Origin: Candidatus Endomicrobium embiratermitis
Lineage (GTDB): Bacteria; Elusimicrobiota; Endomicrobiia; Endomicrobiales; Endomicrobiaceae
DNA length: 36,801 nucleotides
Direction of reading: 5' to 3'
NCBI GenBank assembly: GCA_009781315.1
Contig: WQYI01000015.1
Location: 1 to 36,801 of the forward strand
A model generated the notes under the pieces. It saw nothing but the letters and a program-made list of their open reading frames with translations. It made no database searches and was not told the origin of the DNA. Of this stretch, positions 1 to 36,801 are shown piece after piece. Positions within the stretch are counted from its first letter, which is position 1; every line of letters starts with the position of its first letter. The translations under genes were made by a program, and so were the position numbers.

Positions 1-3000
1 CGTGCTGTTGCTTACCGTATTAGTTATATCAATAACTGAATTGTTGCTAAAATTATACGCAATGTTTCCGCCAAAAACCCGCGTCATAAAACTTACGTAT
101 GCATTATTGAAATTCACTGAATTCCCGGCTCCGCCGGTATTCGTAAAAGAACCGTTTAAAACATAATACGCATAATCTCCGGTACCTGAATTATAAAAAT
201 TTGCCTGCCCTCCGGTGCCGATAAAAGAAAAATTAGAACCGGACAATGTTGTTGTACCAAAATTCTGACTGTAATAATTTGATATTCCGTTATTTCCAAG
301 CCTTGCGTTATATCCCATGCTAGCCGCGCTTGCCGCGCCGTAAACTGTCAGCGTGCTGGAACTGATTGTATTTATTCCGGTAAACATTTTTCCGTATGCC
401 GTTACAGTCGTTGTTCCCGCTGTCTGCGTGAAACGTCCGCTGTAGCCGCTGTTATCTCCGTCCGTCAGAAAAAGACCGGCCCCGCTTTTTTCTATCAACC
501 CGGCTCCGGCTATTCCTCCGTCCATATATATGTATCCCGCGCCTGTTATACTCGTTGTTCCTCTAACTGTTTGATATATGTCCGCTCCGGCTGACCACGC
601 CGTATTGTTTACAAACGTTATGCTGCTTCCTAAGGATGTATTCAAGACTACGGATCCCTCGTTGTATATAGCTCCTCCGTAACCGCCCGTAGCATTGCCG
701 CTAAAAATTGCGTTTGTCACTATTACTTCTCCGGCGGTATTGCAAATCGCTCCGCCGGAACCTCCGGATCTCGAATTTTCTATTTTGACATTGCTGAAAT
801 TCGCCGTTGAATTAGTATTGTTAAGAAACAAGACAGATCCGCTGCCGTACGATCTCATAGCATTTTTTACGGTCAAATCTTGAACAGTAAGCGCTGTCAC
901 TGCCGATATATTAAACAAAGAGTTCCAGTTTGCGTCTATCACGCTGTCTGCCGCATTTGAATTCCTGCCCAAAACCCGGAAAACGCCGGCTGCCGTAGGG
1001 TATAGATCCTCAGCGACAATATAGTCTGCAATTGTCCCAGTCGAACCGTAAACCCCGAAATTGAAATCTCTGGTTCCGGCAAAGATGTTCTGCACGTTTA
1101 ACGAATAACCGTCGGTAAAACTATACGCCGTAAGAACAATGTCTGTTCCGGATACGCTTTCATAATAGGAATAAACCGTGGAATTCAACGTTTGCGACAA
1201 AGAGTCCGAGAAAGTCAGCCCGTTCAAAATCGTTGCGCGGCGCACGAGCTTTGTACCGTCGTCCGATGTGTTCAAAAGTGAAATATTGCCTATTCCTATG
1301 GTCGTGCCGCCCGCTAAGACCGTTAAAGTATCGGCGGCAAGTCCGTTCGCGCTTGCCGTCGAAAAAGCTATGCTGAATGACAACTTTGAGCCGTTCACCG
1401 TAGTCAAATTGGAAAACGTCGTAGATCTAATCGTCGTCGTGCTCAAATTAAGAGTCGTATTGTCCAGCCCGTAATTTCTCGCGTAATATGTCCCGTTAAG
1501 ACGCAAAGTCGAATCTCTGAAAATAACGCGGTTAAGGTTTACTTTCGTAAAGTTCGCATCGGCGTTCAACCGGTAATTCGCGCTCACTTTGTCGCCTGTA
1601 ACTTCATCGTAATCCGCGCCGAATATAACATCCGTCGCGTTGGAAAAAGTTATATTGAAAGGATTGCTAAAACCCGCGGTGACTTCATTTGAGGTACTGG
1701 CAAGATACGCCAAATTTCCCGTCGAAGAAAATGTACCTCTTGCCTTGGTAACAGTTGAGCTGGACGCATTCGCGAGGACTATTTGCATCTCTCCGCCCTG
1801 TATTCTAATGTTAGTGGCACTTGACGCGAACATCGTGCTTGACGTCGTGAATTTCGTCGCTCCGCCTGTTTGCGTAAAAATACCCGTAAAACCGCTAAGA
1901 GTCGAATTATTTCCGGCTAATATTAAAAGGTTATTGCCGCTTTTGTTAATAAAGTCGCTGGCATTATTGCCGGTTATCCCGCCGTTGAGGCGGATATAAC
2001 CGCTGTCGCCCTGTATAAGCATGCCGCCTTCAAAGATCGTTATGTCGCGCCCGCCGCTGGCATTCGAATTTCCGTAAAAAATCATGTTGCCGTTATTGAC
2101 GGTTGTCAATGTTAATCCGACGGTATTAGGGAAAGCATCGACGAAGATTCCGCCGGCTTTGTAGTTCTGGTTGGTTGCGCCAACCGCAGTGTTGCTGGCA
2201 AAGAGGACTGTACCGTTGTCCGCCGTTATAAAAACTTGTCCGTTACGACTATTAATCGCCCCTCCATAATTGCCGCTGCTGGCGTCGGTATTATTATCAA
2301 ACATAACTATACCGCCGTTAGACGCCTTTATATTGAGAATAGGCTGAGTTTGGCCGGCGGTATTATTGTTGGTATAGATGTATATTGCGCCGCCTCGGCC
2401 GTTTGTAGAATTGCTGGAGAACCTGACTAAAGAATCCTTGCCATCCGCAATAATGTTGATCCGTGCGTTTTCGTTGGCGCAAAGCGCGCCTCCGCCGGCG
2501 AGAGTCTGATTAGATGTTAATTGCGCCGTGTTGTTGAAGAATAAAATACTTCCGCCGTTCAAAGCGCTTATGTTGACCGTCGTCAAAGTTGCACTGTATA
2601 TCGCCCCTCCGCCTGTCCCTGCGGCCATGCTGTTGCCCGAATAACCGCGTGAGAATGACGCGCCGTTATTAATGTTCAATACCGTGTTAGCGCCGGAAAC
2701 GGTGACCAGCCCGCCGTTCGTGCGGAATGAGGCTGCGCCGGTACCGGACAGATTGATGTTTTGCAGAGTGTAGATTTGGCCGCCCTGAAAATTTAACCTG
2801 TTATTGGCGCCTGTGCCGAAAGTGATAGTATAAATTATACCGCCTTTGCCCTGTATCGTTGTCGAACTTGTCATGGAAGCAAAAGCAGTAGCGTTGGCGG
2901 TTGTAAAATCGGCAATGATATCAATAATAGACGCTGTGTTAATCGCTGCTTGAAGCATAGAAGTACTACTGACATCCACGGCGCAAACTTTCTGAGTAAA

Positions 3001-3057
3001 TCCTAACACAACCCCGCAAACCAATGCCAAAACAATACGCTTCTTTAAAAAAGTCAT
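1..3057 (-). CDS. Secreted Pmp-like beta-helix surface protein, 3' end outside window
   Basis: An open frame of 1019 codons runs from an ATG at 3057 to base 1 without a stop, so the C-terminus is missing. AGGAG lies about 8 nt before the ATG. Residues 1-26 look like a signal peptide (KKR, a hydrophobic core, then VCA). The rest is rich in N, G, S and T. It repeats motifs such as GGAIY and FxxN (FFNNTA, RFSSNS, MFDNNT, FSGNAT, FVNNTA), the hallmark pair of chlamydial polymorphic membrane protein repeats and of right-handed beta-helix adhesins. A module with GYI, a GGI stretch, KSG, FTQT and MF occurs twice (about residues 345-425 and 830-910). It is probably exported and cell-surface attached or autotransported; a C-terminal barrel cannot be judged here. 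Family placement rests on motifs only. Confidence 0.75.
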   Translation of the reverse strand, partial: MTFLKKRIVLALVCGVVLGFTQKVCAVDVSSTSMLQAAINTASIIDIIADFTTANATAFASMTSSTTIQGKGGIIYTITFGTGANNRLNFQGGQIYTLQNINLSGTGAASFRTNGGLVTVSGANTVLNINNGASFSRGYSGNSMAAGTGGGAIYSATLTTVNISALNGGSILFFNNTAQLTSNQTLAGGGALCANENARINIIADGKDSLVRFSSNSTNGRGGAIYIYTNNNTAGQTQPILNIKASNGGIVMFDNNTDASSGNYGGAINSRNGQVFITADNGTVLFASNTAVGATNQNYKAGGIFVDAFPNTVGLTLTTVNNGNMIFYGNSNASGGRDITIFEGGMLIQGDSGYIRLNGGITGNNASDFINKSGNNLLILAGNNSTLSGFTGIFTQTGGATKFTTSSTMFASSATNIRIQGGEMQIVLANASSSTVTKARGTFSSTGNLAYLASTSNEVTAGFSNPFNITFSNATDVIFGADYDEVTGDKVSANYRLNADANFTKVNLNRVIFRDSTLRLNGTYYARNYGLDNTTLNLSTTTIRSTTFSNLTTVNGSKLSFSIAFSTASANGLAADTLTVLAGGTTIGIGNISLLNTSDDGTKLVRRATILNGLTFSDSLSQTLNSTVYSYYESVSGTDIVLTAYSFTDGYSLNVQNIFAGTRDFNFGVYGSTGTIADYIVAEDLYPTAAGVFRVLGRNSNAADSVIDANWNSLFNISAVTALTVQDLTVKNAMRSYGSGSVLFLNNTNSTANFSNVKIENSRSGGSGGAICNTAGEVIVTNAIFSGNATGGYGGAIYNEGSVVLNTSLGSSITFVNNTAWSAGADIYQTVRGTTSITGAGYIYMDGGIAGAGLIEKSGAGLFLTDGDNSGYSGRFTQTAGTTTVTAYGKMFTGINTISSSTLTVYGAASAASMGYNARLGNNGISNYYSQNFGTTTLSGSNFSFIGTGGQANFYNSGTGDYAYYVLNGSFTNTGGAGNSVNFNNAYVSFMTRVFGGNIAYNFSNNSVIDITNTVSNST

Positions 3058-3126
3058 TTCTATACTCCTAAAAAATTGAAACATAAATTGTATGATTTTT
3101 TTTATTTTAATCGAACACATAATAAT

Positions 3127-3132
3127 ATTATA
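3127..3132 (-). promoter_or_regulatory. Possible -10 box for the Pmp-like gene
   Basis: TATAAT on the minus strand lies in the 86-bp AT-rich gap between the ABC-F stop and the surface-protein start. No convincing -35 box is visible at 16-18 nt, so this is a weak call. Confidence 0.35.
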
Positions 3133-3143
3133 TCAATTTTTAA

Positions 3144-4988
3144 TCAATTATCTATTTCCATCATTTTGATTTTGAAATGTTCGCTTTTATTTTCAAATTC
3201 TTCGGTGAGGCAGGCTAAGCTCTCATAAAGTTTTTCTAGTTCGGATTTAAGCTGTTTATCTATTCTCGGTCCTTCAGCCAAAAAAGCAATATCGAGATTT
3301 TGCGAAGCCCAAACAAGTTTTTCGGTATTTGCGCTTAAAAGATTTTCTTTTTCGGATATTTCTTTTTCGGTCTTTGAAATTTTTTCTTCAAGAGGCTTTA
3401 AAACCTTAGATTTTTCCTGTATAAGCCGCGCTCTTTGTTTTTTTATCTCGCCTCTGGATAAAACTTTATCTTTAGAGGCGCTTTTTGTTTTTATTTCATC
3501 GCTTTCGTCTTCCCAGCCTTTCGCGTTTAAAAAATCCTGATATGTTCCGTCAAACACGCCGACTTTGTCCCTGTCGAAAACTATCAGTTTTTCGGCAATA
3601 TTATGCAAGAGTTCCTCATTGTGCGTTACAAGTATGACCGAACCTTCAAACTCGTTTACAGCGTCTATCAGCCCTTCGCAGGATTCCATATCCAAATGGT
3701 TTGTCGGTTCGTCCAAAAGAAGCAGGTGGCATGGACGGACAAGAATTTTTCCCAAAAGCACGCGGCTTTTTTCGCCGCCGCTTAAAACTTCTATTTTCTT
3801 TAAAGCGTCGTCGCCGCTAAACATCATGTTTCCGGCAATGTTTCTTGCTCTCTGAGGAAGGCATTGGTTGTCCGAACTGATTATTTCTTCAAAAACCGTT
3901 TTATTCGGCGTGAGATTTGCCGCGTCGGACTGCACAAAATAAGAAATTTTTAAATCCGGATGCTTCTTTATGCTTCCCTCAACCGCGGTAAGCCGGTCCG
4001 CGAGTATTTTTAACAATGTCGATTTACCTTTGCCGTTTTTTCCGATAACGCATATTCTGTCTTTTTTCAAAACGTCGAAGTTAAGTTTATCTATCAAAAT
4101 ATTGTCTTTTGTGTAGCCGAAACCTAAATTGTGGACTCCCATCATTTTTGCGGCGTTAAAAGGAAGCGGCGAAAAAGAAAAATCCAAATCTTCTATAGCC
4201 GTAAGCTCCCGCATATCTTCCTGTTTTTCAAGGCATTTAATGCGAGACTGAACCATGCCCGCAAGCCTTGCTTTTGCCCTGAAACGCCTTATGAAAATTT
4301 CCGTTTGTTTTCGTTTTTTTTCGACGTTGAGACGGGTTTTTTCGTATATCTCTTCTTCTTTTTCTATCTGTTCGTATAATTTTTGGGTATTGCCTTCCAC
4401 TTTCCTGGCTTTTGTTCTGTGTATGGCCGAGCAATGCGTTATAACGCCGTCCATAAAATTTCTGTCATGGGTTATAAGCATTAATTCGCCTTTCCAGGAA
4501 CGCAAAAAACCGCTAAGCCAGCGTATAGCCACAATGTCCAAATAGTTATTCGGCTCGTCAAGCATAAGCATATCCGCGTCGGATAGCAAAACTTTGGCAA
4601 GATTTATTCTTATTTTATAACCGCCCGAGAATTCAAGAGGATTTTTTAACATATCGGATTGTGAAAAGCCGAGGCCGGAAAGAATTTTCTCGGCTTTCCA
4701 AGTTTCGTCTTTTTCAGCATGAGGCAAGGCAAGACAGGCTTCCTGCAGCACGGTAGGTTTGGTAAAACTTATATGCTGCCGCAAATAACCGACTTTGTAA
4801 TTTTTAGGTATGCTTACCAGACCCGAATCGTATTCTGTTTCGTTTAAAATAATTTTGAAAAGAGTGGTTTTGCCGTGCCCGTTTCTGCCGACAAGCCCCA
4901 CTTTTTCTTTTGCGTTTATATTTAAGTTCAGATTGTCAAAAAGTATCCTGCTTCCGAATGATTTGCATAAATCCGTGATTTTTATCAT
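3144..4988 (-). CDS. ABC-F family ATPase (ribosome-associated type)
   Basis: A 614-residue protein with two ABC ATPase domains and no membrane segments, the ABC-F layout. Domain 1 has Walker A GRNGHGKT (34-41), signature FSGGY (120-124), Walker B and LDEP (to 146), and the H-switch THD (173-175). A charged helical linker (about 200-260) follows, as in factors that reach the ribosomal tRNA sites. Domain 2 has GKNGKGKS (316-323), LSGGE (402-406), [11 protein letters not shown] (423-433) and THN (455-457). A Lys/Glu-rich coiled coil fills about 495-610, reminiscent of Uup/YheS. Known ABC-F proteins act in translation or antibiotic protection; the subfamily is not assignable by eye. The start ATG has no Shine-Dalgarno and sits 1-3 nt after a TATAAA-like box, so a leaderless mRNA is possible. 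Confidence 0.9.
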
Positions 4989-5005
4989 ATTTATAACAAG
5001 AAACG
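4942..5005 (-). repeat. Duplicated segment, copy A (ABC-F 5' end)
   Basis: Read on the minus strand, this stretch (TTTCTTG, TATAA-type box, start codon and about 16 codons of the ABC-F gene) matches 6029-6093 nearly base for base with small indels. Shared blocks include TTTCTTG, ATGCAAAT, TTCGGAA and CAGGAT followed by CTTT. Confidence 0.7.
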
Positions 5006-5043
5006 GCGGGAGTATTAATCTTTTGAAATTTTAAAGACACTAG

Positions 5044-6024
5044 CTATTTTACGGTCTTATTGTCATATAAAAAAGATTTGGCCGGGGCATACCCTTGTTC
5101 TGCCGCGTGATGCATCCATTCTATAGCTTCCTGTCGGTCTTGTTTTACTCCTTTTCCTTCGTGATACATCAACCCGAGATTATACTGAGATTTTACATTA
5201 TCTTGTTCTGCCGCCTTCTTATACCACTTAAAAGCTTCCTGATAATTTTGATTTACGCCTTGCCCTTTATAATACATTAATCCGAGATTGTATTGAGCGC
5301 TTGCAAAGCCTTGGTCTGCCGATTTTTTCCACCATTTAAACGCTTCCTGAAAATTTTGCTTTACTCCGTTTCCTCCGGCATACATCGTTCCGAGAGTATT
5401 TTGAGCTTCGGCATCTCCCTTCTCTGCCAGCGTTCTTACTGCTATGGCGTCTAATATAGCTTGAGCCGGCGCATAACCTTGCTCCGCTAACGGCTTTACC
5501 CAGTTAGTAGCTTCCTGATAATCTTTTTTTACTCCGTTTCCTTCATAGTACATTAACCCAAGCCCATAGCGCGCCATATTACTTCCGGTCAGGTTATTCC
5601 CTTGCTCAGCTGCTTTTTTGAACCACTTGAAAGCTTCTTGATAATCTCTCTCTATCCCTTCTCCGCTATAGTACATCCATCCGGTATTATACTGCGCAAT
5701 TACAAGTCCCTGTTCCGCTGATTTTTTATACCACTTAAAAGCTTCTTGATAATCTCTCTCTATTCCTTCTCCGCTATAGTACATCCATCCGATTTGATAC
5801 TGGGCGTTTGCATTCTCTTGTCGCGCTGATTTTTTATACCATTTAAGAGCTTCTTGATAATTTGTCTCTATCCCTTCTCCGCTATAGTACATCCACCCAA
5901 GTCTATATTGGGCGTCTGAATTTCCTTGTTCTGCCAGTTTTTTCATTTCTTCAAAACTTTCTGAAAAAACCGCAGACGTGCAAAAAATTACCATAGTTAA
6001 AAACGCCAATAATACTTTTTTCAT
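5044..6024 (-). CDS. Secreted Sel1-like repeat protein
   Basis: The chosen start gives a signal peptide (MKK, then LLAFLTMVIFCTSAVFS) and has AGGA about 9 nt upstream. The open frame extends 25 codons further up (to 6099), but that extension reads through a duplicated piece of the ABC-F 5' end and is unlikely to be translated. The mature protein (about 305 residues) is built of Sel1/TPR-like repeats of about 36 residues. Each has the pattern AQYxLGxMYYxGxGV, then YQEAxKWYKKSAEQG; about seven are full and one is degenerate. Sel1 proteins are helical solenoids that bind partner proteins; here the location would be periplasmic or extracellular. The first three repeats are nearly identical even in DNA, suggesting recent repeat expansion. 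The partner is unknown. Confidence 0.85.
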   Translation of the reverse strand: MKKVLLAFLTMVIFCTSAVFSESFEEMKKLAEQGNSDAQYRLGWMYYSGEGIETNYQEALKWYKKSARQENANAQYQIGWMYYSGEGIERDYQEAFKWYKKSAEQGLVIAQYNTGWMYYSGEGIERDYQEAFKWFKKAAEQGNNLTGSNMARYGLGLMYYEGNGVKKDYQEATNWVKPLAEQGYAPAQAILDAIAVRTLAEKGDAEAQNTLGTMYAGGNGVKQNFQEAFKWWKKSADQGFASAQYNLGLMYYKGQGVNQNYQEAFKWYKKAAEQDNVKSQYNLGLMYHEGKGVKQDRQEAIEWMHHAAEQGYAPAKSFLYDNKTVK

Positions 6025-6028
6025 TAAA

Positions 6029-6093
6029 GCATCCTGATTCCGAACTATTTGCATCAACCGTAATTCTATCCTATTTATATTATAGCAAGAAAC
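6029..6093 (-). repeat. Duplicated segment, copy B (upstream of the Sel1 gene)
   Basis: Degenerate second copy of the ABC-F promoter and 5' coding sequence. It supplies the TATAAT at 6079-6084 and the CAGGATGCTTT that now serves as ribosome binding region of the Sel1 gene. The original ABC-F ATG reads AGG here and the frame is shifted, so it is a remnant, not a gene. Confidence 0.7.
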
Positions 6094-6107
6094 AGACATA
6101 ATTTCGA
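6079..6107 (-). promoter_or_regulatory. Promoter of the Sel1-repeat gene
   Basis: -10 TATAAT at 6079-6084 and a fair -35 TCGAAA at 6102-6107 with a 17-nt spacer, read on the minus strand. It is divergent from the FIST operon promoter. Confidence 0.5.
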
Positions 6108-6120
6108 TAATAATTTTAGC

Positions 6121-6150
6121 TTGAAAATATTAAATGAAATGTTATATACT
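6121..6150 (+). promoter_or_regulatory. Promoter of the FIST/histidine kinase operon
   Basis: -35 TTGAAA at 6121-6126, 18-nt spacer, -10 TATACT at 6145-6150. Both hexamers are one base from the sigma70 consensus. A further TATAAT at 6154-6159 lacks a matching -35. Confidence 0.55.
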
Positions 6151-6203
6151 TATTATAATTTCTTGTAACTTCTCTTCAAAAAATTGCGTAAGGGAGGATA
6201 TAC

Positions 6204-7379
6204 GTGTTGAAATGTGCAAGTCTCTACACCTATGAAATTGATAATCCGGAAATCGCGCTTGAAGAAATCAAGACGCAGCTTAAGCAAAAAATAACCCTTC
6301 TTGAAAATTCTGCCGGAATCATAATGTGCAACCCCGAATTTATCAGTTCCGGAGTCGTAAAGCATATCAGCGAAAACCTGCCGTTTGATTTAGCCGGAGT
6401 AACGACGTCCTCGCAGGCTGTCAACAATGAAGCCGGCGAGCTTATGTTGACTATTTTTGTGATGACATCGGACGACGTATGGTTCAAAACAGGCGTAACG
6501 GAAAGCCTAAACGAAAGTATCGACGAACCGGTCAAAGCGGCTTTTGATAAGATTGCCGCCGGAGCATCCGAGATACCTAAACTTGCCATAATATTTCCTC
6601 CGCTGATTTTAAAACACGCGGGGGATGCGTATATAAACGCATGGAAACAACTTATCCCCGACGTACCGGTTTTCGGAACAATTACTATAGACGATACCCT
6701 TACTTTTGAAGGAAGCAAAACCATATACAACGGTAAAAGTTATAAAACCTCAATGCCCTTTGTACTTTGTTACGGCAATATACACCCCCGTTTTATCGTT
6801 GGAACCCTTCCTCAGGACAAGGTTATGCCGTATAAAGGAGAGATCACAAAATCATGCGGGCCTTTTGTTAAGGAAATCAATAACATTAACGCGTATAAAT
6901 ATTTTGAGAGCATCGGATTTTCAAGCAACGGCGCCCTCGGAGAAAAATTTTTATTCGTGCCGTTTGTTATAGACCAGAAAAAACGCGAGGACTATGACGG
7001 TATACCCGTCATACGCGGACACGCTTCCTTTACCGAGGACGGAACGGCGATTTTCCGAGGCAACGTTGACGAAGGATCAACCTTTACTTTATTAACAAGC
7101 GATTCGGAAGACGTATTATCTACGACGCGGCAAAAAATCAGGCAGATAAACGAACTGCCGGATATAAACGGCGTCTTAATGTTTCCATGCATTGTCCGCC
7201 GCTTTATGACACAGCGCTTGAATCCCCTGATAGAACTGGAAACCGTCAGGGATACAATAAACCCCGAAATTCCCTTTATGATGGGATACTCGGGCGGCGA
7301 AATATGCCCGACATCGGTTAAAAATTGCATACCGACCAACCGGTTCCATAACTATTCGCTGGTTATTCTTGTTGTCTAA
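6204..7379 (+). CDS. FIST-domain sensor protein 1
   Basis: A 391-residue soluble protein with FIST_N in the first half and FIST_C in the second; no signal peptide or membrane segment. Typical features are the N-terminal segment with GVTTSSQAV and ELMLTIFVM, and the C-terminal PFMMGYSGGEICPTS followed by NRFHNYSLV. FIST domains are regarded as small-ligand sensory modules of signal transduction systems; the ligand is not known. The start is GTG, set by GGGAGG 6 nt upstream and by alignment with the next gene, which begins with the same MLKCASLYT. It is the first gene of a three-gene operon with a paralogue and a hybrid histidine kinase, so it probably feeds that kinase. Confidence 0.85.
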   Translation: MLKCASLYTYEIDNPEIALEEIKTQLKQKITLLENSAGIIMCNPEFISSGVVKHISENLPFDLAGVTTSSQAVNNEAGELMLTIFVMTSDDVWFKTGVTESLNESIDEPVKAAFDKIAAGASEIPKLAIIFPPLILKHAGDAYINAWKQLIPDVPVFGTITIDDTLTFEGSKTIYNGKSYKTSMPFVLCYGNIHPRFIVGTLPQDKVMPYKGEITKSCGPFVKEINNINAYKYFESIGFSSNGALGEKFLFVPFVIDQKKREDYDGIPVIRGHASFTEDGTAIFRGNVDEGSTFTLLTSDSEDVLSTTRQKIRQINELPDINGVLMFPCIVRRFMTQRLNPLIELETVRDTINPEIPFMMGYSGGEICPTSVKNCIPTNRFHNYSLVILVV

Positions 7380-7408
7380 AAAATATTAAAGGAAATGGGG
7401 GCGTTATT

Positions 7409-8566
7409 ATGTTAAAATGTGCGAGTCTTTATACCACTGAAGTTGACAATCCGGAAATTGCCGTAAGTAAAATAAATGAACAGATTGATGCTAAAATTAC
7501 CCTGCTTGAAAACTCGGTCGGAATCATTATGTGTCACCCTGAGTTTATCTCTACCGGCGTTCTCAAAGCCGTTTGCGAAAATCTACCGTTTGATGTAGCG
7601 GGAATAACAACCTCGTCGCAGGCGGTCAACAGTGAAATCGGCGAGCTTATGTTGACTATTTTTGTGATGACCTCGGACGACGTCCGGTTTAAAACAGGCT
7701 TAACGGAAAACCTGGATTGTGAAGTCGACGGACCGATTAAGTCCGCTTATAAACGAATTGCCGCTGATATGTCCGAACCGCCTAAGCTCGCCATCATATT
7801 TCCTCCGCTCGGGCTACACTCGGGCGACATGTACGTAGATGCATGGGGCAAAATTATTCCTCACATTCCTATTTTCGGAACATGCGCGATAGATGATACG
7901 ACTGTTTTTTCGGAATGCGAGACCATACACAACGGCACAAATTATAAATCCGCAATGCCGTTTGTACTTTGTTACGGAAATATTAACCCGCGCTTTATGA
8001 TAGCGACTCCTTCCGAAAAAAATACCGTGTCCGACAAAGCCGAGATCACAAAAGCGGCGGGCAATTGCGTTGAGCAAATCAATAACGATACCGCGATTAA
8101 ATACTTTGAAAAATTGGGTTTTACCGAAAGCGTTAAATTTACCCCGTTTATGATAGACTTACTAAAACGTGAAGATTATGACGGCATACCGGTAATACGC
8201 TGGCACGCTTATTTTACGGAAGAAGGAGAGTCGATTTTTTATGGGGATGTCGACGAGGGTTCAACTTTTACCATGTTGAAATGCGATCCCGACGATATAT
8301 TGGTAACAGCGCGCCAAAAATTAGAGATGCTTAACAAACTGCCCGATGTAAACGGCGTACTTTTATTTACCTGTACCGTTCGCCGCGCAACGCTTTCAGG
8401 CGTTAATAAACATTTAATGGAACTCCAAAGCGCGAAAAACATGATAAACTCCGAAATTCCCTTTATGATGGGATACTCTGGCGGTGAAATCTGTCCGACA
8501 TCGGTCAAAAACGACGTTCCGACTAACAGGTTTCACAACTATTCGCTGGTTATACTTGTTATATGA
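7409..8566 (+). CDS. FIST-domain sensor protein 2 (paralogue)
   Basis: 385 residues, homologous to the preceding gene over its whole length. Identical blocks include ELMLTIFVMTSDDV, KREDYDGIPVIR and a long C-terminal block with MMGYSGGEICPTS. The start ATG follows a GGGG-type ribosome site 29 nt after the upstream stop, so the pair is co-transcribed and arose by tandem duplication. Differences are concentrated in the middle, for example a shorter segment near the site where copy 1 has SSNGALGEKF. Two copies may sense different ligands or form a heteromer; that is inference. Cytoplasmic by absence of signals. Confidence 0.85.
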   Translation: MLKCASLYTTEVDNPEIAVSKINEQIDAKITLLENSVGIIMCHPEFISTGVLKAVCENLPFDVAGITTSSQAVNSEIGELMLTIFVMTSDDVRFKTGLTENLDCEVDGPIKSAYKRIAADMSEPPKLAIIFPPLGLHSGDMYVDAWGKIIPHIPIFGTCAIDDTTVFSECETIHNGTNYKSAMPFVLCYGNINPRFMIATPSEKNTVSDKAEITKAAGNCVEQINNDTAIKYFEKLGFTESVKFTPFMIDLLKREDYDGIPVIRWHAYFTEEGESIFYGDVDEGSTFTMLKCDPDDILVTARQKLEMLNKLPDVNGVLLFTCTVRRATLSGVNKHLMELQSAKNMINSEIPFMMGYSGGEICPTSVKNDVPTNRFHNYSLVILVI

Positions 8567-8601
8567 TATGTTATTAATTTAAGAACAACGGAGGCGAAAT
8601 A

Positions 8602-10755
8602 TTGGATAACAATCGCGAATACATAACCATCTCAAAAGACGAATACAACGAGCTGCTGCAAAAGATAAAAAATGCCGAAATTGAAAAAAACAAATCCGCG
8701 CGCGAATTCAGAACTATTATAAAGCGTAATGAGATTGACAAGCTAAACATTGAAACGCAAATCGGGATTAACAGAATAGTAACGGATGAAAAGCTAAAGC
8801 AGGAAATGTATGTCCGTCTGCTTTTGGAATCATACCCGAATCCCATGTTTATATTTGACGAAAATACAAAGTTTCTGCTAGGAACAAAATCAACCGCAGA
8901 ATTAATAGGCATCGATGATATTTCTATTTTACAAGGAAGAGAGCTCAACGGTATTATCGAAAGATACCGCCCGCCCGTATTTACTGAAGAAATAACCGCA
9001 TTAATTAAGACTATTATTTCCGGCCGCGGTCATGCAATCGCAGTGAAAAATCTTGAAATTTCAACCGAAGGCAAAAGATACGAGGTCACCGTCCTGCCGT
9101 TTCACAAAGAAAACGGAAATTTTGCCGGCATCCTTGTAATCATGCACGACATAACAGAGATAGCGAAGTCAAAAGAAATCGCGGAACAGGCAAGCAGCGC
9201 AAAAGGAGAATTTCTTTCCCGCATGAGCCACGAAATACGTACTCCGTTAAACGCCATCATCGGCATGATAAGTATCGGAATTGCAGCGAAAGATGCCGAC
9301 AAAAAAAATTATTGTTTCATAAAAGCGGACAGCGCGTCCAAGTACTTGCTCGGACTTATAAACGACATCCTTGACATGTCCAAGATCGAAGCTAACAAGT
9401 TTGAGTTGTCTTACAAAGAATTTAATTTTGAACAAGCGTTAAAGAATGTAACTAACATGGCAAATGTCCGCGCCGAAGAAAAACATCAGAATTTTATAGT
9501 TAATCTCAGCGAGAGCATTCCCGCAAACATATTGGGCGACGAATTGAGATTATCACAGATAATTACAAACCTTCTGACAAACGCGATAAAATTTACGCCG
9601 GCAAAAGGCACGATTATATTAAATGTTGAAAATATTGAAGAAATAAACGACGACATTATTCTTAAAATTGAAGTCTCGGACACAGGCATCGGCATTTCAA
9701 AAGAACAGCAGGAAAAGCTTTTTAAGTCTTTCAACCAGGCCGATTCAAGCATTTCCCAGAAATTCGGAGGAACCGGACTCGGCCTTGCCATTTCCAAACG
9801 AGTAGTAGAGTTAATGGGCGGCAAAATATGGATTGAGTCGGAACTCGGTAAAGGCGCAAAATTTATATTTACGATAAAAGTGAAAAAAGCCAAAGGGAAA
9901 AGCTATACAAAACTGTTTGAAAAAATAAACAGAGATAAAATACGCATCCTCGCGGTAGACGATTCGGAAGATATCAGGAATTATTTTACGCATATTATGG
10001 GAACGTTCAGGCTGTCATGCGACGTGGCGGCCGGCGGACTGCAGGCTATCGATATGATTAAAAACGCCGCGGACAAACCGTACAACATATTTTTTGTCGA
10101 CTGGCAAATGCCGGATATGAACGGAATCGAACTTACAAAAAAAATAAATGAACTCTGCAACGAAAACTCGATTGTAATTATTATTTCGGCGCACGACTGG
10201 AATACCATTGAAAAAGAGGCCATCGAGGCCGGCGTCAAACATTTTATATCAAAGCCTTTGTTCCCTTCGACGCTGATCAATGCCATCAACATTTGCATGG
10301 AAACGGAAATAACTGAATCCGCATACGGCGCGCAACGCGAGGATACGGCCAAGCGCAGCTACGATTTCAGCAATCGCACATTACTGATCGCGGAGGATGT
10401 TGAAATAAACAGGGAAATCTTGTCGGAAATTCTAAAAGAAACCGGCATTTCTATCGACTATGCGGAAAATGGAAAAACAGCGGTTTCCATGTTCGGCGAG
10501 AATCCCGAAAAATATGATCTTATTTTAATGGACATCAATATGCCTGAGATGGACGGCTATGAAGCGACGCAGAAAATACGTTCCCTTGATTTTAAAAAAG
10601 CGAAAGACATTCCTATAATTGCGATGACGGCAAATGTCTTTAAAGAAGATATTGAAAAATGCCTGGCGGCCGGAATGAACGACCATACGGGAAAGCCGAT
10701 TGACGCGAACGCTTTGTTCGAACTATTGAATAAATACTTATTAACTTTGTGCTGA
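8602..10755 (+). CDS. Hybrid sensor histidine kinase with PAS and two receiver domains
   Basis: 717 residues, no membrane segments. Order: coiled coil (about 10-70), PAS-like domain (about 70-190), HisKA with phospho-acceptor His210 in SHEIRTPLN, HATPase_c with N box NLLTNAIKFT (323-332), G1 DTGIGI (360-365) and G2 GGTGLGLAI (389-397). Receiver 1 (about 447-570) has Asp500 in FVDWQMPDM and Lys551; receiver 2 (about 592-715) has Asp644 in LMDINMPEMDG, Thr677 and Lys698. No HPt domain or output domain is present, so a separate phosphotransfer protein is expected, or the receivers work by interaction. The start is TTG, chosen because GGAGG lies 7 nt upstream and the next ATG is at codon 69. The gap to the FIST gene is 35 nt; the kinase is soluble and likely takes its input from the FIST proteins. 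Confidence 0.92.
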   Translation: MDNNREYITISKDEYNELLQKIKNAEIEKNKSAREFRTIIKRNEIDKLNIETQIGINRIVTDEKLKQEMYVRLLLESYPNPMFIFDENTKFLLGTKSTAELIGIDDISILQGRELNGIIERYRPPVFTEEITALIKTIISGRGHAIAVKNLEISTEGKRYEVTVLPFHKENGNFAGILVIMHDITEIAKSKEIAEQASSAKGEFLSRMSHEIRTPLNAIIGMISIGIAAKDADKKNYCFIKADSASKYLLGLINDILDMSKIEANKFELSYKEFNFEQALKNVTNMANVRAEEKHQNFIVNLSESIPANILGDELRLSQIITNLLTNAIKFTPAKGTIILNVENIEEINDDIILKIEVSDTGIGISKEQQEKLFKSFNQADSSISQKFGGTGLGLAISKRVVELMGGKIWIESELGKGAKFIFTIKVKKAKGKSYTKLFEKINRDKIRILAVDDSEDIRNYFTHIMGTFRLSCDVAAGGLQAIDMIKNAADKPYNIFFVDWQMPDMNGIELTKKINELCNENSIVIIISAHDWNTIEKEAIEAGVKHFISKPLFPSTLINAINICMETEITESAYGAQREDTAKRSYDFSNRTLLIAEDVEINREILSEILKETGISIDYAENGKTAVSMFGENPEKYDLILMDINMPEMDGYEATQKIRSLDFKKAKDIPIIAMTANVFKEDIEKCLAAGMNDHTGKPIDANALFELLNKYLLTLC

Positions 10756-10762
10756 CAAACTT

Positions 10763-11851
10763 TTACATAAATTCGGAAATGACCTGATTTGATACATATA
10801 CGCTGTTTTCGGATAATTTGATTTTTCCGTCGTCATTTATAAGAATCTTATCATTCAGGAAACGGTTTAATACCGAAACATTTTTCCAGCCTGTAAACTT
10901 TTCTATATCAACGCCTTCGTTTAGCAGCCTTAAGCCGAGCATTATGGTTTCGGTTTCGTATAATTCGTCGGTTATGTATTCTTTTTCAGCAATAATGCCA
11001 GATTGCGGCTCAAGGCCGCAATGACGACAATATTTTTCAATGTCGGAAATATTTTTATATCTTACGCGGTTATAATAGCCGGACGCGCCGGCGCCTAAAG
11101 CTATGTACTCGCAACTGCGCCAGTAATTGCCGTTATGCAGAGATTCCTTTCCTTTAAACGACCAGTTTGATATTTCATAATGAACATAACCGGATTTTTG
11201 TAAATTTTCCGCGGCTCTCTCGTACATTTCTCTTTGCAAATCGGAATTTGTTTCAACGCCGTTTTTAAAAAAAACCGTATTTTCTTCCACGGTTAAAGGA
11301 TAAAGCGATATGTGTTCGCTTTTTAATTCCAGCATTTCCGATAAATCATCCCGTAAATTGCTTAAATTTTGGTTCGGAAAACCGTATATCAAGTCAATGT
11401 TTATATTCTTAAATCCCTCTTCCCGGGACATAAAAAACGCTTTTTTAAAAGTTTTAAAATCATGGATTCTTCCTAACTGCGCCAAATGATTGTCATCGCA
11501 GGACTGCAAGCCCAGGCTTAATCTGTCGACGCCGTAATCTTTTAGAATTTTTAGTTTATTTTCCGTAAGGGATTCGGGATTGGCTTCAAAAGTAAATTCT
11601 TTTAAATATGACAAATTAAAATTTGAAGATATTCCTGAAAGAAGAATTTTAATCTGCTCTTCATTCAATACGGAAGGAGTTCCGCCGCCTATATATACGG
11701 TATCGGGTTTTACGTTTTTATACGACGAGGAATGTTTTACGACGGATTTGATATATTTGTCGGCCAATTCTTCTTTATAGTTTACCGAAAAAAAATCACA
11801 GTAAAAACATTTTTGTCTGCAAAATGGTATATGAATATATAAACCAAGCAT
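10763..11851 (-). CDS. hemW: HemW-type radical SAM haem chaperone (formerly annotated as HemN-like)
   Basis: 362 residues. The radical SAM cluster motif is C11-x3-C15-x2-C18 followed by DF, the CxxxCxxCxF form of HemW, not the CxC of true HemN coproporphyrinogen dehydrogenase. YIGGGTPS (53-60), FEANPES (88-94), LGLQS (113-117) and NIDLIYGFP (151-159) fit the family. HemW binds haem and is thought to deliver it to respiratory enzymes. Residues 275-285 (CRHCGLEPQSG) are encoded by a REP-like palindrome, apparently an in-frame insertion. The start ATG is at the end of the T tract of the upstream terminator and has no Shine-Dalgarno. The 3' end is 7 bp from the convergent kinase gene. Confidence 0.88.
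   Translation of the reverse strand: MLGLYIHIPFCRQKCFYCDFFSVNYKEELADKYIKSVVKHSSSYKNVKPDTVYIGGGTPSVLNEEQIKILLSGISSNFNLSYLKEFTFEANPESLTENKLKILKDYGVDRLSLGLQSCDDNHLAQLGRIHDFKTFKKAFFMSREEGFKNINIDLIYGFPNQNLSNLRDDLSEMLELKSEHISLYPLTVEENTVFFKNGVETNSDLQREMYERAAENLQKSGYVHYEISNWSFKGKESLHNGNYWRSCEYIALGAGASGYYNRVRYKNISDIEKYCRHCGLEPQSGIIAEKEYITDELYETETIMLGLRLLNEGVDIEKFTGWKNVSVLNRFLNDKILINDDGKIKLSENSVYVSNQVISEFM
10993..11027. repeat. REP-like palindrome inside hemW
   Basis: Perfect 8-bp inverted repeat ATTGCGGC (11002-11009) / GCCGCAAT (11015-11022) around a 5-nt loop. On the minus strand it reads GTCATTGCGGCCTTGAGCC and encodes HCGLEPQS, a peptide often produced when dispersed GTCATTGCGG-type repeats fall in coding sequence. 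Confidence 0.65.
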
Positions 11852-11895
11852 AAAAAATTAAAAATCGCCGGCTATTTCAACAAAGCCGGCGATTT
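11851..11895 (-). terminator. Rho-independent terminator after the SPFH gene
   Basis: Perfect 12-bp stem AAATCGCCGGCT / AGCCGGCGATTT (11862-11873 and 11884-11895) with a 10-nt loop, followed on the minus strand by a T-rich tract. It lies 12 nt after the SPFH stop and ends exactly at the hemW start codon. Confidence 0.8.
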
Positions 11896-11907
11896 AAATT
11901 TATTTTA

Positions 11908-12837
11908 TTATTTCGGCTGAACCATTTTAGCAAGTTTTGCTGGGTCTCTAAAAAGTTCGGCAACGCCGCCTATAGACGCAGTAACGCCCGCCGTTTCTAA
12001 AGGCAGGAAAATTTTTGTAGCCTGACCGTCCGCTACTTTCCCGAGCGCTTCAAGATATTTTATGGCAATAAGGTCGTTTGTGGGGTTGCCTTCATGTATT
12101 GCCTTATAAACAATTTCTACCTGATATTTTTCCGCGTCGGCAACTTTTTTAATGGCTTCGGCTTCGCCGGTAGCTTCCAAAACCTGCTTTTCTTTTGTAG
12201 CTTCCGCTTCCAAAATAACCGCCTGTTTCGCGCCTTCCGCTTTAAGAATAGCCGCTTGCCTTAAACCTTCGGCTTCCAAAATATTGGCTCTTTTTTCACG
12301 TTCCGCTTTCATTTGCTTTGACATCGCGTCCGTAATATCTCTGGGCGGGTCGATTTTCTGAATTTCTACTCTGGTAACTTTAACGCCCCATTTGTCGGTA
12401 GCTTCGTCCATAACCACTCTTAGCTGCGTGTTTATTTTCTCTCTTGACGTAAGAGTGCTGTCAAGTTCCATATCTCCGATAACATTTCTTAAATTTGTCT
12501 GCGCGAGTTTTAACGCGGCAAGCGCAAAATTTTCAATGTTATACACGACTTTTACGGGATCCGTAACCTGAAAATAAATAATCGCGTCCACAACGACAGA
12601 AACGTTATCTTTCGTTATAACGCTCTGGGGAGGAACGTCTATAACGCGTTCCCTCATATCTACTCTTATCACATTTTGAAATATCGGAATAATAACGTTT
12701 GCGCCCGAACTTATTGTCCCTGTATATTTTCCCAAAGTTTCAATAAGACCTTTTTCATACTGGCGGACAATTTTTATCGAATTAGCGATGAAAATTATCG
12801 CAAAAAACACTAACACAGCAATTAATAACCCTGGCAT
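11908..12837 (-). CDS. SPFH/stomatin-family membrane protein (QmcA/paraslipin-like)
   Basis: 309 residues from an ATG with GGGAGG upstream. The frame stays open to 12951, but that part reads through an intergenic repeat and its product lacks family similarity. One N-terminal membrane segment (about 2-20) is followed by the SPFH/band 7 domain (about 22-190, ending in KIDPPRDITDAM). A long Ala/Glu/Lys coiled coil with repeated ILEAEG/ILKAEG-type units covers about 185-250, and a C-terminal tail follows. Stomatin-like proteins oligomerise and organise membrane microdomains or regulate membrane proteases. The upstream NfeD gene is its usual operon partner, which supports the call. Last gene before the terminator at 11862-11895. 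Confidence 0.9.
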   Translation of the reverse strand: MPGLLIAVLVFFAIIFIANSIKIVRQYEKGLIETLGKYTGTISSGANVIIPIFQNVIRVDMRERVIDVPPQSVITKDNVSVVVDAIIYFQVTDPVKVVYNIENFALAALKLAQTNLRNVIGDMELDSTLTSREKINTQLRVVMDEATDKWGVKVTRVEIQKIDPPRDITDAMSKQMKAEREKRANILEAEGLRQAAILKAEGAKQAVILEAEATKEKQVLEATGEAEAIKKVADAEKYQVEIVYKAIHEGNPTNDLIAIKYLEALGKVADGQATKIFLPLETAGVTASIGGVAELFRDPAKLAKMVQPK

Positions 12838-12856
12838 TTTAAGCCTCCCTTTATAA

Positions 12857-12987
12857 CGACAAAGTGAAAAGTGAAGAGTTAAAAATGTAAATTTTGAATT
12901 TCGACAAAGCCTAAATTTAATTAACCCGTTTTCGCTTTGCGAAAACACCATATTTTCACTTTCAACTTTTCAATTTTCTCTTTGTCT
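12857..12987. repeat. Inverted tandem-unit element, copy 1 (GTGAAAA type)
   Basis: Left arm of degenerate heptamers (GTGAAAA, GTGAAGA, GTTAAAA), an internal hairpin TTTTCGC-ttt-GCGAAAA, then a right arm of reverse-complement units (TTTTCAC, TTTCAAC, TTTTCAA) ending CTTTGTC. It fills the SPFH/NfeD gap. About 50 bp of its right half are identical to the copy at 13423-13553. Confidence 0.75.
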
Positions 12988-13407
12988 TTATTTCTTCACT
13001 AACAACTTTGTTCCGCTTACTGAAACTACTTTGACTTTTTCGCCTTCTTTTATTTCTTCATCTGCTCCGGCAAGCCATATTTCGCTTAAAACTTTTACAA
13101 ACCCGTCTTTTTCAGGAGTTATTGTTCCCGTAACAACGGCTTCCATGCCTATTAACGCGTCGACGTTTGATTCAACGGTATTTGTTTTTTTAATCATTTT
13201 TTTAAATATCGGTCTTATCGTATAAATCGACAATATTGATACTATAACAAAAACCGTAACCTGAATCCATATCGAAACCTCGAAATACGCCAAAACAGCG
13301 GCAAAAATCGAACCGACCGCCAAACACGTAAAGAAAAAAACGGAATATGTGACTATTTCAAAAATCACAAGAACAAAAGCCGCCACAATCCAAACTAACC
13401 AAGTCAT
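12988..13407 (-). CDS. Short NfeD-family membrane protein
   Basis: 139 residues from an ATG with GGGAGG upstream. The open frame to 13473 is an artefact of the adjoining repeat. Two to three hydrophobic helices lie in residues 3-67, followed by a soluble C-terminal OB-fold-like domain with GMEAVVTGTI, then GFVKV and EGEKVKVVSV, the NfeD pattern. This short form lacks the ClpP-like protease domain of long NfeD proteins. NfeD and stomatin-family genes are a classic pair, with NfeD as probable membrane partner of the SPFH protein encoded next. The gene is bracketed by two near-identical repeat elements. Confidence 0.88.
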   Translation of the reverse strand: MTWLVWIVAAFVLVIFEIVTYSVFFFTCLAVGSIFAAVLAYFEVSIWIQVTVFVIVSILSIYTIRPIFKKMIKKTNTVESNVDALIGMEAVVTGTITPEKDGFVKVLSEIWLAGADEEIKEGEKVKVVSVSGTKLLVKK

Positions 13408-13422
13408 TTGAACCTCCCATGA

Positions 13423-13553
13423 CGACAAAGTTAAAAGTGGAGAGTGAAAAGTGTAAATTTTGAATTTCGGCAAAGCCGAAATGGAATTAACCGGTTTTCG
13501 CTTTGCGAAAACACCATATTTTCACTTTCAACTTTTCAATTTTCACTTTGCCT
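13423..13553. repeat. Inverted tandem-unit element, copy 2 (GTGAAAA type)
   Basis: Same architecture as 12857-12987, in the same orientation, in the NfeD/LepB gap. It has an extra clean hairpin TTCGGCAAAGCCGAA, the TTTTCGC/GCGAAAA hairpin, and ends TTTGCCTT just after the lepB stop. Confidence 0.75.
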
Positions 13554-14324
13554 TTAAATTATTCGTATCCTTTTTATCGGCCAGTATAAAAACAACGCTT
13601 TGCCTTTAACGTATTTATCCTGCAGCGGTCCCCAGAAACGCGAATCAAAAGAAAAATCCCTGTTATCGCCCAGCATCATATACTGTCCGGCGGGAACTAT
13701 TACGGGACCGAAATTATCCCTTATAAACGTGGCTGGAATAGAAGTAAATTTTCCGGATTCCCATGCTTTTTGGTACTCAGCCTCATTGTCAAACGGATTA
13801 AAACTCTGGAATACCGACGAATCGTCATAGTTCGCGTAAGGTTCGTCAATAGGAATACCGTTAACATATAATTTCTTATCTTTTATTTCAACTTTATCGC
13901 CGCCCACGGCAACGCATCTTTTTATATAATCTTTTTTAATACCGGCTTCCCTTTCGGAAATAGTAAGGGATTCGGGTGGGCATTTAAACACCACTATGTC
14001 TCCGGAAGTTATTTTCCTTAAAGCAAATATTCTTTTTCCGTCGCTAAAAGGAATATGAAATCCGTATATAAATTTATTTACAAAAAGATGATCGCCTTCC
14101 AAAAAAGTATTTCTCATGCTTCCGGAAGGAATTTTAAAAGCCTGTATAAAAAAGAACATCAATATGGAAGCGATTATCAAAGCAGTCCATAAAGTATCGA
14201 CCCACGAATATACGTTTTTAAACAAACTTTGGCTTAACGGCGTTTTAAAGAACTTTCTGATAGAAAGCATAAACATAGCCACGACAAACAAAATACAACC
14301 CGCAATAAACAATTTAATTTCCAT
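13554..14324 (-). CDS. lepB: Signal peptidase I
   Basis: 256 residues with two N-terminal membrane segments (about 3-20 and 43-62). The catalytic Ser69 lies in IPSGSM, and the general-base Lys135 in DYIKR followed by VGGDKV. The box E motif MMLGDNRDFSFDSR is near the C-terminus. It cleaves signal peptides of exported proteins on the outer face of the inner membrane, such as the surface and Sel1 proteins in this window. GGAG lies just upstream of the ATG. It follows lepA, the common lepA-lepB order, but the two are separated by an intergenic repeat. Confidence 0.96.
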   Translation of the reverse strand: MEIKLFIAGCILFVVAMFMLSIRKFFKTPLSQSLFKNVYSWVDTLWTALIIASILMFFFIQAFKIPSGSMRNTFLEGDHLFVNKFIYGFHIPFSDGKRIFALRKITSGDIVVFKCPPESLTISEREAGIKKDYIKRCVAVGGDKVEIKDKKLYVNGIPIDEPYANYDDSSVFQSFNPFDNEAEYQKAWESGKFTSIPATFIRDNFGPVIVPAGQYMMLGDNRDFSFDSRFWGPLQDKYVKGKALFLYWPIKRIRII

Positions 14325-14340
14325 AATATCTCCAAATTTA

Positions 14341-14417
14341 GAAGTTGAGATGATGAGAAGTTGAGAAGCTGAGCAAAAACAACATCATTGCCCAACTTCC
14401 CAACCTCTCAACTTCCC
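14341..14417. repeat. Inverted tandem-unit element (AGAAGTTG type)
   Basis: Left arm of octamers (GAAGTTGA, GATGATGA, GAAGTTGA, GAAGCTGA), a short AT spacer, and a right arm of complements (CCAACTTC, CCAACCTC, TCAACTTC). It sits between lepA and lepB. Confidence 0.7.
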
Positions 14418-14430
14418 ATATTCTGCCTTT

Positions 14431-16218
14431 TTATTCGTCTATTTTAAGCACGGTAACAAACGCTTCCGGCGGAATTTCAACGCGCCCGAACTGGCGCATT
14501 TTCTTTTTCCCTTCTTTTTGTTTTTCGAGGAGTTTGCGTTTTCTGCTTATATCTCCTCCGTAACATTTGGCAATAACGTCTTTGCGCATAGCCGAAATCG
14601 TTTCTCTCGCGATTATTTTATTGTTCACTTTAGCCTGTATGGGAATTTCAAACATATGCCTCGGAATTATTCCCCTCAATTTTTCGGTAAGATAATGAGC
14701 CGCCGTCTGGGCCTTGTCTTTGTGCGTTATAACCGTAAACGCGTCGACAACTTCGGAATTTATCATAATTTCAAGCTTTACCAAATCACCTGTCTGCGGT
14801 TCTATATGCTCGTAATCAAACGAAGCGTAACCTTTTGAAACGGACTTAAGCGCGTCGTAAAAACCTACGATAATTTCCGCGAGCGGCAGATGATATTTGA
14901 GCAAAACTATTTTGACGTTCATATATTTCATGGAAATCTGCGTTCCGCGCCTTTTTTGGCACAAATCCAAAATAGAGCCTATATAGTCAACCGGACAGAT
15001 TATAGTAGCTTCGACGTAAGGTTCCCAAATTTGTTCGATATCGGCGTTATTTGGAAACTTAGCGGGATTATCTACGGTTATAATCTTATTTTTAACTTTA
15101 ACTTTATATACCACGTTCGGGGCCGTGACCAAAAGGCTTAGCCCGAATTCTCTTTCAAGCCTTTCTTTTACGATTTCAAGATGAAGAGAACCTAAAAAAC
15201 CGCACCTGAATCCAAAACCCAAGGCAACCGACGTTTCCGGAAAATAAACGAGAGCCGAATCCGAAAGCCTTAACTTTTCCAGAGCGGTTTTCAAACCGTC
15301 GTATTCCGACGTGCTGTTAGGGTACAGCCCCGCGAAAACAAAAGGATTTATTTCTTTATATCCGGGATGCGGATTTTGCGTCGGGTTTGAACTTTCGGTA
15401 ATAGTGTCGCCGATTTTTATATCGTGTATATCTTTTATTCCCGCCACGACATAACCGACTTCTCCGGATGACAGTTCGTCGGCTTCAATCGGTTTTATTT
15501 TCATATAACCGACTTCCAGCACTTCGTATTCCGCGTCCGAAGCCATAAAACGGACTTTCATTCCCTTGCGTATCTTTCCGTCAAAAACCCTTATTATGAC
15601 TATAACGCCTCTGTAAGAATCGTAAAAAGAATCGAAAATTATTGACGATAAAGGCTTGTCGTTCTTTATTTCTGCAGGAGGAATGTTTGCTATAATGCTG
15701 TCGATTATATCGCCTATTCCTATTCCTTCTTTCGCGCTTGCGAGTATAGGTTCCGCGTCGACTTCAAGCCCTTCTTTCATTTGCTCATAAGCGTTGTCAA
15801 CGTCGGCAGTCGGCAAATCTATTTTGTTTATGACCGGAATTATTTTAAGATTGGCATTTTTTGCGAGCATAGTGTTTGCGAGGGTCTGCGCTTCCACCCC
15901 CTGCGTGGCGTCTATAACCAAAATCGCGCCCTCGCACGCTGCCAAAGCTCTGGAAACTTCGTATGTAAAATCAACGTGCCCCGGAGTGTCTATGAGATTT
16001 AAAATATATTTTTTTCCGTCTTTACCCGTATAGTTCATTCTGACGGCTTTGGCTTTTATGGTTATTCCTCTTTCCCTCTCAAGCTCCATACCGTCGAGAA
16101 TCTGGTTTTTCATTTCCCTGGAGGATATTGTTCCCGTGTATTCAAGGAGCCTGTCCGCCAAAGTGCTTTTTCCGTGGTCTATGTGAGCGATAATGCAAAA
16201 ATTTCTTATATCCGGCAT
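14431..16218 (-). CDS. lepA: Elongation factor 4 (LepA)
   Basis: 595 residues from the ATG at 16218, the start that matches the family (M..IRNFCIIAHIDHGKS) and has AAGGA 10 nt upstream. An in-frame ATG seven codons earlier lacks a ribosome site. GTPase motifs: AHIDHGKS (11-18), RERGITI, DTPGHVDF and NKID; then the EF-G-like domains and the LepA-specific C-terminal domain (KRKLLEKQKEGKKKMR near the end). EF4 is a ribosome-associated GTPase that acts on stalled elongating ribosomes. Length is normal for the family (about 600). Confidence 0.97.
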   Translation of the reverse strand: MPDIRNFCIIAHIDHGKSTLADRLLEYTGTISSREMKNQILDGMELERERGITIKAKAVRMNYTGKDGKKYILNLIDTPGHVDFTYEVSRALAACEGAILVIDATQGVEAQTLANTMLAKNANLKIIPVINKIDLPTADVDNAYEQMKEGLEVDAEPILASAKEGIGIGDIIDSIIANIPPAEIKNDKPLSSIIFDSFYDSYRGVIVIIRVFDGKIRKGMKVRFMASDAEYEVLEVGYMKIKPIEADELSSGEVGYVVAGIKDIHDIKIGDTITESSNPTQNPHPGYKEINPFVFAGLYPNSTSEYDGLKTALEKLRLSDSALVYFPETSVALGFGFRCGFLGSLHLEIVKERLEREFGLSLLVTAPNVVYKVKVKNKIITVDNPAKFPNNADIEQIWEPYVEATIICPVDYIGSILDLCQKRRGTQISMKYMNVKIVLLKYHLPLAEIIVGFYDALKSVSKGYASFDYEHIEPQTGDLVKLEIMINSEVVDAFTVITHKDKAQTAAHYLTEKLRGIIPRHMFEIPIQAKVNNKIIARETISAMRKDVIAKCYGGDISRKRKLLEKQKEGKKKMRQFGRVEIPPEAFVTVLKIDE

Positions 16219-16259
16219 CTGTCTTATATCCTTTATCATTGTCGTTGATTCGTAATTAA

Positions 16260-17999
16260 TTAGCCCTGTTTAACTTTCCCCATAATTTTCGCGATGGCGT
16301 CTCTGTCTCCGCATTTTAATATTTCAGAAGCAATACCTTTGACTTCTTCAAAAGAAACGCTTCTTATGACTTTTTTAATTTTAGGTATCTGCGCTGAAGA
16401 AACGCTGAACTCGTCAAGCCCTAAACCCAAAAGGAGAGGAGTATAATAAGGATCTCCCGCCATTTCTCCGCACATTGCCACTTCAATACCCGCCTTATGT
16501 CCTTCGTCTATTATAAGTTTTATAAGCCTTAAAACCGCAGGATGAAGCGGGTCGTATAAATGGGCGACGTTTTCGTTAACTCTGTCCACAGCCAGGCTGT
16601 ATTGTATTAAGTCGTTTGTGCCTATGGAAAGAAAATCGACTTCGCGCGCAATAACGTCGGTTATCATAGCCGCCGACGGTATTTCTATCATAGCCCCGAT
16701 TTCTATATTCTCGTCGAACTTTATTTTTTTGGATTTAAGCTCGGTCATTACCTTCGCAAGTATCCTGTTTGCCGCTTTAAGTTCCTCTATACCTGATATC
16801 ATCGGATACATCAGCCTTATTTTTCCGTACGCCGAAGCCCTTAAAATGCCTTTTAGCTGAGATATAAATATATCCGGATATTTAAGGCAAAGTCTTATTG
16901 CCCTTAAGCCCATAAACGGATTGGCTTCTTTTGCGACATTCAAAATCCCCGGGCGGCTCAGTTTGTCGCCGCCTAAATCTATGGTCCTTATAACTGTAGG
17001 AAAATCGCCCATCTCTTTTACGACTTTTAAATAATTTGCAAAATGTTCTTCTTCCGTAGGCATATCGCTGCGGTTGAAATACATAAACTCTGTTCTGTAA
17101 AGACCTATTCCGGTTGCGCCGTTATTTAAAACCGACTGTACTTCGTCGGCATTTTCTATGTTTGAAAAAAGAGCTACTTTATGCGCATCAAGAGTCTCAG
17201 CCGGCAAATCTTTTATTTTGGAAAGCGCTTTTATTTTTCTGGCCTGCTGGTCATACTCCTTTTTATATTTTAAAACGATATCGGCTGAAGGATTTAAGAT
17301 TACGTATCCTCTGTCTCCGTCGATTATTACAATATCGCCGGAATGAACCTGCGACGATATGTTTTTAAGACCCACTACGGCGGGAATTTCAAGCCCCTGG
17401 GCTACTATGGCCGTATGCGAAGTTTTTCCGCCTATATCCGTGGCAAATCCTATCACAAACCTTTCCCTTATGGCAACGGTATCTGCCGGAGTAAGATTGT
17501 GCGCCACAACTATTGAATCCTCGGAGATATTTGACAAAGTCTTTTTCTGCTTTCCGAGCAAATTAGCTATTATTTTTTTACCCACGTCCTGAATGTCATT
17601 CTTTCTTTCCCTGAAATATTCGTCCTCTATACTTTCAAAAGACTTCACTATTTTCTCAAAAATTTTAAATACCGCGTATTCGGCGTTGAGCCCGCCTTTA
17701 ATCATTGCGACTACGCTTTTTTTCATTTCCGGATCATCTAATATCAAAAGGTGAACGTCGGTAATTTTGGCGTAATTCCCGCCCAAAACAGCATTGATTT
17801 TGCCGTATATATTTTTAAATTCGGCGCGCGTTTTTTCCACTGCTAAGTCAAAACGGTCAAGTTCGGTTTTAATTTCTGCCGACGTAATCGTCCTTTGCAC
17901 TAGAAAAATTTCGTCGTCTTCAAGAAGAAAAACTTTGCCTATGGCGATTCCCGGCGAAGCCGCCACGCCTTTTAATATTATAGCGTCGTTACCTGACAT
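16260..17999 (-). CDS. ptsI: PTS enzyme I (phosphoenolpyruvate-protein phosphotransferase)
   Basis: 579 residues. The phosphohistidine is His195 in GGKTSHTAIVA; the PEP-binding domain shows GIGLYRTEF, the Arg-containing MGLRAIR, IGAMIEIPSA and the active-site Cys in VAMCGEMAGD. AGGAG precedes the ATG and the gap to ptsH is 8 nt. Enzyme I takes phosphate from PEP and passes it to HPr. Here it ends the PTS gene block and would energise the mannose-type permease, and perhaps PtsN, encoded upstream. Confidence 0.97.
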   Translation of the reverse strand: MSGNDAIILKGVAASPGIAIGKVFLLEDDEIFLVQRTITSAEIKTELDRFDLAVEKTRAEFKNIYGKINAVLGGNYAKITDVHLLILDDPEMKKSVVAMIKGGLNAEYAVFKIFEKIVKSFESIEDEYFRERKNDIQDVGKKIIANLLGKQKKTLSNISEDSIVVAHNLTPADTVAIRERFVIGFATDIGGKTSHTAIVAQGLEIPAVVGLKNISSQVHSGDIVIIDGDRGYVILNPSADIVLKYKKEYDQQARKIKALSKIKDLPAETLDAHKVALFSNIENADEVQSVLNNGATGIGLYRTEFMYFNRSDMPTEEEHFANYLKVVKEMGDFPTVIRTIDLGGDKLSRPGILNVAKEANPFMGLRAIRLCLKYPDIFISQLKGILRASAYGKIRLMYPMISGIEELKAANRILAKVMTELKSKKIKFDENIEIGAMIEIPSAAMITDVIAREVDFLSIGTNDLIQYSLAVDRVNENVAHLYDPLHPAVLRLIKLIIDEGHKAGIEVAMCGEMAGDPYYTPLLLGLGLDEFSVSSAQIPKIKKVIRSVSFEEVKGIASEILKCGDRDAIAKIMGKVKQG

Positions 18000-18007
18000 A
18001 CTTTCTC

Positions 18008-18271
18008 CTATTCGTTAAATCCGCTGTTAAAAAGCTTTTCGATTGCGTCAAGAACTTCGTTCTCATCAGGTCCGTCGGCGACAAATTTCAGCTCGCTCCC
18101 CGGAGCCGCAGCCAAAGTCATAATTCCCATTATGCTTTTGGCGTCAACTTCAAAATCATCTTTAATAATTTTGACATATGCCTTGAATTTTGATGTAGTC
18201 TGGACAAGCAAAGCCGCGGGTCTTGCGTGAAGACCCATTTTATTGGATACGGTGACAATTTTTTCTTTCAT
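18008..18271 (-). CDS. ptsH: Phosphocarrier protein HPr
   Basis: 87 residues, standard HPr length. His15 in KMGLHARPA is the site phosphorylated by enzyme I; Ser46 in AKSIMGI is the site used by HPr kinase/phosphorylase, whose gene is in this window (24804-25745). Both control inputs are therefore intact. AGGATTATAAA precedes the start; the gene begins 1 nt after the EIID stop and is followed by ptsI. Probably the regulatory hub joining sugar uptake to HprK. Confidence 0.97.
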   Translation of the reverse strand: MKEKIVTVSNKMGLHARPAALLVQTTSKFKAYVKIIKDDFEVDAKSIMGIMTLAAAPGSELKFVADGPDENEVLDAIEKLFNSGFNE

Positions 18272-18272
18272 T

Positions 18273-19076
18273 TTATAATCCTAAATACGACATCGCAATG
18301 CACGCCAAAACAATCAGATAGATCATAAAAGCCGCGCTGAGCCTGCTTAAAATAAACGATAAAACCAGAACTACTGCGAAAATAAAAGCATCAGGCAGAG
18401 GATTTCTGAAAAGGCTGCCGTTTCCGTTTACGATTCCGAATCCGAAAACCGTAAAATACAAGATTATCGAAGCTATTACCACGGCAAAAACCGTATACCT
18501 TACTATCTCGCCCAAATGTTTAAATTCAAATTTTGAAAGCAGCGCTATGCTTTCTTTATCCAGTTTAAAACCCGCGAACATAAACCAGTACCGGACCGGG
18601 ATATGAACGGTATTGTAAAGAATGAGGAAACTCAACGGTATAATAATACCGTAATCAAAATCGGCATTATTAAAAACTCTCGAAAAAAGTATTACGAGAA
18701 ATACGCCGATAAAAGCCGCAAGAGGCCTTAAAGTACCCCAAAAAAAAGAATCTCCTATTGCGGCAAGAGGTCCGGCCATGGAACTTTTTATTAAATTTAC
18801 TTCCTGAACGGACGCTTCGTTCTTTGCGGTTTTGGCTTCCATATTTGCCGTAATGGCGATAATCACGTTTGCCATATACGGATGCGTATTGAAAAACCCA
18901 GTATGGCGCATAAGAGCTTCGCGCCGGACGTTTTTGTCCGGATATGTTTTATCGAGAAAAGGTTTCATTACAAACAAAAAACCCACGTTTTGGAGCCTCT
19001 CGAAATTCCATAGAGACTGTATAAAAAACGATTTAAAAAACATTTTTGTGGAGGAATAAAAACCTGCTTTTGTCAT
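18273..19076 (-). CDS. PTS mannose-family EIID membrane component
   Basis: 267 residues. The N-terminal FFKSFFIQSLWNFERLQNVG matches the EIID-Man signature, and MAGPLAAIGDSFFWGT and several hydrophobic C-terminal helices follow. EIID pairs with EIIC to form the sugar channel. The start overlaps the EIIC stop by ATGA. The first eleven residues (MTKAGFYSSTK) are encoded by DNA matching a dispersed repeat at 30508-30532, so the N-terminal tail may be repeat-derived; an internal Met12 is the alternative start. The sugar cannot be read from the sequence. Confidence 0.93.
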   Translation of the reverse strand: MTKAGFYSSTKMFFKSFFIQSLWNFERLQNVGFLFVMKPFLDKTYPDKNVRREALMRHTGFFNTHPYMANVIIAITANMEAKTAKNEASVQEVNLIKSSMAGPLAAIGDSFFWGTLRPLAAFIGVFLVILFSRVFNNADFDYGIIIPLSFLILYNTVHIPVRYWFMFAGFKLDKESIALLSKFEFKHLGEIVRYTVFAVVIASIILYFTVFGFGIVNGNGSLFRNPLPDAFIFAVVLVLSFILSRLSAAFMIYLIVLACIAMSYLGL

Positions 19077-19077
19077 T
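19047..19077 (-). repeat. Fragment of a dispersed repeat at the EIIC/EIID junction
   Basis: On the minus strand, AATGACAAAAGC, then GGTTTTTATTCC, matches the arm at 30508-30533 with one inserted base, and partly the arm at 33510-33525. It includes the EIID start codon. Confidence 0.5.
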
Positions 19078-19720
19078 TTTTCAACTCCAAAAACGGTATT
19101 TTAATACTTCTGAAATTATGCAAAACCGCGCCAAACCCCAGAACTGGCAGCAAATACCACGCTTTTTTAAAACCGCTGAGTATAAAAGCCGGAAACTGCA
19201 AATAGATTATCTGGTATATAATTCCTATAAATTTCATGGCGATAAAATAAAAAATAAAAAGCCGTAAAACAAATAAAAATAATCCTAAAAATATGCCGGT
19301 ATTTATTCTGTATTCTTTATTTTTATGAATACCGTTTTCAACCCAATGCATAATTCTAATGTTGAAATTCCTGCCCGCGATATCTATCTCTTTGTAAAGA
19401 TACGCGAAAGGTATTACAAAAATCAGACCCCATATCGCGGCTTCCTGAACTCCCGGGAAATATATGTTCGTCCAGTATGTTGAAAGTATGGAGACTAAAG
19501 AAATATCTATCGGAACGGCAACGCCCAGAGGAACGGCGTTTATCCAAACCATTTCGGCAATCATTCCTATCCAAAGCCCGGAATTTATGTCGCCCGTTAA
19601 AAATCCGATGAGCGGAGCGCAAAATATCGGCCTGTATATCATAAACTGGCCGAAAGCGGTCATATCCGCGCTGCACCACGCCGCTATTAACGCAAGAATA
19701 ATTATGTTTTCTATTATCAT
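19073..19720 (-). CDS. PTS mannose-family EIIC membrane component, compact
   Basis: 215 residues, shorter than the usual EIIC-Man (about 250-270). The N-terminal half is typical: ADMTAFGQFMIYRPIF, then GLWIGMIAEMVWIN and AVPLGVAVP. The rest has several hydrophobic helices and ends LPVLGFGAVLHNF. It forms the translocation channel with EIID in the inner membrane. AAAGGG lies a few nt before the ATG. The upstream gene is the GH57 enzyme rather than EIIB, an unusual interruption of the usual EIIB-EIIC-EIID order. Confidence 0.9.
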   Translation of the reverse strand: MIIENIIILALIAAWCSADMTAFGQFMIYRPIFCAPLIGFLTGDINSGLWIGMIAEMVWINAVPLGVAVPIDISLVSILSTYWTNIYFPGVQEAAIWGLIFVIPFAYLYKEIDIAGRNFNIRIMHWVENGIHKNKEYRINTGIFLGLFLFVLRLFIFYFIAMKFIGIIYQIIYLQFPAFILSGFKKAWYLLPVLGFGAVLHNFRSIKIPFLELKK

Positions 19721-19730
19721 TTACCCTTTT

Positions 19731-19800
19731 AACTACAATTAACAGCGAAAAATCTTTTTATATTCATTTGTTAATTGTAAATTATTATTTGTCAATTGCC
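19731..19800. repeat. Inverted tandem-unit element (CAATTWA type)
   Basis: Short left arm (CTACAATTAAC) and long right arm (TTAATTGTAAATTA, TTTGTCAATTGCC). It overlaps the end of the GH57 gene, whose last residues KAIDK are encoded within it. Confidence 0.65.
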
Positions 19801-21860
19801 TTTAAATTCACCGACGTATTAAAAGAAAACTTAGCGCTCTCTTCAGACCTTAAACTAAGTTTAAACAAAGGCGCTACGCATGTTCCCTGATATGTTCTTT
19901 CATATCCGTTTTCCGAACTTGCGACTGTTTCTACCGGATAAACGAACAAATCGCACTTTTCGGAAAATTTTATTTCAAGTTCTATTTTTAAATAATCGTC
20001 GTATCTTTTCCAAATATCAATTTCTTTCAAGTCGCCGGTATCGTCTCCGGTTTTTGAAGAAAAAGCAAACATCTGTTCCGGAGCGAAACATACGTCTATA
20101 GATGCCGAAGACTTGTTGACAACGCAATATTCAACGTTATACCCGCTGGCGTGCGGAGATATTGTTTTTGTTATTTTTACGTTTTGATTTCCGACTTTGC
20201 CGTCTCTTGATATTTCAAGTTTTAAATCTTTAACTTTGCAATCATAACGCGCCGAAACGAAATCTCCTTTTTCTTCACATGCGCAAAACGCGAAATCTTC
20301 ATGTTTTATATCCAAAGAAAAAAAGTGATCGACTAAAGACGCTCTCCTGTAATTGTCATAGACAAGATATTTTTCAAGACCGAACTCTTTTACTTTAACG
20401 GCGTCGCTGTGAATAGTCTGAACTTCTTTTTCATTGTCGCCGGCAAGCACCGCGTTATTTATGTTGTCTTTAAGTTTTTTATGGTAAGACTCGCATCTTC
20501 TCGTCAAAACATCAATAAAATTATGGCCGGCTTTAAATAAATCCCATTCGAATATCGTACCGCCCGACGACGGGCTTACGTAAATATTCTGGCTTTTGCT
20601 TTCATACAAATATTCGTCATTGACGTCGCAGTCAAAATCAAAAACAGTCCAGCGCGCTTTTTTTAAAAACGATCTGTTGTAGAAATCTTCCGCCTTTAAA
20701 AGCATTCCGTAAACCGCGTTTCTCAAATGCGGCAGATAAAGCCCGCCGAAAACTCCGTGCCAATAAGAACAGTTGCACTGTCCCGCGTAAAGTCCGGACA
20801 GCGCTTTATCCGAAAGAGATTTTTTGCATTTAACGTATTCGTCTATTTTATCGCTTACGTAAAGCATTTTTTTATGCATATTGTTGGCTTCGGTATATTT
20901 TGTAAGAAAGTTTCTCCAAAAACCGCCCCGCAGGAAAGTTTTTGCTTCCGCGTCGCCGCCGTATCTGTGTAAAACGTTCTCAAATTTCTGCTGGGCGTCG
21001 CTTGGCAAAGACCATTCGGACATTTCAAAATAAGACGCGCACGGCAAATAAACCCTGCCGGAAGATTTTTCCGTTTTCAAAACATCGGAAAAAGTCGCGG
21101 TTTCAGCTATATCGGAGTTTTCCTCTATAGCGGTTAAAAATTTTTCAAGCCAGCCGTTTTCATAAACGTGTTTGTTGGTGCCCGGCCACATACCGAATTT
21201 TTCGCCGTCATCAGCCATAACAACGACATGAGCGGAAGCTGAATTTTGCCCGGCAAGCGACTTAAAATAATCTATAGTATGCCCGACATTCTGAAACGGA
21301 ATCAAATACCTTAATCTCTGGCTTATGGGGAAAATATTTAACAAATGCCCTTGTTCCTCGGTAGTATAATAACCTTTTAGCGAATTAATATCCATACCCG
21401 CGGAAGTGAAGTGAGCGTCGTCCAAAACCGTATATTTTATCCCGCTTTCCGACAAGACTTTTGCCAGCGACGGCTCCCATACTCTTTCGGCAAGCCATGC
21501 GCCGTTTGCTTCCTCGCATCCGAATTTATCTTTTAAATACGAAGTCATCTTGCATATCTGACCGATCTTATCCCTGTCCGGAATGGAAGGCAATATCGGC
21601 TCGTAATATCCCCCCGAAAGAATTTCCAGCGTTCCGTTTGCCACAAGCTTTTTAACGTTCTTTATATAATCCGGATGCTCGTCCGATATATATTCCCAAA
21701 GCATGCCGCTTGCGTGCAAATTCCACCTTATTTTGGGATGCTTAAGCATAACCTGCATAAAAGGCTTATACGCCGTCTGATAAGCTTTTTCAAAAACCCA
21801 TCCGAAATTTCCTACGGGCTGATGATTATGAGCGCAAAAAACAAACTTTACTTTGCTCAT
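19785..21860 (-). CDS. GH57 alpha-glucan enzyme (alpha-amylase or 4-alpha-glucanotransferase type)
   Basis: 691 residues from the ATG that overlaps the EIIB stop by ATGA, with AAGGA upstream. A TTG five codons earlier is a poorer start. GH57 conserved regions: HNHQPVGNFG (11-20), GGYYEPILP, the nucleophile region WLAERVWEP with Glu125, and MADDGEKFG with the acid-base Asp (217/218). The C-terminal half resembles the beta-sandwich domains of glucanotransferase-type GH57 proteins. No signal peptide, so it acts in the cytoplasm, probably on glycogen, maltodextrin or an imported oligosaccharide. Its position between EIIB and EIIC suggests co-regulation with sugar uptake. Exact activity is undecided. 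Confidence 0.92.
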   Translation of the reverse strand: MSKVKFVFCAHNHQPVGNFGWVFEKAYQTAYKPFMQVMLKHPKIRWNLHASGMLWEYISDEHPDYIKNVKKLVANGTLEILSGGYYEPILPSIPDRDKIGQICKMTSYLKDKFGCEEANGAWLAERVWEPSLAKVLSESGIKYTVLDDAHFTSAGMDINSLKGYYTTEEQGHLLNIFPISQRLRYLIPFQNVGHTIDYFKSLAGQNSASAHVVVMADDGEKFGMWPGTNKHVYENGWLEKFLTAIEENSDIAETATFSDVLKTEKSSGRVYLPCASYFEMSEWSLPSDAQQKFENVLHRYGGDAEAKTFLRGGFWRNFLTKYTEANNMHKKMLYVSDKIDEYVKCKKSLSDKALSGLYAGQCNCSYWHGVFGGLYLPHLRNAVYGMLLKAEDFYNRSFLKKARWTVFDFDCDVNDEYLYESKSQNIYVSPSSGGTIFEWDLFKAGHNFIDVLTRRCESYHKKLKDNINNAVLAGDNEKEVQTIHSDAVKVKEFGLEKYLVYDNYRRASLVDHFFSLDIKHEDFAFCACEEKGDFVSARYDCKVKDLKLEISRDGKVGNQNVKITKTISPHASGYNVEYCVVNKSSASIDVCFAPEQMFAFSSKTGDDTGDLKEIDIWKRYDDYLKIELEIKFSEKCDLFVYPVETVASSENGYERTYQGTCVAPLFKLSLRSEESAKFSFNTSVNLKAIDK

Positions 21861-22366
21861 TTTATTCCTTTGCAAATTTTCGTATATTCTTTTTCTATAA
21901 CGGGAATGATATTTGCTCTTTCGTCGGCAGGCAAAACGCGTCCTTCTATTTCTATGCCTTTTTCATAAATTTTATATAAATTCTTAACGTCTTCGTCGTC
22001 AACCGAAAGATTGCACAAAAGCTGCCTTTTTCCGTTTACAAAATGCATCCCGCCGACATTTACGGATTTAATCGGCGCGCCGTTTTCAATCATATATAAA
22101 ACATCTTTCGGATTTGACGTCAAAATCATGGTTTTAGGCTTTTCGTAATTTCCTGAAACCGCAGCCTGGGCAATATCGCTTACTTTACCAACCTCAAGCT
22201 CGACATTAGCGGGAACAGCCATAGACATAAGCATCTGTTGCATGGAATCACAAGCGACCGCGTCGGAAGCAACGACTATTTTATCCACTTTAATATTTTT
22301 GAGCCAGCCCTGGACAATTTGCCCGTGGACAAGCCTGTCGTCTATCCTTACGAGAACTATAGGCAT
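21857..22366 (-). CDS. PTS mannose-family EIIB
   Basis: 169 residues. The phosphohistidine is His14 in RIDDRLVHGQI, followed by the classic GWLKNIKVDKIVVASD and KSVNVGGMHF. It accepts phosphate from EIIA and passes it to the incoming sugar at the EIIC/EIID channel. AAGGGG precedes the ATG. It is translationally coupled to the GH57 gene by ATGA and separated from EIIA by an intergenic repeat of about 140 bp. Confidence 0.95.
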   Translation of the reverse strand: MPIVLVRIDDRLVHGQIVQGWLKNIKVDKIVVASDAVACDSMQQMLMSMAVPANVELEVGKVSDIAQAAVSGNYEKPKTMILTSNPKDVLYMIENGAPIKSVNVGGMHFVNGKRQLLCNLSVDDEDVKNLYKIYEKGIEIEGRVLPADERANIIPVIEKEYTKICKGIK

Positions 22367-22375
22367 AAAACCCCT

Positions 22376-22518
22376 TCAACGGCAATTAACAAATTACAAT
22401 TTACAAATAACAACTACACAAACTAAATATGATTAATAATGAATAATTATGTATCCGTGACAATTATCTTTACCTATAACTATCTTGTTAATTGTAAATT
22501 GTTAATTATCATCTGCCG
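22376..22518. repeat. Inverted tandem-unit element (CAATTWA type), EIIA/EIIB gap
   Basis: Left arm AACGGCAATTAAC with further heptamers (CAAATTA, CAATTTA, CAAATAA). Right arm TTAATTGTAAATTG, TTAATTATC, then TGCCGTT. The ends ACGGCA/TGCCGT are inverted. The AT-rich middle of about 80 bp holds no reading frame of note. Confidence 0.7.
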
Positions 22519-22929
22519 TTATTTCATTCTGCTTAACAGAAGTTTCTTTACGTTTATTATGCTCTTTTGTCCGTCGAGCAATACTTTATCGGCAAGTTCG
22601 GAAGCGCTGTTGGCGGTTTTGCTCGCGAATATCGCAGACAAAACCATCGGCAGGTTTACGCCCGCCAAGACCTCCGTATTAAACGCCCTGCACATGGGAG
22701 CAGAGGCGTTGCACGGCGTTCCGCCCATCATATCGGTGAGAATTAAAACTCCGTCGTCATAGTTTATGCTTTTTAAGAGAGCGTCTATTCTTTCCTGCAT
22801 TTGCGTAAGACTGTCATTCGCGCCTCTGTTTACGGCATACAGATTTGACTGTTTTCCCGCAATCATCTCGGCGGAATTTACAAGTTCTTTGGCAAGTTCT
22901 CCGTGAGCCGCAATAACAATTTTAATCAT
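22519..22929 (-). CDS. PTS mannose-family EIIA
   Basis: 136 residues, a stand-alone EIIA-Man domain: MIKIVIAAHGELA with phosphohistidine His9, then DMMGGTPCNASAPMC and GVNLPMVL. It takes phosphate from HPr and gives it to EIIB. Its start lies inside the end of yvcK (8-nt overlap), so PTS uptake is translationally linked to the YvcK regulator gene. Confidence 0.95.
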   Translation of the reverse strand: MIKIVIAAHGELAKELVNSAEMIAGKQSNLYAVNRGANDSLTQMQERIDALLKSINYDDGVLILTDMMGGTPCNASAPMCRAFNTEVLAGVNLPMVLSAIFASKTANSASELADKVLLDGQKSIINVKKLLLSRMK

Positions 22930-23866
22930 TAATGCCGTCCTTAATTATATTAATCAAAATTTCCGCAAGTTTATCGGAATCGTGGCGCGCGTATAACGCG
23001 TTTGAAAACAATTTACTTTTCACGGTCTTGACGTCCGTCTTGTCTATTTCAACCTGCTTTGCGCCGTATTTGCGGTAACGTTTCGCAAGTTTATCGGGAA
23101 CACCGCCGTTATTTGCCAAAACGCAGTCTATAATACCTTGATACGAATGTTCCTCAATCGCGCGGACATGATCAGACAATTTATAATCTTTTGTCTCTCC
23201 GGGCTGAGTCATAATATTGCACACGTATATTTTATACGCCTTTGACGATTTTACCGCGTCCGCAACGCCGTCAACCAAAAGATTTACTACTATGGAAGTA
23301 TATAAAGAACCGGGGCCTAAAATTATTACATCGGAGTTTTTTAACGTTTCCAAAACCTGCGGAGCCGCCGGGGGAAGCGCCGGATTAACGGCTACCTTTT
23401 TTATTTTATCCTTAACTTTTCCGATATTGCTTTCGCCGAAAACTTTTTTTCCGCTTACAAGCAAAGCTTCCATAACAACCGACGAAAGCGTTACCGGCAA
23501 AACTTTTCCTCTTATGGCAAGCACTTCGCCGCTGTTTGCTATCGCGTTATCAAAACTTCCGGAAATCGCAGACATTGCCGTTAAAAAAAGATTGCCGAAA
23601 GAATGTCCCGACAAAGACCCTTTTGACGGAAACCTGTACTGAAACAGCCGGGACATAAGGCTTTCTTCTTCCGAAAGAGCGACCAGGCAATTTCTGATGT
23701 CTCCCGGCGGCAAAACTCCGAGTTCGTCCCTTAACTTTCCTGAACTTCCGCCGTCGTCGGCAACATTGACTATAGCGGTAATATTGCCGCTATATTTTTT
23801 CAAGCCTCTTAAAAGAGTGGACAGTCCGCTTCCGCCGCCGATCGCGGCTATTTTTAAATTATCCAT
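22922..23866 (-). CDS. yvcK: YvcK/CofD-like regulator (gluconeogenesis factor family)
   Basis: 314 residues. Family features: AAIGGGSGLSTLLRGLK at the N-terminus, VNVADDGGSSGKLR, LPPGDIRNCLVAL, GHSFGNLFLTA, and LGPGSLYTSI. In Bacillus, YvcK binds UDP-GlcNAc and is needed for growth on gluconeogenic substrates and for cell-wall precursor control; it is normally encoded next to rapZ/yvcJ, as here. The ATG has no clear ribosome site and abuts an intergenic repeat. It overlaps EIIA by 8 nt. Confidence 0.95.
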   Translation of the reverse strand: MDNLKIAAIGGGSGLSTLLRGLKKYSGNITAIVNVADDGGSSGKLRDELGVLPPGDIRNCLVALSEEESLMSRLFQYRFPSKGSLSGHSFGNLFLTAMSAISGSFDNAIANSGEVLAIRGKVLPVTLSSVVMEALLVSGKKVFGESNIGKVKDKIKKVAVNPALPPAAPQVLETLKNSDVIILGPGSLYTSIVVNLLVDGVADAVKSSKAYKIYVCNIMTQPGETKDYKLSDHVRAIEEHSYQGIIDCVLANNGGVPDKLAKRYRKYGAKQVEIDKTDVKTVKSKLFSNALYARHDSDKLAEILINIIKDGIND

Positions 23867-23949
23867 AACTGCAATTCACAATTTTCAATTTACAAATTAC
23901 AATTAACAACAAACGGCTTAATTGTCTTTTATCTGTTAATTGTTAATTG
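23867..23949. repeat. Inverted tandem-unit element (CAATTWA type), rapZ/yvcK gap
   Basis: Left arm GCAATTCACAATTTTCAA and more units (TTTACAAATTACAA, TTAACAAC). Right arm TGTTAATTGTTAATTG, TTATTTGCC. The right arm runs into the last codons of rapZ. Confidence 0.7.
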
Positions 23950-24807
23950 TTATTTGCCTCTCAGAATGTCTCTGTGGTTTAGTTTTACTGTATATTTTTT
24001 GTCTCTTAAAAATTTTGTTAAGGTTTCCGCCGTAAAAACCGAACGGTGCCTTCCGCCCGTGCAGCCTATCGCTATTGTCAGATAACTTTTGCCTTCTTTG
24101 ATATATCCCGGAAGCGTTTTTTCTATGAGCTTTGAAAATAAATCAAAGAAAACCCCGAACTCTTTTTGTTTCTTTATGTACTCTTTAACGGCTTTATCTC
24201 TGCCGGTTTTAAATTTAAGGTTATGGACATAGTTCGGATTTGTTATAAAGCGCACGTCGTAAATTATATCAGCGTCATTTGGAATTCCGTATTTATAGCC
24301 GAAAGACGTTACCGATAAATTAAGACGGCTTTTGCCGGCTTCTGTTCCCGTCAATTTTGAAATCGTCTCTTTTAACTCTCCGACGGTCTTATCGGAGGTA
24401 TCTATGATTTCGTCGGAAATACCGAAAATACCGTCTATTAATTTTCTTTCAAGCTCTATGCTTTCGGCAACCGGTTTTCCTATAGGATGTTTTCTCCGGG
24501 TCTCGGAATAACGCCTTATTAAAACCGAATCCGCGGCGTTAAAAAATATTATTCTGTAATTGATTTTCTTCTTTTTTATAAGACTTAAAACGCAGTTAAA
24601 CGATTCCAAATCCTGGCCGGCGCGCGAATCCACGCTTATCGCGACGTTTCTGTATTTGGCGGGATTTTTAAGGCATATATCTATAAAATCCGCCACCATC
24701 CGAAGCGGCATATTGTCGACGCAGACAAAACCGAAATCTTCAAAAATTTTTAAAGCCTGGCTTTTGCCCGCTCCGGACATTCCCGATATTATAAAAAATT
24801 TGTTCAT
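23950..24807 (-). CDS. rapZ: RapZ/YvcJ-family nucleotide-binding protein
   Basis: 285 residues. Walker A GMSGAGKS (9-16), FVCVDNMP (28-34), SVDSRAG, and the C-terminal GCTGGRHRSV that marks the RapZ family. In enterobacteria RapZ senses glucosamine-6-phosphate and steers decay of the glmZ RNA; YvcJ of Bacillus hydrolyses nucleotides. The job here is probably control of amino-sugar or envelope precursor supply. Its start overlaps the hprK stop by ATGA. Located between hprK and yvcK. Confidence 0.96.
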   Translation of the reverse strand: MNKFFIISGMSGAGKSQALKIFEDFGFVCVDNMPLRMVADFIDICLKNPAKYRNVAISVDSRAGQDLESFNCVLSLIKKKKINYRIIFFNAADSVLIRRYSETRRKHPIGKPVAESIELERKLIDGIFGISDEIIDTSDKTVGELKETISKLTGTEAGKSRLNLSVTSFGYKYGIPNDADIIYDVRFITNPNYVHNLKFKTGRDKAVKEYIKKQKEFGVFFDLFSKLIEKTLPGYIKEGKSYLTIAIGCTGGRHRSVFTAETLTKFLRDKKYTVKLNHRDILRGK

Positions 24808-25745
24808 TCTTTCTTTCCAGAAATTGCTTTGCCCAGTCTGGCGCTTAGCTCTTTAGCCGAAAAATAGCCTTTATTTTTAAGCCTTTGGTTTAAGCTGGCC
24901 GTTTCAACAAGAACGGCAAAATTTCTTCCGGGAGCTACGGGAATTGTAATTTCAGGAACTTTTACGCCTAAAATTTCGGTATAATACTCTTCTATTCCCA
25001 GCCTTTCGTGTTTTTTAACGTTTTCCCACTCTTCAAGTTTTATGACAAGCTCAATATGCGACTCTTCAAGAATGCTTCCCACTCCGAAAAGATTGTTTAC
25101 GTCTATAATTCCCACTCCTCTTACTTCTATGAGATGTCTTGTAATTTCAATGCCGTTGCCTATAAGCGTCCGGCCGGAACGTTTTCTGATATTTACGATA
25201 TCGTCGGCAATAAGCATGTGGCTTCTTTTTACAAGCTCAAGGGCGCATTCGGACTTTCCTATTCCCGCCTTTCCCGTTATAAGAACTCCTAAACCGTAAA
25301 CGTTTACAAGAACCCCGTGCATTTTTACGGAGGGGGCAAGTTTTCCGTCAAGATAATAAATTAAATCCCCTATAAAAGAAGAAGAATTCAGAGGCGTTTT
25401 CAGCAAAGGGACTTTCTGAGCGGAAAAAACTTCAATCATCGCCGCGTTGGCGTCAAGCCCTCTTGTAAGAATACAGCATGTGGCGTTAGGGTGCGAGAAA
25501 AGTTTATTTAAAAGTTCTACCTGTTTAGAATGCTCCAGACTGTTTAGATAAGTATGTTCGCTTATGCCTATTACCTGCGTGCGTTCGTAGGGAAAATGTT
25601 CAAAATATCCGGTAAAAGCAAGACCCGGCCTGTTTATGTCCGGAACGGTAATTTTTCTGTCAAGTCCTTCACCGCCGGTCACAAGCTCAAGCTTAAGCTC
25701 TTCGCTTTTTTCTTTAATAAGCCTGCCTACGTCCAAAAACGGCAT
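24804..25745 (-). CDS. hprK: HPr kinase/phosphorylase
   Basis: 313 residues, normal length. The N-terminal domain covers about 1-130. The catalytic domain has the active-site His143 (MHGVLV), P-loop GKAGIGKS (158-165), DD at 181-182, and the family signature EVRGVGIIDV (207-216). The enzyme adds phosphate to Ser46 of HPr, and removes it, according to energy state. Its target HPr in this window keeps that serine. TAATG overlap with the ptsN stop and ATGA overlap with rapZ show tight coupling. Confidence 0.97.
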   Translation of the reverse strand: MPFLDVGRLIKEKSEELKLELVTGGEGLDRKITVPDINRPGLAFTGYFEHFPYERTQVIGISEHTYLNSLEHSKQVELLNKLFSHPNATCCILTRGLDANAAMIEVFSAQKVPLLKTPLNSSSFIGDLIYYLDGKLAPSVKMHGVLVNVYGLGVLITGKAGIGKSECALELVKRSHMLIADDIVNIRKRSGRTLIGNGIEITRHLIEVRGVGIIDVNNLFGVGSILEESHIELVIKLEEWENVKKHERLGIEEYYTEILGVKVPEITIPVAPGRNFAVLVETASLNQRLKNKGYFSAKELSARLGKAISGKKE

Positions 25746-26203
25746 TAATACGAATCCTCTTGCTGGATAATTTTCAAAATATCTTCTTTTGTTTTTGCGT
25801 CTTTTATCGCCTGTCTTAAAAATTTATCTTTAAAAAGCCTTGATATTCTGGACAAAGCTTTTAAATGCTGACCCGCGACTTCAACAGGTCCTACCAAAAG
25901 GAAAATTATATGGACCGGCTCGCCGTCCAAAGAATTGAATTCTATTCCTTTGCGAGAAATACCGAGCACCCCGACCTGTTCCTGCAAAATATCGGTTTTA
26001 CCGTGAGGAATCGCGACTCCCTGCCCTATCCCCGTAGAACCGAGTTTTTCTCTTTCAAGAACTACTTCTATGATCTCGTCAATCTTTTTCGCCTTTTTAG
26101 CATCCTTAAGAACTTCAGCCAGTTCGACTATCGCCGATTTTTTATCGGTAGCTTTCAGATCCGTTATAATAGCGTCGGAACTCAAAAAATCCATAATTTT
26201 CAT
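25745..26203 (-). CDS. ptsN: PTS EIIA of the fructose/nitrogen (PtsN) type
   Basis: 152 residues, single EIIA-Fru/Ntr domain. The phosphohistidine is His67 in GVAIPHGKT, preceded by LGSTGIGQG. GGAGG lies 7 nt before the ATG. With no EIIB or EIIC fused, it is probably regulatory, as PtsN is in proteobacteria. Its place after hpf and before rapZ repeats the proteobacterial rpoN-hpf-ptsN-rapZ order, with hprK inserted. No GAF domain or EI-Ntr is in view; HPr and EI encoded downstream could phosphorylate it. Confidence 0.93.
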   Translation of the reverse strand: MKIMDFLSSDAIITDLKATDKKSAIVELAEVLKDAKKAKKIDEIIEVVLEREKLGSTGIGQGVAIPHGKTDILQEQVGVLGISRKGIEFNSLDGEPVHIIFLLVGPVEVAGQHLKALSRISRLFKDKFLRQAIKDAKTKEDILKIIQQEDSY

Positions 26204-26235
26204 TTTACTGCCTCCAAAAATTTTCTTATATTCGT

Positions 26236-26787
26236 TTACATTTCAGGTTCTAAAAGAACTACCGAACCGCTGTCGTTTCTGTATAAAACATTCACTTTGT
26301 CGCTGGCGCTGTTTAAAAACATATACACTCTGTAGCCGAGCGTATCCATATTTTCAATTGCTTCTTCTATGCTTTCGGGGCGCAAATCAAACCTTTTAAT
26401 TTCCGAAATTTTTGTCCTTGAATCTTCCATGGAATCATAGGAAAAAATTTCATTGAGCATGTTTTTCTTTTCTTTTGCGACTTTGAGATTGCTTCTTCTG
26501 TGGATTTTGGATATTTCTTTTTGTTTTCTTAACTGTTTTTCAAGTTTGTCGATCGAAAGGTCTATGGATGCGTATAAATCCGGGGATTGCTCTTTTACTC
26601 TGAACGTAAGTTTTCCTACGTGAAAATTGATTTCGATAATTTGCCTGTTTTTTTCCGCCGATAAAACCGCGTGCGCCCAAACGTCATCGCCGTCGTAGAA
26701 TTTGCCCGCTCTGGAAATCTTTTTACGCACATAAGAATCAATCGCGTCGGTAAGCTTCAAATGTCTTGCCGTAATGTTAATCTGCAT
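26236..26787 (-). CDS. hpf: Ribosome hibernation promoting factor, long form
   Basis: 183 residues. The N-terminal HPF/YfiA domain (about 1-105: ITARHLKLTDAI, then YVRKKI) binds the 30S subunit. A linker and a C-terminal dimerisation domain (about 128-183: KRFDLRPESIEEAIENMD, then GYRVYMFLN) make it the long form, which pairs 70S ribosomes into 100S dimers. AAAGGAGAG precedes the ATG, and a sigma70-type promoter lies just upstream. It is the first gene of the hpf-ptsN-hprK-rapZ block. Confidence 0.96.
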   Translation of the reverse strand: MQINITARHLKLTDAIDSYVRKKISRAGKFYDGDDVWAHAVLSAEKNRQIIEINFHVGKLTFRVKEQSPDLYASIDLSIDKLEKQLRKQKEISKIHRRSNLKVAKEKKNMLNEIFSYDSMEDSRTKISEIKRFDLRPESIEEAIENMDTLGYRVYMFLNSASDKVNVLYRNDSGSVVLLEPEM

Positions 26788-26804
26788 GGCTCTCTCCTTT
26801 TTTC

Positions 26805-26835
26805 ATTATATACTAAATTCTTACTGAATTTTCAA
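26805..26835 (-). promoter_or_regulatory. Promoter of hpf and the downstream PTS genes
   Basis: -35 TTGAAA (26830-26835), 17-nt spacer, -10 TATATA (26807-26812); an alternative TATAAT at 26805-26810 has a 19-nt spacer. It lies right before the hpf ribosome site and after the repeat that ends the Lpt block. Confidence 0.55.
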
Positions 26836-26850
26836 TTCGAAATGATGCTC

Positions 26851-26932
26851 GGATGAATGGATGCATAGAGGCATAGCAAAGGCAAGTGTTGCTGCTTCGT
26901 ATCCATGCATCTATGCATCCTTGCCTCTAAGC
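26851..26932. repeat. Inverted tandem-unit element (GATGCATA type), lptB/hpf gap
   Basis: Left arm GGATGAATGGATGCATAG, then AGGCATAGC. Right arm ATCCATGCATCTATGCATCC, then TTGCCTCTAAGC. Same unit type as the element after typA. Confidence 0.75.
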
Positions 26933-26936
26933 TTCA

Positions 26937-26951
26937 CGGGGCTTTGCCCCG
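26937..26951. repeat. Small hairpin just after lptB
   Basis: Perfect 6-bp stem CGGGGC/GCCCCG around TTT, 2 nt after the lptB stop. No T tract follows on the minus strand, so it is not a standard terminator. Its core matches the GGCAAAGCC hairpins of other elements in the window. Confidence 0.6.
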
Positions 26952-26953
26952 CT

Positions 26954-27673
26954 TCACATCTTAAAATTATCGCCGAGATAAACTTTTCTGGCCTGAGGAT
27001 TGTCAAGAAGATCTCTCGCGCTGCCTTCAAGCAGGATTTTACCTTCATAAATTATATACGCCCTGTCGATAATTTCAAGAGTCTCCCTTACGTTGTGATC
27101 CGTAACGAGAATTCCCAGTCCGCGCTCTTTTAATTTTTTTATAATCTTTTGAATATCATCGACCGTTATAGGGTCTATGCCGACAAAAGGTTCGTCCAAA
27201 AGCAAAAATTTCGGGTCGTTAACCAAAGCCCTCGCGATTTCAAGCCTTCTTTTTTCTCCGCCGGACAGCGTTACGCTTAGCTGCGAACGGAGTTTCGTAA
27301 GGCCGAAATCCGCAAGCAGGGAATCGACTTTTTCTTTCTGCTCTTTTTTGGAAACCGGAAGCATCTGGGCTATGGCCGCCAGATTGTCTTCAACGGTCAA
27401 ACCTCTGAAAATCGACTGTTCCTGAGCCAAATATCCTATTCCCGCGCGCGCCTTTTTATACATAGGCCAGCCGGTTATTTCTTTATCGTCGAGATAAACG
27501 CTTCCGTCATAAGGTTTTATCAGTCCGACCGTCATATAAAAAGTCGTGGTTTTGCCGGCTCCGTTAGGTCCGAGCAAACCCACGATTTCGCCCTGTTTAA
27601 CGCTTATGCTTATGCCGTTAACCACCATTCTGTATTTATATTTTTTAAATAATTCTTCGGCTCTTAATATCAT
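26954..27673 (-). CDS. lptB: LPS export ABC transporter ATPase LptB
   Basis: 239 residues. Walker A GPNGAGKT (35-42), signature LSGGE (136-140), Walker B with LLLDEPFVGIDP (157-168) and H-loop His193. The EPF-GIDP form is typical of LptB. It powers extraction of lipopolysaccharide from the inner membrane together with LptF/G (not in window) and the LptC/LptA bridge encoded immediately upstream. The start overlaps the lptA stop by ATGA. Confidence 0.96.
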   Translation of the reverse strand: MILRAEELFKKYKYRMVVNGISISVKQGEIVGLLGPNGAGKTTTFYMTVGLIKPYDGSVYLDDKEITGWPMYKKARAGIGYLAQEQSIFRGLTVEDNLAAIAQMLPVSKKEQKEKVDSLLADFGLTKLRSQLSVTLSGGEKRRLEIARALVNDPKFLLLDEPFVGIDPITVDDIQKIIKKLKERGLGILVTDHNVRETLEIIDRAYIIYEGKILLEGSARDLLDNPQARKVYLGDNFKM

Positions 27674-28407
27674 TGTATTTTATCATCCATTTCTATTTTT
27701 GCTTCAACCGAACCGCTCATGACTATTTTTTTATTTTTATCGGAATTATAAAACGTCATTTTGTCGGCTTCGTAAACGCCTTTGCGGCCGTCATAATTCA
27801 CGTCGGCTACCGGTCTTTTTTCGCCTTTATTAAAATATACCGCTTCGTTTTTTTTCTCGAACAAAGCATTGTCGGAATATATTACGCCGGACGAAGTTAT
27901 AACCTCCACGTTTTTATACGCGTCTATCGTTTCGAGATTACGGTTTAGGACTATTTCCCGCGCGTTCAAAATAAGAGGCGCGCTTGAAGTCTTCATAAAA
28001 TATTTTACGTTTGTTTTATCCCCCCAAAGCTTCCCGCGTCCCGCTTCCATATTATAATCGGCATAAGAACCGTAAGCTTCCACAGGCTCGTTTTCGTCGG
28101 TCTTTGAAAAAATCCTGACATTTCCGACCGCGGATAAAATAGAATCTTTCCTGTTATAAGTCATCTCGTCGGCTTTGACCGTATTTTTGCCGCTTACGGC
28201 TTTGGAACCGCCTTTGGAAATTATTATTTCGCCGCTTTTTAAAACTTCTAATACGTCTCCCGTAACAACGGTTTTGTCCGCGAAGTTTTCCGCGTAAGAC
28301 ACGAGAAAAAACAGACAGAGTATAACAAAACTGCTAGCCGCCAGTCTTAGAAAGAATGACTTTTTGGTTTTTAATGACGATTTTATCAAGTTTTGTATCC
28401 GCCTCAA
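27670..28407 (-). CDS. lptA: LptA/OstA-family periplasmic LPS transport protein
   Basis: About 245 residues, a hydrophobic signal segment (about 20-39) followed by an OstA-like beta-jellyroll: VKADEMTYNRKDSILSAVGN, then AYGSYADYNMEAGRGKLWG and later similar strands. It carries lipopolysaccharide across the periplasm. The start is uncertain: no ATG is available near the N-terminus. The TTG at 28407 makes a 74-nt overlap with lptC, and a TTG at 28389 is an alternative. The position between lptC and lptB supports the call more than sequence alone does. Confidence 0.85.
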   Translation of the reverse strand: MRRIQNLIKSSLKTKKSFFLRLAASSFVILCLFFLVSYAENFADKTVVTGDVLEVLKSGEIIISKGGSKAVSGKNTVKADEMTYNRKDSILSAVGNVRIFSKTDENEPVEAYGSYADYNMEAGRGKLWGDKTNVKYFMKTSSAPLILNAREIVLNRNLETIDAYKNVEVITSSGVIYSDNALFEKKNEAVYFNKGEKRPVADVNYDGRKGVYEADKMTFYNSDKNKKIVMSGSVEAKIEMDDKIQ

Positions 28408-28873
28408 AAGATTTTCCGAAAACTGTTTCGTTTTGCCTTTTTATGATTACGTCATTTTTACTGTAAACTTTATTTTCTTTGGCGTTATATTGAAGGTTTG
28501 TCGTCTCTAAACGCTCGTTGTTCACGGTATCAACCGTGCATTTCCCGTGTCCGGATATATCGTAAGTTTCAAGATTGATATCAGCGCTTTCCGAAACTAA
28601 AGTCGACGAATATTGCCCGTCCTGATAAAATTTAACGCGCGGAAGTTTCAGGTGAGCTCTTTTTTTCTCCTCGTTTATTACTGCCGACTCTGACTCCAAA
28701 ATCATCTTGAGTTTTCCCGCTTCGGTTTCCGTTATGGTAAATTTTTCAACCGCCTGCTCTTCCATCGGCGGCATTTCTTCGATGACTGTTTTCTCCGCTT
28801 TACAACCGGCAATCAAAACAGAAACCAACGCTATAAAAACAAACAATGTGATTTTATATTTTTGAACGCACAT
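28334..28873 (-). CDS. lptC: LptC-like LPS export lipoprotein
   Basis: 179 residues from an ATG with AAAGGG upstream (a TTG eight codons earlier is a poorer start). A short hydrophobic segment ends in a lipobox, LIAG followed by Cys, so the protein is predicted to be a lipoprotein rather than the single-helix anchored form of E. coli. The rest is a beta-jellyroll with SESADINLETYDISGHG and YNAKENKVYSKNDV, as in LptC/YrbK. It links LptB2FG to LptA. Overlaps lptA by up to 74 nt in another frame. Confidence 0.87.
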   Translation of the reverse strand: MCVQKYKITLFVFIALVSVLIAGCKAEKTVIEEMPPMEEQAVEKFTITETEAGKLKMILESESAVINEEKKRAHLKLPRVKFYQDGQYSSTLVSESADINLETYDISGHGKCTVDTVNNERLETTNLQYNAKENKVYSKNDVIIKRQNETVFGKSFEADTKLDKIVIKNQKVILSKTGG

Positions 28874-28886
28874 CAAAATACCCTTT

Positions 28887-28942
28887 TCAATTAACAATTA
28901 AAAATTTACAATTGACAATTATTGTATGCTTCGCATTTTTTA
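28887..28942. repeat. Inverted tandem-unit element (CAATTWA type), lptC/lpxL gap
   Basis: Left arm CAATTAACAATTAAAAA, then TTTACAATTGACAATTA; centre with ATGC-TTC-GCAT hairpin. The right arm TTAATTGTTATTTG, then TTAATTGTAAATTGTC continues to about 28975 inside the acyltransferase reading frame. Confidence 0.7.
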
Positions 28943-29869
28943 TTAATTGTTATTTGTTAATTGTAAATTGTCATCCGTCTTTTGTGTTTTCCATCTCTCG
29001 TGAAACCACACCCATTGCCCGGGATATTGTCTTATATGTTCTTCTAAAATATCGGTGGCTTTTTGCGTCAAAGCAACCACGTCTTTGTCAAAGTCGCCCG
29101 ACGGCTCTATTTGTACGGGGCCCTCGACTACGGTTTTATGCCCGTATTTATCAATGCGCTGGTCAAGCCCGACCAAAACCTCGGCGCCGGTTCTTAAAGC
29201 CAAAACCGCAAGGCCGGAAGGCGTCCATGCGTCACGGCCGAAAAATTTTGTAAAAACTCCCGGGACTTTTGTATCCTGATCTATAAGCATGGCTATTATT
29301 TCGCCGTTCTTTAAAGCTTTTAATAGTTTTCTGGCGGTATCGGGAGCGTCTCTTAAAATAACGTTGACGTTTTTTCCCGTCCTGTAATTGACGAGCATAT
29401 CGTTTAATTCTTTTATATATATTTTTTTAGCCACAACGTTTACGGGAACGCCGAAATCGGCGACTGCCGCGGCGGTTATTTCCCAGTTTCCGGTGTGGGC
29501 GCTTACAAAAAGTATTCCTTTGCCTTTTTTTATTCCGTTTCTTATAAGATGGCTGTTTTCTATGCTTGATATGCTTTTTATAAAAGCGGAATCCATGCGC
29601 GGAAAATTAGCAAGCTCGAAAAAGTTTTTTCCCTGGTTTATGAAAATTTCTTTTACTATATCCGATATTTCTTTCTTAGATTTTTCGGGGAAACATCTTT
29701 TAAGATTTTCTTTCGCTTTTCTTGAGGCGCTCCACGCGAAATAATACGCCAGAGTCCCGAAAAAGCCGCCCATTGCGTTTACGGAAAAACGATACGGTAT
29801 AATTAAAACTATTTTTGAAAATACAAACGCGACGTAATAATAAATTTTGCGTCTGATTTTTTTCATCAT
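28943..29869 (-). CDS. lpxL: LpxL/HtrB-family lipid A acyltransferase
   Basis: 308 residues. One N-terminal membrane segment (about 10-27), then the acyltransferase motif H125-TGNW-E130, AMLIDQD, and the C-terminal WVWFHERWKT. The family adds secondary acyl chains to Kdo-lipid A at the inner membrane, matching the Kdo genes on either side. The start overlaps kdsC by ATGA. The last ten residues (DDNLQLTNNN) are encoded by the arm of an intergenic repeat, so the native C-terminus probably ended earlier. Which acyl position is modified cannot be told. Confidence 0.9.
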   Translation of the reverse strand: MMKKIRRKIYYYVAFVFSKIVLIIPYRFSVNAMGGFFGTLAYYFAWSASRKAKENLKRCFPEKSKKEISDIVKEIFINQGKNFFELANFPRMDSAFIKSISSIENSHLIRNGIKKGKGILFVSAHTGNWEITAAAVADFGVPVNVVAKKIYIKELNDMLVNYRTGKNVNVILRDAPDTARKLLKALKNGEIIAMLIDQDTKVPGVFTKFFGRDAWTPSGLAVLALRTGAEVLVGLDQRIDKYGHKTVVEGPVQIEPSGDFDKDVVALTQKATDILEEHIRQYPGQWVWFHERWKTQKTDDNLQLTNNN

Positions 29870-30402
29870 TTATATTTTTCCAAAATTCTTTTCCATTCGC
29901 CGCAGGCTTTCATTATTATTTCAATAACTTCCCTTGCCACTCCGTTTCCGCCGTCGAGACTCGAAACATAATCGACATATTTTTTGACTTCGGGGTTTGC
30001 GTCTTTGGGGCAAACGGAAAATCCGGCGACTTTTAATACCGGAATATCGACTATATCGTCTCCGATATAAGCTATTTCCGAAGCTTTAAAACCGGTTTCC
30101 TCCATAATGGACTCAAAAGCGGATTTCTTTCCCATGCAGTTTTGCACAAGATAGTCTATTCCCATGCTTTCGGCGCGAAGCCTTACCTGCTCGGATTCTC
30201 TTCCCGTAATCCACGCGGTCTTTATTCTGGGCAGAGTTCCTTTAAGTTCATGATAGCCAAGCCCGTCTTTGACGTTCCAGATTTTTATTTCCTCGCCGTT
30301 ATTTAAAACGATAATCTCGCCGCCCGTGAGCACGCCGTCCACGTCGCATGCGAGAAGCTTTATTTTTGAGGCTTTCTTTAATACTGTGGTTTTTATTGCC
30401 AT
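29866..30402 (-). CDS. kdsC: Kdo-8-phosphate phosphatase
   Basis: 178 residues, HAD-superfamily C0 type without a cap. Motif I is D20-V-D22-GVLT, motif II ITGRES, and motif III/IV GDDIVDIPVL. It removes phosphate from Kdo-8-phosphate made by KdsA. It is coupled to the acyltransferase gene by ATGA. A TATAAT lies a few nt before the start codon but would give an almost leaderless mRNA, so it was not called as a promoter. Confidence 0.94.
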   Translation of the reverse strand: MAIKTTVLKKASKIKLLACDVDGVLTGGEIIVLNNGEEIKIWNVKDGLGYHELKGTLPRIKTAWITGRESEQVRLRAESMGIDYLVQNCMGKKSAFESIMEETGFKASEIAYIGDDIVDIPVLKVAGFSVCPKDANPEVKKYVDYVSSLDGGNGVAREVIEIIMKACGEWKRILEKYK

Positions 30403-30444
30403 TTATTATAATCCATACCCTATAATTTTGACTGTTCGTTGAAA

Positions 30445-30532
30445 AACAGAATCCATTTTGTATTTAACATGAATCCCCGATTAAGACATTCTGGGATGAC
30501 AAAAGAGCGGAATAAAAACCGCTTTTGTCATT
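30445..30532. repeat. Dispersed palindromic repeat between kdsC and the small membrane gene
   Basis: Contains GAATCC, CCCCGATTAAGACATTC, GGGATGAC and a hairpin ATGACAAAAG-a-GCGG / CCGCTTTTGTCAT (30496-30532). Similar blocks occur at 33465-33525. This is the familiar genome-wide GTCATCCC...GGATTC repeat style. The hairpin covers the stop codon of the 76-residue gene. Confidence 0.65.
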
Positions 30533-30758
30533 TATTTACACTGCCTGTTTTACAAAGCCACGGCGTAATTTCGGACGAAATTTTTCTCATATAAGGTTTG
30601 AACAGGATATTTAATGCAAAAAATATTATAAGCAGCGCGACAAAAATTATAGCCGAAGTTTTTGCAAACCACTTATAAGTCGGCTGCCACGGGATTGCTT
30701 TTCTGTTGTTTTCTTCAAGCGCGGGCTGCGCGCTTGGTGCTTTTGTTTTATCTTTCAT
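30528..30758 (-). CDS. Small single-pass membrane protein of unknown function
   Basis: 76 residues: a charged, Pro-rich cytoplasmic-type N-terminus (about 1-32), one strong hydrophobic helix (about 35-53), then a short basic/polar tail with PWLC. Not recognised as any family. It is believed real because its ATG overlaps the kdsA stop (ATGA) with a GGCGGT-like site upstream, and because it lies on the same strand inside the Kdo block. It could be a membrane anchor or partner for Kdo enzymes. Its stop lies in a repeat, so the C-terminal residues may vary between strains. Confidence 0.65.
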   Translation of the reverse strand: MKDKTKAPSAQPALEENNRKAIPWQPTYKWFAKTSAIIFVALLIIFFALNILFKPYMRKISSEITPWLCKTGSVNK

Positions 30759-31579
30759 TGTTTTACCGCCTTATCTATCGCGATTGATTTTTTTAAAATA
30801 TCTTCAAATTGTTTTAAATTCACGCTGTTTGCCCCGTCGGAAAGAGCTTTATCGGGATTTTCATGGACTTCCGTAAACAACGCCGCAACGCCGACCGCGG
30901 CGGCCGCTTTGGAAAGAGGCAGTACAAACTCCCTGTTTCCGCCGCTCTGAAGCCCGTTTCCTCCCGGAAGCTGCACGCTGTGAGTAGCGTCAAAAATTAC
31001 CGGACAGCCCGACTGTTTCATTATCTCAATTCCCCTGAAATCCACCACAAGATTATGATATCCGAATGTCGCTCCGCGTTCGGTTAATGTTATTTTATCG
31101 TTTCCGAAACTTTCCGATTTTTTTATTACGTTAAAAATATCTTCGGGCGCGAGAAATTGGCCTTTTTTTATATTTACCGGTTTTCCTGTTTTGGCACAGG
31201 CTTTTATTAAATCCGTCTGCCTCGACAAAAAAGCGGGAATTTGTATTATATCGACAATTTTCGCAGCCAAAGCAGCCTGCTCTTCCGTATGAATGTCGGT
31301 TAAAACCGGAATATTAAGTTTTTCTTTGATTTTTGCAAGTATTTCAAGCCCTTCTTCTATTCCCGGACCTCTGTAAGAAGACACGGACGAACGGTTTGCT
31401 TTATCGTAAGACGCTTTAAAAATAAACGGAACATTCAGAGCAGAAGTTATTTCTTTCAATTTTGAAGCTATGGAAAAAGCGTGTTCTTCGCTTTCAATAA
31501 CGCAGGGCCCCGCAATAACCGCCAACGGATTATCGTTAGAAAGTACTACGTTGCCGATCTCTATTTTTTTATTTTGCAT
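30755..31579 (-). CDS. kdsA: Kdo-8-phosphate synthase, metal-dependent class
   Basis: 274 residues, DAHP/KDOPS aldolase barrel. It joins PEP and arabinose-5-phosphate into Kdo-8-phosphate. IAGPCVIES carries Cys26; with His200 (DATHSVQLPGG), Glu237 and Asp248 (TEVHENPDKALSDGANS) this is the metal-binding quartet of class II enzymes, where E. coli KdsA has Asn in place of Cys. KASYDKANRSS and LTDIHTEEQ are standard. AAGGA precedes the ATG. Confidence 0.97.
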   Translation of the reverse strand: MQNKKIEIGNVVLSNDNPLAVIAGPCVIESEEHAFSIASKLKEITSALNVPFIFKASYDKANRSSVSSYRGPGIEEGLEILAKIKEKLNIPVLTDIHTEEQAALAAKIVDIIQIPAFLSRQTDLIKACAKTGKPVNIKKGQFLAPEDIFNVIKKSESFGNDKITLTERGATFGYHNLVVDFRGIEIMKQSGCPVIFDATHSVQLPGGNGLQSGGNREFVLPLSKAAAAVGVAALFTEVHENPDKALSDGANSVNLKQFEDILKKSIAIDKAVKQ

Positions 31580-31600
31580 TTTTATTTCCTTAATAGCAGC

Positions 31601-32329
31601 TTAGCCGCCAAGCATTCGCTCTACTCTTAAAACGTCATGGGGAGTATCTACCCCGGCAGAATCTTTTTTCGCAATGACGACTTTTATTTTCTTTCCGTTT
31701 TCCAAAGCCCTTAACTGCTCGAGACATTCGGCTTTTTCAAGAACCGACGGACGGCTTTTTGTAAAATCCGTTAAAAAATCCTTTTTATATCCGTAAATGC
31801 CCATGTGTTTATAATATTTTATTTTCGCGCTGTCTCTGTTGTAAGGAACCGGGAACCTTGAAAAATACAAAGCATACCCGACTTTGTCAAAAACGACTTT
31901 TACTATATTGGGATTTTTTATATCTTCGTCTTTTTTTAAAGGATAAGCCGCCGTTATAAATTCGAGTTTTTTGTTCTTTTTCATTTCGGACGACAGTTTA
32001 TCTATCAAAGCGGGATCTATTAAAGGTTCGTCTCCCTGAACATTTATAAAAATGCCGTAATTTTTAAGAAATTTTGACGCGACAAACGCTATTCTGTCGG
32101 TTCCGCTTTTACAATTTTTGGGCGTCATAAACGCGTTATATCCGAATTTTTTTACGGCCTCAAAAATTCTTCTATCGTCGGTCGCAACCGCAAAAAAATC
32201 CGTATTTTTACACTTTCCGACCCTTTCAAGAACCCGAAGTATCAACGGTTTGCCTTTTATCAAAGCAAGAGGTTTGCCCGGAAACCTGCTTGAACCGTAT
32301 CTTGAAGGTATTATAACCGCGGTTTTCAT
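31601..32329 (-). CDS. kdsB: CMP-Kdo synthetase
   Basis: 242 residues. Nucleotidyltransferase motifs: IIPSRYGSSRFPGKPL (7-22), NVQGDEPLI, and RFPVPYNRD followed by HMGIYGYK. It activates Kdo with CTP for transfer to lipid A. It starts in the stop of the heptose kinase gene (ATGA) and is followed by kdsA after 21 nt. Confidence 0.97.
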   Translation of the reverse strand: MKTAVIIPSRYGSSRFPGKPLALIKGKPLILRVLERVGKCKNTDFFAVATDDRRIFEAVKKFGYNAFMTPKNCKSGTDRIAFVASKFLKNYGIFINVQGDEPLIDPALIDKLSSEMKKNKKLEFITAAYPLKKDEDIKNPNIVKVVFDKVGYALYFSRFPVPYNRDSAKIKYYKHMGIYGYKKDFLTDFTKSRPSVLEKAECLEQLRALENGKKIKVVIAKKDSAGVDTPHDVLRVERMLGG

Positions 32330-33315
32330 TTTCTGTAAAATTCCGATATCGTTTTTTTAAGTTCCTCGGTATTTGTCGTCGCAGTACCGATCTTGCTGAC
32401 GACAATGCCCGCGGCAAAATTGGCAATTTCCGCGGCCGTCGCGAGATTTGTCCCGGCGGCCAAAGCTAAAGTCATAGTTGATATAACCGTATCGCCGGCG
32501 CCGGTAACGTCGTATACTTCTTTGGCGCGCGTCGGAATATTCGTAATTTTATCGCCGGGTTCTATAAGCGTCATTCCTTTTTCGCTTCTGGTTATAAGAA
32601 CGGATTCGGATTTTAAAGTTTTCAGGATTTTCTTTCCTAAATTTATTATATCTTCTTCGGTTTTAATATTTTTAGCGTTCATTCCTTCGATAGCTTCTTT
32701 GGTGTTGGGAGTCATTGTGGTAACTTTTTTATATTTTTTAAATTGTTCCGTCTTCGGGTCGACCGTTACGGGAATACCGTGTTTTCTGGCAAGAAATATT
32801 GTTCTGTTTAAAACCTTCGGGCTGACAACTCCCTTTCCGTAATCGGAAATTACGACGGCGTCAAACTTTGGAATCAGTTTTTCTATATTATCGATAATTT
32901 TTGTTTCCGTTGACAGGTTAAAATTCCCTTTAATTTCTTTATCAACGCGGACTACCTGCTGGTTCGCGGCTATTATTCTTGTTTTTATAATAGTAGGTCT
33001 TTGCGAATCGCAGACAAGATAGTCAAAATTTATGCGTTTTCCTCTAAGAAGAGCTATCAAAGACATACCCGTAAGGTCGTCGCCGATAGTACCTACCACA
33101 AAAGCCTTTCCTCCTAAAGCGGTGATGTTATTTGCCACGTTTCCCGCTCCGCCCAAGGTTTCGGTTTCTTTTGTAATTTCAACGACAGGCACCGGCGCTT
33201 CCGGGGAAATTCTTGAAACTTTTCCCCAAATAAATTTGTCTATCATTATATCGCCCACGACAAGTATGGACTGCTTTTTAAAAGAATCGATTATTTTTGG
33301 CAAAGCTATTTTCAT
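32326..33315 (-). CDS. hldA: D-glycero-beta-D-manno-heptose-7-phosphate kinase, single domain
   Basis: 329 residues from the ATG with GGAG 9 nt upstream. The frame is open to 33342, but that part is within a dispersed repeat. PfkB/ribokinase family: GDIMIDKFIWG (21-31), GGAGNVA (55-61), SDYGKG, VDPKT, and the catalytic GAGDT (272-276, Asp275). It matches the N-terminal kinase half of E. coli HldE; the ADP-transferase half is missing, so a separate nucleotidyltransferase should exist elsewhere. Neighbours hldD and kdsB support the heptose role. Confidence 0.92.
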   Translation of the reverse strand: MKIALPKIIDSFKKQSILVVGDIMIDKFIWGKVSRISPEAPVPVVEITKETETLGGAGNVANNITALGGKAFVVGTIGDDLTGMSLIALLRGKRINFDYLVCDSQRPTIIKTRIIAANQQVVRVDKEIKGNFNLSTETKIIDNIEKLIPKFDAVVISDYGKGVVSPKVLNRTIFLARKHGIPVTVDPKTEQFKKYKKVTTMTPNTKEAIEGMNAKNIKTEEDIINLGKKILKTLKSESVLITRSEKGMTLIEPGDKITNIPTRAKEVYDVTGAGDTVISTMTLALAAGTNLATAAEIANFAAGIVVSKIGTATTNTEELKKTISEFYRK

Positions 33316-33336
33316 TATCTGTTGCTCCATTTTATC

Positions 33337-33533
33337 TGTCATTCCGGACTTGTTAGTAAGATGTTATTCTTCTAACGAGCCTGCCCCGTAAGGTTTTAAT
33401 ACGGGGGAATCCATTTTCACTAAAAATATTTTTTATTCCTTATGTCTTTAAAACAAGAAAACCTGGATACCCGATTAACACACTCGGATATGACAAAAGA
33501 GAGGATTTACGTCCTGCTTTTGTCACTTTGCCT
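33337..33533. repeat. Compound dispersed repeat between hldD and the heptose kinase gene
   Basis: About 200 bp without a gene. It contains GTCATTCCGGACTTG, a hairpin CCCCGTA / TACGGGG (about 33384-33406), GGGAATCCATTTTCAC, CCCGATTAACACACTCGG, and a hairpin TGACAAAAG / CTTTTGTCA (33490-33524). It ends TTTGCCTTTAAA right after the hldD stop. Parts match the element at 30445-30532. Confidence 0.65.
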
Positions 33534-34496
33534 TTAAAGGTAGCTTTTATTCTTCAAATACCCGCAATAGTCTTTCACGGAATCTTCAAGTTCCATAAAA
33601 GGCTTCTTGTAGCCGGCATTTCGCAAATTATCCATTTTTGCTTCGGTAAAATACTGGTATTTCGGCGGCAAATAATCCGGCATATCAATATACTCTATAT
33701 TTTCCTTTTTGCCGGCGGAAGCGAACATTGCTTTTGCTATGTCGTTCCATGTTCTTGCTTTGCCCGTGCCGAGATTAAAAATTCCGGTTTTGTCCGGATC
33801 ATTCAAAAGAAAAAACATAGCGTCCACAACGTCTTTCACATAAACAAAATCTCTTTTTTGCCCGCCGTCCGCGTATTCATTCCTGTAAGATTTAAAAAGT
33901 TTTATAATGCCCTTTTGCGCGACGTCATCGTAGTTTTTGCATATTACGCTTCGCATATCGCCTTTGTGGTATTCGTTCGGACCGAAAACGTTAAAATATT
34001 TTATTCCGGCGGCTTTATTTATATATTTGTTGTTTAAAAGCCACAAATCAAACATATGTTTTGAGTATCCGTACATATTCAAAGGAGATAAAGTATTCAA
34101 TTTAGAGATATCGTCGGCGTAACCCGCTTCGCCGTTTCCGTAAGTAGCGGCGGAAGACGCGTAAATGAAAGGAATACCAAGCTCAAAAGCCCATAAAGCC
34201 ATAACTTTGGAATACTCGTAATTGTTTTTTATATAATAATTAGCGTCCGTAAAAGTGGTGGAACTGCAAGCGCCGAGATGGACTATTGCTTCGGGCTTTG
34301 GAACCTGTCTGTGAACCACGGCATTAAAAAAATCTTCTTTTTGTATATAGTCGTAGTATTTTTTACCTGCTAAATTTTTCCATTTTTCGCTTTCGTCTAA
34401 ATGGTCAACCACTAAAATGTCTTTTATGCCTTCGCTGTTAAGTTTCCATAAAAAACAACTGCCTATAAAACCTGCCCCGCCTGTAAGAATTATCAT
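33534..34496 (-). CDS. hldD: ADP-L-glycero-D-manno-heptose 6-epimerase
   Basis: 320 residues from an ATG with AAGGGG upstream. A start 24 codons earlier would precede the nucleotide-binding motif abnormally. Extended SDR: TGGAGFIGS (5-13) binds NADP, YASSAATYG (112-120) supplies the active-site Ser, and Tyr142-x3-Lys146 is the catalytic pair; NVFGPNEYHKGDMRSV is HldD-specific. It makes the heptose donor for the LPS inner core. First gene of the long minus-strand run, with typA divergent upstream. Confidence 0.95.
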   Translation of the reverse strand: MIILTGGAGFIGSCFLWKLNSEGIKDILVVDHLDESEKWKNLAGKKYYDYIQKEDFFNAVVHRQVPKPEAIVHLGACSSTTFTDANYYIKNNYEYSKVMALWAFELGIPFIYASSAATYGNGEAGYADDISKLNTLSPLNMYGYSKHMFDLWLLNNKYINKAAGIKYFNVFGPNEYHKGDMRSVICKNYDDVAQKGIIKLFKSYRNEYADGGQKRDFVYVKDVVDAMFFLLNDPDKTGIFNLGTGKARTWNDIAKAMFASAGKKENIEYIDMPDYLPPKYQYFTEAKMDNLRNAGYKKPFMELEDSVKDYCGYLKNKSYL

Positions 34497-34572
34497 ATAA
34501 AACCCCTTATATTTTAAAGTATATATTGTATAAAGTATAGCTATCAGTGTCAATTTTTTAAACGGCACAAAA

Positions 34573-34680
34573 GACAGTGAGTAGTGAGTAGTTTATGAGC
34601 GCCAAAGGCGCAATATTAAAAAGTGCGGCAAAGCCGCACACAACAACTACTAATTCCTCACTACTAACTATTCATTGCCT
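34573..34680. repeat. Inverted tandem-unit element (GTGAGTA type), hldD/typA gap
   Basis: Left arm of heptamers (GTGAGTA, GTGAGTA, GTTTATG). Two internal hairpins, GCGCC-aaa-GGCGC (34599-34611) and GTGCGGC-aaa-GCCGCAC (34623-34639). Right arm ACAACTACTAATTCC, TCACTACTAACTATTCA, ending TTGCCTTTAA. Confidence 0.75.
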
Positions 34681-34704
34681 TTAACGGCGTAAATAATGTA
34701 TAAT
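34675..34704 (+). promoter_or_regulatory. Promoter of typA
   Basis: -10 TATAAT (34699-34704) with a fair -35 TTGCCT (34675-34680), 18-nt spacer. The -35 is the last bases of the adjoining repeat element. Confidence 0.5.
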
Positions 34705-34728
34705 GAGCAAAACTTGTAAAAAAAGGAT

Positions 34729-34750
34729 GCGACCCGCGGTTAAGGGTCGC
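34729..34750 (+). promoter_or_regulatory. Leader hairpin of typA
   Basis: Perfect 7-bp stem GCGACCC / GGGTCGC with an 8-nt loop, followed by TTATTTTAATG, about 20 nt into the predicted transcript and 12 nt before the typA start. AAGGA lies 5' of the hairpin; no good ribosome site lies 3' of it. Possible attenuator or start-site structure. Confidence 0.5.
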
Positions 34751-34762
34751 TTATTTTAATGT

Positions 34763-36589
34763 ATGAAAAGAAACGATGTAAGAAACGTAGCGATTATAGC
34801 CCACGTTGATCACGGAAAAACTACCGTAGTAGATTCTCTCCTGAAATTTTCGGGACAATTTACCGTAAAAAGCGATGAAGCTCAGGATGCTGTCTTGGAC
34901 TCAAACCCGCTTGAAAGGGAAAGAGGCATAACTATACTCGCGAAATGTACTTCCGTTAATTACAAAGGAAATACGATAAATATAGTAGATACCCCGGGTC
35001 ACGCGGATTTCGGAAGCGAAGTCGAAAGAGTTCTAAAAATGGTTGACGGCGCCATACTTATGGTTGACGCCGCCGAAGGACCTATGCCTCAGACAAGATT
35101 TGTATTACGTAAAGCTTTGGCTTTGGGACTCCGACCGATAGTTATAATCAACAAAATGGATAAACCTTTTGCCGCTCCGAGCAAAACTGTCGACGATGTT
35201 TTTGACTTATTTATGAAACTCGGCGCGACCGATAACCAGCTTGATTTTCCTATACTTTACGCTTCGGGACGCGAAAGCTGGGCAAGCGCGGTTATGGAAG
35301 AAAAAGGCAAAGATATAGAACCTGTTTTTACAACGATCCTTTCGCATGTTCCGCCTCCGGTTGCGAATGTTGAAAAACCGCTTCAAATGCAGATAACAAT
35401 GCTTGACTATAACAATTTTTTAGGACATGTCGGCATAGGCAGAATTTTAAACGGCATAGTTAAAAAAGGCCAGCCCGTGGCTTTAGCAAACAAAAAAGAA
35501 ACAAAAATATCTAAAGCCGTAAGGATAGATAAATTTTCAGGACTCGGAAAACAGGAAGTCGAAGAAGCCAAAGCCGGAGACATTGTCTCCATAGCGGGTC
35601 TTGAAGGCGTGGAAGTCGGCGACACAGTCTGCGGGATTTACGACATTTTCCCCTTGCCTCCGCTTGTCATAGACGAACCGACCGTTTCTATGGAGTTTAT
35701 GGTAAACGATTCCCCTTTTGCGGGACGAGACGGAAAATTTCTTACAAGCAGGCATTTAAAAGCAAGACTTGAAAAAGAAGCGCAGACAAACGTAGGGCTT
35801 AAAGTAGAACCGCTTGAAGGCGAAGGAAAATTTAAAGTTTCCGGAAGAGGCGAACTTCATTTGACGATTTTAATAGAAACAATGCGCCGCGAAGGTTTTG
35901 AACTTGCCGTTTCGTCGCCCGAGGTCATATATAAAGAAAAAAATGGTAAAATTTACGAGCCGATGGAATATCTTATTTTAGACATAGATAGCCAGTATCA
36001 GGGAGCGGTTTTTGAGCTTGTAGGAAAACGCGCGGCAAAACTTGAAAATATGGTAAGCGAAGGCGAAAGCAGAATAAGGTTGGAATACATAATCCCTTCA
36101 AGAGCATTGATAGGTTTTAAAAACGAATTTCTTACCAATACCCGCGGACAGGGTATTATGCATCACAGTTTTTTCGATTATCTTCCCAAAGCCAGTGTTT
36201 CGGATTTGAGAACAAACGGAGTTTTTATAGCAAAAGAATTCGGAAAAACCACGGCTTACGCGCTGGATAATTTACAGATAAGCGGACAATTATTCGTAGC
36301 CCCCGGCACGGAAGTATATGAAGGAATGATAGTAGGGCAAAATTCCAGAGAAAACGACTTGGTTGTAAACCCGTGCAAACTTAAAAAACTTAGCAATATG
36401 AGAAGCAAAGGTTCGGACGACGCGCCTATGCTTACGCCTCCGCGTATTATGAATCTCGAACAGGCCGTGGAATACATAGCGCCTGACGAACTTGTGGAAA
36501 TCACGCCGAATTCCATACGTTTAAGAAAAAAGATTTTAAACCATCTCACAAGAAAAAGAGCCTCTTCAAACGAAAGCGAAGAAAATTAA
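34763..36589 (+). CDS. typA: Ribosome-associated GTPase TypA/BipA
   Basis: 608 residues, the usual length. GTPase motifs: AHVDHGKT (13-20), RGIT (54-57), DTPGH (76-80) and NKMD; then EF-G-like domains and the TypA C-terminal domain (GIMHHSFFDYLP, RSKGSDDAP). It assists ribosome assembly and translation under stress and low temperature in other bacteria. No ribosome site of normal spacing is seen; the leader hairpin may bring AAGGA near the ATG. It is the only complete gene of this plus-strand block. Confidence 0.97.
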   Translation: MKRNDVRNVAIIAHVDHGKTTVVDSLLKFSGQFTVKSDEAQDAVLDSNPLERERGITILAKCTSVNYKGNTINIVDTPGHADFGSEVERVLKMVDGAILMVDAAEGPMPQTRFVLRKALALGLRPIVIINKMDKPFAAPSKTVDDVFDLFMKLGATDNQLDFPILYASGRESWASAVMEEKGKDIEPVFTTILSHVPPPVANVEKPLQMQITMLDYNNFLGHVGIGRILNGIVKKGQPVALANKKETKISKAVRIDKFSGLGKQEVEEAKAGDIVSIAGLEGVEVGDTVCGIYDIFPLPPLVIDEPTVSMEFMVNDSPFAGRDGKFLTSRHLKARLEKEAQTNVGLKVEPLEGEGKFKVSGRGELHLTILIETMRREGFELAVSSPEVIYKEKNGKIYEPMEYLILDIDSQYQGAVFELVGKRAAKLENMVSEGESRIRLEYIIPSRALIGFKNEFLTNTRGQGIMHHSFFDYLPKASVSDLRTNGVFIAKEFGKTTAYALDNLQISGQLFVAPGTEVYEGMIVGQNSRENDLVVNPCKLKKLSNMRSKGSDDAPMLTPPRIMNLEQAVEYIAPDELVEITPNSIRLRKKILNHLTRKRASSNESEEN

Positions 36590-36675
36590 AGACGATGCAT
36601 AGATGCATAGACGCATGGCAAAAACAAAAGTCGTTACCGTGCATCTAAGCATCCAAACCTCCATGCCTCTGTCGT
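36590..36675. repeat. Inverted tandem-unit element (GATGCATA type) after typA
   Basis: Left arm GACGATGCATAGATGCATAG, then ACGCATGGC. Right arm GTGCATCTAAGCATCC, then CTCCATGCCTCTGTCGTTC. Same unit type as 26851-26932. Confidence 0.75.
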
Positions 36676-36715
36676 TCATGAAAAATCTCAAACACATGTT
36701 AGACTAAATTACTAG

Positions 36716-36743
36716 AATAATTCTGTATAAAAACAGAATTATT
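36716..36743. promoter_or_regulatory. Perfect 10-bp inverted repeat upstream of a new gene, possible operator
   Basis: AATAATTCTG (36716-36725) and CAGAATTATT (36734-36743) flank TATAAAAA, 13 nt before a start codon. The TATAAA lies in the loop, so a protein bound to the arms could control this promoter. No T tract suggests a terminator on the plus strand. Confidence 0.45.
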
Positions 36744-36756
36744 AAAAGGATTTAGC

Positions 36757-36801
36757 ATGCAATATGTAAAAAGCTTTTACGGACAAAGCAGGAAACAGGT
36801 A
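36757..36801 (+). CDS. Start of an unidentified gene, cut by the window end
   Basis: ATG at 36757 with AAAAGGA 7 nt upstream, then 15 sense codons (MQYVKSFYGQSRKQV) to the window end. The ribosome site and the upstream inverted repeat make it a likely gene. Too little is visible to name a family. Confidence 0.5.
   Translation, partial: MQYVKSFYGQSRKQV

Follow-up and report, generated by a model that had tools for sequence, protein, structure and literature searches.

The gene that runs off the first base of the window (the whole 36,801-nucleotide stretch of DNA analysed here, which is the entire contig C15, one of the 25 contigs of a 1.90-Mb Endomicrobium (Elusimicrobiota) genome) probably encodes the N-terminal passenger part of a type Va (monomeric) autotransporter, an adhesin with Pmp-like repeats and roughly a dozen or more paralogues. 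In the open reading frame analysis of the window, the frame extends from 3120 to 1 on the minus strand and is stop-free to base 1, where, as the earlier note says, it runs off the window; it breaks off because contig C15 ends there and not because the window was cut. ATG 3057 is a better start than ATG 3120, with a ribosome-binding-site-like AGGAG (3065..3069, minus strand) 7 bases before it, and so the coordinates 1-3057 proposed earlier match the best start and delimit the 5' part of a large surface-protein gene (1..3057, minus strand) of 1019 codons with no stop. The N-terminus reads by eye as a predicted Sec signal peptide, MTFLKKRIVLALVCGVVLGFTQKVCA (2980..3057, minus strand), followed by residues VD, in agreement with the same note.

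Composition shuffling predicts 0.30 GGA[ILV] motifs in these 1019 residues; 6 are present, a count that none of 20,000 shuffles reached, and FxxN occurs 11 times against 6.4 expected, a weak excess when taken alone (903 of 20,000 shuffles reach it). Each GG[AIG]x motif is followed by an FxxN 17-39 residues downstream, and a similar alternation of motifs was described for the coils of the Pmp beta-helix (PMC11166332). The GGA[ILV] enrichment and the regular FxxN spacing bear out the repeats noticed earlier, which form two blocks on the minus strand, the first spanning residues 150-330 (2068..2610; defined by motif spacing and weak, sub-threshold Chlam_PMP matches) and the second residues 744-830 (568..828; motif spacing). 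The duplicated module of about 80 residues that had been described is also real, as two copies of the element GYI..GGI..KSG..FTQT..MF, about 60-80 residues each, are found at 1828..2010 and 382..540 of the minus strand. This element is the head of a larger module of about 295 residues, which is complete in paralogues, where it occurs once or several times. The window frame carries a diverged first copy of this larger module (1147..2001, minus strand; 22.5 bits with a module HMM, E 1.1e-6) and a partial second copy cut by the contig end (1..537, minus strand), which is 56-58% identical to paralogues and scores 282 bits with the module HMM, although this very copy had been part of the training set.

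It is through these shared modules that the window frame, itself below the repeat cut-offs, is tied to its family. The genome holds 66 PF02415 repeats above cut-off, which lie in many of the long frames that also have barrels, and 12 PF03797 autotransporter barrels, all above cut-off, with E-values down to 1e-39. The closest local paralogue, of 2705 amino acids, is 56-58% identical to the last ~290 residues of the window frame and ends in a C-terminal PF03797 barrel, and for this reason the window frame is most likely a type Va passenger. A frame in another genome of the same genus is 38% identical to it over ~800 residues and is likewise cut by a contig end. Together with the barrels of the same-genome relatives, these findings support the earlier proposal that a non-chlamydial bacterium makes a giant surface protein which is secreted and resembles Pmps. 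The recombination hot spot proposed in the same place finds only indirect support, in modules common to the paralogues, in a stretch of at least 30 bases whose DNA is identical in the window gene and one paralogue, and in several contigs that break inside such genes.

We infer the barrel on the window gene, the beta-helix, the surface location and the adhesion from this kinship. The protein would be exported by Sec, its C-terminal 12-strand barrel would be inserted by BamA, and the passenger would then pass to the cell surface and fold into a long beta-helix, which may attach the cell to gut surfaces, to particles, to flagellates or to other bacteria. An Omp85/BamA-type protein is encoded in the genome (PF01103, E 3.8e-65).

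The profile searches suggested in the earlier note gave a divided outcome, with repeats and PF03797 barrels recovered in the paralogues, and Chlam_PMP (PF02415) remaining below cut-off in the window frame itself (14.0 bits against 20.6). TIGR01376 (POMP_repeat) reached 14.3 in the window frame against a cut-off of 15 and exceeded that cut-off in many paralogues, and PF12951 (PATR) gave no match in the window frame and three sub-threshold matches in one paralogue only. LepB_N and similar weak Pfam matches were dismissed as chance. No solved structure matched the window protein by sequence. The fold modelling that had also been suggested did not confirm a beta-helix, as AlphaFold modelled the window protein with a mean pLDDT of 38; since both models made were poor (mean pLDDT 38 and 34), no fold search was performed. 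Beta-helical folds are common among carbohydrate-active proteins and the termite gut is a polysaccharide-rich habitat, so that the passenger might instead be a secreted enzyme or a structural layer protein carried on an autotransporter, for example one that binds or cleaves polysaccharides, and no adhesin. We consider this unlikely, given that neither the window frame nor the scanned passengers contained a Pfam or NCBIfam enzyme domain and that the paralogues reach 8163 amino acids, a length unusual for enzymes.

The pair of GGAI and FxxN motifs had been called diagnostic of chlamydial Pmps, which it is not. PF02415 is widespread outside Chlamydiae (PMC10715098, PMC11166332), being present in over 100 non-chlamydial species (PMC10715098), and Chlamydia holds only 443 of 1448 PF02415 proteins (PMC11166332); the occurrence of the GGA[ILV]/FxxN pair outside Chlamydiae is thus already published (PMC10715098, PMC11166332). 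Like chlamydial Pmps (PF02415, PF07548 and PF03797), the proteins studied here combine a signal peptide with GGA[ILV]/FxxN repeats and belong to a large paralogous family with an autotransporter barrel, here seen in the paralogues. They differ in that the window-frame repeats score below cut-off, that the relatives are often much longer (about 1000-8000 amino acids), that in many of these the barrel is followed by an OmpA domain, and that the organisms carrying them include a free-living isolate. PF07548, the Pmp middle domain, gave no match in 41 genomes or in the C-terminal halves of the paralogues, in a search run without a positive control and with the window gene incomplete. A true chlamydial Pmp homologue, gained through horizontal transfer and used to invade host cells, would account for the motifs, for the TIGR01376/PF02415 matches of the paralogues and for their C-terminal barrels, but we regard it as highly improbable, as the repeat of the window frame stays under the cut-off, the middle domain was not found, the reduced genus, which matches the intracellular one, has almost none of the repeats, and the motif pair occurs in many lineages, archaea and a eukaryote included (PMC10715098). 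Judged by its sequence, the window protein is no chlamydial Pmp.

Across 60 genomes of relatives, autotransporter barrels were often met with in the same family and hardly ever in the other families of the phylum sample. PF02415 repeats had a median of 10 in the 35 family genomes outside one genus (g8), compared to a median of 0 in the 25 genomes of g8, which are non-independent owing to their shared ancestry. Genomes of g8 measure 0.5-1.4 Mb, with 30-36% GC in the sampled stretches, and Endomicrobiellum, an endosymbiont genus, averages 1.13 Mb and 32% GC (PMC11257099), so g8 is likely to be this reduced-genome endosymbiont. Family members with larger genomes commonly carry the repeats and g8 almost lacks them, the pattern to be expected if they serve contact with the surroundings, and this near absence from a reduced genus lends itself to testing the function of such proteins. 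The main text of the family's main genome study (PMC11257099) contains no autotransporter, adhesin or Pmp terms.

Turning to the barrels, in four frames of this genome (at 376 kb of C1 and on C3, C6 and C21; the C6 frame is 5'-open) the barrel is followed by an OmpA domain, and the end of C21 holds a cut fragment of 152 amino acids with an OmpA domain following a charged linker. In a single-contig genome of the same genus (1,588,979 bases), the OmpA domain is fused in seven of the barrel frames fetched, and two giants of 7051 and 8163 amino acids are each followed, about a dozen bases past the barrel stop, by a separate gene encoding a signal peptide and OmpA. The two giants stem from a recent duplication, and their separate OmpA genes represent the fusion in split form. 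This genome also contains a passenger gene followed by a shorter protein comprising a signal peptide, a barrel and OmpA, with no passenger, and in the single-contig genome the start of a passenger-less barrel gene lies at the same place. When the best barrel per locus was taken from 29 loci of the family, about half carried an OmpA domain, in several genera, and some of these OmpA-tailed barrels had passengers with no GGA motifs in the stretch seen. Passengers had a median length of 2510 residues with an OmpA tail and 1032 without, a trend only (p 0.07-0.09). An Asp and an Arg 15 residues apart (GHTD...LSxxRA) are invariant in all four fused OmpA domains aligned, and we take them to be the diaminopimelate-binding pair known from Acinetobacter OmpA; going by these residues, the fused domain may grip peptidoglycan. 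As separate observations, the 3' ends of the two giants (L160 and L165, at about 348 kb and 793 kb) are near-identical, and the arrangement of a passenger gene overlapping a passenger-less barrel gene (L053:2410-9265, with OmpA, and L158:2940-9999) is kept in two species.

The less familiar part of this system looks to be the fusion of an OmpA anchor to a type Va barrel, seen across an entire bacterial family. The window family shares with type Va autotransporters (PF03797) the barrel family, the Sec signal, the repeat passenger and a BamA-type protein in the genome. Classical type Va autotransporters, however, end at the barrel, whereas in this family roughly one in two of the best barrels sampled continues into an OmpA domain. 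Like the AtaA-TpgA pair, their closest parallel among characterised systems, these proteins link an outer-membrane adhesin anchor to an OmpA-type peptidoglycan-binding module, and the split barrel/OmpA version in the single-contig genome adds to the likeness; NF047726 (TpgA) matches the fused OmpA domain at 9e-10, which is below its cut-off. Unlike that pair, in which AtaA is trimeric (type Vc) and TpgA separate, the barrel here belongs to the type Va family and OmpA is usually fused to it. The inverse autotransporters of the YeeJ and intimin type (type Ve) similarly combine an autotransporter with a periplasmic peptidoglycan-binding domain, but theirs is an N-terminal LysM and the one here a C-terminal OmpA. 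By computation, the periplasmic peptidoglycan-binding partner in AtaA-TpgA raises the force needed for extraction about twofold (PMC13082670), and if the barrel-OmpA fusion does bind peptidoglycan, it would be a simple way to hold very long fibres in the outer membrane. An alignment search of genome contigs for the barrel-OmpA combination returned only two loci, both in Endomicrobia metagenome bins, and we found no description of the fusion in the literature, which is weak evidence of its novelty.

We then considered where the missing 3' end of the window gene may lie. The extension to the stop codon called for earlier failed, as the first bases of the window share fewer than 20 bases with any contig end compared. 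Frames at the contig ends are 3'-open on C9, C14 and C15 and 5'-open on C1, C6 and at the end of C21. C14 and C1 overlap by 49 bases, and C9 and C6 form the better pair because a C9 module matches the first part of C6 at 70% identity; with these paired, only the 152-residue fragment of C21 has no partner. By this elimination, the C21 OmpA fragment would belong to the window gene, with the remainder of the passenger and the barrel in an unassembled gap. Our tentative proposal, to which we give somewhat less than an even chance, is that the window gene would be one of a family of monomeric autotransporters that anchor themselves, in which a giant external Pmp-like fibre, an outer-membrane barrel and a fused, peptidoglycan-gripping OmpA form a one-chain counterpart of AtaA-TpgA, and that its 3' end would be the C21 fragment. 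The gene beside that fragment had no autotransporter neighbour in the relatives examined.

With the contig ending inside the gene and several other contigs ending within similar genes, the frame could also be a fragment, either chimeric or in decay, that arose as an artefact of assembling a repeat-rich contig end. The chance of this appears very small, as the frame keeps 1019 stop-free codons, a ribosome-binding site and a signal peptide, a long relative exists in another genome, and giants are present in the single-contig genome of the same genus. The passenger of a type Va autotransporter thus remains our preferred reading of the frame. Elsewhere in the assembly, an identical 100-base stretch within large repetitive frames was seen at the ends of C9, C18 and C20, and probably represents a further family of repeats at which the assembly breaks. 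On contig C23 (L080), an Omp85-family protein adjoins a frame that resembles a two-partner secretion exoprotein and is truncated where the contig begins, and the starts of C4 and C14 hold repetitive frames similar to it.

Directly upstream of the window gene lies a gene for an ABC-F-type ATPase (3144..4988, minus strand), conserved in the family. The site downstream of this ABC-F gene is a variable one: among four relatives (L172, L173, L174 and L175), one has a different Pmp-like gene there and three have none. Further along the window, inspection by eye pointed to a Sel1-like repeat protein with a signal-like segment (5044-6099) and, at 6204-10755, to two tandem, similar FIST-domain sensor-like genes followed by a hybrid histidine kinase.
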